A stretch of 64,000 nt of DNA from Opitutus terrae PB90-1 (lineage in GTDB: Bacteria; Verrucomicrobiota; Verrucomicrobiia; Opitutales; Opitutaceae). The stretch is taken from the NCBI RefSeq assembly GCF_000019965.1, contig NC_010571.1, forward strand, positions 2,241,001 to 2,305,000, written 5' to 3'. A program made the position numbers and the translations under genes. The notes beneath the pieces are model-generated. The model made no database searches, had not been told where the DNA came from, and worked only from the letters and a program-made list of their open reading frames with translations. Position 1 is the first letter of the stretch. Each line of letters starts with the position of its first letter. Of this stretch, positions 1 through 64,000 are shown one piece after another.

Positions 1-1251
1 GGCTCGACCGGCAAGGGCCCGAGCTCGGGCTGGGCGTTCTGGACCTCTTACAACACGGAGATGGCGCACGATCAGCTCGAGGTGAACGCCTCGCAGCGCG
101 AGCGCGACTACGCTGCTGTGGTGAACTGGAAAGCCGCCGAAGCCGCCGTACGCGAGGGCAAGGGCACCGACATGGACGGCGTGCCGGTAATCGATCCGGC
201 GAAGGTGCCTGGCGTCCTCTACTTCCTGCCGGTGCCCAAGTCTCCCCACGGCATTGATGTCGATCCGTCGGGCCGCTGGATCGCAGCTGGCGGCAAGCTG
301 CAGCCGACCGCCTCGGTGTTCGATTTCGAGAAGATCCGCGTCGCGATCGAGAAGAGGGATTTCGAGGGCGAGTTCCGCGGGGTTCCGATCCTGCGGTTCG
401 AATCCGTGCTCGAGGGCGAAGTGCCGGTCGGGCTCGGTCCGCTGCACACGCAGTATGACGGCAAGGGCAATGCCTACACCTCGCTGTTCATCGAGTCGGT
501 GGTCACGAAGTGGAAGCTGCCGCCGTGGACCGACGAGCAGAAGAAGGATCTCTCCAAGGCCGTCATCGACAAGATCCCGGTGCATTTCAACATCGGTCAC
601 CTGGTGATCGGCGGTTCGGATACGAAGGAGCCTTACGGTCGTTATCTGGTCGCCGGCAACAAGCTCTCGAAGGGGCGGCACCTCAGCACGGGTCCGTCGC
701 AGCCCGAGAGCAGCCAGTTGATCGACATCACCGGCGAAAAGATGGCCATGCTCTACGAGACGTTCACGGATCCGGAGCCGCACTTCATGCAGATCCTGAA
801 GGCCGACGTCATCAAGCCGATCGAGGTTTATCCGAAGGCGGAGAACAAGAACCCGAACGCCGTCTGGGACGCGAAGGACACGAGCGTCACGCGCAGCGGC
901 AACACCGTCGAGGTGAAGGCGCTTGCGATCCGGAGTCATTTCGCGCCGGAGCGGATCGATGCGCAGGTGGGCGACGAGGTCGTGGTGCACCTGACCAATG
1001 TCGAGCAGACGCCCGACATGATCCATGGCTGGGGCCTGGCCGAGCACGACATCAACATCATCGTGGATCCAGGCGAAACCAAGACGGTGCGTTTCAAGGT
1101 GACGAAGCCGGGCGTGTTTCCGTTCTACTGCACGAACTTCTGCTCGGCGCTGCACCAGGAGATGCAGGGGTACCTGGCGGTGAAACCCGCCAGCACGGCG
1201 AGCACCGCGCCGGTGCCGACGGGCGCTGGCGCCGTGGCCGCGATGCCATGA
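1..1251 (+). CDS. nosZ: Nitrous oxide reductase, C-terminal part (gene starts before the window)
   Basis: NosZ is the periplasmic multicopper enzyme that reduces N2O to N2. The frame is open from base 1, so the N-terminus lies outside the window. Visible are the last blades of the beta-propeller (PVPKSPHGIDVDPSG, codons from about 229) and the C-terminal cupredoxin domain. That domain carries the CuA-type cluster: an upstream His in IHGWG, then CTNFCSALHQEM at about 1129-1164 with both Cys, the His and the Met ligands. The tail after the domain is short, Ala/Thr-rich and low-complexity. Gene order nosZ-nosB-nosD-nosF-nosY points to the clade II (Sec-exported) type. That is inference, because the diagnostic N-terminus is missing. 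An intrinsic terminator follows the stop. Confidence 0.94.
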   Translation, partial: GSTGKGPSSGWAFWTSYNTEMAHDQLEVNASQRERDYAAVVNWKAAEAAVREGKGTDMDGVPVIDPAKVPGVLYFLPVPKSPHGIDVDPSGRWIAAGGKLQPTASVFDFEKIRVAIEKRDFEGEFRGVPILRFESVLEGEVPVGLGPLHTQYDGKGNAYTSLFIESVVTKWKLPPWTDEQKKDLSKAVIDKIPVHFNIGHLVIGGSDTKEPYGRYLVAGNKLSKGRHLSTGPSQPESSQLIDITGEKMAMLYETFTDPEPHFMQILKADVIKPIEVYPKAENKNPNAVWDAKDTSVTRSGNTVEVKALAIRSHFAPERIDAQVGDEVVVHLTNVEQTPDMIHGWGLAEHDINIIVDPGETKTVRFKVTKPGVFPFYCTNFCSALHQEMQGYLAVKPASTASTAPVPTGAGAVAAMP

Positions 1252-1323
1252 CCGGGCTTTCTGTTTTTTTCCATGGGTGATTAAGCGGCGGCTCCGCTCG
1301 CCGCAGCGAAGAGCAGTCCCTCG

Positions 1324-1353
1324 GGGCGCGGAGCGGAGTCCGCGCCCTTTTTT
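1324..1353 (+). terminator. Intrinsic terminator between nosZ and nosB
   Basis: Perfect 9-bp stem GGGCGCGGA / TCCGCGCCC around a 6-nt loop, followed at once by TTTTTT. It starts 72 bp after the nosZ stop and ends 47 bp before nosB. It should end most nosZ transcripts, so nosBDFY would be made at a lower level by read-through or from their own promoter. Confidence 0.88.
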
Positions 1354-1400
1354 CTCTCCCGATTCCTTCCTTCCGCCGGCGCCGCCGGCCTGTTTCCATC

Positions 1401-2021
1401 ATGCGTAGTCTTCTCCGTCGCGAATACGTCTTCCTGCGCCGGCCCTTGTCGTTCGGTGCGCGCATTGTGTTGTTGCTTGCCGTGGTGAGCCTGGTGCTGG
1501 CGCTCGTGCTGCCGCTCTGGCGGATTGGCCTCGTCGCGCCGCAATATCAGGAAGGCCTGTCGCTGCGGATCTACAGTTACCAGCTCGTGGCGGGAAACAA
1601 CGGGCAGGATCTGAACGAGATCAACAATCTCAATCATTACATCGGCATGAAGCCGCTGGCCGAGGCCGACTTCATCGAGATGCGCTGGGTGCCGTTTGCG
1701 CTCGGGTTTTTCGTGCTGCTTGGTTTGCGCGCGACGGCGCTGGGCACGATGCGCAGCTTGATCGACCTGCTCGCGCTATATCTTTATTTCACGGCGTTCT
1801 CGTTCGGCAGTTTCTACTACCGGCTCTACACCTACGGCCACCAGCTCGATCCCAAGGCGCCGATGACGATTCAACCGTTCACGCCCGTGCTGATCGGCCG
1901 GCAACAGATCGCGAACTTCCTCCAGAGCAGCTGGCCGGAAATCGGCGCGCTGTTCCTCGGCCTGTTCCCGGTGCTGATCGTGCTCGCGATGTGGATGTCG
2001 CGCCAGGAGGACCCGGTGTGA
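1401..2021 (+). CDS. nosB: NosB-like four-helix membrane protein of the nos cluster
   Basis: 206 residues. A basic N-terminus (MRSLLRREYVFLRRP) leads into a membrane helix at about 23-45, then an exported loop (46-93) containing NEINNLNHYIGMKPL, then three more helices at about 94-112, 118-140 and 180-200. A membrane protein between nosZ and nosD is typical of clade II nos clusters, for example nosB of Wolinella, whose function is not established. The name here rests on position, size and topology. The last codons overlap the nosD start (GTG at 2018 within GTGTGA), so translation of the two is probably coupled. No enzyme motif was seen. Confidence 0.72.
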   Translation: MRSLLRREYVFLRRPLSFGARIVLLLAVVSLVLALVLPLWRIGLVAPQYQEGLSLRIYSYQLVAGNNGQDLNEINNLNHYIGMKPLAEADFIEMRWVPFALGFFVLLGLRATALGTMRSLIDLLALYLYFTAFSFGSFYYRLYTYGHQLDPKAPMTIQPFTPVLIGRQQIANFLQSSWPEIGALFLGLFPVLIVLAMWMSRQEDPV

Positions 2022-3421
2022 CGATCGTTGGTCAGAATCCAGGTGGCGCCCGGCGTCCTCTTCGCGCGGATGTGGACCCGATCCCGGAACAACGCGTCGG
2101 AGACGGCGGGTTCCGTTGCGAAGGGCCGCTGTGCTTCCGTGCCTGGCTGGCGGCACTCATCGCTCTTGTCGTGGTGTTGCCGGCACGAGCGGGCTCCTCG
2201 TTCGACCTTGCTGCCGCCATCCGCTCCGCTGGGCCGGGGGCCACGATCGAGGTGCCGGCGGGCACGTATCGCGGGCCTTTCGTGCTCGAACAGCCGATCC
2301 GGCTGCTCGGCGCGCCGGGCGCCATCCTCGATGGGGGCGGCCAAGCCAACGTCGTCGAGATCCGCGCACCCGACGTCGAACTCGCGGGCTTCGTCATTCG
2401 CAATTCCAGCAGCGACATCGAGCGCGACCGCGCCGGCGTCTACGTGGTCGCCCCGCGCGCGACGATCCGCGACAACACCGTCGTCGATTGTCTCCACGGT
2501 ATCTACCTCAAGGCGGCTAACGATGTTCGCATCCTGCACAATGTCATCCGGGGACGCGCGGCCTTGGAGACCGTGGCCGACCCGATCGTGTCCGGACTCA
2601 AGCTTTCGTCTGCCGAGCTGTGCTCGAGCGAGCTGGAACAGAACCAGCGCGGCAACGGCATTCACCTCTGGAAATCGCTGCGCACCGAGATCACCGACAA
2701 CGACATTCGCGGCACGCGCGACGGGATTTATTTTTCGTTCTCCGACCAGACGCAGGTGCGTCGCAACCGGATCAGCCAGGTCCGCTACGGACTGCATTAC
2801 ATGTATTCCGACGAGAATCTCTTCGAGGGAAACACCTTCGCGGACAACGCCGCGGGCGCGGCGCTGATGTTCTCGGCGGACATCGTGCTGCGCGGCAACC
2901 GCTTCACCGCCAATCGCACCCAGCGTTCTTACGGGCTGCTGCTGCAAACCGTGGATCGCACCGTCATCGAGCACAATGTCATGGAAGGAAATACCGTCGG
3001 GCTCTACCTCGAGAGCAACCACACGAACACCGTCCGGAACAACGAAATCGCCGGCAACTACATCGGCCTGCGGATCTCCGACAGCTCCGGTGACAACACT
3101 TTTAGCGGAAACAGCTTTGTCCGGAACGTGCATCCGGTGGAGATGAGCGGCGCCAGCGAGGGCAATCACTGGACCGCGGGCGGCCGCGGCAATCACTGGG
3201 ATGGCGCATTGACGCTCGACCTCAACCGCGATGGGGTGGCGGACGTGGCGCATCGCGAAGTGGATGTCTTCGGCTCGTGGCGACGTGAGTTTCCGGCGAT
3301 TGGGCTGCTTTCGGGCAGTCCGGGCGAACGCTTGATCCGGTTCATTTACAGTCGCGTGCCGGTGCGCGGTTTGCTCGGAGTGACCGATGCGCGGCCGCTG
3401 GTCCGCGCACCCGCGCCGTGA
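2018..3421 (+). CDS. nosD: NosD, periplasmic right-handed beta-helix protein for NosZ copper-site assembly
   Basis: About 467 residues of NosD/CASH-type parallel beta-helix. Repeating turns such as GNGIHLWKS, GTRDGIYFSFSDQ, YGLHYMYSDENLFEGN and VGLYLESNHTNTVRNNE run through most of the chain. NosD works with NosF and NosY in maturing the CuZ centre of NosZ. GTG at 2018 is chosen because AGGAGG at 2005-2010 lies 7 nt before it and the start overlaps the nosB stop. A hydrophobic export segment (AWLAALIALVVVLPARA) lies about 45 residues in, giving an unusually long n-region, so GTG at 2072 is an alternative start. The stop overlaps the nosF GTG. Confidence 0.94.
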   Translation: MTIVGQNPGGARRPLRADVDPIPEQRVGDGGFRCEGPLCFRAWLAALIALVVVLPARAGSSFDLAAAIRSAGPGATIEVPAGTYRGPFVLEQPIRLLGAPGAILDGGGQANVVEIRAPDVELAGFVIRNSSSDIERDRAGVYVVAPRATIRDNTVVDCLHGIYLKAANDVRILHNVIRGRAALETVADPIVSGLKLSSAELCSSELEQNQRGNGIHLWKSLRTEITDNDIRGTRDGIYFSFSDQTQVRRNRISQVRYGLHYMYSDENLFEGNTFADNAAGAALMFSADIVLRGNRFTANRTQRSYGLLLQTVDRTVIEHNVMEGNTVGLYLESNHTNTVRNNEIAGNYIGLRISDSSGDNTFSGNSFVRNVHPVEMSGASEGNHWTAGGRGNHWDGALTLDLNRDGVADVAHREVDVFGSWRREFPAIGLLSGSPGERLIRFIYSRVPVRGLLGVTDARPLVRAPAP

Positions 3422-4122
3422 TCGAGATTTCCGGCCTCAGCAAACGCTTCCGCTCGCGCGCGGTGTTGCAGCGGCTCGATCTCACGGTCCGTCCCGGCGC
3501 AGTCAACCTGCTGGTGGGCGCCAACGGCGCCGGCAAGACCACCTTGCTGCGGATCATCGCGCAACTGGCTGCTCCCGACGCGGGGACGGTGCGGATCAAC
3601 GGGCTCGACCTCGGGACGGAGCCGTTGCGGGCCTTGGCGCAGCTATCGTTTCTGCCCCAGGCGCCACGGTTTCACCCGCGGCTCACCACGCGGCAAGTGG
3701 CGCAGTATTACGGGCGGTTGCGGCGACGGGAGCCGTCCGCGGTGGACGCGGAACTCGCGCGCTGGCAGCTGACCGACCACCTCCAGGTAATGACGCATCA
3801 ACTTTCCGGCGGCATGCGGCAGCGGCTGGCGCTCGCGGTCTTTGCGCTGGCGCACGCGCCCGTGCTGGTGCTCGACGAGCCCGGCCTGAGCTTGGATCCG
3901 TTCTGGCGTGAACAACTGCAGCAGTTTCTGACCGACGCGGCGCGCGAGGGCCGCACCGTGCTGGTGGCGACCCATCTGCTCGGCGAGTGGGAGGGGCGCG
4001 TCGACGCGTGCCACCACATGCAGGCGGGCCGGATCGTCGGCGAGTTGCCTCCGGCGCGACTGCGCGCCGCCTTCGCGGAGGCCGAGGGGCTGCCGTTGCC
4101 CGATCGGGAGGGCATCGAATGA
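3418..4122 (+). CDS. nosF: NosF, ABC transporter ATPase of the NosDFY complex
   Basis: 234-residue cytoplasmic ATP-binding subunit. Motifs visible: Walker A GANGAGKTT (34-42), Q-loop near FLPQ (78-81), ABC signature LSGGMRQ (129-135), Walker B VLVLDEP (149-155) and the switch His in VATH (183-186). With NosY and NosD it forms the machinery needed for NosZ copper loading. It starts with GTG at 3418 overlapping the nosD stop (GTGA) and ends by overlapping the nosY ATG (ATGA). Length and motif spacing are normal for the family. Confidence 0.95.
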   Translation: MIEISGLSKRFRSRAVLQRLDLTVRPGAVNLLVGANGAGKTTLLRIIAQLAAPDAGTVRINGLDLGTEPLRALAQLSFLPQAPRFHPRLTTRQVAQYYGRLRRREPSAVDAELARWQLTDHLQVMTHQLSGGMRQRLALAVFALAHAPVLVLDEPGLSLDPFWREQLQQFLTDAAREGRTVLVATHLLGEWEGRVDACHHMQAGRIVGELPPARLRAAFAEAEGLPLPDREGIE

Positions 4123-4925
4123 ACGAAGGCACCAGCGGATTTGCGCGCGCCATGCTGGCGACGATCGGACGCGAGTGGCTGAGCCACCGCGTCAATCGGT
4201 TTCTCCACTGGCATCTCGGGCTGCTCGCACTCGCCGGCGTGGCCGCCGTGCTCGTGGCGCCCGAAGGCGAGGCGCACGGCGTCGCGTGGTTTCTCCTCTA
4301 CGCCGTGCTGTATGTGATCTCGCTCTCGGCCTTGTTGCTCGGCCTCAGTTCGGCACAGGCGGAGAACGACGAGACCCCTTTTCTGCTCACGCAACCGACG
4401 GGCGTCGCGCCCTGGGTGGCGGGCAAGGCGGCGGGGCTCGCGCTGATCGTCGCGCCCTCGTCCGTGCTGCTGATCGTGCCCTGGTGGATCACGGGAGGCT
4501 GGACGCCGGGACTGGCGCCGCTGGTGGCGGCGACGGCGGGATTCTCGGTCGTGCTGGCGACAGCGGGGCTGGCAGTCGGGCTGTGGATACATGAGCCCGT
4601 GCGCGGACTCATCGCGGCGGTGGCGCTTTGGTTCGCGTGGCTGTTCGCAACGGATCTCGTGCTGATCCTGCTCGCGGGTTCGGGTTGGGTGCAGGCGAAT
4701 CCGTCGGTGTGGGTCGCGCCGCTAATGCTGAATCCCTTCGACGCACTGCGGGTGACCGTGCTGCTGACGATCGAGCGCGCGGCGTTCAATTCGCTGGGCT
4801 CGGGCGCGCTCGTGGCCTGGTGGACGGAGCACACGGGACTGTGGCTCGCCGTGTGTCTGACCGGCTGGGCCGCGCTGGCGTGGGTGGGCGCGCTGCTCGC
4901 CGCGAAACAACGGCGAAGAGGGTAA
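4119..4925 (+). CDS. nosY: NosY, ABC transporter permease of the NosDFY complex
   Basis: 268 residues with about six hydrophobic helices (roughly 33-50, 60-80, 105-128, 137-160, 170-195, 240-262). The conserved segment NPFDALRVT corresponds to the NPxDxxR motif of NosY/ABC-2 permeases. The ATG at 4119 overlaps the nosF stop (ATGA), which fixes the start, although the frame is open upstream. This is the last gene of the nos run here. No nosL or cytochrome gene follows, so those partners, if present, must lie upstream of the window or elsewhere. Confidence 0.93.
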   Translation: MNEGTSGFARAMLATIGREWLSHRVNRFLHWHLGLLALAGVAAVLVAPEGEAHGVAWFLLYAVLYVISLSALLLGLSSAQAENDETPFLLTQPTGVAPWVAGKAAGLALIVAPSSVLLIVPWWITGGWTPGLAPLVAATAGFSVVLATAGLAVGLWIHEPVRGLIAAVALWFAWLFATDLVLILLAGSGWVQANPSVWVAPLMLNPFDALRVTVLLTIERAAFNSLGSGALVAWWTEHTGLWLAVCLTGWAALAWVGALLAAKQRRRG

Positions 4926-5027
4926 GGACCGACGCGGCGGGTGGAGACCGACATCCCGGCGGGCTCCAAGTGCTCGACGCGGGATCCAGCCGGCCGAGGA
5001 CGCCGGGCGCAACCGCCAGGCGGCCGC

Positions 5028-6011
5028 TCAGGCATAGATTTTTGCCAACGCAGCCGTGGTCCGTCGCAGGTTTTCGCGCAGCTCCGCGGGCGCGAGCACC
5101 TGGGCCGCCGCGCCCCAACCGAGCACCCATTGCTCGACCTCACTCAGCGCACCCAACCGCAGCTGGACCTCGAGTGCGTCGCCGGGCAGCTCGCGCAGCT
5201 CCTGCGATTCGTGCCACTCGCGTTCGCGAATCCGATCAGCGACAGCGGCGGTGAAACGGATCACCACGCGATAGTCGCCGCCGCCGCCGAGCACACCCAG
5301 CGCGTTGGCGAAAAACTTCTCCGGCGAGAAGTCGGCGGGACGGGTGAATCCGGCCTTGGTGTTCGCAACGGTCGCGATGCGCGGCAGCGCGAAGGTCCGC
5401 AAGGCGCCGCGTTCGAGATCGAAGCCGACGAGATACCAGAGGTTCTCCCGGTTCGCCAAATGATAAGGCTGCACCCGCCGTGAGGACGCCCGGGCGTCGC
5501 CGGGCTTGCGGTAGTCGAAGGTGACCTCCTCCTGGCGAAGCACGGCGCCGCTGAGCGCGTTGAAGACGGCGAGATCGGTTTTGCCGAGGCCGATGTTCTT
5601 GAACGAAACCGTGCGCAACTCGTCCGCGGGGGAGAACGAAATCCGGTCGCGCAGTCCGCCCGCGAGCTTGCCGAACGCGATCTCCAGCTGCCGGTGAAAC
5701 GGCGTGCCGCGATACTGCTCGAGCGCGCGCTGCGCCACCAGCAGCGCGAGGAGCTCGCCCTCGGTGACGTTCACCGTCGGAAACGCATTCACCGGTTGCG
5801 TGTAGCGATACGCCTGGATCAGCGGATCGAATTCTATCGGCAGCTCGAGCCGGTCACGCATGAAGGCGATGTCACGGATCACCGTTTTGCGCGAGACCTC
5901 GAGCGCCTTCATCAGCTTCGTGCAGTTGACCAACGCGCCCCGACGCAGCTCGTCGTGGATCTTGAGCATCCGCTCGAGCGGCGGACGGGAAAGCTGGGCG
6001 CGGAAGTTCAT
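5028..6011 (-). CDS. WYL-domain transcriptional regulator with N-terminal helix-turn-helix
   Basis: 327 residues. The N-terminal DeoR/HTH_11-type helix-turn-helix (about 10-70) contains LMKALEVSRKTVIRDIAFMRDRL. The WYL ligand-sensing region (about 150-235) contains the signature ENLWYLVGFDLERG. A C-terminal WCX-like extension follows. Such proteins are local or global transcription regulators, often responding to nucleic-acid or small-molecule ligands; the target here is unknown. The Met at 6011 (MNFRAQLSRPPLER) is preferred to a GTG eight codons upstream because that extension lies in the flanking repeat. The gene is convergent with nosY across a 102-bp gap. Confidence 0.86.
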   Translation of the reverse strand: MNFRAQLSRPPLERMLKIHDELRRGALVNCTKLMKALEVSRKTVIRDIAFMRDRLELPIEFDPLIQAYRYTQPVNAFPTVNVTEGELLALLVAQRALEQYRGTPFHRQLEIAFGKLAGGLRDRISFSPADELRTVSFKNIGLGKTDLAVFNALSGAVLRQEEVTFDYRKPGDARASSRRVQPYHLANRENLWYLVGFDLERGALRTFALPRIATVANTKAGFTRPADFSPEKFFANALGVLGGGGDYRVVIRFTAAVADRIREREWHESQELRELPGDALEVQLRLGALSEVEQWVLGWGAAAQVLAPAELRENLRRTTAALAKIYA

Positions 6012-6017
6012 CGGAAG

Positions 6018-6174
6018 GGAAAAAACACGAAGCACACGGAATACACGAAAGCAGAACCGGACGTCGCCCGCGAATCACGCGAATGGGCGCAAATGGACTT
6101 CGGCCTTTCGTGTGGTTGGTGGGGTTCGTGTCAAAAGGAGCGGCTGACTCGCGACTCTTGGCGTGATTCGCGGG
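6018..6174. repeat. Interleaved inverted-repeat element between the WYL gene and the next gene
   Basis: Two inverted pairs are interleaved in the order A-B-A'-B'. B (CCCGCGAATCACGC, 6067-6080) and B' (GCGTGATTCGCGGG, 6161-6174) are perfect 14-bp complements. A (about 6018-6046) and A' (about 6105-6132) are ACACGAA-rich and match at about 21 of 28 positions in inverted orientation. It contains no coding frame and fills most of the 233-bp gap. Confidence 0.7.
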
Positions 6175-6244
6175 TCACCAACAAAAGTGCAGGTTTTTGA
6201 GGGTGGGACAAGCTATGACCCACCCCCGGCGGTAAGGTGGACGC

Positions 6245-6871
6245 ATGAAATCCACCCGCCGCACCAAAAAATGTTTCGTTCCGCTGGCTCTCGCCTGGTC
6301 GCATTGCGGTGTGGCTTGGCGCGTCACCGCCTGGCCCGAGGTTCGCTTCGAGTGCCTCTACGGCGAAGACTGGATCCCGAGCTCGCCGACTGAGGACGTG
6401 CTGGCGTCCGCCGCGCAGGCCTGCGGGCCGGATGACTGGCGGTCGTATCTGGAGTTCGTGCCCGTCGAGGGACGCGAATTTCTCAACCAGTTTTCGTTTG
6501 CCCGCATGGAAGCGCTGCAGGTGATCGCACGCTGTCCGGCCTTGCTACCGGCGCTGGCCGAGGTGCCGGCGCTCACGGCGTTCGCCGCCGCACACGTTCC
6601 GCTCCGCGGGACGTCAGGCGCGTGCTGGGAAGAGATCAACGCGCTGATCGAGCGCAGCGGCGTATTCGGGCTGCTGGACTGGCTCGGGCTGCCTGCGTCG
6701 AGGCAGACGCTTTCGATCCTGGCGAACATCGTACAGCCGGACCTGCCGAAGCGGCTGCTGGAACCGCTGCGCAGCCTGCTGTGGGAGCCCACGGCGATCT
6801 TCGCGTTGCAGCGCATGCCGGCGATCACGGATCGCGAGTTGGCGAGCACCTGTCACGCGCTGGCGGCCTAG
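6245..6871 (+). CDS. Hypothetical protein, 208 aa
   Basis: I do not recognise a family. ATG at 6245 follows AAGGTGG at about 6232-6238, a plausible ribosome binding site. The product is soluble and mostly helical, without signal peptide or membrane helix. It has several Trp residues near the N-terminus (SHCGVAWRVTAWPE) and acidic segments in the middle. The reading frame is intact and its codon use matches the neighbours. It lies between a repeat element and the M13 peptidase gene, 134 bp before the peptidase start, with no sign of coupling to either. Confidence 0.6.
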   Translation: MKSTRRTKKCFVPLALAWSHCGVAWRVTAWPEVRFECLYGEDWIPSSPTEDVLASAAQACGPDDWRSYLEFVPVEGREFLNQFSFARMEALQVIARCPALLPALAEVPALTAFAAAHVPLRGTSGACWEEINALIERSGVFGLLDWLGLPASRQTLSILANIVQPDLPKRLLEPLRSLLWEPTAIFALQRMPAITDRELASTCHALAA

Positions 6872-7005
6872 TTTCGCCGGCGGCCGTGTGCTCGGCCGTC
6901 ATCTCGTCGGCGGGCCGGGAGGGGTGGGCCGGGAGTGAGGGGACGGGCGGGGCGTCGCACGACGGCGAATTGCACTGCCGGGGAAATCCCACACATCTAT
7001 CCGGC

Positions 7006-9057
7006 ATGATTTCACGTCGCTTGCTCCCCCTGATCGCAGTTCTGCCCGCTGCTGCCCCGCTGGCGGCGAGCGTGGCTGCCGCCGAAGCATCCCGCCCGCT
7101 GGTCGATCCCGGCTTCGCCATCGAGCGGATGGATCTTTCGGTCGCACCGGGCACGGATTTCGCCCGGTTCGCGGCGGGCAAGTGGTACGAGACGACGCAG
7201 ATCCCGGCGGACAAATCGCGCTGGGGCGGATTCGATGAACTGCGCGAGCAGAATTGGGCGGCGTTGCGGGAGATCGTGGAAGAGACTGCGGCGCAGCCGG
7301 CCGCCGCGGGCTCCGTGCCGCAGAAGGTGGGCGATTTTTACGCTTCGGCGATGGACACGGCGCGGATCAACGCACTCGGGTTGAAGCCGATCGAGGCGGA
7401 CCTCGCGGCGATCGCGGACGCGAAGGACAAGGAGGCGCTTTTCCATCAAGTCGCGCAGATGCACCTGCGGATCGGGTCGCCGTTCCTCGGATTGGCGTTT
7501 TTTCCCGACCAGAAGCAGAGCGACGTTTACGGTTTCTACCTTTTCCAGGGTGGGCTGAGCCTGCCGTCGAAGGAGTATTACTTCTCGGAAAAATTCGCGC
7601 GAGAGCGGTGGGAGTTCGTCGGGCACGTGGCGAAGATGCTGGAGCTGGCCGGCGAGCCGCGAGCGGCGGCGTTTCAGCAGGCGGAGACGGTGTTCGCGCT
7701 GGAGAAGGCCCTCGCCGAAAACGCCAAGCTGCCGGTCGAACTGCGCGATCGCCTGGCGAACTACAACAAGATGACGATCGACGCGGCTGCGTCCGCTTAC
7801 GCCGGACTGCCGCTGAAGCAGCTGGTTCAGGAGCTGGGCGTGCCGGCAACCGTGCGCGACGTGATCGTCGGCCAGCCGAAGTTTTTCGAGGGCTTGTCGA
7901 AGGAACTGCAGGCGCGTTCGCTCGACGAGTTGAAGGTCTACACGCGCTGGCAGTTATTGCGTGCCGCGGCGCCGTTGCTGTCGGAACCGCTCGAGGCCGA
8001 GAGTTTTCGCTTCTACGGCACCGTCTTGAACGGCACGCCGCAGCAGGAGCCGCGCTGGCAGCGCGCGACCAAGGCCGTGGACGGTGCGATCGGCGAGGCG
8101 CTGGGCCAGCTTTACGTCGAGAAGCGGTTTCCGCCGGCCGCGCGCGCGCGGATGATGGAGCTGATCGAGAACGTCAAAGCGGTGATGCGCGACCGGCTTG
8201 CCCAGCTCGAGTGGATGACCGAGCCGACGCGGCAGAAGGCGTTGGAAAAATTCTCCCGGTTCCGCGCGATGATCGGCTACCCGGCGAAGTGGCGCGACTA
8301 TTCGTCCGTGGAGATCAAGCGCGACGACTATTTCGGCAACGCGGCGCGGGCGGCCTACTTCAATTCGCGCCGGGTCATCGACCGGCTCGGCCGCAAGGTG
8401 GACAAGGACGAGTGGGGCATGACGCCGCCGACGGTGAACGCGTATTTCTCGTCGGTCACCAACCAGATCGTGTTTCCCGCCGGCATCCTGCAACCGCCGT
8501 TCTTTGATGTGCGCATGGACGACGCGGTGAACTATGGCGCCATTGCCGCCGTAATCGGCCACGAGATCACCCACGGTTTCGACGATCAGGGGCGCCGGTC
8601 CGATGCGGACGGCAATCTCGTCGATTGGTGGACACCGGAGGACGAAGCTCGCTTCAAGGAGCGCGCGCAGATGCTCGTGGCACAATACAACAGCTACGAG
8701 GCACTGCCCGGCTTGCACGTGAACGGTCAGCTCACGCTCGGCGAAAACATCGCGGACCTGGGCGGCGTTTCGATCGCGTTCGAGGCGCTGCAGCGATCGC
8801 TCCGGGGCCAGCCCACGCCGCCGAAGATCGACGGCTTCACGGCGGAGCAGCGGTTCTTCATTTCGTGGGCACAGCAGTGGCGCACGCAGTTTCGCGACGA
8901 TGCGTTGCGGCTGCAGGTCGCGCGTGATCCGCATGCTCCGGGCAACATTCGCGCCTTTGGGCCTTTGGTGAACTTCCAGCCGTTTTATGACGCGTTTGCC
9001 GTGAAGGAGGGCGATCGCATGTGGCGCTCGCCCGCGCAGCGCGCCAAGATCTGGTAG
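7006..9057 (+). CDS. M13 family (neprilysin/PepO-like) zinc metallopeptidase, secreted
   Basis: 683 residues starting at MISRRLLPLIAV, a Sec signal with likely cleavage after SVAAAEA. The N-terminal M13 domain begins with GTDFARFAAGKWYE. The catalytic domain carries the zinc motif HEITHGFDDQG (H519, E520, H523) and the third ligand in GENIADLGG (E580). The family signature NAYFSSVTNQIVFPAGILQPPFF precedes it in two adjoining parts. The protein ends in W, as is common for the family. It should cleave oligopeptides in the periplasm or outside the cell. The frame is open for 128 more codons upstream, but only the Met at 7006 gives a signal peptide. The TAG stop lies inside an inverted repeat end. 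Confidence 0.93.
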   Translation: MISRRLLPLIAVLPAAAPLAASVAAAEASRPLVDPGFAIERMDLSVAPGTDFARFAAGKWYETTQIPADKSRWGGFDELREQNWAALREIVEETAAQPAAAGSVPQKVGDFYASAMDTARINALGLKPIEADLAAIADAKDKEALFHQVAQMHLRIGSPFLGLAFFPDQKQSDVYGFYLFQGGLSLPSKEYYFSEKFARERWEFVGHVAKMLELAGEPRAAAFQQAETVFALEKALAENAKLPVELRDRLANYNKMTIDAAASAYAGLPLKQLVQELGVPATVRDVIVGQPKFFEGLSKELQARSLDELKVYTRWQLLRAAAPLLSEPLEAESFRFYGTVLNGTPQQEPRWQRATKAVDGAIGEALGQLYVEKRFPPAARARMMELIENVKAVMRDRLAQLEWMTEPTRQKALEKFSRFRAMIGYPAKWRDYSSVEIKRDDYFGNAARAAYFNSRRVIDRLGRKVDKDEWGMTPPTVNAYFSSVTNQIVFPAGILQPPFFDVRMDDAVNYGAIAAVIGHEITHGFDDQGRRSDADGNLVDWWTPEDEARFKERAQMLVAQYNSYEALPGLHVNGQLTLGENIADLGGVSIAFEALQRSLRGQPTPPKIDGFTAEQRFFISWAQQWRTQFRDDALRLQVARDPHAPGNIRAFGPLVNFQPFYDAFAVKEGDRMWRSPAQRAKIW

Positions 9058-9164
9058 GGTCACGGGAACGGCGGACTTATTTCGTTACCAAAACGGCTCG
9101 CGGGAGTCTATTGGGCCAACCGGTCTGTAGCTGCCCGGGCGCAGGCCGGCCGCCCGACCCTACC
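9053..9164. repeat. Short inverted repeat bracketing the 3' flank of the M13 gene
   Basis: GGTAGGGTC (9053-9061) includes the TAG stop of the M13 gene and is perfectly complementary to GACCCTACC (9156-9164). The inner region is GC-rich with a GGCCGGCC core near 9144. There is no poly-T, so it is a poor classical terminator. It may be a repetitive extragenic palindrome or a 3' mRNA structure. Confidence 0.5.
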
Positions 9165-9232
9165 GCTGACTTGAACCGATCGCACACACCTCGATCCGGA
9201 CCGACGCCTGTTGGTCTGCCGTTTCCCTTGAG

Positions 9233-12200
9233 ATGCCCGCTGTTTACGACGTCGAGCCCCGTCATTCACATGCTCTGACCGGCATTTTCGAAGGCAGGCT
9301 GAACCTCTCCGGCCCGGTGCGTTATGCCACCGCGGTGCTGGCGGTGGCGGCTGGCTGGCTGGTGCGCGCGGGGTTGATGCAAGCGTGGGGCGACCGACTG
9401 CCTTATCTGACGCTCTACCCGGCGGTGATGATCGCGGCGATTCTGGGCGGGTTCGGACCAGGCGTACTGGCGACGGCCCTGTCGGTGCTCGTGGTCGCAA
9501 TTTCCTGGACGCGATCGGGCAACGTTTTCTACGGCGACCGGCTCGACTGGGTTGGCATGGCCGCGTTTGCGGGTTGCTGCCTGGGGATCGCGGGCCTTGC
9601 GGCGCTGCTGCACCGCTCGCGACGGCGGAGAGACGCGCAGCACCGGGCGCTGGAAACCGCGCACGCGCAGCTCGAGGAGCTGGAACGGCAGCACGCCCGC
9701 GCCGAGGCCCGGCTTCGGGAAAGCGAGGAGCGGTTCCGACTGACGGCTGCGAGCGACGGGATCACCCTTTACGAGCAGGATGCGAACCTGCGCTACGTCT
9801 GGCTCTACCCGCAGCACGCGGAGCATGGCGCCGCGCTCGGCCGAACCGATGGTGAACTGCTTCCGAACGCCGAGGGCGAACGGCTGATGCAACGCAAGCA
9901 GGAGGTGCTCACCCAAGGCACGTCGTGCCGCGTGGAGGTTCGCGCCCAGCTGCCCGCCGGCACGAAATACTACGACACCTTCATCGCGCCGCGCCGCGAC
10001 GCGAGCGGCCGCATCGTCGGCGTGGCCGGCACCGCGCTCGACGTCACCGACCGGCGCCAACGCGAACAGAGCCGGCAACTGCTCGCGGCGATCGTGGAGT
10101 CTTCCGAAGACGCGATCATCGCGCTCGACCTCGAGGGGACCATCACCAGTTGGAATCAGGGCTCCACGCGGCTCTTCGGCTACACCGCGGCCGAAACCAT
10201 CGGTCATTCGGTCACGATGCTGATCCCCCGGGAACGCTTTCACGAGGAACCGCAGATCCTCGAACGCATTCGGGCCGGAGAGCGGATTGAGCACTACGAA
10301 ACGCGACGGCGCCGGAAAGACGGGACCGAGCTGGAGATCTCGCTCTCGGTCTCGCCCCTGCGCGACGATCGCGGCGAGATCGTGGGTGCCTCCAAGATCG
10401 CGCGCGACGTCACGCTGCGCAACCGCACCGAACGCAACCGCCGGTTCATCGCGATGCTCAATGAGCGGCTCGCATCGTCGGATCAACCGGACGAGATCGT
10501 CCAAACCGCGAGCCGGCTGGTGGCCCAGTTCCTCGGTGCGCAGGACTGCTGTTTTTCCGAGTGGCATGACGAGACCGGTGCGGCGCTGGTGCATTACGAG
10601 TGGGGGGAGCCCGGCCGGCCGGCCGGCACGGGCGTTCACCGGCTGTGCGAGTTCGCCCCGGCGGAGTGGCGCCGTCAGTTTCCGCACGAATTCCGCATCG
10701 CCGACATCACGCGCGAAGCGCCCGACGCAGCGCTGGTCGGGAAGTGTCAGGCAGCGGGCGTGGGCTCGTTTGCCACCGCCGGTGTGACGCGGAAAGCACC
10801 GTGGATCGCCTCGATCATCGTGGCCAGCCAGCAGCCGCGGACGTGGCGCGACGACGAGATGCGGTTGTTGAAGGCAGTGGTCGCGCGCGTATGGCCGCTG
10901 GTCGAGCGGGCGCGCAGCGAGACCGCGCTGCGCACGAGCGAGGAGCAACTCCGGCTCATCACCGACCACGCCCCCGTGTCGCTGGCGCAGGTCGACCGCG
11001 AGCGCCGGCTGAAATTCGTCAATCAAACCTACGCGCGGCGCTTCGGCCGCGAGCCCCACGACCTGATCGGCCAGCCGCTGAAGGAAGTGGTGGGCGCGAC
11101 GGCCTACGCGCGGATCCAACCGCATCTAGACGGCGCCTTCGCGGGCCGGCACGTGGAATTCGAAACTGAAATCGCCCTGCCCGTCGGCGGGACGCGCTGG
11201 GTACATGCGGTGCACACGCCGGAAACCGCGCCCGACGGCACGGTGATCGGCGTGATCGTGCTGATCACCGACATCACCGCGCGCAAGGAGGCCGAGCGCC
11301 AGGTGGCGCTCGCGCGCGACCAGGCGCTCGCGGCGGCCCGGGCCAAGGATGATTTTCTCGCGGCGTTGTCGCACGAGCTCCGCACGCCCTTGAACCCGGT
11401 GCTGCTGATCGCCAGCGACGCGGCGGAAAACCCGGCGCTTGCCGCCGAGGTGCGACGCGATTTCGCGACGATCCGCAAAAACGTGGAGCTCGAGGCACGA
11501 TTGATCGACGACCTGCTCGATGTGACGCGCATCACGCACGGCAAGCTGCCGCTCGACCTGCGGCCGGTGAGTGCCGAACAGATTCTGCAGGACGCCTTGT
11601 CGGTCATCCGTCCCGACGCCGAGCAAAAGCGGATCACCCTGGTCACGGAGCTCACGGCGCACCGGACGACCGTGCGCGGCGACGCCGTCCGGCTGCAGCA
11701 GGTGTTTTGGAACGTGCTCAAGAATGCCGTGAAATTCACTCCCGCAGGCGGGCGCATCACCGTCACGTCCGCGAACCTCCGCGGCGGCGACACCCTGCGC
11801 GTGGCCGTGCGCGATAATGGCATCGGCATGACACCGGCGGAGATCGCCCGCGTGTTCGACGCGTTTACCCAAGGCGACCATGCTGTCGGCAGCAACTCGC
11901 ACCGGTTCGGCGGGCTGGGCTTGGGGTTGACGATTTCGCGGCTGCTGGTCGAACAACACCACGGCGACATTCGCGCGGAAAGTGCCGGCCCGGGGCAGGG
12001 GGCCACCTTCACCATCGAGCTGCCGGTCACGACGCAACCCATCGCCACGGTCGGCTCGACCACGGGTGACGACGGGCTGCGCGCGATCCACCTCGATGGC
12101 CGGGCGGGGCGGAGGCGCGGTCGCGTGTTGCTGGTGGAAGACCATGCGCCGACGCGTGACGCGCTCGCGAGTCTGCTCCGACGGCGGAACTACGAGGTGC

Positions 12201-12490
12201 TCACGGCGGCGACGATCGGCGAGGCGCGCGCGCATCTGGCAGCGGGCGGAATCGGCTTGCTCGTGTCGGACATTGGGCTGCCCGATGGCGACGGCTGCGA
12301 TCTGATGGCCGAACTCCGCGGCCGCGCCGAGTTGCGGGGAATCGCGCTCACGGGCTATGGCATGGATGCCGACATCGCACGCAGCACCAAGGCGGGCTTC
12401 TTCGCGCACCTGACGAAGCCGATTCGCGTGCAGGCCTTGGACGCCGTGCTCGCCGCGATCGATTCACCCGCGGCGGATTTCGCCCGCTAG
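9233..12490 (+). CDS. Membrane hybrid histidine kinase with three PAS, GAF and receiver domains
   Basis: 1085 residues. Order: a DUF4118/KdpD-like membrane region (about 25-120, with [19 protein letters not shown]), a coiled-coil linker (125-165), PAS domains at about 165-275 and 282-395, a GAF-like domain (405-555), a third PAS (565-690), HisKA with H714 in [12 protein letters not shown], HATPase (about 805-925, with RDNGIGM and [13 protein letters not shown]), and a C-terminal receiver (965-1080) with phospho-acceptor D1013 in [10 protein letters not shown]. It autophosphorylates and passes phosphate to its own receiver; the signal and output are unknown because no cognate regulator is adjacent. 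The stop TAG is the first CTAG of a structured repeat. Confidence 0.93.
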
Positions 12491-12622
12491 CCCGGATATT
12501 TCATGAAATATCCGCCCTCTGGGCCGACTCTGTCGGGGCTGGCCGCGACAAGGTCGCTTCGCCGCGGGCGGACGGAAATTTCAGACCGAGCTTCACTCCT
12601 GTTCATGAAATTTCCGGGTTAG
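12487..12622. repeat. CTAG-bounded structured intergenic repeat, copy 1
   Basis: 136 bp. The ends are imperfect inverted repeats (CTAGCCCGGATATTTCATGA and the complement of TCATGAAATTTCCGGGTTAG). Inside are consecutive short hairpins: CCGAC-TCT-GTCGG, GCGAC-AAG-GTCGC and a CGCC-GCG-GGCG stem. The left CTAG holds the stop codon of the hybrid kinase. It sits between convergent genes. Copies 2 (18618-18762) and 3 (39313-39457) share the same plan. Confidence 0.88.
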
Positions 12623-12628
12623 CCGGGC

Positions 12629-13465
12629 TCAGCGGCCCGAACTGCGGCGGCGCAACGCCTCGCGACCCTGATCGAGCTTGATCCGCTCCTGCGCGGTCAG
12701 GCTGTCGAGTCCGGACCGGGCGATCTTGTCGAGCAGCGCATCGAGCTCGGCCATGGCAGGGTCGGACGAACTGCGGGGATTGCTGCCGCGGCGATCGCCC
12801 CCGGGCAGCACGCGCAATTTCGGCCGGCGCGTGGGCCAGCGTAGCTTCGGCAGCGAGAACCGCCCCTGCTCATGACGAACGAACGCGTAGGAGAACCCCA
12901 CGGTCGCCCAGAGCGCGAGGAGCGAGTTCACGTCATTCCGGCTGAATCCGATCAGCGTGTAGATGCCGACGAGCACGAACGCGATGTGCTTGGCCTGGAG
13001 GTTGAAAAACACCGGCACGCTCGGATGGAGCGTGGCGAACGCGAGGAACAACCCGAACGCGCCCGATTCGCCCGAGAGCGACACGGGCCGCCACAGGCCG
13101 ATCGCGGTGAACAGCAGCGGCAGGAACAGGTAGAGGCCGACGTAAAACTCGAGAAACACCTTTCGGCCGAAGAACCGCTCCACCTCGCGGCCGAACCAGA
13201 TGATCATCGCCATCTCGATCACGAACCAGAGGCTCGGCGGATTGTAGAAACCGTAGCTGAAGATCCGCCAAGCCTCGCCGGCGAGCACGCGTTCGCTGCT
13301 GAACGGCAAGAGACCGAGTACGCCGTAGGCGCCGGACCACATCAAAATGGCCGTGATCAGCATCGCGCCCGCCCAGATGAGCACGAGCACGTGCGCCGCA
13401 TAGATCGCGTGACCGCGCCACCACGTGAGCGGCTGGTGTTCCTGGGAGTAGCCGTATTCGTCCAT
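12629..13465 (-). CDS. Rhomboid-like membrane protein, probably not a classical active protease
   Basis: 278 residues from ATG at 13465 (MDEYGYSQEHQP). It has six or so membrane helices with a rhomboid layout: a WFGREVERFFG element after the second helix, then GESGAFG matching the catalytic GxSG of rhomboids. The expected catalytic His in the sixth helix (usually an AHxxG pattern) is not evident: the region reads NSLLALWATVGFSYAF. The C-terminus (DALLDKIARSGLDSLTAQER) matches the short DUF6576-type tail found on many bacterial rhomboid-family proteins. It may be a pseudoprotease or membrane chaperone. It is convergent with the kinase gene across repeat copy 1. Confidence 0.8.
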   Translation of the reverse strand: MDEYGYSQEHQPLTWWRGHAIYAAHVLVLIWAGAMLITAILMWSGAYGVLGLLPFSSERVLAGEAWRIFSYGFYNPPSLWFVIEMAMIIWFGREVERFFGRKVFLEFYVGLYLFLPLLFTAIGLWRPVSLSGESGAFGLFLAFATLHPSVPVFFNLQAKHIAFVLVGIYTLIGFSRNDVNSLLALWATVGFSYAFVRHEQGRFSLPKLRWPTRRPKLRVLPGGDRRGSNPRSSSDPAMAELDALLDKIARSGLDSLTAQERIKLDQGREALRRRSSGR

Positions 13466-13801
13466 GGCTGCTGGTCGGACAGCGTGAGCGCAGGGTTGCT
13501 CCGCGGCAAGTGTCGTGAGCTGCACGCTTCAAAGCAGGGCGCGCCTCCTCTGGCACGGCGTCTCGCCCGTGAGTTGGTTTGGAAACTGAGCTGCGCTTCT
13601 CGGGAATCCGGCCGGCTGGCCCCGGCTCTATTGAGGATTCCGGGAAGAAGTGACGGCGGCCCGGTCGGGCGGGGATTCCGCTCCGCGCCGCGAACACCTC
13701 GCCGCGAAACGGATGAACCGTTGCGGGCGGGATCGGTCTATGGCCCGATACGGACCCGGGCAAATCCCGGTGTGCGCCGCTCCTCAACCCCAACATTCAT
13801 C
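13466..13801. other. Intergenic region between divergent rhomboid-like and lipoprotein genes
   Basis: 336 bp with no supported gene. It must hold the promoters of both divergent genes, but no clear -35/-10 pair stands out. A 15-bp sequence GGCGTCTCGCCCGTG (13557-13571) recurs exactly at 14310-14324, on the other side of the lipoprotein gene. Confidence 0.5.
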
Positions 13802-14293
13802 ATGACCCTCCAGACATTCTTCCCCCGGATTGCCGCTGCGACATTCGTCGCGAGCGCGCTACTGTTCTTAGCCAGTGCGTGTTCAAAACAGGATCGCGAC
13901 ACCGCAGGCGCGAAAGCCCGGGACGCGTATGACCGCGCGAGCGAGGCGACGAAGGACGCCTACGCCGACACCAAAGCCGCGATGGGCAAGGCTTGGGACG
14001 AGATGAAGGCCTACACGTTCGAGCAACGGGAGCGGTTCGCCGCGAGCGCCAAGGCGATGGAATCGAATATGGAAGTGCAGGCCAGCCGGCTGCGGGCCGA
14101 GCAGGCCGAAGCGGAGGCGAGTGCCAGCCGACAGGCCGCGATGGCTGAACTGAAAAACGCGCAGGCCGACTACAAGCAGAAGGTCGCGGCACTCGGCGAT
14201 GCCACCGCCGCCACCTGGGAGAGCGCGAAACAAAACGTGATCGTCGCGTGGAACCGCATGGAGGCGGCCTACCACAACGCGCGCGCGAAATAG
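13802..14293 (+). CDS. Small helical outer-envelope lipoprotein
   Basis: 163 residues. The N-terminal export signal ends in a clear lipobox (LFLASAC), so the protein should be lipid-anchored through that Cys. The mature part is almost entirely charged, Ala-rich helix with predicted coiled-coil character (AKARDAYDRASEATKDAY, RAEQAEAEASASRQAAM). This resembles Lpp-like or stress-related helical envelope proteins, but I cannot assign a family. The frame is open far upstream, but only the ATG at 13802 gives a proper signal peptide. It is flanked by two copies of a 15-bp sequence. Confidence 0.75.
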   Translation: MTLQTFFPRIAAATFVASALLFLASACSKQDRDTAGAKARDAYDRASEATKDAYADTKAAMGKAWDEMKAYTFEQRERFAASAKAMESNMEVQASRLRAEQAEAEASASRQAAMAELKNAQADYKQKVAALGDATAATWESAKQNVIVAWNRMEAAYHNARAK

Positions 14294-14402
14294 CACGCAG
14301 GGTGGCGCCGGCGTCTCGCCCGTGGGCCGTGGCATTCGCTTAGCGGCTCGACGAACTCGGCACTCAAATCGCGACCGGGCTGGCGAAACGCAGCACGCAG
14401 TC

Positions 14403-14421
14403 CACGGGCAAGATGCCCGTG
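14403..14421 (-). repeat. Hairpin 3' of the first ADOP permease gene
   Basis: Perfect 8-bp stem CACGGGCA / TGCCCGTG with a 3-nt loop, 22 bp beyond the stop of the minus-strand permease gene. No T-run follows on the gene strand, so it is likely a repetitive extragenic palindrome or 3' stabiliser, not an intrinsic terminator. A related hairpin with a GGGCA/TGCCC stem is at 43868-43894. Confidence 0.55.
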
Positions 14422-14443
14422 CCACACCTGCGGCCCGGACACT

Positions 14444-16873
14444 TTACTGCGCGCGGAGCGCCACCATCGGGTCGACTTTCGTCGCGCGCCGGGCCGGCAG
14501 CACGCAGGCGAGAAGCGCGATGGCTGCGAGCACGAGCGGCGCCAATGAGAGTGCGAGCGGGTCCGCCGGACTGACGCCGAATAGCAGCTGTCCGACCACG
14601 CGGCTGAGCGCGAGATAGCCAGCAAGGCCGGCGGCCACCCCAACTGCCACCAGTACCGTGCCCTGCCGCAGCACGAGCCACGCGATGCCGCGCGGCGTGG
14701 CGCCGAGGGCGAGCCGAATGCCAAACTCCGTGGTGCGCTGCACCACGGCGAAGGCCAGCACGCCATAAACGCCGAGCGCAGCAAGCAGGAGGGCCACCCC
14801 GCTGAACAGTGACAGCAGTGCCATCGGTGCGCGCCTCGCCAGCAGTGCCTCGTCCACCCGCGAGGTGAGTGTCTTCACGTCATAGAGCGGCTGGGCCGGG
14901 TCCACGGTCGCCATTGCGGCGCGGATCGGTGCGACCAGCGACTCGGCCGCCACCGTGGTTTTCACGACGACCGTCGCATATTCGTCGGGCAGCTGGGCGA
15001 ACGGATAATAGAGCGTTTCCTTCGAGACGGGATTTTCCAGCGACTGGTTTTTCGCCGCCGCGACGACGCCAATCACCGTGCAACGCACGGGTTCCGGCCC
15101 GCCGCCGCGAATGATCACGCGATCGATCGGATCCTCGCCCGGCCAGTAGCGGTCGGCCATGACGCGATCGACGATGACGACCGGATTCGCTCGCGCGTCA
15201 TCCTGCGCCGTGAACGTTCGCCCGCGGAGCAGCGGGATTTGCAGCGCGGCGAAGTAGTCGGGCGTCACGCTGATCCGGAATCCGTGCGGCTTCGGCTGGC
15301 CGGCGGGCGGCGTGTAGCCGTCGATGTCGTAGGAGCTCTGCGAAAAACTGCCGCCGAACGGCAGGCTGCTGGTGATCGCGGCGCGCGTCACCCCGGGCAG
15401 CGGGCGCACCTGCTCCAGCAGCCGCTCGCAAGCAGCGGTGCGGTGCGAGGGATCCTCGTAAGCGGGGCCGGCGAGAGTGAGCTTCGCGCTGAGCACGTTT
15501 TCCGCGACGAACCCGGGATTCTGCGCTTCGAGCCGCTGCACGCTCTTGATCAGCAGGCTGGCGGTGGCGAGCAGCATGACGGCGAGGGCGATTTCGCCCA
15601 CGACGAGGGTGGCGCGAAGTCGCTGCGTGCGACGGCCGCCACTCGCGCGCTCGCCGCTTTCCTTCAAGGCGCCGGCGGCTTCACCGCGTGAGGCGGACCA
15701 CGCCGGCATCGCGCCAAACGCCAGCCCAGTGGCCAGCGCGCACGCCAGGGTGAACCCGAAGATCGTGAGGTCGAGTTGCACGCCGTAAGCGCGCGGCAGG
15801 AGCGTCAGCCCAAATGCGCTGAGCCCGCGGATGCCGCCCAGCGCCACGAGCAATCCCAGGGCACCGCCGACAAGGAAAAGCACGAGGCTTTCGGACAACA
15901 ATAGCCGCACCAGCCGGCTGCGGGCGGCGCCGAGCGCGGCCCGGATCGCGAGCTCCCGTTCCCTCGCCAGTGCACGCGCGAGCAGCAGGCTCGCGACGTT
16001 CGCGCAGCCGATCAGCAGCGCGGCGGCGACCCCGGCCTGTACCAGCCACAACATGCTGCGAACGTCCCGCACATTGCGCGCGAGAAAGCCGGTCACGCGG
16101 CCGCCGAATCCACTGGTTTCCCAGAACTGCCGGGAGTCCGGCAGCCGCTCCGCGTTGCGCCGCTGGAGGGCATCGAGCTCGCGCTGAATGGCGGCGAGGT
16201 CCGTGTCCGGCCGAAGTCGCGCAATCATCGTCGAGAACTCGTGACCGCGCTCCTGATCCGAGCGCTGTTCCGGGGTGAACGCGAACGGCACCCAGAGCTG
16301 GATCCGCGGCGCCGGAAAGTAAAAGTCGCGCGGCATCACGCCCACGACGGTGTAAGGTTCGCCGTTCAACCGCAGGGTGTGCCCGACGATGCCGGGGTCG
16401 CCGGCAAACCGCGTTTGCCAGCACGCGTGGCTGAGCACGACGACCCGGTCGCGCCCCGGTTGCGCTTCCTCATCCGTGAACACACGGCCCAAGGCGGCGC
16501 CGCTCTGCAACGTGGAGAACAGCGACGGACTCGCGCGCACGGCCGACACCCGCTCGGCTGTGCCGGAATCCGCCAGATTGAAGCTCGCGTAGTGGTAAAT
16601 CGCGCTGTCGGCGAAGCCGCGCACGGCTTCGTGCCGGTCGAGGTAGTCCGGGATCGAAACGCCCGCGTCCGGCAGCCCCATCAGCGGGTAGGTATTGTAG
16701 ACGTAGACGAGCCGGTCGGAATCGCGCCACGGATAGGGCTTCAGCAGCACCGCGTGGACGACGGAGAAGATCGCGCTGTTGGCCCCGATGCAGAGCGCGA
16801 GCGTCAGGAGGGTGATGGCAGTGAAGCCAGGGGCTTTGGCGAGCTGGCGCAGCGCGTGACGGAAATCATTCAT
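14444..16873 (-). CDS. ADOP-type FtsX/MacB permease (a)
   Basis: 809 residues from MNDFRHALRQLAKAPGF. This is the acidobacterial duplicated orphan permease layout: an N-terminal helix (TAITLLTLALCIGANSAIFS), a MacB-type periplasmic core, three FtsX helices, a second periplasmic core and three further helices ending in the family tail PARRATKVDPMVALRAQ. FtsX/MacB proteins normally need a separate ABC ATPase; none is adjacent, hence orphan. The substrate is unknown; export or mechanotransmission across the envelope is the general role. The frame continues 116 codons upstream into non-conserved sequence, so the Met at 16873 is chosen. A hairpin follows the stop. Confidence 0.9.
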   Translation of the reverse strand: MNDFRHALRQLAKAPGFTAITLLTLALCIGANSAIFSVVHAVLLKPYPWRDSDRLVYVYNTYPLMGLPDAGVSIPDYLDRHEAVRGFADSAIYHYASFNLADSGTAERVSAVRASPSLFSTLQSGAALGRVFTDEEAQPGRDRVVVLSHACWQTRFAGDPGIVGHTLRLNGEPYTVVGVMPRDFYFPAPRIQLWVPFAFTPEQRSDQERGHEFSTMIARLRPDTDLAAIQRELDALQRRNAERLPDSRQFWETSGFGGRVTGFLARNVRDVRSMLWLVQAGVAAALLIGCANVASLLLARALARERELAIRAALGAARSRLVRLLLSESLVLFLVGGALGLLVALGGIRGLSAFGLTLLPRAYGVQLDLTIFGFTLACALATGLAFGAMPAWSASRGEAAGALKESGERASGGRRTQRLRATLVVGEIALAVMLLATASLLIKSVQRLEAQNPGFVAENVLSAKLTLAGPAYEDPSHRTAACERLLEQVRPLPGVTRAAITSSLPFGGSFSQSSYDIDGYTPPAGQPKPHGFRISVTPDYFAALQIPLLRGRTFTAQDDARANPVVIVDRVMADRYWPGEDPIDRVIIRGGGPEPVRCTVIGVVAAAKNQSLENPVSKETLYYPFAQLPDEYATVVVKTTVAAESLVAPIRAAMATVDPAQPLYDVKTLTSRVDEALLARRAPMALLSLFSGVALLLAALGVYGVLAFAVVQRTTEFGIRLALGATPRGIAWLVLRQGTVLVAVGVAAGLAGYLALSRVVGQLLFGVSPADPLALSLAPLVLAAIALLACVLPARRATKVDPMVALRAQ

Positions 16874-17230
16874 GGCAGGAAATCCCGGCCGACGGCGCCG
16901 GCGGGAGGAGGGTGCGACGCTACAAACCCGGCGGCAGCCGAATAGTTTCAAGCTCCTTCCGTCATCGCGGCTCACTGGCCGCCACCATGGAAACAAGCAA
17001 CTCGGCGTCCTGCTGAGGGCGTGATCGGGGGAAAACGCCGGGCGAAAGGTTGAACTCGGTCGGCGCGGGGCGCAGAGCGGAGACGCGGGATTCCGCCGAC
17101 CGGTTCGTGTGAGTTGATGATCAGCGGAAGGCCGCGATCTCAACGCCGAGGCGAACGCGTGTCCCACGGGCGGCGACCTATCGTACCGGGACCCGAGCAC
17201 CTCGGGATCGAATAACCGCAAGGTCCAACC
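16874..17230. other. Intergenic region between divergent permease and PEP-CTERM genes
   Basis: 357 bp with no supported gene. It holds the promoter regions of two divergent genes. The only clear structure is a perfect hairpin CCCGAG-CAC-CTCGGG at 17192-17206, about 25 bp before the PEP-CTERM gene start, which could be an operator or a leader structure. Confidence 0.5.
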
Positions 17231-18442
17231 ATGAAAACAAGAAGCTTGATGGGTTTGATCGTGGTGATGCTCTCAGTGACGACGCCCGGGGCAGAGGCTG
17301 TCACCATTTCGTCGGAGGAGGGGCTGCAGTTCTCCCAACTCGACCTGACGTTTACCGGGGCAGCGCAGTCGAACTCGAGCTATGGTCTGGCGGCGGTGGA
17401 TATCGCCGCTCTCACCACGGCCACGGGCCTCAGCTCCGGCTATCTCAACATCAGCAGCGCTTCGGGCTGGGTGGTGCGAAACATGCCGGTGGAAAGCAAC
17501 AGTGGGCTCACGGGCCTCTCCACGATGTTTGATCTGGGCAACGCCCCGGGCACGCGCGTCGCAAACCTCGAGTTGCACGCGGACCTTTCGGCGACACCGC
17601 TCGCCAGCTTCAGCGGTGGATCGAATACCACGTTCGCGCTCACTTCCCTGACTTACAATGCGCAGGGCATCGGCGCTCCACGGGCCACGGCGCCGGGGTA
17701 TCGCGTCGATACGAGTGACGTGGCTCCGGCTCCCGGAGGCCAGACGATCAGCCGTTGGCAGAGCGGACATCCCTCCGTCGATCAGGATACGAATCAGTGT
17801 GCGCCGGCCTCGGTGGCCAACAGTCTCCAGTGGCTGGAGGACACGCAGGGGCTCCCCGTGCCATACGACAACGTGCCCGGAATCCGGGACAATTCGCTGG
17901 TGGGAAAACTCGACCAAGCGATGAATCGCCCGGCACACAATCCCGTCGCGTCAGCCGATGCGATGTTCGCTGGGAAGAAGGGCTTCCTCGATGATCCCGC
18001 CAACGAATTGGTCGGCAAATTGATCATCAAGCGTTGGGACGGCACGCTCGACTGGATCATCAACGAGGTCGATGACGACGAGAACGTCGAGCTCGTGATC
18101 TATTGGGACGCCGGCGGAGGGCACGCGGTGGACCTGGTCGGCGCAGGCAAGGTGGGCGGCATACCTTGGGTGGCGTGGACCCACGATGCCTTTCAAAGCG
18201 ACACACCCAACGGTGTGGGGACGCATTGGTTCGACGGCGGCGTTGGCTGGTCTCCCGTGATCGATGGAGAAATTGTGGCCTTCATCGGCGGCGAATTTTT
18301 GCGCGGGAGAATCGGTGATGCCATGTCGGAGTCGATGCGGCCGGTGCCGGAGCCGGCGACTTGGGCGGGCGGAGTGCTTGGCTGCGTGGTCTGCGGGTGG
18401 AGCGTATGGTCTCGCGTCCGCCAGCGTCGCGGCCGGCGCTGA
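17231..18442 (+). CDS. PEP-CTERM-sorted papain-like (C39-type) cysteine peptidase candidate
   Basis: 403 residues. A Sec signal (1-23) is followed by a beta-rich N-terminal half, then a papain-like fold. C190 lies in NQCAPASVANSLQWL, H298 in GGGHAVDLVGAG and D319 in WTHDAF, in the order and spacing of C39-like catalytic residues. The C-terminus is a textbook PEP-CTERM sorting tag: VPEPATWAGG, a hydrophobic helix and an Arg-rich end (RVRQRRGRR). Such tags are processed by exosortase, which is not encoded in this window. Proteolysis is inferred from the motif only. A CAAGG sequence before the ATG may be the ribosome binding site. Confidence 0.85.
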   Translation: MKTRSLMGLIVVMLSVTTPGAEAVTISSEEGLQFSQLDLTFTGAAQSNSSYGLAAVDIAALTTATGLSSGYLNISSASGWVVRNMPVESNSGLTGLSTMFDLGNAPGTRVANLELHADLSATPLASFSGGSNTTFALTSLTYNAQGIGAPRATAPGYRVDTSDVAPAPGGQTISRWQSGHPSVDQDTNQCAPASVANSLQWLEDTQGLPVPYDNVPGIRDNSLVGKLDQAMNRPAHNPVASADAMFAGKKGFLDDPANELVGKLIIKRWDGTLDWIINEVDDDENVELVIYWDAGGGHAVDLVGAGKVGGIPWVAWTHDAFQSDTPNGVGTHWFDGGVGWSPVIDGEIVAFIGGEFLRGRIGDAMSESMRPVPEPATWAGGVLGCVVCGWSVWSRVRQRRGRR

Positions 18443-18617
18443 ACCGTAGGCGATTCTCAGGTACGGACCGCTCGCCGGGCAATGAAGGCTCGTGACGCGT
18501 GATAAGCGCCGCTCGCGTGCAGGCAACGCGAGCGGCTGGGGAGCGCCGAGTCCTGCCTCGATGCTCGTTGACCTTGCCGGCCCGGCCCGCGGTCGGACCT
18601 TGCCTTTTTCAACGCTG

Positions 18618-18762
18618 CTAGCCCGGACATTTCACGAAATTCGTGAAGTATCCGCCCTCGGGGCCGACTCTGTCGGGGCTAGCCGCGACAAGGTCACTCC
18701 GCCGCAGGCGGACGGAAATTTCGGGCGGAGCTTCACTCCGGTTCATGAAATTTCCGGACTAG
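18618..18762. repeat. CTAG-bounded structured intergenic repeat, copy 2
   Basis: 145 bp. It begins CTAGCCCGGACATTTCACGA and ends TCATGAAATTTCCGGACTAG. Near the left end is an extra hairpin TTCACGAA-A-TTCGTGAA. The inner hairpins CCGAC-TCT-GTCGG (18664-18676) and CCGCC-GCA-GGCGG are perfect; the middle one (GCGAC-AAG-GTCAC) has one mismatch relative to copies 1 and 3. The right CTAG supplies the stop codon of the minus-strand metallo-beta-lactamase-fold gene. It sits between convergent genes. Confidence 0.88.
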
Positions 18763-19556
18763 ATCGTCGGATTCAGCTGAGCGTCGAGGTAGTAGGCGCT
18801 CATCACTTCCTTGGGCAGCTGGCCGACGTACTTTTTGATCGTCTCGACCTGTCCGCTCGTGTGCACCGGCACGACGAACTTGGCGCCGGAGAGCTCAGCC
18901 ATCTTCACCGCATCCGGGAGGTTGCCGCCGCAACCGGAGAGCAGCGGGAAGATCACGTCCGCCTTCGTCGCGGCCATTTCAGGAACCGGGCCGGTGTCGC
19001 CGGTTACGTAATAGCGCGCGCCGTTCAGCGCGAGGACGTAGCCGACCCAGCCGCCCGCCTGCGGATGTTTCGCCTGCGGATTTTCAAAGTAGGCCGGCAC
19101 CGTGCTGACCTCGACGCCCGCGAGCTGGTAGGTCTGGTTCGTCGCGACGGTCTGCATGGTAATGCCTTTCTCCGCGGCGAGCTTCACCACCTCGGCCGGC
19201 CCGGCGAGGATCACCTGCGGGTTGGCCTGGAGATATTCCTGCAGCACCGCGGGCTGGAAATGATCACCGTGCGGATGGGTGATCAGAATCAGATCGGGCT
19301 TCACCAGACCGGCTTTGACCGCGAGTGGATCCGTGGGGCCGGCGGTCGGATCGACGAAGACCATGCCGCCACCCTTGCGCGCGAAACGAACGTCGTTGTC
19401 GCGGAGGTGGACGACGCCTTTGAGCACCTTGCACTTCGCTTTCGCGTCGGCCATCGGGCAATTCATCTTCCCGGGTTTTTCACCGGCCGAGGCGGAAATC
19501 AGAGAGGCCGCAAGTGCGGCGGCGACGAGCAGCGAACAGGTCAGGTTTCTTTTCAT
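18759..19556 (-). CDS. Secreted metallo-beta-lactamase-fold hydrolase
   Basis: 265 residues with a Sec signal (1-24, cut after SASAGE). The fold motif ITHPHGDHF gives the HxHxDH zinc site, and TGDTGPVPE carries the metal-bridging Asp. Overall it resembles the UlaG/UPF0173 branch of the superfamily, which includes phosphodiesterases and lactonases. The substrate is not predictable. The region MNCPMADAKAKCK after the signal is Cys/Met-rich and could bind metal. Its stop codon TAG lies in the terminal CTAG of repeat copy 2. It is divergent from the GH51 gene across 276 bp. Confidence 0.86.
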   Translation of the reverse strand: MKRNLTCSLLVAAALAASLISASAGEKPGKMNCPMADAKAKCKVLKGVVHLRDNDVRFARKGGGMVFVDPTAGPTDPLAVKAGLVKPDLILITHPHGDHFQPAVLQEYLQANPQVILAGPAEVVKLAAEKGITMQTVATNQTYQLAGVEVSTVPAYFENPQAKHPQAGGWVGYVLALNGARYYVTGDTGPVPEMAATKADVIFPLLSGCGGNLPDAVKMAELSGAKFVVPVHTSGQVETIKKYVGQLPKEVMSAYYLDAQLNPTI

Positions 19557-19832
19557 GGCGGGGTTTGGGTTCAGTTGCCGGCGGAGATCGCCGACAGCCC
19601 TATGCTGCGCAGCCCGGCGCGGCGAGCAGTCGGGTTTCGACAGGGGGCCGGCACGTTCGACGAGCGGTCGGAATCGCGGACGGCGACGCCGGGCGTCAGC
19701 GCATCGCGCGGCGGCGCCGGCCCGTTACGGTCCTGTGACGCGGCGGTTGCCGGAGCACCGCCGCGCGCATCGTTGTTGGTTCCACCCCCAACTTGCGACG
19801 GATGCGGTCCGCGTCGTCGCACTTTCCGCCCC

Positions 19833-21479
19833 ATGAAGATCACGAGTCGCAGGCAGTTTGTGAAGCAATTGGTCACGTCGGGCGCCGTGCTGACGGCGGC
19901 GCCGTGGCTGCGAAGCATCGGTTATGCGCAGAATTCTCGGGCGCGCGTCGCGCGCACGCTGATCGATCAGGCGAACATCCGCTCGCAGCTCGACCGGCGG
20001 TTGCTCGGCGCGTTTCTCGAGCATCTTGGCCGCGCGGTCTATACCGGCGTCTACGAACCGGGCTCGCCGCTGGCGGACGAAAGCGGATTTCGGCGGGACG
20101 TGATTGCCGAGGTGAAGGGACTCGGCGTGCCGAACATGCGGTATCCGGGAGGAAACTTCGTCTCGGGTTATCACTGGCAGGACGGCGTCGGGCCGAAGAA
20201 CCAGCGGCCCACGGTGCTGGAGCGTGCCTGGAATTCGCTCGAGACGAATCAATTTGGCACGAACGAGTTCATGGAATGGTGCAAGCTGGTCGGCACCGAG
20301 CCGCTGCTCGGCTTCAATCTCGGCACGGGCTCGGCCGAGGAAGCGGTGGCGTATGTCGAATACTGCAACGTCGCGCGCGGCACCAAGTGGAGCGACCTGC
20401 GGCGGCAGCACGGTTACGAACAGCCGCACAACGTTAAGTATTGGTGCCTCGGCAACGAGATGGACGGCCCCTGGCAGATGGGCCGGCTCACGGCTCCGGA
20501 ATACGGCCGGAAGGCTCGCGACGCCGCGCGCCAAATCCGTGTGATTTCGCCCAACGCGCAGCTCATCGCGTGCGGTTCAAGCAACACGATCTTGCCGACC
20601 TACCTCGAGTGGGATCGGCAGGTGCTCGAGGAGTGCTATGACCAGGTCGATGGCATTTCGCTGCACAACTACTATGGCAACACCGCGGCGCTGACCGGCG
20701 GCAGCAGCGCGCGGTATCTCGCCATGAACCTCGACATGGAGCGGCAGATTCACGAGATCGCCGCGGTCTGCGACTACGTGCAGGGGCTGCAGCGTTCGCC
20801 GAAGCGGCTGTGGCTGTCGTTCGACGAATGGAACGTCTGGTACCGCGCCCGCGGCGGTGCTTTCGCGAACGGCCAGGGCAAGTTCGCGCCGCGATTGCTC
20901 GAGGAAGTCTACAATCTCGAGGACGCACTGCTCGTCGGCGGTTTCGTGAACACGTTGCTGCGCCAGTCGGCCCGCGTGCGCGTCGGCTGCCTGGCGCAGA
21001 TCGTCAACGTGATCGCCCCGCTGGTGACCAACGAGACGTCGGTGCTGCGGCAGAGTATCTACTATCCGTATGCGTGGGCACTGCAGTTTGCGCACGGACG
21101 TGTGCTGGACCTGGAGGTGGAAGCAGAGACCTACCCGATTCACGCGGAAGGGTTGCGGGCGGATTTTGCGCGGGAGGATCAGGTGCCGTTCGTCGACGTG
21201 GTGGCGACCTGCGACGCGGCGCGTCAGCGTGCGAGCGTGTTCCTGCTTAATCGCGATCTCGAAAACGAGCGCGAGTTTGTCGTCGACTGGCGGAATCCAA
21301 CTCCGGCCCGCGTGCTGACGGCGCTCACGCTCACTGGAGGCGACCTCAAAGCGGCCAACACCTTCGACCGACCGACGCTCGTCGCTCCGCAACCGCTGGA
21401 GCTGCCCGCGGTCGGAGCGAAAATGACGTTCAAACTGCCAGCGCGCTCCTACAGCGTGGTGCAGTTTGCGACGGCCTGA
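19833..21479 (+). CDS. GH51 alpha-L-arabinofuranosidase with Tat-type signal
   Basis: 548 residues. The N-terminus SRRQFVKQL matches the twin-arginine motif, followed by a hydrophobic stretch and a probable cut near GYAQ. The catalytic (beta/alpha)8 barrel has the acid/base in WCLGNEMDGPW (E209) and the nucleophile in LSFDEWNVW (E332), both standard for GH51. RYPGGNFVSGYHW near residue 103 is also a family hallmark. The C-terminal beta-sandwich ends at PARSYSVVQFA. It should remove arabinofuranosyl groups from arabinan or arabinoxylan in the periplasm. The frame is open far upstream, but the Tat signal fixes the start at 19833. The 3' end overlaps the convergent DUF418 gene by 31 bp. Confidence 0.93.
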   Translation: MKITSRRQFVKQLVTSGAVLTAAPWLRSIGYAQNSRARVARTLIDQANIRSQLDRRLLGAFLEHLGRAVYTGVYEPGSPLADESGFRRDVIAEVKGLGVPNMRYPGGNFVSGYHWQDGVGPKNQRPTVLERAWNSLETNQFGTNEFMEWCKLVGTEPLLGFNLGTGSAEEAVAYVEYCNVARGTKWSDLRRQHGYEQPHNVKYWCLGNEMDGPWQMGRLTAPEYGRKARDAARQIRVISPNAQLIACGSSNTILPTYLEWDRQVLEECYDQVDGISLHNYYGNTAALTGGSSARYLAMNLDMERQIHEIAAVCDYVQGLQRSPKRLWLSFDEWNVWYRARGGAFANGQGKFAPRLLEEVYNLEDALLVGGFVNTLLRQSARVRVGCLAQIVNVIAPLVTNETSVLRQSIYYPYAWALQFAHGRVLDLEVEAETYPIHAEGLRADFAREDQVPFVDVVATCDAARQRASVFLLNRDLENEREFVVDWRNPTPARVLTALTLTGGDLKAANTFDRPTLVAPQPLELPAVGAKMTFKLPARSYSVVQFATA

Positions 21480-22696
21480 ACGGGTTCGGCGGCGACGGCG
21501 GGCCGTCGGCGGAGCGGCGTGGTCCACGAGCCCAGGGTGGCGGAGCGCCACAGCCATTCGAGCGGACCGTAATGAAAGCGGTGCAGCCACCAATGGGCGG
21601 CGGCGAGCTGGAGCACGAAAAACCCCGCGCCGGCGAGAATGCTGTAGAACTGCCCGAGCTCACGATACAGCCCGAACCCGAAGTTGTAGTAAACCGGGAC
21701 CCAGAACAACGCCTGCGTGACGTAGCAGGTGAGGCTCATCCGTCCGAACGGAATCAGCAGCCGCAGCAGCCCGCGCAGCCGCGTATGGTGATAAAGCAGA
21801 ATGAAACCGCCCACCCAGACCAGCATCTGTGCGAGGTGAACGTAGGATTCCATGGTCGTGACGGCCAGGCGGCGGACGGGACCGCGCGGCACGGCCACGC
21901 GCAGGTATTCCTGCACAAAATAGGTGAGCGCGAAGGCGAAGACGCCGATGACGAGCGCTTGCCAGGCCAGCCGCACGTAGGCCGGGGGATTTTCGAAGAT
22001 GCGCTTCCGGCCCAGAATCAGGCCGCAGCCGAAGAGGGCGGCCATTTGGAGCCAGCGGCCATTGTCGATCATCCACCACCATTTCGCGAGTTGGCCATCG
22101 ACGAGGTTGGCGCGAAACACGTCCAGGATGCCGCCCTGGCCGAACGCAGGGTAGATCGCGCCGTAGTAGGCGCCGAAATGTGTCGGCGGTAGCACGTAGC
22201 CGGGCTGGAAATAGATCCGGGCGAGCTGCCAGAGGAACGGCAGCTGGAGCAGGAGCACCGCGGACAGCCAGGCGAGCGTGCGGTTGCTCAGCGCGTAAAA
22301 CCACACGAGCGGGATCCCCAGCACAGCGAGGATCGTCAGAATGTCGCCGCAATACAGGATGCTATGAACATAGCCGATAATGCCGAGGACCGTGAGCCGC
22401 CAGAGGAACCGCCAGCGGAAATTGACGCCGCGCCGGGCGGCCCGATCGAGCAGAATAAAAAAACTCAGCCCGAAGAGCATCGCGAAGATCGCATAGGATT
22501 TTCCGGCAAACAGAAAGGACACCGTGGCAAACACGCGCCGATCGAGCACCTGGAGCCAGCCGGGCTCGTTGGGCGGAAACACGTAGAAGTCGAAGTGCTC
22601 GCCGGAATGCAGGAGCAGAATGCCCATCAGCGCGAATCCACGCAGGGCATCGACGATTTCGATTCGAGGGGCAGGGGCAGTATCGGCAGCGATCAT
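21449..22696 (-). CDS. DUF418 family multi-pass membrane protein
   Basis: 415 residues with about nine membrane helices. The N-terminal part contains RIEIVDALRGFALMGILLLH, the start typical of YeiB/DUF418 proteins (also seen in acyltransferase-3 relatives). The C-terminal DUF418 domain includes IPFGRMSLTCYVTQALF. The function of the family is unsettled; membrane transport or surface modification has been proposed. The start is placed at the ATG at 22696; upstream codons are Cys/Arg-rich and non-conserved in character. It is convergent with and overlaps the arabinofuranosidase gene, so the two mRNAs are antisense at their ends. Confidence 0.85.
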   Translation of the reverse strand: MIAADTAPAPRIEIVDALRGFALMGILLLHSGEHFDFYVFPPNEPGWLQVLDRRVFATVSFLFAGKSYAIFAMLFGLSFFILLDRAARRGVNFRWRFLWRLTVLGIIGYVHSILYCGDILTILAVLGIPLVWFYALSNRTLAWLSAVLLLQLPFLWQLARIYFQPGYVLPPTHFGAYYGAIYPAFGQGGILDVFRANLVDGQLAKWWWMIDNGRWLQMAALFGCGLILGRKRIFENPPAYVRLAWQALVIGVFAFALTYFVQEYLRVAVPRGPVRRLAVTTMESYVHLAQMLVWVGGFILLYHHTRLRGLLRLLIPFGRMSLTCYVTQALFWVPVYYNFGFGLYRELGQFYSILAGAGFFVLQLAAAHWWLHRFHYGPLEWLWRSATLGSWTTPLRRRPAVAAEPVQAVANCTTL

Positions 22697-22983
22697 GTCA
22701 AGGAGAGCGCGCGTGGCGTGAGTGCACACGCGCGCAGGGCGTCCGAATAGCCGGACGCGACGCTCAGCGAGCTGCGACAGTGAAGCCTCGTGCGACGCAA
22801 CGCGAGCCGGAGCATCGAATGTGCTCCCGTCGCGGCGCCTCTGCGTGCAGTCCCGGCAGCACAGACAGGGGTCGATGGCCGCGGCATGCGCCGCATGCCG
22901 GCAGGCGATCACCGCGGGCGAGATGCTGCCTCAGAAAGCGAGTCCCGGCGGCACGTCAAATCGCGTCGCAGCGGCGGGCCGAT

Positions 22984-24120
22984 CTACCGCGTCGGCGGCT
23001 GCAGCTCCGCGAGCATCCGGCTTGCCCAGCCATGGGTGGGTTCGAGTTGCAGGGCTTTGTTCAGCGCGGCGATCGCGGCGTCGCGGCGCCCCGCCTTTTG
23101 GTGCACGAAGCCGAGGCCGGCATGCAGCAAGGCGCTGGCCGGGTAGCGTTTGGTGCCGAATTCAAACAGACGTTGTGCCTCCTCGAGCCCGCCTGCCGTG
23201 GCGCAGCTGTAGCCGGTGTCGAACAGCAGCGACTCCGGCACCTCCAGGCGGAAACCGTAGCGCTCACTCAGGGTGGCGTAGTGTTCGCGCATCGCGGCCA
23301 GCGTGAGCAGTGCGTGCGGCGGGTTGTAGTCGGGAAACAGGGCGCGCAAGCCTAACGCCACGTCCATTTCCGGCACGTGGCCTTCGTTGGTGCGCGTTGC
23401 CTGTTTCCACTGCAGCCAGCCGGGTGACCGGCGCCGCAGCAACTCGGCGAAGCCGGGCAGTTCGTTCGTGGCGCGCTCGTAGTCGTCGTCGCTCGCGATC
23501 AGGAAAAGAAACTGCCGGGCGCGGTCGGATGCGGCACACGCGGCCTCGGTTTTTTCGCGGATGAGCTTGGGGCACCAGCCCAGCATCGGGCTGCTGGCGA
23601 AATACGCCTGCACGGGCAGTTTCCCGGATAGCAGCGCATAAACGGCGAACACGCCGCTATTCGACGCGCCGTAAAGAATTCGGTAGCCGTTGGTGCGAAA
23701 CGTGCGGTCGACGAAAGGAACGATCTCGTCCGCGAGCGCGGCGAGGTGCCGGTCGGCGCTTGCCGTGCCGCCGGGATTCTCCTGCGGAACGAGCACGAAG
23801 TTGCCGCGCGGCAAATCGAGGCCGACGAGAATGAACGCCGGCAGCTGGCCGGCATCCGTCATGCAGTCCAAGGTCCCGGCGGCTTGGGTGAATTTCGCGC
23901 GCGCGTCGGAGCCGAGGAACAGCAGCACCGGATAACGCTGAGTGCCCGCGCCGTAACCGGCCGGCAGATGCACCACGAGGTCCACGTTCTCGCCCAGGCG
24001 CGGTGACTCGATCGTATGCTTGTGTCCGATGCCGATGACGGGAGCGTCGGAGCCCGCCGCCAGGGCCGGCACGAGCGCGAGCAGGAACAAGCGGATGAGA
24101 ACGTGGGCAGAATTTTTCAT
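22984..24120 (-). CDS. Secreted esterase-D-like alpha/beta hydrolase with C-terminal TPR segment
   Basis: 378 residues with a Sec signal (1-22). The N-terminal domain resembles siderophore-esterase/Esterase D proteins: LPAGYGAGTQRYPVLLFL, a nucleophile region LYGASNSGVFAVY and a late His in NEGHVPE. The nucleophile elbow is GASNSG, where G-x-S-x-G-G is usual, so activity should not be assumed. The last 70 residues (LLHAGLGFVHQKAGRRDAAI, LNKALQLEPTHGW) form one or two TPR units, a common addition in this family. It is the last gene of a minus-strand run of secreted hydrolases, 71 bp after the M20 gene. Confidence 0.82.
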   Translation of the reverse strand: MKNSAHVLIRLFLLALVPALAAGSDAPVIGIGHKHTIESPRLGENVDLVVHLPAGYGAGTQRYPVLLFLGSDARAKFTQAAGTLDCMTDAGQLPAFILVGLDLPRGNFVLVPQENPGGTASADRHLAALADEIVPFVDRTFRTNGYRILYGASNSGVFAVYALLSGKLPVQAYFASSPMLGWCPKLIREKTEAACAASDRARQFLFLIASDDDYERATNELPGFAELLRRRSPGWLQWKQATRTNEGHVPEMDVALGLRALFPDYNPPHALLTLAAMREHYATLSERYGFRLEVPESLLFDTGYSCATAGGLEEAQRLFEFGTKRYPASALLHAGLGFVHQKAGRRDAAIAALNKALQLEPTHGWASRMLAELQPPTR

Positions 24121-24191
24121 TTCGGGTTTTCCCTTTGCGGTCGATCGCGTGTTTCAGGTCACGGGTCCCGAGCGACGCGTTTTCGTTGGGT

Positions 24192-25676
24192 TCAGTTGCG
24201 CTCGGCTGCGGGCCTCGCGAGGATTTTCATCAACTCGTAGAGGAACTCGGTTCCTTCATCGAAGGCCGCGATCGAGAGGCGCTCGTTTGCGCCGTGGGGA
24301 TTGCCGAGTTCGATGTCGCCGAAGGTGCCGTTGACGCCGAGCGTGGGGATTCCGGCCCGCCGGAGTTTTGCGGAGTCGCTCGACCAGGGATCCATCACCG
24401 GCAGCACCGGAATCTCCGGCCAGCGCGCGTGAGACAGCTTTTCGACCGCCGCCCAGACTTCGGGGACGAGCGGCGAGGCGGGGCTGGGCCGGCCCGAGCC
24501 GAGTGGAATCACCTCGATCTTCGGATCTGCGAGAACCTCCTCGATCGTCTGGCGGACGAACTCCGCCGTGTCCCCAGGAAACACACGACAATTCAGGATC
24601 GCCTCGGCGGATTGCGGCAGGGCGTTGTCGGCGTGTCCGGCCGAAAGACGCGTGGCCACGCACGTGGTGTGAAGAAGCGAGTTGTAGAGAACAGAGCTGG
24701 CGGCGAGCCGCTGGGCCGCCGCGAGATCGGGCGGATCCTTTGCGACGGCTCTCAGATCATCGGCGCGGGCACCGGTCTCAGTGAGGGCGATCCGTCGGAA
24801 GTATTCCCGCGTGGTTTCGTTGAAACGGAATGGAAACGAGTGGCTCGCAATGCGCGTGAGCCCGGCCGCCAGCCGATAGATCGGATTGTCCGTCGTTGGC
24901 AGCGAGCTGTGGCCGCCCTCGCCCTGCGTGCGGAGGCGGAAGCTGAGATAAGTCTTCTCGCTGGTCTGCACGGTGAGGCGCCGGCGTTTGCCTTTTTCCA
25001 TGTAGCCACCGCCGGCATCCAGATTCAGGCAATACGCCACGTCCATCAGGTCGGACCGGTTCGCCAGCAGCCAGAGAAGCCCGTTGGCGGGGCCGGCTTC
25101 CTCATCGGCGGTCAACGCCACGATCAGGTCGCGACCGGGCGTGAAGCGCTCGGTGCGGAGGCGAATGAGATTCGCGACGAGTTGGGCTGCGGCGGATTTG
25201 TTATCGCCCACGCCGCGCCCATAAAAGTAACCGTCGCGCTCGGTCAATCGGAACGGATCGGAATGCCAGCCTTCGCGTGGGGCATCGACCACATCCAGGT
25301 GCGCAATGAACAGGATGGGCTTGTCCGTTCCGCTTCCCCTCACGCGCACCACGAGGTTCTGGCGATCCGGCCGCGAGCCAAGCAACTGAACCTCGGCATC
25401 GGCGAACCCGCCGTCGCGGAGACGCGTAGACGTGGCCTCGGCTGCTTTCGTGCAGCCGTGGGCTGGGGTGGTGTCGATCTCCACCAGCTCCCGGAGAAGC
25501 GCACGCGCCAGGGATTCGCTGCCGGAGGAACGGTCGACCGCGTGGGGCGGCCCGGCTTCCGTCGCGGCGGTGACCGCTGTCAGGCTCGACAGGGCGAGGA
25601 GCGAAGCGGCGAGTCCGGCCGCGCACGTCAGGCGGGCCAAACAGCGTGGCGCGTTTTCAAGGCACATCGATGTCAT
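24192..25676 (-). CDS. Secreted M20 family metallopeptidase
   Basis: 494 residues from ATG at 25676 with a Sec signal (about 1-38). Zinc-binding motifs: FIAHLDVVDAPREGW (His and Asp), GRGVGDNKSAAAQL (bridging Asp) and the catalytic pair in ADEEAGPANG. Later ligands are in NLDAGGG and the C-terminal NPHGANERL. The dimerisation domain sits between (GEGGHSSLPTTDNPI). It should be an exopeptidase or amidohydrolase acting in the periplasm. Its start is only 14 bp after the end of an ADOP gene relic. Upstream in-frame codons run through that region and were not included. Confidence 0.9.
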   Translation of the reverse strand: MTSMCLENAPRCLARLTCAAGLAASLLALSSLTAVTAATEAGPPHAVDRSSGSESLARALLRELVEIDTTPAHGCTKAAEATSTRLRDGGFADAEVQLLGSRPDRQNLVVRVRGSGTDKPILFIAHLDVVDAPREGWHSDPFRLTERDGYFYGRGVGDNKSAAAQLVANLIRLRTERFTPGRDLIVALTADEEAGPANGLLWLLANRSDLMDVAYCLNLDAGGGYMEKGKRRRLTVQTSEKTYLSFRLRTQGEGGHSSLPTTDNPIYRLAAGLTRIASHSFPFRFNETTREYFRRIALTETGARADDLRAVAKDPPDLAAAQRLAASSVLYNSLLHTTCVATRLSAGHADNALPQSAEAILNCRVFPGDTAEFVRQTIEEVLADPKIEVIPLGSGRPSPASPLVPEVWAAVEKLSHARWPEIPVLPVMDPWSSDSAKLRRAGIPTLGVNGTFGDIELGNPHGANERLSIAAFDEGTEFLYELMKILARPAAERN

Positions 25677-25690
25677 GGCGGATGGGTTTA

Positions 25691-25792
25691 TTACTCTGCC
25701 CGCAGCGATGCAATGGGGTCGACCTTGGCGGCGCGGCGCGCGGGGACGAGGGTGGCGACGAAGGCGGCGAGCGCGACGCGGAACGCATGCAT
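25691..25792 (-). pseudogene. Relic of an ADOP permease gene (C-terminal codons only)
   Basis: A 33-codon frame, directly after the esterase stop and ending in TAA, reads with a hydrophobic stretch (RVALAAFVATLVPARRAAK) followed by KVDPIASLRAE. It matches the C-terminal tail of the five complete ADOP permeases here, for example PARRATKVDPMVALRAQ. Nothing else of the permease is present: the next bases upstream are the 3' end of the esterase gene. This looks like a deletion or recombination scar. It begins with an ATG abutting the esterase TGA, so it could still be translated as a short peptide. Confidence 0.82.
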
Positions 25793-26884
25793 TCAGCGCG
25801 AGGGTTCGAGGAGAAACGCCAGCGCTTCGTCGATCCGCTCGGGAAAATGATCCGGCAACTCGTGGCCCATATCCGGGAAGGAGCGGAAGAGCGTGGGCAC
25901 CGCGGCGCGTTCGAAGAGCGTGCGCATCTCCTGTTGGCCCGCGAAGCCGTCGTCCTGCTCGCCGCAGAAGAATGCGGCGCGGACGCCGCGCGCGGCGGCG
26001 TTGCGCAGCGACGGCTCGGCGAGATCGCCAGGCTTGGTCGGAAACGCGAGGATCAACCCACGCGCGGGAATCCGGTTGCCGGCGACGAGCTGGATTGAGG
26101 CTCTGCCGCCGTTCGATTGGCCCGCCAAAACCACACGATCCGTGTCGACGGAATTGCGTTCGAGAATCTGTCCGTAGGCGGAGACGAGGGAAGCGAAGCC
26201 GTCGTCGGCAAACGCGCGCGAGAACGAGCCGCGGAGCAGGCTGCCCTGCATGAAGGCGACGAGGCAATCGGAACGCAGCCGCGGCGACTGCCAGCGCTCG
26301 GCCATCGCCGCGCTGCAGCCGGCGCCGCCGTGCAGGACGATGACGAGCGGATATTTCCGCGCGGGGTTGTAGCCAGCCGGTTTTTCGACGGCGTATTCGA
26401 GCTGCGCAGTTTTCTCCGCCTCCGCGCGGAGCCGATTGTTTTCACGGAGCAGCGCATCGAAGCCGTCGAGCTTCGCGAGCTCGGCGACGTAGCCTGGCCG
26501 CGCCTGCGGTCCGGGCTGCAGCGGAAAGAAAAGACCCTCGGACTGCGCGCGTTGAAACAACGTGAAAAGTCCCGGCCAGTCGGCGCGCGCGGCGTAGCGG
26601 AACGACAGCTCGAACAGGATGAGCTGGTAACGCTCGTAGGGCGCGGTGATCCGTGAAAGCGATTCCTCGAGCTGCGCGATCGCCTCGGCCTGAGCGAGTC
26701 CGCGCACTGCAGGAACGGCCTCGCGATAGGCAGCCGAGAGCACCGGCAGTTGGATTTCGACGGCGAGTGGGACCGTGGGCGCTGGCGTCGACATTTCGGC
26801 GGCGCGGGAATCCGTCGCGGTCGAGGCGAACCCACCGGTGGCGAGCAACGCGACCAAGAGGGTGATCCGGAAGTTTCGTTTCAT
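25793..26884 (-). CDS. Secreted alpha/beta hydrolase (carboxylesterase / dienelactone-hydrolase-like)
   Basis: 363 residues with a Sec signal (1-28). A helical N-terminal region (about 40-165, with a coiled-coil-like LRENNRLRAEAEKTAQLEY) precedes the hydrolase domain: oxyanion-loop segment VIVLHGGAGCS, nucleophile elbow LAGQSNGGRAS, acid in FCGEQDDGF and catalytic His in DMGHELPDHF. All triad elements are present. The substrate is unknown. Its ATG overlaps the stop of the SBBP/PD40 gene (ATGA), so translation is coupled. The stop is followed at once by the ADOP relic. Confidence 0.87.
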   Translation of the reverse strand: MKRNFRITLLVALLATGGFASTATDSRAAEMSTPAPTVPLAVEIQLPVLSAAYREAVPAVRGLAQAEAIAQLEESLSRITAPYERYQLILFELSFRYAARADWPGLFTLFQRAQSEGLFFPLQPGPQARPGYVAELAKLDGFDALLRENNRLRAEAEKTAQLEYAVEKPAGYNPARKYPLVIVLHGGAGCSAAMAERWQSPRLRSDCLVAFMQGSLLRGSFSRAFADDGFASLVSAYGQILERNSVDTDRVVLAGQSNGGRASIQLVAGNRIPARGLILAFPTKPGDLAEPSLRNAAARGVRAAFFCGEQDDGFAGQQEMRTLFERAAVPTLFRSFPDMGHELPDHFPERIDEALAFLLEPSR

Positions 26885-29166
26885 TTTGAAGAGGACGCGG
26901 TGAGATCACACAGCAGAGGAATGCTTGCGGTTGCGACCCAGTAAACGAAGCCAGCGCCGCCCCGCTCGAGCGGCAGCCGCGTGAAAAAAAGATACTTCCC
27001 GTCAGGACTCACCGTGTCCGGCGCCACGAACCCGTGCGAGGCGCCGCCGGCATTCACCCGCTCGCCCAGATCGACGGGCACGTTGAAGCCGTCTCCCGCG
27101 GGCGCGGCGACCATCAGCCGGCCCTGGTCCCACCGGGCATTCCGCGAGAAGTAGAGATTCCCACGCGCGGTGATCGACGGATAATACTCGGTCTCGCGGG
27201 TGTTGATTGTTGGTCCGAGCGGCGTCGGCTCGGAGAACCCGGCATCATCGTAGCGAACCCAGAACAAGTCGCCGCCACGGTCGTAGTAGAAGAGCCGGTG
27301 CTTGGTGGCGTCGAACGACACCTCCTTGCCGGTGAAACGGGTCGGTGCTGGCTGCGACCATCCCTCGGTCCCACGGCGCATCTCGTAGGAGGTACGGTCG
27401 GGGTAACGTGAGAAGATCAGCCGGCGGCCGTCGGGCGAAAACTGCACCGCGTGGGTGTTCTTGTCTTCGACCGACACCGTGCCGCGACCAAACACGACGG
27501 GCTCGTCGCTCGGCGGGGACTCACCGAGATAGTCACAGACGAAGGAGTCAGCGCGCTTGGCCATTGCATCTGTCGCGGGCGCGCTCAACACGGCGCGGGT
27601 GGGCATGGACGCCGAGTCAACGCTGCGGTGGATTGCCGGCAGCGCGAAACGCGCGACGAAGGCGTCGCCGCCCCATTCGCTCTTCCCGCCCTGGTAGGTG
27701 GTGTCGCCGGCGCCGGGCGTGACCGGGAAGTCGACGGACGTGGTGTTGCCGGCCAGATACACGGCGCCGTTCGCGATTACCACCGGGCCGGGAACTTCGT
27801 GACCGCTGCCGCCGAGCAGGGTCGAGGAGCGGAGCGAATTCGTGGCGGGATCGAACAGTGCCACGAACAGATCCGTCGGCCCCTGCAAGATCCTGAAGGG
27901 AGCGTCGGCGGTCGTGGGAAAATCAGCCGATTCGGTCCGGCCGACGAGGACCAGCCGCCCTGCGGAGTCGACGGCGAGAGCGGGATTCCGGTCGGGCTTG
28001 CTGCCGCCGAGCAGCGAAGCGTAAAGCAGTGCACCGCTCCGCGGGTCGAGCCGGGCGAAAAAGACATCGGAGCCGCCTCGCGGGGTGCGCGAGTAGGCGT
28101 GCTCAGTCGTGGGAAAATCATCGGACGACGTCTCGCCCGTCAGCCAGAGGTTGCCGGCGGAATCCAGCGCGACGTGGTTGCCATATTCGACGCCGCTGCC
28201 GCCGAGGTAAGAGGCATACTCCAGCGCCGTGCCGGTGGGATTCAGCTTCACGACGACGGCGTCGCCTCCGCCGCGCTCGCCCGCGCCGCCGCGGAACGAT
28301 GGGGCGAACGCATTCGCGCTCGTCGGGAAATCCGTGGAGGTGGTCGTGACGGCAAAGGCGACGCTGCCGGTCACGTCGAGCAGCAGGTTCCCGCCGTGCT
28401 GGTCGATTCCATTGCCGCCGACCAGCGTGCAGTAGACGAGCTCCCTGCCATCGGGGCTGAGTTTCGCAACAAATACATCCCCGCGCGCAGCGGGTGTGGC
28501 TTCGCCTCCCTTGAAGGCGGTCTGAAACGCGCCGGCAGTCACCGGGAAATCCGGCGATGACGTGCTGCCGAGAACGTAGGCGTGGCCGGCATCATCCACG
28601 GCGATCTTGCCCGCCATGTCGCGGCTCGTGCCGCCGAGCAAGGTCGCGTAGATCACGCGATCACCCGCAGGGCTGAGTTTGATGACGAATGCGTCGCCGT
28701 GGTGCCCGTCGCCGGGACCGCGGAAGGTCGTCTGGAACGCACCGGGAGTCGTGAGAAATGACGGGTTGGTGGTGTTGCCCGCCAGGTAGATGCAGCCGTC
28801 GCGATCGAGGGCGACGCCATGCACGTAGTTGATTCCACCCGCCGCGCCGAGATAGGTCGAATAGAGCAGCGTGCCCGTCGGACCGAGCTGGGCGAAATAG
28901 AGACCACTCGGAGTCCGGCTCAGTGCGTCGGGCGTCGTGGGGAAATCCTTCGAATCGATCGGCGCCGTCAAATAAATGTTTCCCGCCGGATCGACGGCCA
29001 GCCCGTGCGCGCGGTCCTCGCCCGTGCCGCCGAGATAGCGGGCAAACTCGAGCCGCAGCGAGGTGGAAACCGCGGGGCGATTCGAGACATCCGGGGTCGC
29101 CGGTGCAGCGAGGCAGGCACCGAACGCCATGATGCAGGCCGCGAAGAAGGCAGGAATCTTGTTCAT
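26881..29166 (-). CDS. Secreted SBBP beta-propeller protein fused to a PD40 domain
   Basis: 761 residues from ATG at 29166 (MNKIPAFFAACIMAFG signal). Residues about 40-540 contain repeated SBBP units of the form LYSTYLGG...VDxxGNxYLxGxTxSxDFPxT, a beta-propeller. Residues about 565-760 are a separate PD40/TolB-like propeller (VQFSPDGRRLIFSRYPD). The PD40 part begins FVCDYLGESPPSDEPVVFGRG, close to the N-terminus of the next gene upstream on this strand (SCSDYLGQPPPVATPEVFARG), which suggests duplication and fusion. It has no enzyme motif; a binding or scaffold role is likely. Its stop overlaps the esterase start. Confidence 0.88.
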   Translation of the reverse strand: MNKIPAFFAACIMAFGACLAAPATPDVSNRPAVSTSLRLEFARYLGGTGEDRAHGLAVDPAGNIYLTAPIDSKDFPTTPDALSRTPSGLYFAQLGPTGTLLYSTYLGAAGGINYVHGVALDRDGCIYLAGNTTNPSFLTTPGAFQTTFRGPGDGHHGDAFVIKLSPAGDRVIYATLLGGTSRDMAGKIAVDDAGHAYVLGSTSSPDFPVTAGAFQTAFKGGEATPAARGDVFVAKLSPDGRELVYCTLVGGNGIDQHGGNLLLDVTGSVAFAVTTTSTDFPTSANAFAPSFRGGAGERGGGDAVVVKLNPTGTALEYASYLGGSGVEYGNHVALDSAGNLWLTGETSSDDFPTTEHAYSRTPRGGSDVFFARLDPRSGALLYASLLGGSKPDRNPALAVDSAGRLVLVGRTESADFPTTADAPFRILQGPTDLFVALFDPATNSLRSSTLLGGSGHEVPGPVVIANGAVYLAGNTTSVDFPVTPGAGDTTYQGGKSEWGGDAFVARFALPAIHRSVDSASMPTRAVLSAPATDAMAKRADSFVCDYLGESPPSDEPVVFGRGTVSVEDKNTHAVQFSPDGRRLIFSRYPDRTSYEMRRGTEGWSQPAPTRFTGKEVSFDATKHRLFYYDRGGDLFWVRYDDAGFSEPTPLGPTINTRETEYYPSITARGNLYFSRNARWDQGRLMVAAPAGDGFNVPVDLGERVNAGGASHGFVAPDTVSPDGKYLFFTRLPLERGGAGFVYWVATASIPLLCDLTASSSK

Positions 29167-29197
29167 GTGAGTTGTCGGTGATGGCTGAGTCGTATGT

Positions 29198-30127
29198 CTA
29201 CCGGGGGCGTTTTGAATCTTCCGACGAAGCGTCGCGTCGGGCCCGCAGCGCCGGGAGGGCCGCCGCATCGATCCAGTAAATGTCGTTTTGTCGATCAGGC
29301 GTGTCGCGGGCGAAGAAGAGGTATCGGCCGTCCGGCGACAGCCGCGGGAATACCTCCTGACGCGGGGTGTTGACCGGTTCGCCCAGGCTGACGGGCTCAG
29401 CCCAAGTGCCATCCGGGCACCGGAGGCTGAGGTAGAGATCGCCCGGATCGTGGCTGGCATCGCGGCGATTCGAGGAGAAAAGCAGGAAGCTTTCGTCGGG
29501 GGCGATGCACGGCGCCCAGTTCATGAATGGCGGCAGATTGATGGCGTCCGGCAGCAACTCGGGTTTGGCATACGCGCCGTCGATGAACTCTGACCGGTAA
29601 ATGCCGATGTTGCCGCGCACGCCCAGCGCGGGGGCTTGCGCGATGAAGTAGAGCGTGCCGGTGGCGGATACCGACGGAAGATGCAGGGACTTGAGGTCGG
29701 GAAAACGCGCCACGATCCCGAGCGCACGTGGTTCGCCCCAGCGCCCATCGCGCTTTTCGGCGGTCCAGAGATCGTTCTGCGAATCAAAATAGGCGCGGCG
29801 GCCATCAGGCGAAAGTGCGACGGTGCCGGGAAACGGGGACGCCTGTGGTCCGGTCCAGCGGCCGTGCTCCAGACGCATCCAACGAAAAAATGCCAGCCAC
29901 TCCGGGTTGTCCGGGCCGGGCGGCCGGTTCGAAAACCAGAAAACCTCCGTGCCGTCGGGCGAGAACGAGATCGTGTGCTCGTTTTCGCCAGCCGACACGA
30001 TCCCGCGCGCGAAAACCTCCGGCGTGGCGACGGGCGGCGGTTGCCCGAGGTAGTCACTGCAAGAGCCTGCGACTGCGGCGGGGCCTGCCGAAAGCGCGCA
30101 GATCACCAAAACAACGAGACGATTCAT
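29198..30127 (-). CDS. Secreted PD40 (TolB-like WD40) propeller protein
   Basis: 309 residues with a Sec signal (1-21) and then SCSDYLGQPPP. PD40 strands recur: ISFSPDGTEVFWFSN, VALSPDGRRAYFDS, IAPDESFLLFSSNRR and LSPDGRYLFFARD. PD40 proteins usually bind proteins or glycans in the periplasm. It is probably a paralogue of the C-terminal domain of the downstream gene, 31 bp away. It appears to head an operon with that gene, the coupled esterase and, across the ADOP relic, the M20 peptidase. Confidence 0.84.
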   Translation of the reverse strand: MNRLVVLVICALSAGPAAVAGSCSDYLGQPPPVATPEVFARGIVSAGENEHTISFSPDGTEVFWFSNRPPGPDNPEWLAFFRWMRLEHGRWTGPQASPFPGTVALSPDGRRAYFDSQNDLWTAEKRDGRWGEPRALGIVARFPDLKSLHLPSVSATGTLYFIAQAPALGVRGNIGIYRSEFIDGAYAKPELLPDAINLPPFMNWAPCIAPDESFLLFSSNRRDASHDPGDLYLSLRCPDGTWAEPVSLGEPVNTPRQEVFPRLSPDGRYLFFARDTPDRQNDIYWIDAAALPALRARRDASSEDSKRPR

Positions 30128-30268
30128 AGACGGGATCGATGAGGGGACGACCTCAAAGCTGCCGGCATGCGGCGCGTCCCACAGCGGCCGTTCGGCGGAA
30201 GGTCGGCGAGCGTCGACGAACGGTCGGGCACCGCGGCGAAATGCCGGAGGGGCCGGCGAGCCGAAGAC

Positions 30269-31033
30269 CTAACGCGGCCTGACCACGAAAAACGCGTAGC
30301 TGTAATACTCGCCGTAGCGGCGGTGGATGTCGACTTCGTGCTGGATCAACGAAAGCGCTGTCTGGGCAGCCGGATCGCCAGCATATTCCTTCTTCAACAC
30401 GCCGACCCGTGCCTCCAGCGGCCTGTAAAAGTCGCTCCACCAGGCTTCGGCCGGAAGCGGGAAGTGTCCGAGCGTTTCGAAGCCGGCCTCCGTGATGATC
30501 GCGAGATTTGCGGGCACATCAGCCATCCGCGGATACTCGGCCTCCCAGAACGCGCGCGCCGCCGGCGGTGGATCACCGCGCAACCACACGGCCTCGGTGA
30601 ATGCGATCCAACCCCCAGGCCGCAGCAATGGCCGCCAGCGCCGAAGCGCGTGTGTGACGCCGAGGTTGTAGACGGCGCCTTCCGACCAGATCAGATCGAA
30701 GGATTGGTCCGCGAACGGCGGAGCGTCCATATCGCCGCGGTGGACGCGGATCCGGTGCTGGAGACTTTTTGCGAGCGCGCCTGCCTTCAGCCGCTCGAGC
30801 AGGGGTGCGTGCGAATCCAGTGCATCGATCGTGCTGTGTGGAAGCAACTCCGCCAGCTGCAGGGTCTGGCCGCCGCTGCCGCAGCCCAGATCAGCAATCC
30901 GGGGTTCCGCGGGCAGCGCCGGGCCCAGCGCGAGCGCACGCGCCGCGCACTCACGACTGCCGGGCCCTTGGCGCGGCAGGGCTTCGAAGACCTCGAGGAA
31001 GATCGGCCAATAGCAGTCCGGCTTTGGCGTCAT
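30269..31033 (-). CDS. Class I SAM-dependent methyltransferase
   Basis: 254 residues, cytoplasmic. SAM-binding motif I is IADLGCGSGGQT (about 46-57), the acidic post-I residue is in IDALDSH, and motif IV is DLIWSEGAVYNLG. GGAGAGAAC-type spacing before the ATG (GGAGA about 6 nt upstream) supports the start at 31033. The chain resembles Methyltransf_25/11 proteins acting on small molecules; I cannot name the substrate. It is separated from the PD40 gene by 141 bp and follows a carbohydrate-binding protein gene at 43 bp. Confidence 0.83.
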   Translation of the reverse strand: MTPKPDCYWPIFLEVFEALPRQGPGSRECAARALALGPALPAEPRIADLGCGSGGQTLQLAELLPHSTIDALDSHAPLLERLKAGALAKSLQHRIRVHRGDMDAPPFADQSFDLIWSEGAVYNLGVTHALRRWRPLLRPGGWIAFTEAVWLRGDPPPAARAFWEAEYPRMADVPANLAIITEAGFETLGHFPLPAEAWWSDFYRPLEARVGVLKKEYAGDPAAQTALSLIQHEVDIHRRYGEYYSYAFFVVRPR

Positions 31034-31075
31034 GTTCTCTCCAGTAGGCTGAGGCCGGAGGGCGAGGCAACGCGG

Positions 31076-31696
31076 CTAGGCCACACGCTCGGTAACGCTG
31101 ACCGCCTCGAAGGTGATGACGTTGGGCGGACAATGGCCAAGATTGAACTCGAACCGCGCGTGGGGCTCGCTCGCGGCCTTGCCCATCCCGAAAGTCGTCG
31201 TGAACTCCTGCCACTGCTTAGTGAGCGGGTAGTCGGTCCGTGGCGCATACGAATACCACGTTCCGACCTGCGCGATATCGAGCGTTAGCAGCTGGGGCCG
31301 ATCGGCGCGGGCCTTGAACCGGACCTCGTAGGTTTTTCCCGTTGCGAGGGGTAGTGGCAGGAAAGACACCTGCACCGCCCACCAGATGCTGCCGCCGTCG
31401 GCGATCTGCACCCGCATTTCTCCGCGCACTGTCGTCAGCTCCGCCTGTCCGCCTTCGCCGAGCACGAGGTGCCAGCCATCGGCGCGCGCGATGGCCGCGC
31501 GGAGTTCGGGCGTGAGCTGGTTGTAGACCGGCCAGGCCGGCAGCGTTTTGGGCTCGGTACTGAAAGGACGGAGAAGATTGCCCGGCGGCGCCACCCGAGC
31601 TGAGCCGAGTGCGGCACCGGCGGCGCAAAGCAGGGCGGAGGCAGCAATCACGGAATGAATTCGATGCCTGTAACACCGACCACCTTCAATCTTCAT
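31076..31696 (-). CDS. Secreted carbohydrate-binding-module-like protein
   Basis: 206 residues from ATG at 31696, with an export signal after a basic N-region (about 10-35). The remainder is a galactose-binding-like jelly-roll typical of CBM4/9 (CenC-like) modules: ELTTVRGEMRVQI, TGKTYEVRFKARADRPQLL and the C-terminal FEFNLGHCPPNVITFEAVSV. It has no catalytic domain, so it would bind sugars or act with another secreted protein. The frame is open for 62 more codons upstream in Arg-rich sequence that does not look coding. Confidence 0.72.
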   Translation of the reverse strand: MKIEGGRCYRHRIHSVIAASALLCAAGAALGSARVAPPGNLLRPFSTEPKTLPAWPVYNQLTPELRAAIARADGWHLVLGEGGQAELTTVRGEMRVQIADGGSIWWAVQVSFLPLPLATGKTYEVRFKARADRPQLLTLDIAQVGTWYSYAPRTDYPLTKQWQEFTTTFGMGKAASEPHARFEFNLGHCPPNVITFEAVSVTERVA

Positions 31697-31803
31697 CTGG
31701 TGACGGCCGCTCCCGTTCCGGCGCGGGGACCGCGTCGCCGAAAAAACGCAGCCGTTCGCCAAGCCGGCGCGCCGCGGGAGCGCAGTTGCGACAGGAAGGT
31801 GTG

Positions 31804-34221
31804 CTACTCGGCACGCAGCGCGTCGAACGGATCGACGCGCGTGGCTTGCCGGCCGGGTACGTAGCACGCCAGCAGTGCGCACAACACGAGCCCACCGGCG
31901 ACGGCGGCGAGCAAGGCCGGGTCGCTCGGTCGGGTCTCGAACAGCAGGCTCTCGAGCACGCGTCCGCCGGCGAGTGTCAGCACCAAGCCGACGCCGAGCC
32001 CAAAGGCCACCGGTCGCATGCCATGCCGAAGCACGAGCGTCCGGATGCTCCCGGGCGTGGCGCCGAGCGCCATCCGGATACCGAGTTCCTTGCGGCGGCG
32101 GGCGATCGCATACGCAACCACACCGTAGATCCCGAGCATGGTCAGCAGCAGCGCCGTGGTGGCGAAGACGGCGACGAGCAGCAGTTGGAAACGCTGCGTG
32201 GCCACCGACGCGTCGAGCACATCGTCCATCGTGCGAAAGGGCGGCACGGGCACCTGCGGGTCGACCGACGCGATCGCGGCGCGCAGTGCGGCCGCAGCGG
32301 ACTGGGCGTCGCCACTGGCGCGAGCCACGACCGTCATCCGCAGAAACGGCCAGTCGCGCTGCTGGCGGTAAACGGTGGGCACGGGCGACCGATTCGCCGA
32401 GGGGCGGACGTCAGCGGCAACTCCGATCACCTCATACTCTTCGCCGGGGTTGCGCTCCACGTGCCGACCGACCGGGTCTTGATCCGGCCAGAGCAAGCGC
32501 GCGAGCTGCTCGGAAATGATGGTCACCTTTCGGCCACGATCCCGGGCATCGAAACTGCGCCCGGCGCGCAGCGGCAGGCCCATTGCTTCAAAATATCCGG
32601 AGCTGACGAATCGCGTATTGACGTTGGGTTTCTCCTCAGACGGGCGGGGATCGCCGGCCGCGGCCGCCTTGTCGACCCACGTTTCGCCCGCGAGGGGAAG
32701 CAGGTTCGTCACGGCGGCGGCGGTGATGCCGGGGGCTGCGTTCAGTTGCGCGACGATCCGCTCGAAGTAGGCGGACCGTGCTTCCGGCTCCGGATAACCC
32801 GCGTAAGGAATCGCGAGGCTGGCGCTGATCACGGTCGGCGCGCGGAATCCCTGTTCGGCACGCAGCAGTCGGACAAAACTTCCGCCGAGCAACGCCGCCA
32901 GTGCAAGCAGCACCACGCTGAGCGCGACCTCGGTGGTGACGAGCAGGTCGCTCCAGCGGCGCGACTGACGGCCTGACGCAAGCGCGCGGCTGCCGGCGCT
33001 GAGTGCTTGCTGGGGATCGCTGCGCGCGAGCCGCCACGCCGGCAGGAAGCCAAAGAGAAGTCCGGTGGCGAGCGTGCAGGCCAGCGCAAACCCGAGCACC
33101 CCGGCGTCGATCGAGATGTCACCCGCCCGTGGCAGATCGGCCGGGGCGAAGCGCAGGAGCGACGCCAGCCCGACTCGCGCGAGCAGCACGCCCAGTGCGC
33201 CGCCGGCGAGCGCGACGAGCATCGCCTCGGTCAGCGCGGCGCACACCAGCCGACTGCGGCTGGCGCCGAGCGCCTGGCGCACGGCCGACTCCTGCTGCCG
33301 GCGTTCGGCCTGGGCGAGCAGGAAATTCATCAGGTTTACGCAGCCGATGAGCAGCACCGAGGTGACCGCGGCGAACAGCACCATCAGTCCGCGGCGTGAA
33401 CGGCCCACGACTGCTTCATGCAGCGGCGTCGCCACGGCGCGCAGCACGATGTCCGGCTTGCCGGCTTCCGCTGTGATCTGACCCGCGATTCTGTTCAACT
33501 CGGCTTCGGCCAGCACGGGGCTCACGCCAGCTTTCAGGCGACCGATCGCGCCGTAGTTGTGTCGCCCCAGCCGTTCCTGGAGTTCGTCAGCGGCGAAGAC
33601 CTTGGGACAGAAAACGTCGGGATGCGCCGGAGCTCCGCTGCCGATCTGGGCCCGCGCGGAGGGAAAGCGGAAGCTCGCCGGCAAAACGCCAATGATGGTG
33701 TGCGGCTCGCGATCGAGAGCGAGCGTGCGGCCGATGACGGCGGGGTCGCGCCCGAAGGCGCGCTGCCAGAGCGCGTCGCTGATCACCACGACGTGGTTGC
33801 GGCCCGCGTTTTCCTCCTCCGGGACGAAGGTGCGCCCGAGCACGGGCGGCACGCCGAGCACCTCGAAAAAACCGGCGGACACGCTGATCAGGCCAACCAG
33901 CTCCGGGCGGTCGGTGCTGGAAATGCTTGCCGTGCGGCCGTCAACGACGGTGAGGTGGCTGAACGACTGCGCCCGCTCCTGCCACGTGCGGAAATGATAG
34001 GCGTTGACCGGCAGGGGTTCGGAGCCGAACACCGGCATCGACTCCCGCAACCAGACGAGCTGACCCTGCTCCGGGAACGGCAGCGGCTGCAGCAGCACGC
34101 CGTTGACGATCGAGAAAATCGCAGTGCTCGCGCCGATCCCGAGTGCGAGGGTGAGGACGGCGATAACGGTGAACCCGCGAGCGCGCGCGAGTCGGCGGAA
34201 GGCGAAGCGCAGATGCGACAC
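31804..34221 (-). CDS. ADOP-type FtsX/MacB permease (b)
   Basis: 805 residues from a GTG ([17 protein letters not shown]). Duplicated orphan-permease layout: first helix [19 protein letters not shown], MacB-type periplasmic core, a three-helix FtsX unit near residues 270-400, second core, three final helices and the tail [16 protein letters not shown]. No ATPase gene is adjacent. It is the distal member of three tandem ADOP genes on the minus strand. Its leader carries CTTCAAC-type repeats (34226-34337) and no evident Shine-Dalgarno sequence. Confidence 0.9.
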
Positions 34222-34225
34222 AAAA

Positions 34226-34337
34226 GTTGAAGTTGGAGGTTTAAGTTGAAGAGGCGCGTTGATCGGAGTTCGGAGATCCGAGGACGAAGAGCGGAGATCG
34301 GAGGCCGGGAACTTGAACTTAAACTGGAGACTTCAAC
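34226..34337 (-). repeat. Pyrimidine-rich inverted repeat in the leader of permease (b)
   Basis: On the gene strand, CTTCAAC/ACTTAAAC motifs occur as two arms (34226-34251 and 34312-34337) that are imperfect inverted complements. The middle holds direct repeats of CGGAGATC type. The proximal arm ends 4 bp upstream of the GTG start. Similar CTTCAAC/CTCAAC runs precede permeases (c) and (d). Confidence 0.6.
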
Positions 34338-34338
34338 G

Positions 34339-34357
34339 GCGCCGACGGAGCCGGCGC
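34339..34357 (-). repeat. GC hairpin directly after the stop of permease (c)
   Basis: GCGCCG (34339-34344) pairs with CGGCGC (34352-34357) around a 7-nt loop. The last G of the TAG stop codon falls on the stem edge. No T-run follows. The downstream end of permease (d) has the same TAG-GCGCC arrangement. Confidence 0.55.
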
Positions 34358-36768
34358 TATTCGGCCCGAAGGGCAACCACGGGATCGACGCGCGTGGCGC
34401 GCAGGGCCGGGATGAGGCACGCGGCGGCGGCGACCGCCAGCAGCAACGCGGCGTTGCCGGCGAAGCTCAACGGATCGTAAGCCGTGACGCCGAAGAGCAG
34501 GCTCTTGAGCAACCGCGTGAGCGTGAACGCGCCAACGAGTCCGATCGCGAGGCCGAGCGCGACGAGTTTCAGTCCGCCGCGGAAGATTAGTCCAAGCACG
34601 TCGCGTTGCTGCGCGCCGATCGCCATCCGGATGCCGATCTCCTGCGTGCGTTGCACGACGGAGTAGGCGATGACGCCATAGAGACCCAGCGCAGCGAGCA
34701 CCAACGCGAGCGAGGAGAAGAAACCGAGCAGCCGCGTGATTAAGCGGCGCGGGGCGACGGCGTTGTCGACGAGCCGGTCGAGCGCGTAGTATTCGCCGTT
34801 CGGCAGCGTGGGATCATAGCTGGCGAGCGCGGCGCGGACTTCCGGGATCAGCGCGGCAGCGGGACGCGTGCTGCGCACCACCATTTCCACCGCGCTGACG
34901 TCCTGGCCTTGACGCAGGCAGAGATACATCTCGGGACCGCCGCCCTGCTCGAGCGAGCTGTGGCGGACGTCGCCAACGACACCGATGATCGTCGAACCAC
35001 CGTCTCCCCCGACCCTCAGTTTTTGACCAAGCGGATCGCGGCCGTCGGGAAAGGCGATCCGGGCGAGGGTCTGGTTGATGACGATGGTGCGTTCGGCCTT
35101 TTCGTGATCACGTTCGTCGAAGAGCCGGCCGGCGATGAGCGGGATCTTCATCGTGGGCAGATAGCCGCTGTCGACGATCCGCGGATAGGCGATCGGGTAT
35201 TTGCCTTCCGGGTATTGAATGCCGACGGCGCCGGCACCCCAGGTGCGGTTGCGGCCGAGCGGAAGGCAGTCGCTGAGCCCGACCGACTCCACGCCAGGCA
35301 GGGCGGCGACGCGGCGGACGGCGCCGTCGAGGTAGGCGCTGGCTTCGGGGACGTTGGCAAAGGAGCGGGGTGGATCGACGCGCCACGCCATCGCCTGCTG
35401 CGGCTGGAAACCGAGGTTCACCTGGAGCAGGGCGTTGAAGCTGCGGAAGAGCAGGCCGGCCCCGACGAGCAGCATGCAGGCGAGGGCGACTTCGACGACG
35501 ACAAGGGTGTTGCGCGCGACAGCGGCCGTGCGCCCGGCGCTGCGCTGCTGGTTCGAGTGCTGCAGCAACTCGGTCCGCTGAGCGCCCGAGAGGTGCACCG
35601 CGGGCAGCAACCCGCAGGCGAGTCCGGCGAGCGTCGTGAGGCCGAGGGTCAAGGCGAGCGCGACGGGATCGACGCTCGCGTCCTGCAAGAGCGGCACGCC
35701 GAAGGTCTGCAGCCGCGCGAGCGCGGCGGTGGCGACGACGGCGCAGGGCAGACCGATCAATGCGCCAGCGAACGCGAGCAGCAGGCTTTCGGTGAGCGCC
35801 TGCTGGATGAGATGGCGCCGTCGGGCCCCAAGGGCGATCCGGACAGCGAACTCCTGCCGGCGCACGTTGATCCGGGCGAGCAGGAGGTTGGAAAGATTGA
35901 CGCAGGCGATGGCCAGCACGCACGCGACGGCGCCGCTGAGCAGCAGGAACGCGCTGCGAAACCGGCCGCGCAGCGCGGTGTCGAGCGAGCTCACCTTCGC
36001 GCCGAACTGGTCGCCGCGGCCGATCGACTCACGCAGCCGCAGGCTGATCACGGTCAACTCGGCCTGCACCTGCTCGAGCGTCACGCCCGGCTTCATCCGC
36101 CCGAGTCCGAACACAGTGTTACCCCAGCGGGCGGTTTCGTCGGTCAGCGGGAAGGGGGTCACCACCTCCACCTCGTTACCCGGCGTGAAGATCGCATCGA
36201 AGTCGAATGTGGGCGGGAGCACGCCGACGATGGTGGTGGGCGTGTTGTTGAGCGTGACGGTGCGGCCGACGACGGCGGGATCGCCGGCGAACCGGCGTTG
36301 CCAGAAGGAGTGGCTGAGGATCACCGCGCCGGGGCCCTGCCAGCGACATTCCTCGGCGGTGAAGTTGCGGCCGTGCAGCAGCGGGATGCCGAGGGTCGGG
36401 AAAAAGTTGTCGGAGACGCCGACGCCGCGCAGCCGCTCGGGTTCGCCACTGCCCGTCAGCGTGTGCCGGCCGTAGTCGGAGAAGGCGAAATATGCGGCCA
36501 GCGCGTCGAGCGTCTGGGTTTGCGCGCGCCAGCCGTTGAAGACGTCGACGCGCGTGGTGCGACCGGACAAGCCGCCGCCATAAACGTTCTCGATCCAGAC
36601 GAGTCGCGTCGGTTCGCGGAAGGGCAGCGGCCGGAGCAGCACCGCGTTGAGGATGCTGAACATCGCGGTGCAGGCGCCGATGCCGAGTGCGAGCGTGAGG
36701 ATCGCGGTCACCGCGAACGCAGGAGACTTGGCGAGCTGGCGGAGGGCGAAGCGCAGATCTGCGATCAT
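34357..36768 (-). CDS. ADOP-type FtsX/MacB permease (c)
   Basis: 803 residues from ATG at 36768 (MIADLRFALRQLAKSPAF). The layout is as in the other ADOP proteins: first helix [19 protein letters not shown], periplasmic core with GRNFTAEECRWQGPGAVILS, FtsX helices with LLARINVRRQEFAVRIALGA, second core and the tail RATRVDPVVALRAE. Middle of the three-gene tandem. Its leader (36769-36800) reads CTTCAAC/CTCAACTTC on the gene strand, without a clear Shine-Dalgarno. Confidence 0.9.
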   Translation of the reverse strand: MIADLRFALRQLAKSPAFAVTAILTLALGIGACTAMFSILNAVLLRPLPFREPTRLVWIENVYGGGLSGRTTRVDVFNGWRAQTQTLDALAAYFAFSDYGRHTLTGSGEPERLRGVGVSDNFFPTLGIPLLHGRNFTAEECRWQGPGAVILSHSFWQRRFAGDPAVVGRTVTLNNTPTTIVGVLPPTFDFDAIFTPGNEVEVVTPFPLTDETARWGNTVFGLGRMKPGVTLEQVQAELTVISLRLRESIGRGDQFGAKVSSLDTALRGRFRSAFLLLSGAVACVLAIACVNLSNLLLARINVRRQEFAVRIALGARRRHLIQQALTESLLLAFAGALIGLPCAVVATAALARLQTFGVPLLQDASVDPVALALTLGLTTLAGLACGLLPAVHLSGAQRTELLQHSNQQRSAGRTAAVARNTLVVVEVALACMLLVGAGLLFRSFNALLQVNLGFQPQQAMAWRVDPPRSFANVPEASAYLDGAVRRVAALPGVESVGLSDCLPLGRNRTWGAGAVGIQYPEGKYPIAYPRIVDSGYLPTMKIPLIAGRLFDERDHEKAERTIVINQTLARIAFPDGRDPLGQKLRVGGDGGSTIIGVVGDVRHSSLEQGGGPEMYLCLRQGQDVSAVEMVVRSTRPAAALIPEVRAALASYDPTLPNGEYYALDRLVDNAVAPRRLITRLLGFFSSLALVLAALGLYGVIAYSVVQRTQEIGIRMAIGAQQRDVLGLIFRGGLKLVALGLAIGLVGAFTLTRLLKSLLFGVTAYDPLSFAGNAALLLAVAAAACLIPALRATRVDPVVALRAE

Positions 36769-36800
36769 GAGGGTTTAAGTCTGAAGTTGAGGTTGAAGGG
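36769..36800 (-). repeat. Pyrimidine-rich repeat leader of permease (c)
   Basis: The gene strand contains CTTCAACC, CTCAACTTC and AGACTTAAACCC directly before the ATG. It is of the same sequence class as the leaders of permeases (b) and (d). Confidence 0.5.
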
Positions 36801-36813
36801 GGCGGCACCTCCT

Positions 36814-36832
36814 GCGCCGGCTCCGCTGGCGC
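36814..36832 (-). repeat. GC hairpin directly after the stop of permease (d)
   Basis: GCGCC (36814-36818) pairs with GGCGC (36828-36832) around a 9-nt loop. The stem abuts the TAG stop. It resembles the hairpin after permease (c) and lacks a T-run. Confidence 0.55.
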
Positions 36833-39225
36833 TAGTCCGTTCGCAACGCGATGATCGGGTCAACGCGCGCGGCGCGGCGGGCCGGCAGCCAGCAGGCGAT
36901 CGCGCCGGCGACGGCCACCGCGAGCGTGGCCCACACCAGCGCCATCGGATCCACGGACTCCAGTCCATAGACCAGCGTCCGGATCGCGAACGTGAGCGCC
37001 ACCGCGCCGCCGATGCCGAGCACGATGCCGATCGTCAGCCAAACCGAGCCCTGCCGGAACACGAGTTTCACCACGTCGCCGGTCGCGGCGCCCATCGCCA
37101 TCCGCACGCCAATCTCGCGGGTGCGTTGCAGCACGTGATACGACAGCGTGCCGTAGAGACCGACGGCGAGCAGCCCGAGCGTGACGGCCATGAAGAAATC
37201 CACCAGCTGCACGACGGCGCGCTGGCCGGCCAACGATTCGTCGACAACGCCCTCCATCGTGCGAATCTGCGCCAGCGGCAGGTCGGGATCGAGCGCCTGC
37301 ACCGCATCGCGCACGGCGGCAGTCAGCTGGCTGGCGGGTTGCGGCGAGCGCACGACAAGAAAGACACTGTTGCCCCACGCGCGATCCGGCGTCCACGAGA
37401 TCTCGGGGCGCGGATCGGTCTCGGGTCCCCACTGCCGGAGGTTGTCAACGACACCGACGACCCGCGCCTGATAATCCGGCTTTTCGTTGGAGGGCCGGAT
37501 GAGTTGACCAATCGGGTCCTTGCCGGGCCAGGACTTGTCGGCGAGTGCGCGGTTCACGACCACGCCGATCTCATCCTTGCCGGCGTCGCCGGGCTGCAGC
37601 GTCCGGCCGTGCAGGAGCGGCACGCCGATCGCGGCGAAATAGCCCGGCGTGACCGCGCGGATCTCGGCGAGCGCGCGTTGTGCGAGCGGATCGAAGACCT
37701 CGTCGTTGACCAGAATGTTCATGTTGCTGCCACCCTGCAGCGGCAGCTGAGTGACCAGGCCGGCGGCGGTGACGCCGGGCAGCGCCGTGAGCCGCTCGCT
37801 CAGCTGCTCCCAAAACTGCGTGCGGGCCTCTCGTTTGGAATAGCGTTCACTCCGAAGATGCAGTTGTGCCGTCAACACGCGGTCGGTGGAAAGCGCGCGG
37901 TTGGCCGAGAACAGTTTCACGTAACTCGCGGAGAACAACGCGGCGCCGTTGGCGAGCACGAACGCGATCGTGACCTGACCGATGATCAATCCGCGCAGCA
38001 GATTGTGACGCGTGCGCGAACCGGCGGCGCCGCGGCTGTCCGTGCGCAGCAGGTCGGCGACGGAAATGCGCAGTGCGGCGAGCGCAGGCGGCACGCCGGC
38101 GATCAGCGCGGTGAGCCCGGTGACCCCGACGGCGAAGGCGAGCACGCGCAGGTCGAGCCCCATGGCGGCGCGGCGGGCTTCGCTGACCGGCGCGATGAGT
38201 GCGAGGAGTTTCACGCCGTAGAAGGCGAAGACGAGGCCGACGAACGCGCCGCCGAGCGAGAGTAGCACGCTTTCGCTCAGCGCCAGCCGGATGATCTGGC
38301 GGCGGCTGGCGCCGAGGGCGATGCGGACCCCGAACTCGGCCTGCCGCTTGGCGCTGCGCGCGAGCAGCATGCTCGCGACATTCGCGCAGGCGACCAGCAG
38401 CACGAGCGAGACGGCGCCGAACAGCATCCAGACGCGCGAGCCGATGTAGCGCGTCATCTCGAAATGCAGCGAGCGCACGAGGAATTTTTTCTGCGCGTTC
38501 GTGTTCGGGTATTCCTGGGTGAGCTGGGCGCCGATGCTCTTGATTTCCGCGTCGGCGGTAGGGACGGTCACGCCGGGCTTGAGCCGGGCAATCCCGCACA
38601 TCCAGTGACTGCCGCGGTGACCCTCGCCGCGCTTGAGTTTCAGCGGCAGCCACATGTGGCAGGTGTCGCCGCGCATCCACGGCGCGGCGAATTCGAAGTT
38701 CGCCGGCATGATGCCGACGACGGTGGTGAGCGTGCCGTTGATGCGGATCGTGCGGCCAACGAGCGCCGGATCGCCGGCGAAGGAACGTTGCCAAAGCCGG
38801 TGGCTGATCACCACGACCGGCGCCGCGCCGGAATCTTCATCAACGGGCTCGAGCCAGCGACCCAGCTGCGGCGGAATGCCGAAAGCGCGCAGCACGCCGG
38901 GAGTGGCGGAGACGCTCGTCACGACCTCGGGATTGTCGCCACCGAGATTCGCCGGTCGCGGCGTGTAGACGCCGAATTCGGCGAACGACGTCGAACGATC
39001 GGCGAGGTCGAAGTAGTCAGGTTGGGAGAGCGGCCAGCCGTCGCCGGACCAGACGTGGGCGAGTTGCGCGGAATTCGGATAGGAAAATGGTTCGACGACG
39101 AGCGCGCGGAGCGCGCTGAACATCGCGGTTGCGGAGCCGATGCCGATCGCGAGCGTGAGCACGGCGACGGTGGTAAACCCCGGCGACTTCAAGAGCTGGC
39201 GGAAGGCGAAGCGGAAATCAGACAC
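36832..39225 (-). CDS. ADOP-type FtsX/MacB permease (d)
   Basis: 797 residues from a GTG at 39225 (MSDFRFAFRQLLKSPGF). First helix TVAVLTLAIGIGSATAMFS; two periplasmic cores; FtsX helices near 270-400 and 680-780 (REIGVRMAMGAATGDVV); tail PARRAARVDPIIALRTD. Proximal member of the b-c-d tandem. The leader contains five tandem copies of a 7-bp unit starting 7 bp upstream of the start codon, and repeat copy 3 lies further upstream. Confidence 0.9.
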   Translation of the reverse strand: MSDFRFAFRQLLKSPGFTTVAVLTLAIGIGSATAMFSALRALVVEPFSYPNSAQLAHVWSGDGWPLSQPDYFDLADRSTSFAEFGVYTPRPANLGGDNPEVVTSVSATPGVLRAFGIPPQLGRWLEPVDEDSGAAPVVVISHRLWQRSFAGDPALVGRTIRINGTLTTVVGIMPANFEFAAPWMRGDTCHMWLPLKLKRGEGHRGSHWMCGIARLKPGVTVPTADAEIKSIGAQLTQEYPNTNAQKKFLVRSLHFEMTRYIGSRVWMLFGAVSLVLLVACANVASMLLARSAKRQAEFGVRIALGASRRQIIRLALSESVLLSLGGAFVGLVFAFYGVKLLALIAPVSEARRAAMGLDLRVLAFAVGVTGLTALIAGVPPALAALRISVADLLRTDSRGAAGSRTRHNLLRGLIIGQVTIAFVLANGAALFSASYVKLFSANRALSTDRVLTAQLHLRSERYSKREARTQFWEQLSERLTALPGVTAAGLVTQLPLQGGSNMNILVNDEVFDPLAQRALAEIRAVTPGYFAAIGVPLLHGRTLQPGDAGKDEIGVVVNRALADKSWPGKDPIGQLIRPSNEKPDYQARVVGVVDNLRQWGPETDPRPEISWTPDRAWGNSVFLVVRSPQPASQLTAAVRDAVQALDPDLPLAQIRTMEGVVDESLAGQRAVVQLVDFFMAVTLGLLAVGLYGTLSYHVLQRTREIGVRMAMGAATGDVVKLVFRQGSVWLTIGIVLGIGGAVALTFAIRTLVYGLESVDPMALVWATLAVAVAGAIACWLPARRAARVDPIIALRTD

Positions 39226-39231
39226 GGGCCG

Positions 39232-39266
39232 GTTGAGAGTTGAGGGTTGAGAGTTGAGAGTTGAGA
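39232..39266. repeat. Tandem heptanucleotide repeat (5 copies) upstream of permease (d)
   Basis: GTTGAGA repeated five times on the plus strand, with the second copy GTTGAGG. It begins 7 bp before the GTG start of the minus-strand permease gene, so it lies in the leader or promoter. Copy-number change by slippage would alter spacing by 7 bp. Confidence 0.75.
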
Positions 39267-39312
39267 GCGGGAAGCGACGCGGCCTTCGGCGGACGTGGGA
39301 GGTGGCGGCGTA

Positions 39313-39457
39313 CTAGCCCGGATATTTCACGAGATTCGTGAAATATCCGCCCGCCGGGTCGACTTTGTCGGGGCTAGCCGCGACAAGGTCGCTCCGCCGC
39401 AGGCGGACGGAAGTTTCGAGCATATGAATACTCTCGTTCATGAAATTTCCGGACTAG
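39313..39457. repeat. CTAG-bounded structured intergenic repeat, copy 3
   Basis: 145 bp, same plan as copies 1 and 2. It begins CTAGCCCGGATATTTCACGA and ends TCATGAAATTTCCGGACTAG. Inner hairpins: CGAC-TTT-GTCG, GCGAC-AAG-GTCGC and CCGCC-GCA-GGCGG. The right CTAG supplies the stop codon of the minus-strand DUF4177 lipoprotein gene. The left end is 88 bp upstream of permease (d). Confidence 0.88.
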
Positions 39458-39717
39458 CGTTGGCGGAGTACGACGATCCTGCTCTTGTCGTCGCCGAGCA
39501 CGCTGACGACTTCCCAGCCTTGCGCGGAGGCCTTGGCAATTTCCCAGCGCAAGGCGAGGGGGCTCATCTGGCCGGTGATGATCCGCACGTCGCCGAAACG
39601 CGCGCGATCCACTGTGGTGCACCCTTGGAGGAGAGTGCCGATCAGCAGAACTGCGGCCGCCGCAGTGGTCCGACAGAGTCGGACCGGCGGAGGGATTGGC
39701 TGCAGGTGAGCGCTCAT
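39454..39717 (-). CDS. Small DUF4177-like lipoprotein
   Basis: 87 residues. After a basic N-region, the hydrophobic helix AAAAVLLIGTLLQGC ends in a lipobox, so the protein should be lipid-modified. The C-terminal 35 residues (LRWEIAKASAQGWEVVSVL, then an RIVVLRQR end) match the DUF4177 pattern of a short beta-strand protein with a conserved GWE. Function unknown. The TAG stop is part of the terminal CTAG of repeat copy 3, so repeat insertion or loss would alter the C-terminus. Confidence 0.72.
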   Translation of the reverse strand: MSAHLQPIPPPVRLCRTTAAAAVLLIGTLLQGCTTVDRARFGDVRIITGQMSPLALRWEIAKASAQGWEVVSVLGDDKSRIVVLRQR

Positions 39718-39757
39718 GGAGCACGGCGCGGGGCAGGATCCGCGCCCGGCGGCGGGA

Positions 39758-40522
39758 CTATCGTTTTTCGATCGAGATGCTGCCGTTGACGGACTCGGCT
39801 TTCACCGAGGCGCGGCCGTCGCCGACGGTGCCGTGAAGCGAGCGGCGGCCGCGACTGCTGAGCTGGATGGGGAAATCGCAATCGACGTGGCCGTTCACGA
39901 CGCTGGCGCGGAGCTTGAATCCGGCGTCGGCGGGCAGCCGCACTTTGACGCCGCCGTTAACCGTTTCGAAATCGAGCTCCTGGCCCGCGGGGACTGCGGT
40001 GAAATCCGCGCGGATCGAGCCGTTGACGGTCTCCAGTTTTGCACTGCTGCCGAGGTTGGACGCATGAACGTTGCCGTTGACGGATTCGGCGTGCACGGGT
40101 CCCTGCACGTTCTCGATGTCGACCGAGGAGTTGACGGTGGAGACGGATTCAAGGGTGGCCGTGGCTGGGACGGTGATCGTGAAGCTGACGGCGGCGCGAA
40201 TGGTATTTCCGCCGAACCAGCCGTCCTTTCGCTTGGGCAGCTTCACCTTCAGGTCGGCGCGCGATTCCGACACGTCGATCGTCAGGTCGATCATCTGCAG
40301 CTCCTCCTCGGTTTTGGCGCTCTTCTCGCCTTCGATCTGGATCTCCTGCTTGTCCCAGGTGCGGACCGTGATCTTGCCGTTGATGTTGTGGACCGTGAGC
40401 GTGCCGGTGGGACTGAACGGGCCGCTTTTCGTGAAGGGCTCCTTGAAGGAGTAGCTGTCGGCCCGGACGGAGGCGGCGACAAGCAGCGTGGAAGCGAGCA
40501 GGGCGAAGAGGCGGAGGTGCAT
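39758..40522 (-). CDS. DUF4097 family secreted beta-helix (adhesin-like) protein
   Basis: 254 residues with a Sec signal (1-21). The chain is a run of short beta-strand repeats centred on VNG: TLTVHNINGKITVRTWD, VHAESVNGNVHASNLG, LETVNGSIRADF, FETVNGGVKVRLP and KAESVNGSISIEK. This is the DUF4097/putative adhesin beta-solenoid. These proteins are often encoded near anti-sigma or envelope genes; their role is unproven. 41 bp upstream of the DUF4177 lipoprotein on the same strand, so they may be co-transcribed. Confidence 0.85.
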   Translation of the reverse strand: MHLRLFALLASTLLVAASVRADSYSFKEPFTKSGPFSPTGTLTVHNINGKITVRTWDKQEIQIEGEKSAKTEEELQMIDLTIDVSESRADLKVKLPKRKDGWFGGNTIRAAVSFTITVPATATLESVSTVNSSVDIENVQGPVHAESVNGNVHASNLGSSAKLETVNGSIRADFTAVPAGQELDFETVNGGVKVRLPADAGFKLRASVVNGHVDCDFPIQLSSRGRRSLHGTVGDGRASVKAESVNGSISIEKR

Positions 40523-40760
40523 AGAAAAGGTCAGCCGCCCGGCGCAGCACCCGGCGGCGAACGCAGATCTAACCCACCGGCCGCGGAAAAGTTACTGGAA
40601 TTCTCGGCCAGGTTGGCGCGCCCCGGGCCCGGAGGATCGACAATCCCGGCCGCGTCAAGGCGTCGGGCTGATCGCGATCGGGGTGGTGACGTCGAAGCCA
40701 TCCGCTTCCTCCGTCGTTTCGACCTGGCTGGCGCGTGGCCTGCGCGGCAACGCGTTAAGT

Positions 40761-41258
40761 TCACGCGCGGCCCATCATCGTCGAGATCGCGGTGCGAAGT
40801 CGGTAGCGGCGTCGGTAACGGGCGCCGAGCGCATACATTTCGTGCGACTGCGGAATACGCACGCTCTCGATGAACTGCGCGCCGATCCGCTCGCAGGTTC
40901 GCTGCGACGGAATGTTCTTGGGATCGACCGTCAGCCAGACCGCGGCGAGCCCATGCGCACGCGCCAGTGGGAGCAACAGCCAGCAGCTCCTCGCCGCATA
41001 GCGATGGCCGCGATAGCGGGGTTTCACTTCGTAACCGATGTGGCCCGCGCAACGCAGCCGCCGCGCTGAGCCGATCCGCAATCGGATCAGCCCGAGCGCG
41101 GTGGATTTGCCCGGGTGCCGCATCTCGAACCAGTATTCGGGCACGTGGCGTTTAGCGGGGTCGGCGGGTGCGGCGTGCACCAGTACCAGTTCCAGATCCC
41201 TCTCCCGCAAGCGGCCGGGGTTGAGGAATCTAAAGCGCGCGGGTTGGGGGCCGCTCAT
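40761..41258 (-). CDS. GNAT family N-acetyltransferase
   Basis: 165 residues. The acetyl-CoA-binding motif A is HIGYEVKPRYRGHRYAARSC (R-x-x-G-x-x-A loop), followed by a motif B-like segment with PKNIPSQRTCERIGAQF, which marks the GNAT_3/RimJ-like branch. The substrate is unknown. Its ATG overlaps the stop of the DJ-1/PfpI gene (ATGA), so the two are translated from one mRNA. The C-terminal ten residues are Arg-rich and extend beyond the domain. Confidence 0.86.
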   Translation of the reverse strand: MSGPQPARFRFLNPGRLRERDLELVLVHAAPADPAKRHVPEYWFEMRHPGKSTALGLIRLRIGSARRLRCAGHIGYEVKPRYRGHRYAARSCWLLLPLARAHGLAAVWLTVDPKNIPSQRTCERIGAQFIESVRIPQSHEMYALGARYRRRYRLRTAISTMMGRA

Positions 41259-41776
41259 TGCGGGGTCGGTGCGGCCAGCAGCAGCTCGGCGATCGCTTGG
41301 GCGAAGGGCGTGGCGGCTTGCGGACCGTTGGCGGTGATGATCCGGCCGTCGCGCACGACGCTCTCGCCAACCTGATTGACGGCCTCAGCCGCGGGGACTT
41401 CGAAGGCCCACGCGGTGGCACGACGGTTTTTCAACACACCGGCCTGCGCAAGGATGTTAGGGGCGAGGCAGATCGCTCCGACCACTTTGTTGTGCGCCAC
41501 TGCCTGGCGCGCGAGGCGCAGTGCTTCCGGCTCATGATAGAGTCTGCGGGCGCCCATGCCGCCGACGAAGACTACCGCATCGAAGTTGTCCGCCTGCGCG
41601 TCCTTCAGCAGCAGCGTGGCTTGGACGGTGGCGCCCAGCATGCCGGTGACGGGCTCGAGCGTGGTGGAAATCGTAACCGTGCGCGCGCCGTGCTGTTCGA
41701 ACAGCGTCTTGGGCTCGATGTATTCTTCATCCCGGAACTCGCCGGGAGCGATGACGAGGGCGATGATCTTGTTCAT
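41255..41776 (-). CDS. DJ-1/PfpI family protein
   Basis: 173 residues from ATG at 41776 (MNKIIALVIAPGEFRDEEY). The nucleophile-elbow Cys is in VGAICLAPNILAQAG, and the Glu of the family site is in FRDEEY (the PfpI E-E/D pattern near residue 16). Family members include deglycase/glyoxalase III-like and chaperone proteins. A cytoplasmic stress role is likely but the reaction is not determined. Upstream in-frame codons are not conserved in character and were excluded. Coupled to the GNAT gene by a 4-bp overlap. Confidence 0.86.
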   Translation of the reverse strand: MNKIIALVIAPGEFRDEEYIEPKTLFEQHGARTVTISTTLEPVTGMLGATVQATLLLKDAQADNFDAVVFVGGMGARRLYHEPEALRLARQAVAHNKVVGAICLAPNILAQAGVLKNRRATAWAFEVPAAEAVNQVGESVVRDGRIITANGPQAATPFAQAIAELLLAAPTPQ

Positions 41777-41931
41777 GGGGAGTCTCTGCATTAGTCCCTG
41801 GCTCACGCCAGACACCCGACACTGCCGCGCGCACCGAGCAGGCGGCGGGTGAGCCACTGTGCGACCTCGTCGTCGGTGGCGGGTGATGACGGCTCAGGTT
41901 GGGCAACGCGCATGGGGGCGGTTCGCGGTCG

Positions 41932-42429
41932 TCAGATCGAAGCTTCCGGGCTCTCGCAGGAGACGCTGAATTCAAGCTCGTCCCGCAGGGGCAAGCCGCT
42001 GTGGCCGGTTGCGGGAATCTCCGGTTTCAGCTCGCGGGCCAGCGCGACGGCATCGAGGTGGACGTCGACCAGGCGGAACCCGCAGTCGGTGTAGAACGCG
42101 ATCGCGGCGAGATTGTCATTCGTCGTGACCAGCCAGACTCGCCGGGATCCTCGCTCAAGCGCATGACTGCGGACGGCTGCGAGCAGGGATCGCCCGATAC
42201 CGCGGCGTTGCTCAAGCGCATCCAATGTGACGATCTCCGTGTCACCAGATTCGTCCACATAAAGAAGCAGCCCCAGCCGGCGGCCGTCTGCGCAGGCGAC
42301 GAAACCCGGCAACTCGCGCGTGTCGTGGATTCGTCCGCGCGTGACAACGAACGGACCCAGCCAGCGTTCGCGGATCAGCGTCGCGGCCCACCCGGCATCC
42401 GCCGGGACAAGCGCGCGGGTTTGGATCAT
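41932..42429 (-). CDS. GNAT family N-acetyltransferase
   Basis: 165 residues from MIQTRALVPADAGW; an ATG seven codons upstream (42450) is also possible. Acetyl-CoA motif A is ALEQRRGIGRSLLAAV (Q-x-x-G-x-G), and VTTNDNLAAIAFYTDCGFRLV is motif B with the usual N-x-x-A-x-x-F-Y. This is a compact single-domain GNAT; the substrate is unknown. It is in the same direction as the DJ-1/GNAT pair but separated by 155 bp. Confidence 0.85.
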   Translation of the reverse strand: MIQTRALVPADAGWAATLIRERWLGPFVVTRGRIHDTRELPGFVACADGRRLGLLLYVDESGDTEIVTLDALEQRRGIGRSLLAAVRSHALERGSRRVWLVTTNDNLAAIAFYTDCGFRLVDVHLDAVALARELKPEIPATGHSGLPLRDELEFSVSCESPEASI

Positions 42430-42479
42430 TCCAGCATCGGATCGGATCATCGGCTTGGCCGGCGCGGAGCGCTGAAATG

Positions 42480-42665
42480 CTACTCTGCGCGCAGGGAATA
42501 TTTTCGTTGCACGTCCGCGCGCTCCTCCGGCGGGAGGTCACGCAGGTAGGATTTCCAGCCGGGGCAAAAGCCGATGTGCCAGCGCCAGAGACGACCGAGC
42601 AGGGAACGCGGAGCGCGATCATAGCGGGCGCGCAGTTTGCAGGTGGTGCAAGGATGTGAGGACAT
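42480..42665 (-). CDS. Small Cys-containing conserved protein (CPGWKxY motif)
   Basis: 61 residues. Features are HPCTTCKLRARYDR at the N-terminus (CxxC), a central RLWRWHIGFCPGWKSYLR and an acidic/basic tail LPPEERADVQRKY. Three Cys and two His could bind a metal ion. I recall similar short proteins with the RWHxxxCPGWKxY core in Bacteroidota and related phyla, but no function is known. The intact frame, compact motif and position directly downstream of the DUF3788 gene on the same strand support a real gene. Confidence 0.7.
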   Translation of the reverse strand: MSSHPCTTCKLRARYDRAPRSLLGRLWRWHIGFCPGWKSYLRDLPPEERADVQRKYSLRAE

Positions 42666-42722
42666 GACGAGCCTTTGACGAATGATTGAGTCGGGGGTGA
42701 ATGAACGGGAGCGGCAGCTTGG

Positions 42723-42739
42723 GGCAGCTTAGAGCTGCC
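42723..42739 (-). repeat. Hairpin at the stop codon of the DUF3788 gene
   Basis: GGCAGCT-TAG-AGCTGCC, a perfect 7-bp stem with a 3-nt loop. On the gene strand the TAG stop (42739-42741) runs directly into the stem, overlapping by one base. There is no T-run. Confidence 0.55.
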
Positions 42740-43188
42740 TACGCGATTGGCATCAGGCGGCGCGGCTTTCGTTTCACGGCGAGCATCTGAAAAACGTCCT
42801 CGACCACGGCCGCGGAGCTGAGCGTCAGATACAGCCACTTGCCGTCGTGGAAGGCTCTGGCGTTGTCGTAGGCCTTGCGGCTCGCTGCGGTCAGTCGGCG
42901 CCGGGTCGTCACCATCTTCGCGCGTTCGTCCGCTCCGAAGACGATTTGGATGGAGACGCGGCCATCTTCCGGGATCAGCGTGCAGAACGATTTGCTTTTC
43001 TTGAACCGCAACGCCCACCCGTGTTTGGCGCCGCCATAGATCCAGTCTGGCGCAAACAGGGCAGGGTAGAGGGCGTCGATTCGGGTGAGCATCTGGTTCC
43101 AGCGCTCGAAGGCAGTCTGGCCCAGGAAGTACGCGAGATCGTCGGGCGTCGGCGGCGCTGCGCGATCAGTCAATCGGGTGGTGGGCAT
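42739..43188 (-). CDS. DUF3788 family protein
   Basis: 149 residues from ATG at 43188. Family features: AYFLGQTAFERWNQMLTRI near the N-terminus, DWIYGGAKHGWALRFKKSKS in the middle (W-x-Y-G-G-K-x-G-W-x-x-R pattern), then CTLIPEDGRVSIQIVFG. The fold is a small alpha/beta domain of unknown function, found mostly as single-domain cytoplasmic proteins. The frame is open 70 codons upstream through a palindromic region, which was excluded. The stop sits on a hairpin. Confidence 0.78.
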   Translation of the reverse strand: MPTTRLTDRAAPPTPDDLAYFLGQTAFERWNQMLTRIDALYPALFAPDWIYGGAKHGWALRFKKSKSFCTLIPEDGRVSIQIVFGADERAKMVTTRRRLTAASRKAYDNARAFHDGKWLYLTLSSAAVVEDVFQMLAVKRKPRRLMPIA

Positions 43189-43233
43189 GGCGACGCACCG
43201 AACACGCCACGGCCCGTGGCCGTGCCGGTGCGG

Positions 43234-43249
43234 ATGGCAATATTGCCAT
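43234..43249. repeat. Perfect 16-bp palindrome
   Basis: ATGGCAATATTGCCAT, perfectly self-complementary, 46 bp upstream of the DUF3788 start. It is AT-rich in an otherwise GC-rich spacer. It is a candidate operator for a dimeric regulator or part of an extragenic palindrome. Confidence 0.55.
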
Positions 43250-43408
43250 GCTCCCCGCGAGGAATCCAGTCCGCAGATCGGCTGCTCTGGCGCCGCACGG
43301 AAATCCGAACGCAGGCGACGATGACGCCTTGGAGTCGGGCGGTCGTTACCGCGCTCAGCGCGGGCTGGTGAGTGCGATGGGAAAACCGGCCCGCTCACGC
43401 GGTCTGGT

Positions 43409-43756
43409 TCAGTAGTCGTCCATCACGCCCCACACGATCCAAGTGAGCCCGACGTTGTAGATGATCAGGCCGGCGGCACCGAATACGGGCATGATGATCG
43501 TGCCGACGATGAGCACGAGATTCCCAAAAACCATGGCGAGAAGGTAGTCGCGCCTGCGCCGGGAGCGCCGCGGGGGAGGCGGCATGACGTCGTTGAGGCC
43601 GGCCTTGTTCGCTCGGTTCAGATTGTCGGCGAGGGTGAGTCGAATGTCGTTGGGATCGACCGAGGCTCCGCCCGGAGCGTTCACGCGATCGAACGCCTTC
43701 GGTTTCAGGCTATGCGGTTTTGGGAGCGGATCGGGATCCTCGGCCACGGGCGGCAC
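43409..43756 (-). CDS. Small membrane protein with proline-rich N-terminus
   Basis: 115 residues. The cytoplasmic N-terminal half is Pro- and charge-rich (DPDPLPKPHSLKPKAFD, then MPPPPRRSRRRRD), followed by a hairpin of two membrane helices (about 70-90 and 93-112, LLAMVFGNLVLIVGTIIM and AAGLIIYNVGLTWIVWGV) ending in MDDY. I recognise no family. The intact frame, positive-inside charge placement and hydrophobic pattern support it being real. Confidence 0.62.
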   Translation of the reverse strand: MPPVAEDPDPLPKPHSLKPKAFDRVNAPGGASVDPNDIRLTLADNLNRANKAGLNDVMPPPPRRSRRRRDYLLAMVFGNLVLIVGTIIMPVFGAAGLIIYNVGLTWIVWGVMDDY

Positions 43757-43867
43757 GGTAGGAGGCTTCGTTCAGCCGCGCGAGTGTAAGGTGCGTACCT
43801 GGCCACTTTCGCGGGCGAGGCGACGTCGTCCGCGCGTGTGCCGCAAGCAACACCGGCGTCGCGCCGC

Positions 43868-43894
43868 GATGCAGGGGCACGATGCCCGTGCATC
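43868..43894. repeat. Compound hairpin in the gap before the DUF5060 gene
   Basis: GATGCA (43868-43873) pairs with TGCATC (43889-43894). Inside, GGGCA pairs with TGCCC around CGA. It lies 45 bp beyond the stop of the minus-strand DUF5060 gene. It is related in its core to the hairpin at 14403-14421. Confidence 0.5.
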
Positions 43895-43938
43895 GTGGAT
43901 CGGGCGCGGCGAGTCTCGCGTCCCGGCGGGCGCGGGGA

Positions 43939-45885
43939 TCACGGGCGGGGCGCGCGTGCCACGAGAACAACCCAGTCGGCGGCGGCATCGGCCGGCGGTT
44001 CGCCGAGCGACACGCGACCGGAGCCTCTCACTTCGCTCACGTTGCCGGACTGCAGCGGGCCGCCCTCGCGCGGGTTGAACCAGCGCACCTGGAACGTTGC
44101 GCCGTCCGCGCCGCGGCCGAGATCGAGCTCGGCGCTGCCGCCGTTCGGCAGATAGACGACATAGATTTCTCCAGGCTGCGCGAAGCAGTAGCGCGAGTTG
44201 TCGTGCGACGGATTGCCGACGAGCTCGTCGGCGTTGTGCATGTTCCAAAACGGAATCGCGTTCTCCCGGAAGAACCGCAGCGCGAGGTCGCACCACTTCC
44301 AGGATTGGGCGCGGCTGCGCCAGTCCTGCGCGCCGAGGTCGTTTTGCGGGAGCGTATACCCGAAATAGTATTCCACGCCGGCGCCACCCGCGAGCAGCGA
44401 GCCCCAGAGCGTGTGTTTCCGGACATCGTCAGCGGTGTAAGGGCGGCTGTACTTTTCCGGGCGCGCCGTGCCATCGAAACCTTCCCAGCCGGTGTCCGGC
44501 GGCACGCCGGTGTAGTGCGGGTTCTGCTCGTCGTGGGCGACGACCCACTGTTTTCCGGCCGCGGCCGATTCCTCGATCCACTGCAGCACGCGGCGATGCG
44601 ACTGCTCCCAGCCGGTCTGTAGCGACACGCCGGTCAGCGCCGAGCGGTCGCCGAGCAGCGGTCGGTAGACGCGCTCCTGCCAATCGGGAAACGTGTGGAG
44701 CACGATCGGGTGATGATACGGGTCCGTGTCGCGGATGAAGGCCGCCATCGCTTGCTGCTGCTCGGTGGAAAGCGTGTTCTCCTCGCCGAGATTCCAGTTG
44801 AGTGCGAGCTCGTGGGCGAAGCGAGCGATCAGCTCGCGCAGGTAGAGCTTGCGCTCCACGCCGGTCTTGCCGCGGTCGAGTGCGGTGGGCACGTCGCCGA
44901 TCTGGCCATCGCCGCCGGGGCGGTTGTCGTCGTTTTCCGTTTCCTCGAGTTTGAAGTGCAGGTGCAGACCGAGCGCGGTGGCGTGATCGAAGATGATCTG
45001 CCACTGGTCGAGCTTCGAACAGTCGAAATGGAGCGGATCATCGCGTTCGACGAACGGCCACACGTCGTCGCCATCGCCGCCGGCGTTGTAGGTGAGGAAG
45101 GAGAACGCGTTGCAGCCGGTGCTTGCGAGATAGTTGAGCGCGCCGATCAAGCCCTTGCCCTTGCGGTGCTGCCACGTTGGATCGCCCTCGCGCCAATCGC
45201 GCACGTGGGGCTGCCAGGTCTTCAGCAGTGAAGGCGGCGCGGCTTCGTCGGGGCGCGCGGGCGTGCCGGGCTTGTTCGAGCGCGTGCCATCGAAGTCGGA
45301 GTAGCCGAGCAGGTTCTCCGGCGAATCGGCGCCGACCTTGAGGAAATACTCGCCCGAGCCGGCAAAGCGGAGGTAGCGGCCGCCCACGTAGTCGAGTCGG
45401 CCGTGCGCGCGGAAATCGCGGCCGGTCTTGTCGGTCGGGACGACGGTGAACTCACCGCTGATGCCGTCGCAGCCGTCCACCGGCGCGCCGGCTTCAAGAG
45501 TGCTGACCGCGACCTCGGGCCCGCGACGGAACGAGACCGCATAGCGCCACATGCCCGGCTTGTCGGGCGCGAGATGTGCGCGCCAGATCCGGCCGGCGAA
45601 GGCGGAGGTTTCAGCGGCGTTGCCATCGACGGCGAAATAACCAGGCACACGGTAGCTCGGTGCGCCCGATTCGTGCGTGAATGTGACGTCCATCCGGTAG
45701 TCGAGGAACGGGTTTGGCGAGGTGTCGGTCTCGCGGGCCTCGGGCCCGTCGATCGAGAGCGTGATTTTGTGCCATTGCTCGAGTTTGCCGGCCACCAAGG
45801 CCGCGGCACCCGCGGCGGCAGGAGTGAAGACTGCGTAGATGGCGGCACTGGCCAGAGCGCAAATCGAGCTGTGGCGGATTCGCAT
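43939..45885 (-). CDS. Secreted DUF5060 / glycoside-hydrolase-like protein with C-terminal collagen-binding-like domain
   Basis: 648 residues from ATG at 45885 with a Sec signal (1-27). The N-terminal beta-sandwich (about 30-135, KLEQWHKITLSIDGPEA) matches DUF5060. The centre is a (beta/alpha)8-type region with NLGEENTLSTEQQQ, LHTFPDWQERVY and HDEQNPHYTG, where the acidic pairs are candidate catalytic residues. The end (RYCFAQPGEIYVVYLPNGG, VRWFNPREGGPL) matches the putative collagen-binding domain that often follows apiosidase/DUF4038-like barrels. Glycan cleavage is likely; the bond is unknown. Upstream lie two long palindromes. Confidence 0.82.
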   Translation of the reverse strand: MRIRHSSICALASAAIYAVFTPAAAGAAALVAGKLEQWHKITLSIDGPEARETDTSPNPFLDYRMDVTFTHESGAPSYRVPGYFAVDGNAAETSAFAGRIWRAHLAPDKPGMWRYAVSFRRGPEVAVSTLEAGAPVDGCDGISGEFTVVPTDKTGRDFRAHGRLDYVGGRYLRFAGSGEYFLKVGADSPENLLGYSDFDGTRSNKPGTPARPDEAAPPSLLKTWQPHVRDWREGDPTWQHRKGKGLIGALNYLASTGCNAFSFLTYNAGGDGDDVWPFVERDDPLHFDCSKLDQWQIIFDHATALGLHLHFKLEETENDDNRPGGDGQIGDVPTALDRGKTGVERKLYLRELIARFAHELALNWNLGEENTLSTEQQQAMAAFIRDTDPYHHPIVLHTFPDWQERVYRPLLGDRSALTGVSLQTGWEQSHRRVLQWIEESAAAGKQWVVAHDEQNPHYTGVPPDTGWEGFDGTARPEKYSRPYTADDVRKHTLWGSLLAGGAGVEYYFGYTLPQNDLGAQDWRSRAQSWKWCDLALRFFRENAIPFWNMHNADELVGNPSHDNSRYCFAQPGEIYVVYLPNGGSAELDLGRGADGATFQVRWFNPREGGPLQSGNVSEVRGSGRVSLGEPPADAAADWVVLVARAPRP

Positions 45886-45966
45886 TCCGAGAGAGAGCCG
45901 ATTCGCTGCACCCAAGGCAAGAGTGCGAGATTGGTCGCCCGGTCCCCGCCCGCCCTCCCCCTCGCA

Positions 45967-46004
45967 AGCCACGAAGCTGATCCGATCGGACCAGCTTCCT
46001 GGCT
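45967..46004. repeat. Long palindrome 1 with TCCGATCGGA core
   Basis: 38 bp. The core TCCGATCGGA (45981-45990) is flanked by GAAGCTG/CAGCTTC arms, with A45980 and C45991 as a symmetric mismatch. The arms extend to AGCC/GGCT with one further mismatch at 45972/45999. Confidence 0.8.
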
Positions 46005-46049
46005 AGTGGAACCATTCCGGTGCCAGTTGGGTTCGCATGCAATCTATCG

Positions 46050-46095
46050 CCGAGGCCACGAACATGGTCCGATCGGACCACGTTCGTGGCCTCGG
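46050..46095. repeat. Long palindrome 2 with TCCGATCGGA core
   Basis: 46 bp, perfect except for one symmetric A/C mismatch (46064/46081). Inner TGGTCCGATCGGACCA is self-complementary; the outer arms are CCGAGGCCACGAAC and its exact complement. It shares GCCACGAA, TG and TCCGATCGGACC with palindrome 1, with a compensatory C-G for G-C change in the arm. Confidence 0.82.
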
Positions 46096-46223
46096 ACGAC
46101 GAGCGCGTGTTGCACGGAACAGAGGCATCAGAGGTGCGGGCTGGCTTGCCGGGAAAGGATGCCAGCCAGATTGCGGTCTGAGCTTGGCCGGCGCTGGCTG
46201 CGGCGAAAAGCCAGCACCACAGG

Positions 46224-47660
46224 TCACTCGCTCGCGAACGGACGGCAAATGGGCAGCCGGACGACAAATGTACTGCCGCGGCCGAGCTCGCTGGTCGCTT
46301 CGATCCGGCCGCCGTGCGCTTCGACGATCGCCTTGGAGATCGCGAGACCGAGGCCGGTGCGGCCTTCGGTCTGACGCCGGGATTTGTCCGCCCGATAGAA
46401 ACGGTCGAAGATGTGCGGCAGGTCCGCCGGCGAGATGCCTTCTCCATTGTCTGCGACGACAAGCACGGCGGAAGAGGCCGTCGCGGTGAGTTCGATCCGC
46501 ACGCGGGCTTCGCGCGAGCTGTGATGAATCGCGTTGCCGACGAGGTTCGTCACAACCTGCGCCAGCTGGCTCGCATCGCCGTGAACCGAAGCCGGGGCCA
46601 AGGCGGTTTCGAGGGTCACACCGTGCCGGGCCGCGAGCGGCTGCAACAATTCGACGGCGCCGGCGATCACCTCGCGCAGCTCAAGCGGCTGGTGTTGCGT
46701 TCGGTCGTCACGGGCGTCGAGCCGAGCGAGGAGCAGGAGCGATTCGACCAGTTGGCGCATCCGCTGGGCGGCGCGCTCGCACGTCGCGAGCGCCTCGCGA
46801 TACTCCTCTGGCGTGCGCTCGCGTGACAGCGCCGACTGGCTGGTGAGCAACGTAACGGAAACGGGCGTGCGCAACTCGTGCGAGGCGTCGGCAGTGAACT
46901 GGACCTGGCGTAACAGCGTCGACTGCAGCCGATCGAAGGTATGGTTCAGCGTCTGCGCGAGCGGCCCGAACTCGCTCGCGAACCGCGAGGCATCGATTCG
47001 CTCCCGCAGGTTGCCGGCCGCGATTTTCCCGGCGGTCGCGCTGATCGTCACGATCGGCCGGATCGCGCGGGACGCGATCCACGAGCCGCCGGCGATACCG
47101 GCGAGCAGCACCCCGGCACCGCCGGCGATCAGCCACCAGGCGTGATGCCACGCATGGTGGAGATCGCCTCGAACGTCGCGACCGACCACGATCTGCGTTC
47201 GGTGTGGGCCGGGGGCGAGCAACTCGCGGTAATGCTGGCGGGTGCGCAGCACCTCGGTGTTGCTGCTCGGGAGCCGGGCGGTGAGGGGAAAGTCGGAGGG
47301 CAGATCGGCGGATTGGGCCACGGTTTTGTCACCAGCCCAGATCACATGATAGAACCGCGCGCCGGCCACGGCTGGAGCGACCGCCTCCTCGTCCGAGAGC
47401 GAGGGTTCAAAAAAATCTTCGTGGGCATGGTCGCTGCGGAAGCGGCCGCCGGGACGCGAGCCGCGCTCCTCGGGAGGCAACTGCGGGGTCTGTTCGATGA
47501 CCGTGGCTGCATAAAGGCGGAGGGTCTGATCGATCCGTCGCATCATCAGCTGATGTTCGAGGAACAGCGCCATGGCGCAGAACGCCACCAGTACGATCAA
47601 CAGCAACAACGAGTGCCAGACCTGGAGCTGCCAGCGAAACGAGCGCAGGATTCGTTTCAT
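46224..47660 (-). CDS. Sensor histidine kinase (two-component system with the adjacent OmpR-type regulator)
   Basis: 478 residues. Two membrane helices (about 13-35 and 175-197) enclose a periplasmic sensor domain of about 140 residues that is rich in His and acidic residues near 75-90 (SDHAHEDFFEPSLSDEE) and at LHHAWHHAWW, suggesting metal or pH sensing. A HAMP domain follows (198-250), then HisKA with H261 in DASHELRTPVS, and HATPase with NAIHHSS, DNGEGISP and TGLGLAISKAIV. It starts at an ATG overlapping the regulator stop (ATGA). The ligand is inferred only from composition. Confidence 0.92.
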   Translation of the reverse strand: MKRILRSFRWQLQVWHSLLLLIVLVAFCAMALFLEHQLMMRRIDQTLRLYAATVIEQTPQLPPEERGSRPGGRFRSDHAHEDFFEPSLSDEEAVAPAVAGARFYHVIWAGDKTVAQSADLPSDFPLTARLPSSNTEVLRTRQHYRELLAPGPHRTQIVVGRDVRGDLHHAWHHAWWLIAGGAGVLLAGIAGGSWIASRAIRPIVTISATAGKIAAGNLRERIDASRFASEFGPLAQTLNHTFDRLQSTLLRQVQFTADASHELRTPVSVTLLTSQSALSRERTPEEYREALATCERAAQRMRQLVESLLLLARLDARDDRTQHQPLELREVIAGAVELLQPLAARHGVTLETALAPASVHGDASQLAQVVTNLVGNAIHHSSREARVRIELTATASSAVLVVADNGEGISPADLPHIFDRFYRADKSRRQTEGRTGLGLAISKAIVEAHGGRIEATSELGRGSTFVVRLPICRPFASE

Positions 47661-48307
47661 GCGATCAGGTAGCCGTGGCCACGACGGGTGACGATCACGT
47701 CGCGGCCGATTTTTCGGCGCACGTGAGCGACATGGACGTCGAGGAGGTTGGAGAGGGAGTCGTGCGCCTCGTCGAACAGATGCTCATAGAGCGTGGTGCG
47801 TGAGACGACCTGGCCGCGGTGCAAGGCGAGGAATTCGATCAGCGCGTATTCGGTCGCGGTGAGCGGGACCGTCGCGCCCTTGCACGTCACGGTGCGCGCG
47901 GTCTGGTCGATGACCAGATCGCCGAGCGCGAGGCGCGGGTGGACCTCGCCACAGCTGCGGCGAATGAGCGCCCGCAGCCGTGCGCACAGCTCGGGCAGGT
48001 CGAAAGGTTTCGTCAGATAATCGTCGGCGCCGATGTCGAGTCCGCGCACGCGATCCTGGGTGGCGTCGCGCGCGGTGAGCATCAGCACGGGGGTGCGCTT
48101 GGTGCGGCGCAGCCGCTGGAGCAGCGTCCACCCGTCGAGCTCCGGCAGCATGACGTCGAGCACGATCGCGTCGTAGTCCCAAGACTCGGCCTTGAACAGG
48201 CCTTCGGGGCCGGTATCGGCCCCGTCGACGGCGTAGCCTTCCTCGCCGAGTGCTTTGAGCAGGTTGGCGAGCAGGTCGGGATCATCTTCGACGACGAGCA
48301 ATCTCAT
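47657..48307 (-). CDS. OmpR/PhoB-family response regulator
   Basis: 216 residues from ATG at 48307. The receiver domain has the acidic pocket VVEDDPD, phospho-acceptor D51 in IVLDVMLPELDG, the conserved Thr in MLTARD and Lys in LTKPFD. The C-terminal winged helix includes LTATEYALIEFLALHRGQVVSRTTLYEHL and DVHVAHVRRKIG. This architecture matches the PmrA/QseB/CusR-type subgroup that binds direct repeats. The gene is translationally coupled to the kinase. It is divergent from a DUF4405 gene and is preceded by an 11-bp-period direct repeat (48338-48373), suggesting autoregulation. Confidence 0.93.
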   Translation of the reverse strand: MRLLVVEDDPDLLANLLKALGEEGYAVDGADTGPEGLFKAESWDYDAIVLDVMLPELDGWTLLQRLRRTKRTPVLMLTARDATQDRVRGLDIGADDYLTKPFDLPELCARLRALIRRSCGEVHPRLALGDLVIDQTARTVTCKGATVPLTATEYALIEFLALHRGQVVSRTTLYEHLFDEAHDSLSNLLDVHVAHVRRKIGRDVIVTRRGHGYLIA

Positions 48308-48337
48308 AGCGGGAGCCGTGCGGAAGCGCGGGCGACG

Positions 48338-48373
48338 CGATTTAGCGCGAACCCACCTTAAGATGTGATGAAG
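48338..48373 (-). promoter_or_regulatory. Candidate regulator box and promoter of the response regulator gene
   Basis: On the minus strand the site has half-sites CTTCAT and CTTAAG 11 bp apart, followed by GTGGGTTC and CGCTAAAT. OmpR-family regulators typically bind 11-bp-period repeats, and PmrA-like ones prefer CTTAAG. Nineteen of 25 bases, then CGCTA after a 1-nt gap, recur at 50414-50449. Confidence 0.6.
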
Positions 48374-48526
48374 TCCGACGGAAGAAATCTGTGGGAAAAA
48401 TCCGCGGCGGGACGGCGGGTTCACCGAATCTTCAGGCGAGAGGAGCTAGGATGCGTGCCGTTCCGGGAAGCGCGCCCAATGGCGGCGCGGGCGCAAGGCC
48501 CTGTCGCTTTCCGGGAAATCATAATC

Positions 48527-48901
48527 ATGAATACTCTTGCTTCCGATTCCTCCGCTCCCGGCGGGGCTGTTCGCAAGGATCGCGCACGCGTCGGAACGAT
48601 GGCCGTGGCCGTCGCGTCCTTCGCGCTCTGCGGCGTGACCGGCGTGGTGATGTTTCTCCACCGTCGCGGCCCGCTGGTGGATGAACTGCATACGTGGTCG
48701 GGCATCGCGCTGCTCGTTGGGATGGTCCTGCACCTGATTCGTCATCGCCGCTCGCTGGCCCAGTATCTCCGGCACTGGGTGGTGTGGGCGCCGCTGGCCG
48801 TGGCGCTGTTTCTCAGCGGCGTGGTGCTTGCTGTCACGAATACGCGGGGGCATGGGCCGCAGGTGGCCGGACCGACGGCGCAGCACAACGATGAGCACTG
48901 A
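48527..48901 (+). CDS. DUF4405 (flavinylation-associated cytochrome-like) membrane protein
   Basis: 124 residues from ATG at 48527. Three membrane helices: about 25-45 (VAVASFALCGVTGVVMFL), 55-73 and 90-110. Conserved His residues (HRRG, ELHTWSGIALL, VLHLIRHRRSL) fit the di-heme cytochrome-b-like DUF4405 family, which is linked to extracytosolic electron transfer. The gene is divergent from the response regulator with a 219-bp shared control region, so it is a plausible target of that system. Upstream in-frame sequence is not membrane-like and was excluded. Confidence 0.8.
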   Translation: MNTLASDSSAPGGAVRKDRARVGTMAVAVASFALCGVTGVVMFLHRRGPLVDELHTWSGIALLVGMVLHLIRHRRSLAQYLRHWVVWAPLAVALFLSGVVLAVTNTRGHGPQVAGPTAQHNDEH

Positions 48902-48964
48902 CCAAGCCGCTGGCGGGCGGGCGCCCTGAGTGCCCAGGGTTCGAAGACCGCGCGCTCCAGGGCT

Positions 48965-49315
48965 TCATCGCGATCTCTGGCGGAGCCTCTGCAATTGCTC
49001 CGTCAGCACTTCGTCGGTGTAGCGCAGTTGGCCGTCCTTGAAGCGGATCCGGTAACGCTCGCCGGTGATCGAGGACCTCGATCCGCACAAGGCGATGAAC
49101 TGCTCGGCGCTGCTGATGCGGTTGCCCTGCTTTTCCCATTTCAGGCGCAGATGTGTCTCGGCTTCGAGCGGCGTGTGTTCATGGCCGTTGCGGATGAATA
49201 CAGCGCCATCCGCCTTCCTGAGATAGCACAGCAAGCCCTCGATCTCGTCGCGCGGAGCGGCGGAGAGGACGGCGGTGCCGGCAAGCAGGAACAGGAGCAG
49301 CCGGACGGTCTTCAT
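48965..49315 (-). CDS. DUF5329 family periplasmic protein
   Basis: 116 residues from ATG at 49315 with a Sec signal (1-19, LLLFLLAGTAVLSAAP). The mature domain has the DUF5329 pattern: EIEGLLCYLRKADGAVFIRNG, EAETHLRLKWEKQGNRI, AEQFIALCGSRSSITGERY. Two Cys may form a disulfide. Function unknown; the fold is small and helical. It lies directly downstream of the metallophosphoesterase gene on the same strand (gap about 60 bp) and may share its transcript. Confidence 0.83.
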   Translation of the reverse strand: MKTVRLLLFLLAGTAVLSAAPRDEIEGLLCYLRKADGAVFIRNGHEHTPLEAETHLRLKWEKQGNRISSAEQFIALCGSRSSITGERYRIRFKDGQLRYTDEVLTEQLQRLRQRSR

Positions 49316-49375
49316 AATCGCGGAACAAAGTCCGGAGAGGAAGAACGCGCGAGGCAAACCCTGCCCACCGCGTTC

Positions 49376-50347
49376 CTAGCGCACCGAAGCTCCGGATGCA
49401 CGTTGGGTGCGCAAGGTGAGCACGGAGACGTCGGCGGGCATATTGAACCGAAAGCGCACGCCAACGTAGCCGATGCCGCGATTGACGTTCAGCCATTGGG
49501 CGCCCTCGTGATACAGCCCGCCCCAATGACGGAACTGCCACGCGGCCGGGCTCCAGACGAAGCGGCCGAAGCCGAGCCCGATTTGCGCGCCATGCGTGTG
49601 ACCGACGAGGGTCAGATCGATCGCGCTGCGGCCTTGTACGGCGGTTTCCCAATACTCCGGGCTGTGCGCGAGCAGCATGCGGAAGGGAGTCTCACCGGCC
49701 ATGGCGGCCGCCGCGGGGAGATCGGCGTCGGCGAAACCGTGGTGCGAATCATGCACGCCGACGCCGAGGACCGCGAGACGTTGCGAACCACGCGAGAGCA
49801 CCGCCGCCTCGTTCACGAGCAGGGAGAAACCACGTTCGCGAAACGCGTCGGCCAGCAGGGCGATCTTGCGCCGCTTGTCCGCGGGCGAGGTCCAGTTGTC
49901 GGAAGCGCGTTCCTGCTCGCCGAAATCATGGTTGCCCAACACCGCGAATTTCCCGAGCGACGTCTGCAAACGCCCGAGGAGGTCCGGCCCGCGCGCGAAA
50001 TCCACGGGCGCGCCGTAGTCGCCGGTGTACACGACGAGATCGGGCCGTTCGGCGTTGACGGCCGCCGTCAGCTCATCGGCGATGCGAGCGCCGTCATGGC
50101 CAAGGCTCGCCGCATGCACGTCGGACAAATGGACGATGCGCAGCCCGTCGAAGTTGGACGGCAGACCTTCGCAGACGATTTCGTGCCGGTAAACTCGCAC
50201 CGCGCCGTGGGCGGCGGGGATGCTCCCGAAGACCCCGCAGACGCTCAGGCTGGCGCCGAGCGCGCGGAAGGTCCGCTGCACGGTGGGCGCGGACCAAACG
50301 ACAGAGCGGACCAGCGCAGCAGCCAAATCGAGTGACGACGTATTCAT
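49376..50347 (-). CDS. Metallophosphoesterase, probably membrane-associated
   Basis: 323 residues from ATG at 50347 (MNTSSLDLAAALVRS). The calcineurin-like dinuclear metal site is intact: HLSDVHAASLG (D-x-H), YTGDYGAP (GD), LGNHDFGE (GNHD), LLAHSPEYWE (H) and VGHTHGAQIG (GHTH). It resembles the YkuE/YaeI branch acting on phospholipid or lipid A precursors; the substrate is inferred, not shown. The same frame is open far upstream into a Kelch region, but a candidate regulator box and a TAGGAT -10-like element lie 70-100 bp before this ATG, supporting an independent gene. Confidence 0.8.
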   Translation of the reverse strand: MNTSSLDLAAALVRSVVWSAPTVQRTFRALGASLSVCGVFGSIPAAHGAVRVYRHEIVCEGLPSNFDGLRIVHLSDVHAASLGHDGARIADELTAAVNAERPDLVVYTGDYGAPVDFARGPDLLGRLQTSLGKFAVLGNHDFGEQERASDNWTSPADKRRKIALLADAFRERGFSLLVNEAAVLSRGSQRLAVLGVGVHDSHHGFADADLPAAAAMAGETPFRMLLAHSPEYWETAVQGRSAIDLTLVGHTHGAQIGLGFGRFVWSPAAWQFRHWGGLYHEGAQWLNVNRGIGYVGVRFRFNMPADVSVLTLRTQRASGASVR

Positions 50348-52105
50348 GGAGACGATCGCAGGGACCGGCGCTCGCGAGATCCCGACGGGGCCCGCGAAGC
50401 GGCACATGCAGCGGCATCCTAGCGGAACCCACCTGAAGAACGAATGAAACGGCGGGGACCCGAACCGCGGCCAGAAGCGATCGGCGTTATCGCGAAGATC
50501 CGAATTAGGCGACCAAACCCAGGCCACGTTCGTGGCTTCAGGCAGCCGGTGGGCGCCGGTGAACACGTAGAGTCGGTAGTCGAGAGCTGCGGCGCAGTGG
50601 AATTGGGTCGCAACCGGCAGGTTCTCGCGCGCGGCCCAGCGGTCGTGGGTGGGCACATATTCCTCGACCGAGACGATCGGACCGCGATTCCAGCCGCCGA
50701 TCACGACGATCGAGGATCCCAACGCTACGATCGCGGAGTCGCAACGCGGCCGCTGCGCGGCAGTGCGTTCGCTCCACCGCTGCGTCGCAGGATCGTAGAC
50801 CTGGAACCGATTCAGCGGATTTCGCGCGTCGGCGCCGAGCCCAACCGCGACGTAGATCTTGCCGTCCATGGCCACGACGCCGGCGTCGCGCCGCGGGGCT
50901 TCGAGTGATGGCAGCTTTGACCACCGGTCGGTCGCCGGATCATAGACCTCGAAGGCATGTTCGTGATGGCGGTTGCCACCGATGGCGTAGATCTTCCCGT
51001 CGACGGCCGCCGCGCCCACCTGGCAACGAGCGGTCGGCAACGATGCGGCGCGAGTCCAGTGATCAGTGACAGGATCGTAAGCCTCGACGACGTCCGTTTC
51101 CGACAGATTGTCGGCGAGCGTCCCGCCGATGACGAAGATCCGGCCATCGGCGACCGCGACGCCGAAATTGCTGCGCGGCGTCGGCAGCGGAGCCTTCGTT
51201 GTCCATGTGCCGGTGGCCGGAGAAAACACCTCGACGGCAGCGATCGGGTGCGCGGCGCGATCGCGAACGACGCAGCCGCCGATCACGTAGAGCTCGCCGT
51301 TGCAAGCGACGGCGCCAGCCGCGAGTCGCGCGGTCGGGATGTCCGGCAGCCGGTTCCATGCTCCGGCCGACGTTTTCGGGCGCAGCGGGGCGAGCAGCGG
51401 CTCGAGCTTGATCTGGTAAATGCCGCGGGCGTCGGGACCTTGCCGGTTGAAGAAGAGGTCGCGGCCATCGCGCGAAATCCGCGGCCACACTTCGGCTTCC
51501 TTGGTGTTGACCGCCGGACCGAGATTGATGCCCGGTTGCCAACGGCCGTTCACGCGGAAGCTGACGTAGAGGTCGATGTCGCCGAGCGAGTCGGCGCGCG
51601 GCGTGTTCGCATCGATGACTCCGGCGAAGATGAGAAAGTTCTGGTCTGGCGCGATGCTGTGGGACCAAGAACGGCCGCCGGGATTGACGGCGTCGTTCAA
51701 TCTCATCGGCTCGCCGTAGCGGCCGTTTTCGTATCGGGCGCAGTAGATCTCCCATGGCCAGCCACGGTCGCGCAAATGACCGAAATACAGCGCGCCATCG
51801 CGCGCGAGCGAGGGCGCTCCAGAACGCGCTCCATCGCCAGCTTCCGCGATCGGCAGCAATCGGGGCTCGCTCCAGCCGGTGTCCGTGGGTTCCACGCACC
51901 AGAGTCGCATCGCGTCGAGCGCTCCCGCCACCGGCCGGTACGAAGCGAACACCAGCCGTTTTCCGTCCGCACTGAACGCAGGCTCCATCTCGTCGTGCAC
52001 CCCCGAGAATGGCGCGATCTCGGACGGCGTCCATCGGCCCTCGCGCCAATGCGAAACCAAGATCGTGTGCTTTTTCTCCGTGTCGCTGTAGAGGTGCGTG
52101 AACAC
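49376..52105 (-). CDS. Open frame joining PD40 tail, Kelch propeller and metallophosphoesterase (3' part of a frameshifted gene)
   Basis: Read without a break, this frame gives PD40 strands (about 1-230), six or so Kelch repeats (about 245-540, with units such as LYVIGGCVV, IFVIGGTLA, IYAIGGNRHH), a linker of about 60 residues with no protein character, then the metallophosphoesterase. The GTG start is in mid-domain: coding character continues upstream in this frame (TFSPDGATV) for only a few codons, then switches to the frame of the gene at 51703-54072. So this is most likely the 3' part of that gene after a 1-base deletion, with the phosphoesterase a separate gene in the same frame. The Kelch part has lost its own stop codon. 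Confidence 0.55.
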   Translation of the reverse strand: MFTHLYSDTEKKHTILVSHWREGRWTPSEIAPFSGVHDEMEPAFSADGKRLVFASYRPVAGALDAMRLWCVEPTDTGWSEPRLLPIAEAGDGARSGAPSLARDGALYFGHLRDRGWPWEIYCARYENGRYGEPMRLNDAVNPGGRSWSHSIAPDQNFLIFAGVIDANTPRADSLGDIDLYVSFRVNGRWQPGINLGPAVNTKEAEVWPRISRDGRDLFFNRQGPDARGIYQIKLEPLLAPLRPKTSAGAWNRLPDIPTARLAAGAVACNGELYVIGGCVVRDRAAHPIAAVEVFSPATGTWTTKAPLPTPRSNFGVAVADGRIFVIGGTLADNLSETDVVEAYDPVTDHWTRAASLPTARCQVGAAAVDGKIYAIGGNRHHEHAFEVYDPATDRWSKLPSLEAPRRDAGVVAMDGKIYVAVGLGADARNPLNRFQVYDPATQRWSERTAAQRPRCDSAIVALGSSIVVIGGWNRGPIVSVEEYVPTHDRWAARENLPVATQFHCAAALDYRLYVFTGAHRLPEATNVAWVWSPNSDLRDNADRFWPRFGSPPFHSFFRWVPLGCRCMCRFAGPVGISRAPVPAIVSMNTSSLDLAAALVRSVVWSAPTVQRTFRALGASLSVCGVFGSIPAAHGAVRVYRHEIVCEGLPSNFDGLRIVHLSDVHAASLGHDGARIADELTAAVNAERPDLVVYTGDYGAPVDFARGPDLLGRLQTSLGKFAVLGNHDFGEQERASDNWTSPADKRRKIALLADAFRERGFSLLVNEAAVLSRGSQRLAVLGVGVHDSHHGFADADLPAAAAMAGETPFRMLLAHSPEYWETAVQGRSAIDLTLVGHTHGAQIGLGFGRFVWSPAAWQFRHWGGLYHEGAQWLNVNRGIGYVGVRFRFNMPADVSVLTLRTQRASGASVR
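50414..50449 (-). promoter_or_regulatory. Candidate regulator box and promoter of the metallophosphoesterase gene
   Basis: On the minus strand, half-sites TTTCAT and CTTCAG are 11 bp apart, followed by GTGGGTTC, CGCTA and TAGGAT. It matches the site upstream of the response regulator at 48338-48373, so the regulator may control this gene. It lies inside the read-through frame from the Kelch region. Confidence 0.6.
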
Positions 52106-54072
52106 GGTTGCGCCGTCCGGAGAAAACGTCGGGCTGCTGCTTTGACGGCGCCGCCTCCGAACAGCTCGGGGGCGGGAGCAGCCTGCCCGCCTGCCGATCG
52201 CGGCGCGGGAGCGGCAGGCGCAGCCGCACTCGCGCGCGAGGCCAGCCCGAGCGCTTTGAACTCGATTCGGTAGATGCCCGGTCGTTCGTTGCGGCTGCTG
52301 GTGAAGTAGAACCAGCGCCGATCAGGGGAAACCGATGGACAGCAGACGCCGCGAACGCTCGCCGAGTTGATCAGCGGCCCCAGATTACGCGCGGCGCTCC
52401 AGCCGCCGTTTTCGCGCGTGCTGACATAGAAATCGCTCGGGCCGATCCCGCCCGGGCGCCGGCTGCAGAAGATGATGAAACTCTCGTTCGGCGCGACGTA
52501 GCCGTCGTAGTCCTGAAACGGCGAATTGACCGCAGGCCCGAGATTCTCGGGCGGGCCGTAGCGGCCGTCCGAGTGTCGTCGGCACACGTAAATATCATCA
52601 TCGCCGTGCGACGCCAATCCGGTCGCATGTCCGGCGAAGTAGAGATTGCCGCTCGCGGTCGGACAGGGGAACACGGTCACCCCGTCCATGCCGGCGATGG
52701 TGCCGAGGCTGCGGGCGGCGCTCCAGCCGGCGGCGGTGCGTTCGACGACCCAAAGCGCGGGACGCGGCCCGCTTTCTGGTCGCACGGAGGCGAAGAAGAG
52801 CTGCTCGCCGTCCGGCGAGAGGTTCGGGTCAAAATCGTTGAATTCGCCCGAGAACGGCACCGGCTGCGGCACACTCCAGCGGCCATCGGCATAGTGCGAT
52901 TCCATGATCCTGCTTCGACGATCGGGGCGAACACCTGAGGAACGACAGAAGTAGAGCGTGGCCCCATCAGGCGTGAACGTCGCGGCGAAAGAGTCGGGCG
53001 TGGAGATCAGCCCCTCCTCGAACAGGGTGGCTTCCGGGGGCGGCCGCACCCCCGCGCACGCGGCGGCGCCCACCAGCTCTGCCCGCAGCGTAGCCGGCGT
53101 GTCATTTCCCACCGCCTTCGCACGCGGACTCACATCGCGCGCAGCTTTGTTTGCTTCCGGCGAAAGATCCAGCCCGAGCGCGCGGACTTCGATGACGAAG
53201 ATGCCAAGGCGCTCGCGCGTGAACACGAGCAGTCGGCCGTCGGGTGAGATGGCGGGTTCGTATTCCGCTGCGTCGGAATTCACCGCCGGTCCGAGATTCC
53301 GTGGGATCGACCAGCTTCCGTCGGCGGCGCGCAGGCTGAGATAGAGGTCGGCGTTGCCGTGGGAATCGGCGCGATCGCTGGAGAACACCAGGTAGTGCTG
53401 GTCCGGAGCAACGTAGGGGTCGAACCCGCCGCCGTTGGCGTTGAGCCCTTCGCCGAGATCCTCAAATGCGAGATAGCGTCCGCTGACGAGTGGCGCCCGA
53501 ACGAGCCGCGGCGGACCGCCTGTCGCGGCCGCACCGCGAAAGGCGTAGAGCGTGCCGTCGGCCGCGACGGACGGACCGCCAAAGCGCAGCGAGAGCGGCG
53601 TCCAGGCCGCGGTATCCGTTTCGCCGACGGAATGGGCGGGCCCGAACCTGCCGTCGCGTTGTTCGGCGAACCAAAGATCAGGAATCGGGCGCGAGCCGGC
53701 GGGCTTGCCGGGCGCAGTTCGCCGGGACCAGAAGAACAGCCGCGCGCCGTCCGGGGACAGCGACGCGTCGCCTTCGCCGGATGCCCCGTCAATCGGGACG
53801 ATTTCCGGCTCGGTCCACTGCCCATCGCACAGGTGGGAACACAGGATCGTCGGCAGACCGCGGGGCGGCAGCGCGCGGGCGAAATAAAAGGTTCTGCCGT
53901 CCGGGCTGAAGCTTGCGCCGAAACTCTCCGGAGTGGAAATGATTCCCTCGGCGAAAGGACGCGCTGGTGCCGTGAGATCGGGCGGCGGTGTGACGGCCGC
54001 TGACGCCGCGGTGAACATGCCGACGGACCAGAGCGTGAGGTGCAGGCGCAGGTGAGAAGGAGGCGGCTTCAT
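51703..54072 (-). CDS. Secreted PD40 repeat protein, 5' part of a frameshifted PD40-Kelch gene
   Basis: From ATG at 54072 the product has a Sec signal (1-25) and two long PD40 propeller modules: residues about 30-310 (FAEGIISTPESFGASFSPDG) and 345-625 (FEEGLISTPDSFAATFTPDG). A third module starts near 640 (ELFGGGAV), but the frame then turns into Arg/Ser-rich sequence with no domain character and stops at 51703. The third module continues in the other frame (SSPTFSPDGATV). Adding one A at the AAA run (minus strand, 52141-52143) restores a continuous protein. It is either a real inactivating mutation or a sequencing error. Confidence 0.75.
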   Translation of the reverse strand: MKPPPSHLRLHLTLWSVGMFTAASAAVTPPPDLTAPARPFAEGIISTPESFGASFSPDGRTFYFARALPPRGLPTILCSHLCDGQWTEPEIVPIDGASGEGDASLSPDGARLFFWSRRTAPGKPAGSRPIPDLWFAEQRDGRFGPAHSVGETDTAAWTPLSLRFGGPSVAADGTLYAFRGAAATGGPPRLVRAPLVSGRYLAFEDLGEGLNANGGGFDPYVAPDQHYLVFSSDRADSHGNADLYLSLRAADGSWSIPRNLGPAVNSDAAEYEPAISPDGRLLVFTRERLGIFVIEVRALGLDLSPEANKAARDVSPRAKAVGNDTPATLRAELVGAAACAGVRPPPEATLFEEGLISTPDSFAATFTPDGATLYFCRSSGVRPDRRSRIMESHYADGRWSVPQPVPFSGEFNDFDPNLSPDGEQLFFASVRPESGPRPALWVVERTAAGWSAARSLGTIAGMDGVTVFPCPTASGNLYFAGHATGLASHGDDDIYVCRRHSDGRYGPPENLGPAVNSPFQDYDGYVAPNESFIIFCSRRPGGIGPSDFYVSTRENGGWSAARNLGPLINSASVRGVCCPSVSPDRRWFYFTSSRNERPGIYRIEFKALGLASRASAAAPAAPAPRSAGGQAAPAPELFGGGAVKAAARRFLRTAQPCSRTSTATRRKSTRSWFRIGARADGRRPRSRHSRGCTTRWSLRSVRTENGWCSLRTGRWRERSTRCDSGAWNPRTPAGASPDCCRSRKLAMERVLERPRSRAMARCISVICATVAGHGRSTAPDTKTAATASR
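52141..52143 (-). other. Inferred 1-base frameshift site
   Basis: On the gene strand the sequence GTC-AAA-GCAGCAGC requires one extra A (GTC-AAA-AGC-AGC) to join the third PD40 module ELFGGGAV to SSPTFSPDG. Homologous modules in the same protein show the expected continuous pattern. Confidence 0.7.
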
Positions 54073-54415
54073 TGCAGAGCGAGCGTGTAGCGAGCGACGC
54101 ACCTGCCGTAGGTGACATACCTCTCGCCGCGGTGGTCAAACGCCAGGTCGGTGACGCTGCAGCGTGCCAGGAGGAACGGATTCATTGATACCATCAGCTT
54201 GGAGGACGGCGCGGCAGCGGTAGCGGTCATATCGACCAACGGCTGCGGGGCATCGACGAGCGGTCCACACGAGCACGGCGAGCGGCGCGGAGGACATCGC
54301 GGCGAACGCTGAGAATTCCTGAAGTCCACCCGAAGAGGTTGCGGCGGGCGGGCAGGCGCGGGCTCATCCCGGCAACACCAGCACCGGGTGCCCCGGCCGG
54401 ATTTTCGGATGGGCC
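54073..54415. other. Intergenic region upstream of the PD40-Kelch gene
   Basis: 343 bp, no supported gene. Minus-strand half-sites CTTCGG and CTTCAG 11 bp apart (54319-54335) resemble the boxes at 48338 and 50414, but they lack the following GTGGGTTC. A short minus-strand frame here (ending near 54069) has no recognisable domain. Confidence 0.45.
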
Positions 54416-56773
54416 TCAGTCCCGCAGCAGCTGGTGCACGCGGTCGAGCAGCTCGCGCGCCGTGTACGGCTTGTTGATCAGCGCGACACCGGCTTCGGGT
54501 GCGATCTCCTTCGGGAGCATGTCGGCGCTGTAGCCGCTGCAGAACAGGACCCGGACGCGGGGATATTCGCGGCGCAGCGTGTTGAAGACCTCGCGGCCGG
54601 TGCGCTTCGGCATGAGCACGTCGAGGACCACCAGCCGGAGCCGGGCATGGTGCTCGGCGATGAGCTGCTCAGCCTCCTCGCCGTTGGCGGCGGTGAGGAC
54701 TTCAAATCCGTTGTGGGCGAGAACGCGCTCGCCGATGCGCCGCACCTGCGGGTCGTCTTCGGCGAGCAGAATGGCGCCGTGGCCGGCGGGAAACTCTTCG
54801 GCGATCTTTTCGGTGGGAACGCTGGCCACCGCCGGGTTGAGCGGGAGGAGAATCCGGAACACCGAACCCTGGCCCACCTCGCTGTAGACGCGGATCGCGC
54901 CGCCGTGTTGCCGGACGACCCCGTAGACGACCGAGAGCCCGAGCCCCGTGCCGTGACCGGGGGCCTTGGTGGTGAAGAATGGCTCGAACAGGTGTTCCAC
55001 CAGCTCGCGCCGCATGCCGCAACCGGTGTCGCTCACCGTGAGCACGAGGTGCGGCCCGGGCTTCAACTCGGGCAGCGAAGCCGTGTCGGCCGCCGCCAGC
55101 GTGGTTTGTTTCAGCTCGATCCGCAGCCGGCCGCCGGAGGGCATCGCGTCGCGGGCGTTGACGCAGAGATTGAGCAACACCTGCTCCAGCTGCGCTTTGT
55201 CGGCGACGAACGTGCACGGTTCAGGCAGCAGCGCGAGTTGCACCTCGATGTGCTCGCCGAGTACGCGGCGCAGCATCTTGACGAGGTCGGTCACGAGCGC
55301 GTTGGCCTCCACCGCCTCCGGCAGGAGCGGCTGCTTGCGGCTGAACGCGAGCAGCTGCCGGGTCAACTGAGCCCCGCGCTCCGACGCGCTCAGGATCGTG
55401 CGCACGTCCTCCAGCGGCGCGGCGGCTCCGGCGAGCGATTCCTCGAGAAATCCGGCATGCCCGCGAATGACCTGCAGGATGTTGTTGAAATCGTGCGCCA
55501 CGCCGCCGGCCAACAGCCCGATAGCCTCGAGCTTTTGGGCGGATCGCAGCTGCTCTTCGGCGCGACGCAGCGCCCGCTCCGCGCGCCGGCGCCAGAGGAT
55601 GTTGAGCGAGAGCGCCGCGATGATGCCGCACAGCAGCAGAATCACCCCGGCCGTCAGGATGATCCGCGAGCGGTTAACCTGGTAGAAGGTAACCGGCGCG
55701 TTGAGCACCTGGGTGCCCGGCGGCAACTGGTCCACGGAGAGCCGGAACCGCTGCATCTGCCGGTAATCCACTTCGAGTCGCTGGGGCGAGTAACGCACCA
55801 CCGGAAGGCCCGCCGGAGACTCGCCGGCCAGCACGCGCGCGGCGAGTTCGCCGACGGCGGCGCCATGCAGGTCCGCGACGACCATGCCACCGCCAATACC
55901 GTCCCACGGGTACACCGACCAGTCGTTGCCGCCCGGCGGCCGGGAAGTGAGAAAGACCGGCACGCGAGCCTGTGTGGAAAGGGCCTGACTGAAGCCCGGC
56001 GCGAAATAGTTGTCGTGGCCCGTCTCGTCGCGCGTGGCGTCCAGAATCAGGCCAACCCAGTCGTCGGACAGGTTCGCCACGCGGTCGATCAGCTCCGCAT
56101 TGGTCCAGTGGTCGAAGAATTCGAAGGTGTAGCGGTCGGCGTAGCGCGGCCGGAGCTCCGCGAACGCCGCGCGCGATTCGCGGCCGCTCTCCGTCTGGTT
56201 GCTGATGACCAGCACGCGCCGGGCCCGGGGGCGGAGATGCGCGATCAGCGCGAAAGTGCCGCTGTAGTCCGACTGCTCCGAGACACCGGTGATGCCGCGG
56301 TGGCCGGCGATCATGGGGGGCGTGAACCGATTCATGCCGCCAAAGACGATCGGGATGTCGGGGCCGAGCCGCGCGCGGTATTTGAGCGCAAAATCGAAGG
56401 CGGCGTTGTCGAAGGTGATGATGAGCCGGGGCGGCCGGACGCGACACTTGTCGGCGACGTCCTCGATCAGCCAGCGCTCGCGGGCCGGATCGGTGAACCG
56501 CTTGAAGTCGAGGTATTCGATGACGGGCTCGATGAGCGGATGCGATTTGCGCAACACGCCGAGCGCGCCGGCGATCTCGTCGTCGCTCCAGGCATAGCCG
56601 GGCGCGTAGGAATTGAGAATGAGGACGTCGGGCGGCGCCGGCGCCTCCGCTTCGGCGCGGGCCGGCGGTGCGGCGAGCGCGAGTCCGGCCAAGCACGCGG
56701 CCAGCAGGCGGTGGCGGACCCCGGAGAGAAGGCGGAAACAGGCGCGGCCGGCCTTGAGGTTGAGAGTTTTCAC
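54416..56773 (-). CDS. Hybrid histidine kinase with periplasmic ABC-type substrate-binding sensor domain
   Basis: About 785 residues from GTG at 56773; a GTG 14 codons upstream is an alternative. A signal/anchor (about 18-40) precedes a periplasmic-binding-protein fold (about 45-370: DVLILNSYAPGYAW, IPIVFGGMNRF, ITGVSEQSDYSG), the ABC_sub_bind type. A membrane helix follows (about 375-400), then HisKA with the phospho-His in GGVAHDFNNIL, HATPase with DTGCGM and GTGLGLSVVYGVV, and a receiver with the phospho-acceptor Asp in LVVLDVLMPKRTG. It senses a small ligand and phosphorylates its own receiver. No output regulator is adjacent. Confidence 0.91.
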   Translation of the reverse strand: MKTLNLKAGRACFRLLSGVRHRLLAACLAGLALAAPPARAEAEAPAPPDVLILNSYAPGYAWSDDEIAGALGVLRKSHPLIEPVIEYLDFKRFTDPARERWLIEDVADKCRVRPPRLIITFDNAAFDFALKYRARLGPDIPIVFGGMNRFTPPMIAGHRGITGVSEQSDYSGTFALIAHLRPRARRVLVISNQTESGRESRAAFAELRPRYADRYTFEFFDHWTNAELIDRVANLSDDWVGLILDATRDETGHDNYFAPGFSQALSTQARVPVFLTSRPPGGNDWSVYPWDGIGGGMVVADLHGAAVGELAARVLAGESPAGLPVVRYSPQRLEVDYRQMQRFRLSVDQLPPGTQVLNAPVTFYQVNRSRIILTAGVILLLCGIIAALSLNILWRRRAERALRRAEEQLRSAQKLEAIGLLAGGVAHDFNNILQVIRGHAGFLEESLAGAAAPLEDVRTILSASERGAQLTRQLLAFSRKQPLLPEAVEANALVTDLVKMLRRVLGEHIEVQLALLPEPCTFVADKAQLEQVLLNLCVNARDAMPSGGRLRIELKQTTLAAADTASLPELKPGPHLVLTVSDTGCGMRRELVEHLFEPFFTTKAPGHGTGLGLSVVYGVVRQHGGAIRVYSEVGQGSVFRILLPLNPAVASVPTEKIAEEFPAGHGAILLAEDDPQVRRIGERVLAHNGFEVLTAANGEEAEQLIAEHHARLRLVVLDVLMPKRTGREVFNTLRREYPRVRVLFCSGYSADMLPKEIAPEAGVALINKPYTARELLDRVHQLLRD

Positions 56774-57007
56774 CCGCTGCAAGCTCCGTCGCTGACGCAG
56801 GGAGTATCGGCACACGCCGGGGAACGTTCCAGCTAATTTGCCGGAAACGGCCGCAGCCGAGGCTGGGAAAATACCTATCGGCGGGAGAACGGTTGGCCGA
56901 GGTCGCCGATCTCGGCGGACGTGCTGGCTTCGTGGCGGGACAGCCGGACTCAGCGAGCGCGGCGGCCTCTTCTTTCGCGACGCGCGTCGCGCGCCCGCGA
57001 CCGCCGG

Positions 57008-57379
57008 CTACGGGCCGAACGTGCCGTCGGCGCGATGGTGCAGGAGCAGCGGATTGCCGTCGGGGTCGAGCACCTCGAAGGCACGGCAAACGCCGTAGTC
57101 CTGCACCGGGCTGAGCAGCCGCGCGCCCCTGGCGTCGAGCTCGGCATGAGCTGCGTCAATATCGGCCACGGCGAGCGCCACGCGGGTGCCAGTGCCGCCG
57201 GCCGCGACGGTTTCACCGCCATGCAGCACGAGCGTGACGTTACCGCAGTCGAACTCTGCCCAGCGGTCCTCGGCACTGTAGATCGCACAGCGGAGCCCGA
57301 GGAGATCGCGGTAGAATTCGGTCGCGGCGACGATGTCACTGACCTGAAGCATGACGAAATCGACGCCGCGAATTTTCAT
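57008..57379 (-). CDS. VOC (glyoxalase/bleomycin-resistance) family protein
   Basis: 123 residues forming two beta-alpha-beta-beta-beta units: VDFVMLQVSDIVAATEFYRDLLGL and VALAVADIDAAHAELDARGARLL, ending FEVLDPDGNPLLLHHR. Likely metal ligands are the first-strand Gln/His region and the Glu of FEVLDPDGN, but the His usual in strand 1 is not obvious. This is a single-domain protein that dimerises to form active sites. Substrate unknown. It stands alone, 143 bp before the sigma factor gene end. Confidence 0.85.
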   Translation of the reverse strand: MKIRGVDFVMLQVSDIVAATEFYRDLLGLRCAIYSAEDRWAEFDCGNVTLVLHGGETVAAGGTGTRVALAVADIDAAHAELDARGARLLSPVQDYGVCRAFEVLDPDGNPLLLHHRADGTFGP

Positions 57380-57522
57380 GGTGTTTCAAGGACTCGCCTT
57401 CGCCGTGATCGCGCGGGAGACGGGCGACTGTGCGGCGACTGCGGAGCGGAGCGAAGCACAAATCCGGCGGAGAGACGATTCTGGGTTTTGAGGTGGCCGA
57501 GGGGGGCAGGCCCACCGGGCGT

Positions 57523-59133
57523 TCAGCTCCGGCGGAAGCGGGGCAGCGATTGCCAGATCACGAAGACCGCGGGCAGCCACACGAGGCTGAGCAGCGCCTG
57601 GCCGACCCAGGTGTGGAGATCAACCCACGGCCGGCCGGCGAAGAACTGGCGCGCCTCGGCGTCGTTGGCATGCGCTGCGGCAGCATGCAACCCCAGCGCA
57701 AACTCCCGTGCAATCGCGTAGCGTCCCTCGGCGCCGATCCACCCAAAGGCAAACGCGCCCGCCGCGATGGCACCAACGGCCACACCGCCGATTGCACAGA
57801 ACCCGATCGCCAGCCCGCCGATTGCGAAACCGCCCAGGCTCACCGCAGCGATCGAGACGATTCCGACCGAAATCCCGCCGCCGCTCACGAGTCCCGCTGC
57901 GATTCCGCCCCACGCGAACAGGAGACCGAACGCGCAGTTGCCGATCGCAATCCAGCCCACCGCCGGGCGCTCCAATCCGTCCGCGCGCCGGGTGAGCCGC
58001 ACGTGCACGAGTGGAAGTCCGAGCAGGGTCCACCGGCTGCGATATTCGTGGGCGACGGTTGCGGCCGGCTGCGCGGGTTGGGGCGCCAGAGCGGTTACGA
58101 TGGCACGCAATCGGTTCTGCTTCCGCACCAGCCGAGTTGCCAGCACCGCTACGCCACCGACGTAGGAGAGTAGCAACGCGAGCCAGAACAGCATCGGCGT
58201 CGGATTGAATCCTCCGCCCGCTTTCGCCCAATTGTTCAGCGGAATGCTGGCGAGTGTGAAGAGCACCGTGCCGGTGGCGATCGTCAGGTAGTAGCGTTTC
58301 ACCAGTCGCCGTTCGTCCGACGAATCCGCTTCTCGGAACGACTCGCGCACGCCGAGCCACGCCGCCGCGATCCCGAGCAGCGGACCCGCCACGACGTTGA
58401 ATGCGAGCAGCAGTTTTCCGCCGAGACCGGCGCCGGTCCATTGGGCGGCGGCGCCGCCCATGCCCGCGCTTGTCAAGCTGGTCGCGGCGAGTAGCGGCAG
58501 CGAGGCCATTACGCTGGTCGTGAACATCGCGCCCGGCGCAGTCCGCGCGAGCGTGCCCTCGACGAAAGCCAGGACCTCGCGCTGCAGCAGCTTGCGACCG
58601 CGCGAGAGCCGCTGCCGGACGACGTCTTCGCTCAACTCGAGATCCCGCGCCACGACTTCGATCGAGCGATGCGCGCGATAGAAAAGAATCAGCGGCTGCC
58701 GGTAGTCTGCGGGAATACGCTCCAGCGCCTGCCATAGAATCGCCTCCTGTTCGCGCTGGATGGCCGCGTCGCTCGGCGACGGGTCGGGCGCCACCAACTC
58801 CTGATGACCGGTCCCGGCGGCGGCTGGCCACGGCTGCGCCGCGAGCCGGCGGCGGCGGTTGTTGATCAGGTTGCGAGCGATGCCGCAGAGCCAGGACCGC
58901 AGCTTCGCCGGCTCGCGGAGCTGCGCGATCTGCCTCCAGCCGGCCAGAAAAGTTTCCTGCGCGAAATCCTCACTCTCAGCGAGGTTGCCCGTCGCATTGT
59001 ACGCGAGCGAGCAGATCAGGCTCTGGTAACGCTCGACGATCCGACGGAAAGCGTCGCGATCGCCGGCCTGGGTGCGGGCGACCAGTTGTTCATCGGGCAA
59101 AACGGTCGCGGATGCTGGCAATAGGGGAGGCAT
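57523..59133 (-). CDS. ECF-type sigma-70 factor fused to a multi-pass membrane domain with Gly-rich repeats
   Basis: 536 residues from ATG at 59133. Residues about 10-185 are a full ECF sigma factor: region 2 (DAFRRIVERYQSLICSLAY, EDFAQETFLAGWR, LRSWLCGIARNLINNRRR) and region 4 (ERIPADYRQPLILFYRAH, LSEDVVRQRLSRGRKLL). The remaining 350 residues are membrane helices (about 210-235, 245-270, 290-310, 330-355), a hydrophilic segment, then a dense AIG/GG repeat stretch (AIGNCAFG, GGFAIGGLAIGFCAIGG) and a last helix. A built-in membrane anchor could act as its own anti-sigma or sensor. Upstream in-frame codons are excluded because the region 2 start fits the Met at 59133. Confidence 0.85.
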   Translation of the reverse strand: MPPLLPASATVLPDEQLVARTQAGDRDAFRRIVERYQSLICSLAYNATGNLAESEDFAQETFLAGWRQIAQLREPAKLRSWLCGIARNLINNRRRRLAAQPWPAAAGTGHQELVAPDPSPSDAAIQREQEAILWQALERIPADYRQPLILFYRAHRSIEVVARDLELSEDVVRQRLSRGRKLLQREVLAFVEGTLARTAPGAMFTTSVMASLPLLAATSLTSAGMGGAAAQWTGAGLGGKLLLAFNVVAGPLLGIAAAWLGVRESFREADSSDERRLVKRYYLTIATGTVLFTLASIPLNNWAKAGGGFNPTPMLFWLALLLSYVGGVAVLATRLVRKQNRLRAIVTALAPQPAQPAATVAHEYRSRWTLLGLPLVHVRLTRRADGLERPAVGWIAIGNCAFGLLFAWGGIAAGLVSGGGISVGIVSIAAVSLGGFAIGGLAIGFCAIGGVAVGAIAAGAFAFGWIGAEGRYAIAREFALGLHAAAAHANDAEARQFFAGRPWVDLHTWVGQALLSLVWLPAVFVIWQSLPRFRRS

Positions 59134-59351
59134 GCCCTTGAGTGGTCGCGCGGTCCACCAAGGTGACACGAATCCGTGAATCAGGGAAGCGTGCACAACG
59201 GTGCTGAGCACTTTGGCTGCGCGTGAGCGGGACCTCGGCGGCACGAACGCCATTCGGTGCATCTACCGTGCGCGGTGCTTGCACGACGGAGAACCGACTC
59301 GTGGCTTCCGTTTTCGGCAGGGATGACCTTGTCCTCGTCGGTTTCGCGGAC

Positions 59352-59881
59352 GCCGGCAGCACATGAATTTCGACAGCGCACCGGTTGCCGCCGGCGGAGT
59401 ACGGTCTCCTTCAGCGCCACCCGGAATTTCCTCCCGAGCAGCGTTTCATAGACGTAGCGGTTCCAGCCCAAGGCGCAGTCGCAGGCAATGGCTGGCGTGT
59501 GTTCGTTCTCCATGGACGGACAGCCGCAGTCACTGCGTTCGGCGCCGAGGATGGTGACGATGCGTCGCTCACGATCATACGTGATCTGGTCGTTCGCCTG
59601 CTCGGATTCGCGTATGAAACCGTCGATGTCGCCCTTTTGTCTTTCGATCATCGAATAGCCCTGCGCGCAGAAATATCCGACCTGTTGGAGCGCTTCGCTC
59701 AACCCGGCGTCGCCTCTTTTTGCGACGAGGGTCCGAGCAGCGTAGCGCAGCGCTTGCTGATGAAGGGCAGCCGCCAGCCTTCCGGGGCGGTGTCAGCGGC
59801 GGCGGCCATCGCGGGCGGCGCACCGAGCGCGGCACCCGAGCAGAGGGAGCAGGCGCAGGGTTTGAGGAACTGTTTGCGATT
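59352..59881 (-). pseudogene. Decayed Tat-signal, Cys-rich L-2-amino-thiazoline-4-carboxylate-hydrolase-like gene
   Basis: Coding character is spread over different frames. An N-terminal piece (NRKQFLKPCACSLCSGAALG, upper end 59881) looks like a Tat-type signal with Cys pairs. It shifts frame to ALRYAARTLVAKRGDAGLSEAL, continues in the same frame through QQVGYFCAQGYSMIERQKGD, SDCGCPSM and ACDCALGWNRYVYETLLG, then shifts again so that the expected ending GGNRCAVEIHV is read in another frame. The Cys/Trp pattern CDC..GW..YVYETLLG matches the ATC-hydrolase-type C-terminal motif. At least two frameshifts mean it is non-functional, unless the sequence has errors. Confidence 0.6.
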
Positions 59882-59953
59882 CCTGTTGGTGCGTTGCGCG
59901 CCCTCCCGTTCGTCAGCTCGTCGTTGCCGGCGGGCGCGTCCGGAATGGGATGG

Positions 59954-62563
59954 TCACTCGCATCTCAACGCCTCGATCGGATTGATGGTTGCCGCGCGCC
60001 TTGCGGGCAGCCAGCACGCGAACGCCGCAATGAGGAGGAGTAGCAAGGCGACCCCGCCGAGCACGAACGGATCGGTCGGGGTGACGCGGAACAGCAGACC
60101 GACCAGTAGCTGCGACAACCCGCAGGCGGCGGCGAGACCGCAGACGACGCCGACGATCGCGAGGACGAGCCCTTCGCGCATCACGCCGGAAAGCACATGC
60201 CGGCGACCTGCGCCCAATGCCATGCGGATCCCGATCTCGCGCGTGCGTTGCACGACGCCGAAGGCGATGAGTCCGTAGAGTCCGACCGCGACCAGCAGCA
60301 CGGCGGTGCCGGCGAAGACGGACAGCAGTATGAGCATCAACCGGCGCGGTGCGTCCCGCGTCGTGATGACGCTTTCCAGCGTGCGGATGTTGGCCACCGG
60401 CTGGTCGGCATCCACCTGCAGGATCACGCGCCGGCAGGTCTCGGCCGCTGCGAGCGGCGGAACCGCCGTTCGCACCAGCAGGGTGCACGCGCCCCAAGCC
60501 GAGGCGTCCGGCTGATACACATATTCGCTCATCGGATGGTCGAGCCCGCGCTGGCGCACATCGCCCACGACGCCCACGACCTCGAAATGCTCGCCCTGCA
60601 TGCGCACGGCCTGACCGATTGGGTCCCGATCGGGGAAGACTTTCCGTGCCAGCGACGCGCTCAGGATCACGACGGGCGGAGCATCTTTGGCTTCATCACG
60701 CGGGGTGAATTCCCGGCCTTGCAGGAGCGGAATGCGGAGCGCGCGAAAGAATCCCGGTGAGGCAAAACTGCGGTCGGTGTGAACGTAGACCTCGTCCCGT
60801 TCGGGTTGGTACTCGGCCCGCAGCGCCGTGTCCGAGAAGCCGCTCATCGGGACGGACGTGCTTGCGGCCACGGCTTCGACTTCGGCCAGCGACTCGAGTC
60901 GTTCGAGTATCTGCCGTACGAATCGGGTGCGGCGGTCCGTGTCGGCGAACTTCCGGGGGTCGATGGAAATATCCATCGCCAGAACTCCGTGTGGCTCGAA
61001 TCCCGGGGGCACCTTGTGCAGCCGCCACAGCGTCGTCATGAGCAGACTGGCTCCTACCAGCAACGTGAGCGCGAGTGCGACCTCCGCCACGATCAGCCCG
61101 CGCCGCAATCGGCTCTGTCGCCGGCCTCCCGCTACGTTTCCATCCAGTTTCAGCCCTTGACTCATGCCTGCATCAGCGAGGTGCAGCGCCGGCGCCAGTC
61201 CAAACAGAATGCCAGTGGCAACGGATACGCCGGTCGCGAAGCCGAGCGTCCAGATGTCGAGGCCGAGTTCCAGCGAGGGGCCCAGAGCGTTCTGCCCAAG
61301 TCGGGTGAGCGAGGCCGTGGCCCAGAAGGACACGAGCAGTCCCGCTCCGCCACCGAGGGCGGAAAGCAGCACGCTTTCGGTCAGCAACTGTCGGAGTACC
61401 CGACCGCGGCCGGCACCTAGCGCCACGCGCAGCGCCACCTCGCGGCGACGCGAAGACATCCGTGCCAGGAGCAAACCCGCGACGTTGGCGCAGGCGATCA
61501 GCAGCACAAACCCCACGGCCCCAAAAAGCACCCAGAGCTGCAACCGCACCGCTTCGACGCTCTGTTCGTGCAACGGCACGACGAGGGTTCCCCAGTGTTT
61601 TTTCCACGAGGGATAAAGCGGCCGCAGTCGATCGGTGATCGCGTTGAACTCCGTGCGCACCCGGTCGATCGTGACGCCCGGCTTGATCCGTCCGATCACG
61701 CGCAGTCGGTGGTCGCCGCGCACGTGGTGCCAGGGTTGCGTGCCGAAGACGAACGGCAGGAGCACGTCCCCCTCGTAAGGCAACGGCGGGTCGGACGCGA
61801 GGACGCCGACGACCGTGTAGCTCTCGCTGTCGAGCAGGATTTCGCGGCCCACCACCTGCGGGTCGCTTGCGAACGACTGTTGCCACAGCCGGTGGCTGAG
61901 GATCGCGACGTTGCCCTTGCCCGGTTGGTCCTCGTCGGGTTGAAAGTCGCGGCCGAGTGCGGGACGCACCCGCAGCGTCCGCAGGTAGCTGGCGGAGACC
62001 TTCGTGATCGCGAGTCGCTCCGGCTCGCCCAGGCCGGTGAGGTTCATGCTCTCGCGCCGGATCGCCGCGATGCTTTCCAGCGTGGTAGCCTGGGCGCGCC
62101 AGTCGCCGAACTGGCCGCCGGCCACGATGTTTCGGCCGGTGCCCTTGCCGGAGGCGTCTTCCCAAAGGTGGACCAGGTTTTGCGGTTCGTCGTACGGGAG
62201 GGCCCGCAGCAGGATGTGGTTGACCAGGCTGAACACCGCCGTGCACCCGCCGATGCCGAGCGCGAGCGTGAGGACGACGGTCGCGGTGAACCCGGAATCC
62301 CGCCGCAGCATTCGCAGCGCATAGCGGAGGTCCTGCGCGAGTTGTTCGAGCCAGAAGAAACCGCGGGCGTCGCGCTCGCGCTCCTTGATCTGCTCGACGC
62401 CGCCAAACGCGCGGAGCGCGGCGAACCTCGCTTCGTCGCTCGGCATCCCACGCGCGAGGTTTTGTTGTGTCTCGCGTTCGAGATGCTCGGCGATTTCCGC
62501 GGTCATTTCCCGGTCGAGCCGGCCGGGGCGAAACAGCGCAACGAAGCGGTCGAATAAATTCAT
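59954..62563 (-). CDS. ADOP-type FtsX/MacB permease (e) with N-terminal prefix domain
   Basis: 869 residues, about 60 longer than the other ADOP proteins. The extra N-terminus (FDRFVALFRPGRLDREMTAE, HLERETQQNLARGM, EARFAALRAFGG) is the cytoplasmic prefix domain typical of full ADOP proteins. Then comes the usual pattern: first helix [20 protein letters not shown], core, FtsX helices with LLARMSSRRREVALRVALGA, second core and the tail PARRAATINPIEALRCE. The ATG overlaps the stop of the metallo-beta-lactamase-fold gene (ATGA), so the two are translated together. Confidence 0.92.
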   Translation of the reverse strand: MNLFDRFVALFRPGRLDREMTAEIAEHLERETQQNLARGMPSDEARFAALRAFGGVEQIKERERDARGFFWLEQLAQDLRYALRMLRRDSGFTATVVLTLALGIGGCTAVFSLVNHILLRALPYDEPQNLVHLWEDASGKGTGRNIVAGGQFGDWRAQATTLESIAAIRRESMNLTGLGEPERLAITKVSASYLRTLRVRPALGRDFQPDEDQPGKGNVAILSHRLWQQSFASDPQVVGREILLDSESYTVVGVLASDPPLPYEGDVLLPFVFGTQPWHHVRGDHRLRVIGRIKPGVTIDRVRTEFNAITDRLRPLYPSWKKHWGTLVVPLHEQSVEAVRLQLWVLFGAVGFVLLIACANVAGLLLARMSSRRREVALRVALGAGRGRVLRQLLTESVLLSALGGGAGLLVSFWATASLTRLGQNALGPSLELGLDIWTLGFATGVSVATGILFGLAPALHLADAGMSQGLKLDGNVAGGRRQSRLRRGLIVAEVALALTLLVGASLLMTTLWRLHKVPPGFEPHGVLAMDISIDPRKFADTDRRTRFVRQILERLESLAEVEAVAASTSVPMSGFSDTALRAEYQPERDEVYVHTDRSFASPGFFRALRIPLLQGREFTPRDEAKDAPPVVILSASLARKVFPDRDPIGQAVRMQGEHFEVVGVVGDVRQRGLDHPMSEYVYQPDASAWGACTLLVRTAVPPLAAAETCRRVILQVDADQPVANIRTLESVITTRDAPRRLMLILLSVFAGTAVLLVAVGLYGLIAFGVVQRTREIGIRMALGAGRRHVLSGVMREGLVLAIVGVVCGLAAACGLSQLLVGLLFRVTPTDPFVLGGVALLLLLIAAFACWLPARRAATINPIEALRCE

Positions 62564-63615
62564 GATTTGGTCGCAGGCGCGCCGACGAGGAGCGCCCAGA
62601 GTCTTTCGAGATTCCCCGTGTGCTGTCGGACGACCTCATCCGTCGGGTTCGCCAGCCGATCCCAGTCGGCAAATCGTGTCGGCAGCGCGAACCGCGATTT
62701 CACCGCGTCGAGCGTCAGGCCGTCGCGCAGGGCCTCGTTCAGTCCCAGCCAGAGTTCCCGATCGTAGTCGCGGATGAACTTCAGATCCGCGGGGCTCAGA
62801 GGAGGCGCGTGTCCGGGGATGATGTGCGTCAACTCGATCCCGGAATCCACGAACTCGCTGAGCACCTCGATCCACCGCGCGACCTCCATCGTGCCCGCCC
62901 AGGCCTGAAACGGCGGCGGCAGCTTGGCCAGCGAGCAGGCGCCGCCGGTCAGCAGTACTTTCTCCTCGGGAATGTGGACGAGAATGTCCGAGTGGCTGTG
63001 CCCTTTGCCGAAGTAGATCAGTCGCACGGTGCGATCGCCGAGGTCGAGCGTCAGTCGGTCATTGAACGTGATCGCCGGCTCCACGATGCCGGTCCGAAGC
63101 GTCTCCAGGGCCTCCAGCCCGTCCGCGATCTTCTCCGCCGATGTTTGATAGGCCGGAGAGACCTTTTCCAGCCCGGCGAGAATCTGCTGTTCCTTCGCGA
63201 TCTCCTGCGTGAGACGCGACTGGACGTCGTGCTGACGCGGTTTGTCCTGCTCCTGTCCCTCGTGGATTCCGGCGTGGCCGACGATGAACCGGGGTTCGAA
63301 GACGCCGTTGCCCGCCACATGCTCCCAGTGATCGTGGGTATTGATGACAAAGGCGTAATCCTGCCGTTTGAACTCGGCTTCGATCAGTACTTTTGCGGTG
63401 CGCATGTCCGCGGCCGAGGCACGGGTATCGATGACCACAATGCCGCGGGCGGAATTGAGTGCGAAGGTGCGGCCGCGCCCCTCCTGCACGATGATCATCG
63501 TGGGGGACAGCCGGACGATTTCCATCGTTGCAGCCAGCCCATCGGCAGCCGCGAGCGCGAGCAGACCCAGCCCGAGCACGACCCGTCTCGCAATTCGGGG
63601 TTGCGAGATATTCAT
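62560..63615 (-). CDS. Secreted metallo-beta-lactamase-fold hydrolase coupled to permease (e)
   Basis: 351 residues from ATG at 63615, preceded by GGAG 9 nt upstream; an ATG seven codons earlier (63636) is possible. Sec signal about 1-28. The first zinc motif reads NTHDHWEHVAGN, that is HxHxEH instead of the usual HxHxDH. The later elements FGKGHSHSDILVHIP and IIPGHAPPL are in place. A long helical insert (residues about 115-165, EIAKEQQILAGLEKVSPAY) resembles alkyl-sulfatase-like or B3-like relatives. The substrate is unknown. The ATGA overlap with the permease suggests a shared task. Confidence 0.85.
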   Translation of the reverse strand: MNISQPRIARRVVLGLGLLALAAADGLAATMEIVRLSPTMIIVQEGRGRTFALNSARGIVVIDTRASAADMRTAKVLIEAEFKRQDYAFVINTHDHWEHVAGNGVFEPRFIVGHAGIHEGQEQDKPRQHDVQSRLTQEIAKEQQILAGLEKVSPAYQTSAEKIADGLEALETLRTGIVEPAITFNDRLTLDLGDRTVRLIYFGKGHSHSDILVHIPEEKVLLTGGACSLAKLPPPFQAWAGTMEVARWIEVLSEFVDSGIELTHIIPGHAPPLSPADLKFIRDYDRELWLGLNEALRDGLTLDAVKSRFALPTRFADWDRLANPTDEVVRQHTGNLERLWALLVGAPATKS

Positions 63616-63715
63616 CTTTGGTAGCTCCATTTCCATCGGGTGTTGAAATCCTTGTCGTGCGCGCCGACGTGCGACTCCGCCCCCAAGCGCGATGAGCCGA
63701 TCGTCGTGGCAGCGC

Positions 63716-63895
63716 TCAGCCCATCCAGAAACCCTTGCGATGGGAAACGCCGAGCACCTTCCGGCATTCAGGACAGAAGTAGACGTAGCGCTTCCCAAAA
63801 AAGCTGGAGAGCGCGCGGCACCATACGGTGTGCAGCGCCTGGCCGCAGTGCGGACAGACGGGCAGGACGTCGTTCTTTTCGATGCATTCGATCAT
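63716..63895 (-). CDS. Small zinc-ribbon protein
   Basis: 59 residues from ATG at 63895. It contains VCPHCGQALHTVWC and YFCPECRKVLGVSHR, two CxxC knuckles 24 residues apart (CPHC and CPEC) that should bind one zinc. The end HRKGFWMG is basic/aromatic. Small zinc ribbons of this type bind nucleic acid or protein; no function can be assigned. It is on the same strand as its neighbours, about 100 bp upstream of the metallo-beta-lactamase-fold gene. Confidence 0.72.
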   Translation of the reverse strand: MIECIEKNDVLPVCPHCGQALHTVWCRALSSFFGKRYVYFCPECRKVLGVSHRKGFWMG

Positions 63896-63964
63896 GACAG
63901 GTCTTTCGTTTGGTGTTCGTGTTGAACCGGGGTCGCGGAGAACCGGCGCCATCGCGGGCGAGCG

Positions 63965-64000
63965 TCACTCGTTGCGCAGCACCTCGATGACATTGACCCG
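63965..64000 (-). CDS. ADOP-type permease (f), last 11 codons only (rest beyond the window)
   Basis: Reading the minus strand from base 64000 gives RVNVIEVLRNE and then TGA (63965-63967). This matches the conserved C-terminal end of ADOP permeases, compare [11 protein letters not shown] and TINPIEALRCE in this window. The gene body would lie beyond the right edge. Confidence 0.7.
   Translation of the reverse strand, partial: RVNVIEVLRNE

Follow-up and report, generated by a model that had tools for sequence, protein, structure and literature searches.

Elements of the IS1380 family such as ISPa33, distant relatives of piggyBac, have CCCG termini flanked by 4-bp CTAG or CTAA duplications in most of the plasmid copies examined below; a published table lists ISPa33 with 16/16 and 4 and ISPsp9 with 21/18 and 5, which we take to be inverted and direct repeats, respectively (PMC4133298). 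The piggyBac elements themselves have CCC-type ends and a 4-bp duplication, in their case TTAA and only rarely TTAG or CTAA, and IS1380 has served as the outgroup for piggyBac (PMC10813416). Short, non-coding, foldable elements that duplicate their target and carry the terminal repeats of an autonomous element are known from other families, including MITEPye1 with IS1182, the TIMEs with Tn3, and the Correia elements (PMC11578231, PMC4133298). For Opitutus terrae, Di Nocera et al. (2013, PMC3733652) describe numerous GTAG REPs and BIMEs, which are palindromic, extragenic units of 20–40 bp, often paired, whose TAG often furnishes the stop codon of the flanking ORF.

The repeat considered here resembles each of these systems in part. 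Comparison of its sequences leads us to the reading, to which we assign a probability of roughly 85%, that it is a MITE with short terminal repeats CCCGGATATTTCAYGA that would be moved in trans by an IS1380-family transposase, with a fold that would serve its spread. It has the features of a MITE that were examined, ends of the IS1380 type, and an unusually well-preserved array of hairpins. Its terminus is also found on two partial IS1380 elements of the Opitutaceae, but it is only ~130 bp long, has no transposase gene, and has a hairpin body absent from the IS stretches that were examined. It differs from the other IS- or transposon-derived MITEs in its six ordered, covarying hairpins, in termini whose pairing with each other does not covary, and in its IS1380-type ends. 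Unlike the GTAG REPs, with which it was compared by their description (PMC3733652), its flanking tetramer is duplicated target DNA, and unlike piggyBac it is not eukaryotic, any kinship with that family running only through IS1380.

The stretch of DNA that was analysed (the window, 64,000 nucleotides) is positions 2241001–2305000 of the single 5,957,605-bp contig of the O. terrae PB90-1 genome. The three copies that a sequence-only reading had reported at 12487–12622, 18618–18762 and 39313–39457 are present exactly there, copies 2 and 3 being 145 bp each and copy 1 being 136 bp, because 9 bp are absent from its first hairpin. That reading had seen imperfect terminal inverted repeats starting from CTAG; the repeats are real, while the CTAG itself is the target duplication beside a shorter terminal repeat. 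Its three ordered mini-hairpins with triplet loops recur in all three copies with variants, namely CCGAC-TCT-GTCGG (TCGAC-TTT-GTCGG in copy 3), GCGAC-AAG-GTCGC (GCGAC-AAG-GTCAC, with one mismatch, in copy 2) and CCGCC-GCA-GGCGG (CGCC-GCG-GGCG in copy 1). The copies also contain three hairpins that this reading missed: each end has a long one, and a short one consists of CCC/GGG. The features are as follows; where a hairpin has two fractions of pairs with changes on both sides, the first is from an 18-sequence alignment and the second from 24 copies in other genomes.

12487–12622, + strand: copy 1 of the candidate MITE, with duplications CTAG (12487–12490) and TTAG (12619–12622) and a 9-bp-deleted hairpin 1
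18618–18762, + strand: copy 2 of the candidate MITE, target duplications CTAG/CTAG included
39313–39457, + strand: copy 3 of the candidate MITE, target duplications CTAG/CTAG included
18622–18637, + strand: left terminal repeat of copy 2, CCCGGACATTTCACGA; the family form is CCCGGATATTTCAYGA
18743–18758, - strand: right terminal repeat of copy 2, TCCGGAAATTTCATGA on the - strand
18624–18654, + strand: hairpin 1, long and terminal, left terminal repeat in one arm; both-side changes in 6/13 and 11/13 pairs
18655–18663, + strand: hairpin 2, short CCC/GGG; both-side changes in 0/3 and 1/3 pairs
18664–18676, + strand: hairpin 3, CCGAC-TCT-GTCGG; invariant in a 24-row alignment; can pair with hairpin 4
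18679–18682, + strand: central CTAG, the cut point of half-length copies
18685–18697, + strand: hairpin 4, GCGAC-AAG-GTCAC (usually GCGAC-AAG-GTCGC); both-side changes in 0/5 pairs in both alignments
18698–18712, + strand: hairpin 5, TCCGCC-GCA-GGCGGA; both-side changes in 2/6 and 6/6 pairs
18713–18756, + strand: hairpin 6, long and terminal, right terminal repeat in one arm; both-side changes in 4/10 and 7/10 pairs
12488–12490, + strand: TAG stop of the gene for a 1085-aa hybrid histidine kinase (9233–12490), in the left duplication of copy 1
18759–18761, - strand: TAG stop of a 265-aa metallo-beta-lactamase-fold gene (18759–19556, - strand), in the right duplication of copy 2
39454–39456, - strand: TAG stop of an 87-aa lipoprotein-like ORF (39454–39717, - strand; lipobox read by eye, weak coding score of 10), in the right duplication of copy 3

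The body thus has a long, a short and a CGAC/GTCG hairpin to the left of the central CTAG and the same three kinds in reverse order to its right, approximating an inverted dimer of one three-hairpin module. When the three copies are folded as RNA on both strands, z ranges from -5.00 to -6.95, with 0 of 200 shuffles as good for each of the six folds.

A genome-wide BLAST search returned 40 scored places for the repeat, and a covariance model returned 92 rows that come, by our own count, to at least 50 distinct places (many are matched on both strands), a lower bound with 150 of 5526 candidates scored. Given these 40 and 50 places, the repeat is not a chance occurrence, and with covariation present as well, the possibility that only three copies exist and that none covary does not hold. 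Nor did the searches made turn up any catalogue entry for it. Forty-two of the places hold complete copies with both ends and eight hold truncated ones; the complete copies span 132–155 bp with their duplications (n = 42), typically 128 or 137 bp without them. The family is therefore short (<300 bp), numerous and free of a transposase gene. Thirty-six copies diverge from their consensus by a median of 5.5% (range 2.2–13.1%), which implies an older family. The flanks of separate copies are unrelated, homology ending at the tetramer. Shortly upstream of copy 3, at 39232–39270 of the window, lie short direct repeats of a GTTGAGA-like unit.

Across the family, a second covariance model finds matches in at least 13 of 120 genomes, counting the present one, and in at least 8 of 49 genera, both lower bounds under strict filters with at most 26 candidates scored per genome, and including four doubtful matches (L083, L085–L087). 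Full-length copies occur in seven genera (g1, g15, g16, g30, g57, g59 and g65) when loci found later are included, and matches are also seen in named metagenome-assembled genomes.

Some copies depart from the standard layout. In a sub-form (L052–L056 and L034), CTGAATTGCC takes the place of the central CTAG (CTAAATTGCC in L052) and hairpin 4 reads GCCCCGAC-AA-GTCGGGGC. Right-half-only copies, four in this genome (L057–L060) and L097 elsewhere, begin exactly with the central CTAG or CTAA, and left halves alone are seen at L098, L099, L209 and probably L084. Deletion between CTAGCC (or GGGCTAG) repeats can explain such halves, though they may also be independently mobile.

The tetramers that bound the element are not part of it; they are 4-bp target duplications. 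Copy 1 has CTAG on the left and TTAG on the right, and copies 2 and 3 have CTAG at both ends. Across the genomes insertions lie in YTAR tetramers, mostly CTAG, but CTAA stands on both sides of L025, L031 and L101, TTAG on both sides of L038, L073, L075, L077, L091 and L093, and CTCAG on either side of L071. The two tetramers of a copy are the same in 39 of the 60 complete copies, where shuffling within groups would give 27.3 (P = 1e-5), and T at the first position is found on both sides in 10 copies, on the left only in 2, on the right only in 2 and on neither in 46 (Fisher P = 5e-8). These statistics cover 42 of the 50 places in this genome and 18 of 27 matches in other genomes, the 9 truncated or doubtful matches (L083–L087, L097–L100) being left aside; tetramers were entered by hand, L071 as TCAG, and both L096 copies, which represent one duplicated segment, were kept as 2 of the 18 other-genome rows. 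The 21 of 60 complete copies with discordant tetramers are taken as cases of later mutation. Since L002 has a near-consensus interior and yet a TTAG tetramer, the tetramer follows the site rather than the interior.

The L096 locus (genome G114) has copies at 4877–5026 and 5811–5960, 934 bp apart, with identical 16-bp flanks on both sides, so that a segment containing the element was probably duplicated; the ORFs between the two copies include a helix-turn-helix-like one, as judged by eye.

An empty site bears out the duplication. In genome G092 the locus L077 reads TTAG-element-TTAG, and the orthologous sites in G140 and G134 have a single TTAG and no element. A third species of the same genus, G059, has TCAG at its orthologous empty site; the last 10–25 bp of the left flank of L077 are poorly conserved across the empty-site genomes, more so in G059. 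The TTAG of this site contains the TAA stop of a 167-aa minus-strand ORF (1648–2151 of L077; QueD-like by eye). Together, the tetramer statistics and the empty site establish target-site duplication, as expected of a MITE, and a 4-bp duplication with an empty site in turn points to a transposase of the DDE type, such as that of IS1380.

Each of the three window copies has a neighbouring gene whose stop codon falls within one of the duplications. Coding scores were taken from a simple codon model, with 23 long window ORFs as its training set. By these scores, 26 of 84 element flanks carry a confidently called gene that points towards the element, 53 are unclear and 5 have a gene pointing away. 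Every one of the 26 genes that point at an element ends in the tetramer, and none runs into the element; 25 of the 42 complete copies in this genome have a confident coding gene ending exactly at the tetramer. The background for such a figure is itself high, as a gene ends at CTAG in 15 of 50 background sites, with two flanks run through. CTAG is also scarce in the window, at 16 occurrences against 57 expected from shuffles, and at several of the sites that are left a long ORF ends. Because CTAG is rare and often a stop codon, target choice and the loss of harmful insertions are sufficient here. Because the duplicated CTAG is self-complementary, a gene on either side of the element regains its stop; insertion in the CTAG of a TAG stop leaves the gene intact, and hence such insertions survive.

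The connection to IS1380 comes from the termini. The terminus YTAG-CCCGRANATTTCAY is common to the six-hairpin element, to other MITEs with unrelated interiors and to two partial IS1380 elements, and of 200 genomes of the family 36 contain the pattern TAGCCCGRANNTTTCAY, with 0 occurrences of the reversed-pattern control in each. Reading part of the TAGCCCGRANNTTTCAY places gave interior-unrelated elements of 167–168 bp in G113, 234–246 bp in G208, 129–130 bp in G135, 152 bp in G187, 171 bp in G073 and 292 bp in G016. Fifteen further paired elements, 12 with unrelated interiors and 3 of the six-hairpin type, were collected with patterns that favour YTAR-like tetramers, which by itself does not force the two sides to be equal; by eye, 13 of the 15 have identical tetramers, including CTAA/CTAA, TTAG/TTAG and ATAG/ATAG, the discordant ones being the second elements of L194 and L195. 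A shared terminus with changing interiors is the expected product of a transposase acting in trans.

Further Opitutaceae MITE families of 129–292 bp, with the terminus YTAGCCCGRANATTTCAY and unrelated interiors, were noted at L188, L190, L191 and L205 (G113), L187 and L192 (G208), L194 (G135), L193 (G187) and L201 (G016).

In two genera the terminus leads into IS1380 coding sequence. At L214 (G135) a 53-codon ORF, cut by the contig end, begins 63 bp after the tetramer does. By tblastn this ORF has matches in 171 plasmid records; among the 15 matches listed, 8 are annotated as IS1380 family transposase and 1 as a hypothetical protein, and 6 lack any annotated feature. The only NCBIfam match of this fragment is the IS1380 model, weakly (E 0.18). 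At L166, in a different genus (G201), a second IS1380 N-terminus, with 64% identity over 39 aa, comes after this terminus; its tblastn E values against four plasmid IS1380 proteins are 5e-6 to 5e-4. These partial elements reach contig ends after 222 bp (L214) and 233 bp (L166), and the Opitutaceae yielded no IS1380 element that is complete at its two ends, so that the terminal repeat shared with an IS is that of one end of partial elements in two genera. Five plasmid copies of IS1380 were checked for their ends: CCCGCATTTCTCACAG, a 16/16 repeat, with CTAG in two records that have the same protein, a 13/16 repeat with CTAA, and in L231 an 11/16 repeat with CTAG that is weak enough for chance, while in the fifth copy, L229, a repeat plus duplication was not detected. 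CC-type ends with CTAG or CTAA duplications are thus seen in 4 of 5, one of them weak, and the CCCG-type terminal repeat with a 4–5 bp duplication relates the element to IS1380. Such a transposase, of the DDE type and related to piggyBac, would bind the CCCG repeats in trans and might move the element by a piggyBac-like cut-and-paste route.

In this genome, no IS1380 transposase was found in the ~1.03 of 5.96 Mb sampled (overlaps counted), and all places within one mismatch of CCCGGATATTTCAYGA are element copies except L062, which has no adjoining YTAR tetramer. The IS terminus was found neither in viral contigs (exact pattern) nor in plasmid DNA. Three candidates for a complete IS were set aside: a 3.06-kb convergent pair in G208, which is actually two short MITEs; a 1.7-kb pair in G165, among whose ORFs no transposase was seen by eye; and a 3.1-kb candidate in G009 whose ORFs were read by eye as host genes. 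As for the literature, the accessible text of papers in which IS1380 and MITE co-occur (PMC4133298, PMC11578231) contains no description of an IS1380-derived MITE that we found; searches returned nothing on miniature inverted-repeat elements in Opitutaceae and nothing joining the IS1380 family, target site duplication and CTAG, and work on transposable elements or RAYT of Opitutus terrae, in the parts seen, has nothing on this repeat.

The fold covaries between genera. In an alignment of 18 sequences (11 from this genome, 7 from other genera), made without structure and with the structure then drawn by hand, 12 of 42 pairs have changes on both sides, and the covariation score is 0.171 against 0.079 in shuffles (0/500) and 0.030–0.062 when the structure is slid; further pair types show no excess (25 against 23.0 in shuffles, 64/500). 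For 24 copies from other genomes, in an alignment fitted to the model's structure and hence favouring it, both-side changes rise to 25 of 42 pairs with a score of 0.303 against 0.126 (0/500); these are matches under E 3e-18, without L082, L093 and L102. When the left terminus is paired with the right one, the score is 0.060 against 0.066, which is no covariation, so that each end keeps its own hairpin and not a match to the other end. Hairpins 3 and 4, which can pair with each other, vary too little for a covariation test.

Within this genome the picture is different. With RNAalifold, which gives a different consensus structure, only 2 of 33 pairs have both-side changes. In 36 copies (an alignment that omits four of the first 40, L034 and L036 for deviant centres and L037 and L040 as truncated), private letters are as frequent in stems (53/2963) as at unpaired positions (29/1843; P = 0.65), and 50 pair cells have one private change against a single cell with two, which does not pair. 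Cells of G-U and C-A stand at 25:27 in these copies (P = 0.89) versus 32:16 in other genomes (P = 0.03, from related rows in a structure-fitted alignment). Resident copies decay as if neutral, and the fold seems to be kept in the mobile lineage and not site by site. Since resident copies look unconstrained, the covariation must have come about in the line of copies that did move, and we infer from such compensatory change that the fold serves the element's own spread, perhaps in end synapsis or in making its transcripts inert, rather than a host function. Resident decay argues for a benefit to the element, or else for palindrome correction during replication. A more specific proposal, that a single-stranded hairpin array is selected because the spread of this IS1380/piggyBac-type MITE needs it, is one we offer tentatively; within it, the suggestion that terminal hairpins are presented to the transposase, or that insertion at stop codons is made harmless on either strand, is likewise speculative.

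Short palindromes are corrected by template switching, in which one arm is copied onto the other, and the perfect hairpins could then be a by-product of replication, with no selection. The gathering of both-side changes in hairpins 1, 5 and 6 is what such a process might leave, but six hairpins persist in fixed order across genera, no correction is visible in resident copies, and left–right terminus pairing goes uncorrected, so that we regard this origin as unlikely. Retention of the array for an RNA function at the 3' end of host transcripts, as a stabiliser, insulator or terminator, seems to us distinctly improbable. It would fit the many genes that end exactly at the tetramer, the strong folding z-scores, the covariation between genera and the excess of G-U over C-A cells there; against it stand the equal rates of private change in stems and unpaired positions, the even G-U and C-A counts in this genome, and the frequency with which CTAG is a stop anyway. 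The earlier suggestion of a structured 3' RNA is accordingly right about gene ends and a covarying fold, but neutral stem decay, along with zero Rfam gathering-score matches in the window, gives no indication of an RNA role site by site. Its companion, a bidirectional terminator, found no support in a pattern scan for a GC-rich hairpin followed by a T run (12000–19500), which gave no match inside copies 1 or 2.

The IS5 group and IS701 also make 4-bp duplications, and a MITE moved by another DDE family of this sort, with YTAR duplications, has to be considered. IS5-group elements show 4 in what is presumably the direct-repeat column of the table in PMC4133298. However, PF01609 is missing in 4 of 11 element-match genomes, and the termini that stand beside coding sequence lead into IS1380 in two genera, which makes this source very unlikely; DDE_Tnp_1 (PF01609) and DDE_5 (PF13546), tried as mobilisers, have no match in this genome. 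Most improbable of all in our judgement is a REPIN, that is, a REP/BIME-like element moved by a RAYT (Y1) transposase with CTAG replacing GTAG. Hairpins beside a TAG-containing tetramer, the inverted-dimer layout and half copies cut at the central tetramer all recall such elements, as do the stop-donating GTAG REPs so numerous in O. terrae (PMC3733652), and Y1 matches are present, four in this genome and some in 11 of 11 element-match genomes searched (element-bearing ones only). The target duplication and empty site largely refute it, the tetramer varies with the site and not with the interior, and the half copies can come from deletion; larger target duplications are not produced by the known IS200/IS605 elements (PMC2817692). 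Guide–target pairing by the central CTAG, to which a few copies with a varying centre had pointed, was not clearly supported, centre and left tetramer agreeing in 26 of 37 copies of this genome against 23.1 expected (P = 0.051; P = 0.12 for all copies) and centre and right at P = 0.19. Around the four Y1 genes of this genome and 27 loci in ten other element-match genomes, three of which have a truncated or doubtful match, the flanks, up to 1.5 kb long and at several loci shortened by contig ends, contain no credible copy; the only match, at L042 (E 2.1), is noise. Neither RAYT association nor a constant GTAG tag without duplication is seen, and of the proposal that a REP/BIME-like element is mobilised in trans, the mobilisation in trans survives and the RAYT does not. 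One RAYT-like gene of this genome (L041, G000:C1:576594-576926, - strand) has an upstream GGGGTCAG motif that resembles the GGGGWSAS terminal repeats of ‘TIRYT’ genes described in PMC3733652.

A MITE with IS1380-type ends would account for an unannotated repeat family in the Opitutus genome and its relatives, and would tie that family to a transposase family, IS1380, for which we found no MITEs described. The covariation of its fold across genera would be a property of the lineage that moves rather than of the copies in place, a caution that covariation in a repeat need not prove an RNA function for the host. As a DNA transposon with structured ends, the family lends itself to experimental test. 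If the hairpin array is indeed selected, then together with a self-complementary, duplicated target it would make this a mobile element adapted to the ends of genes.
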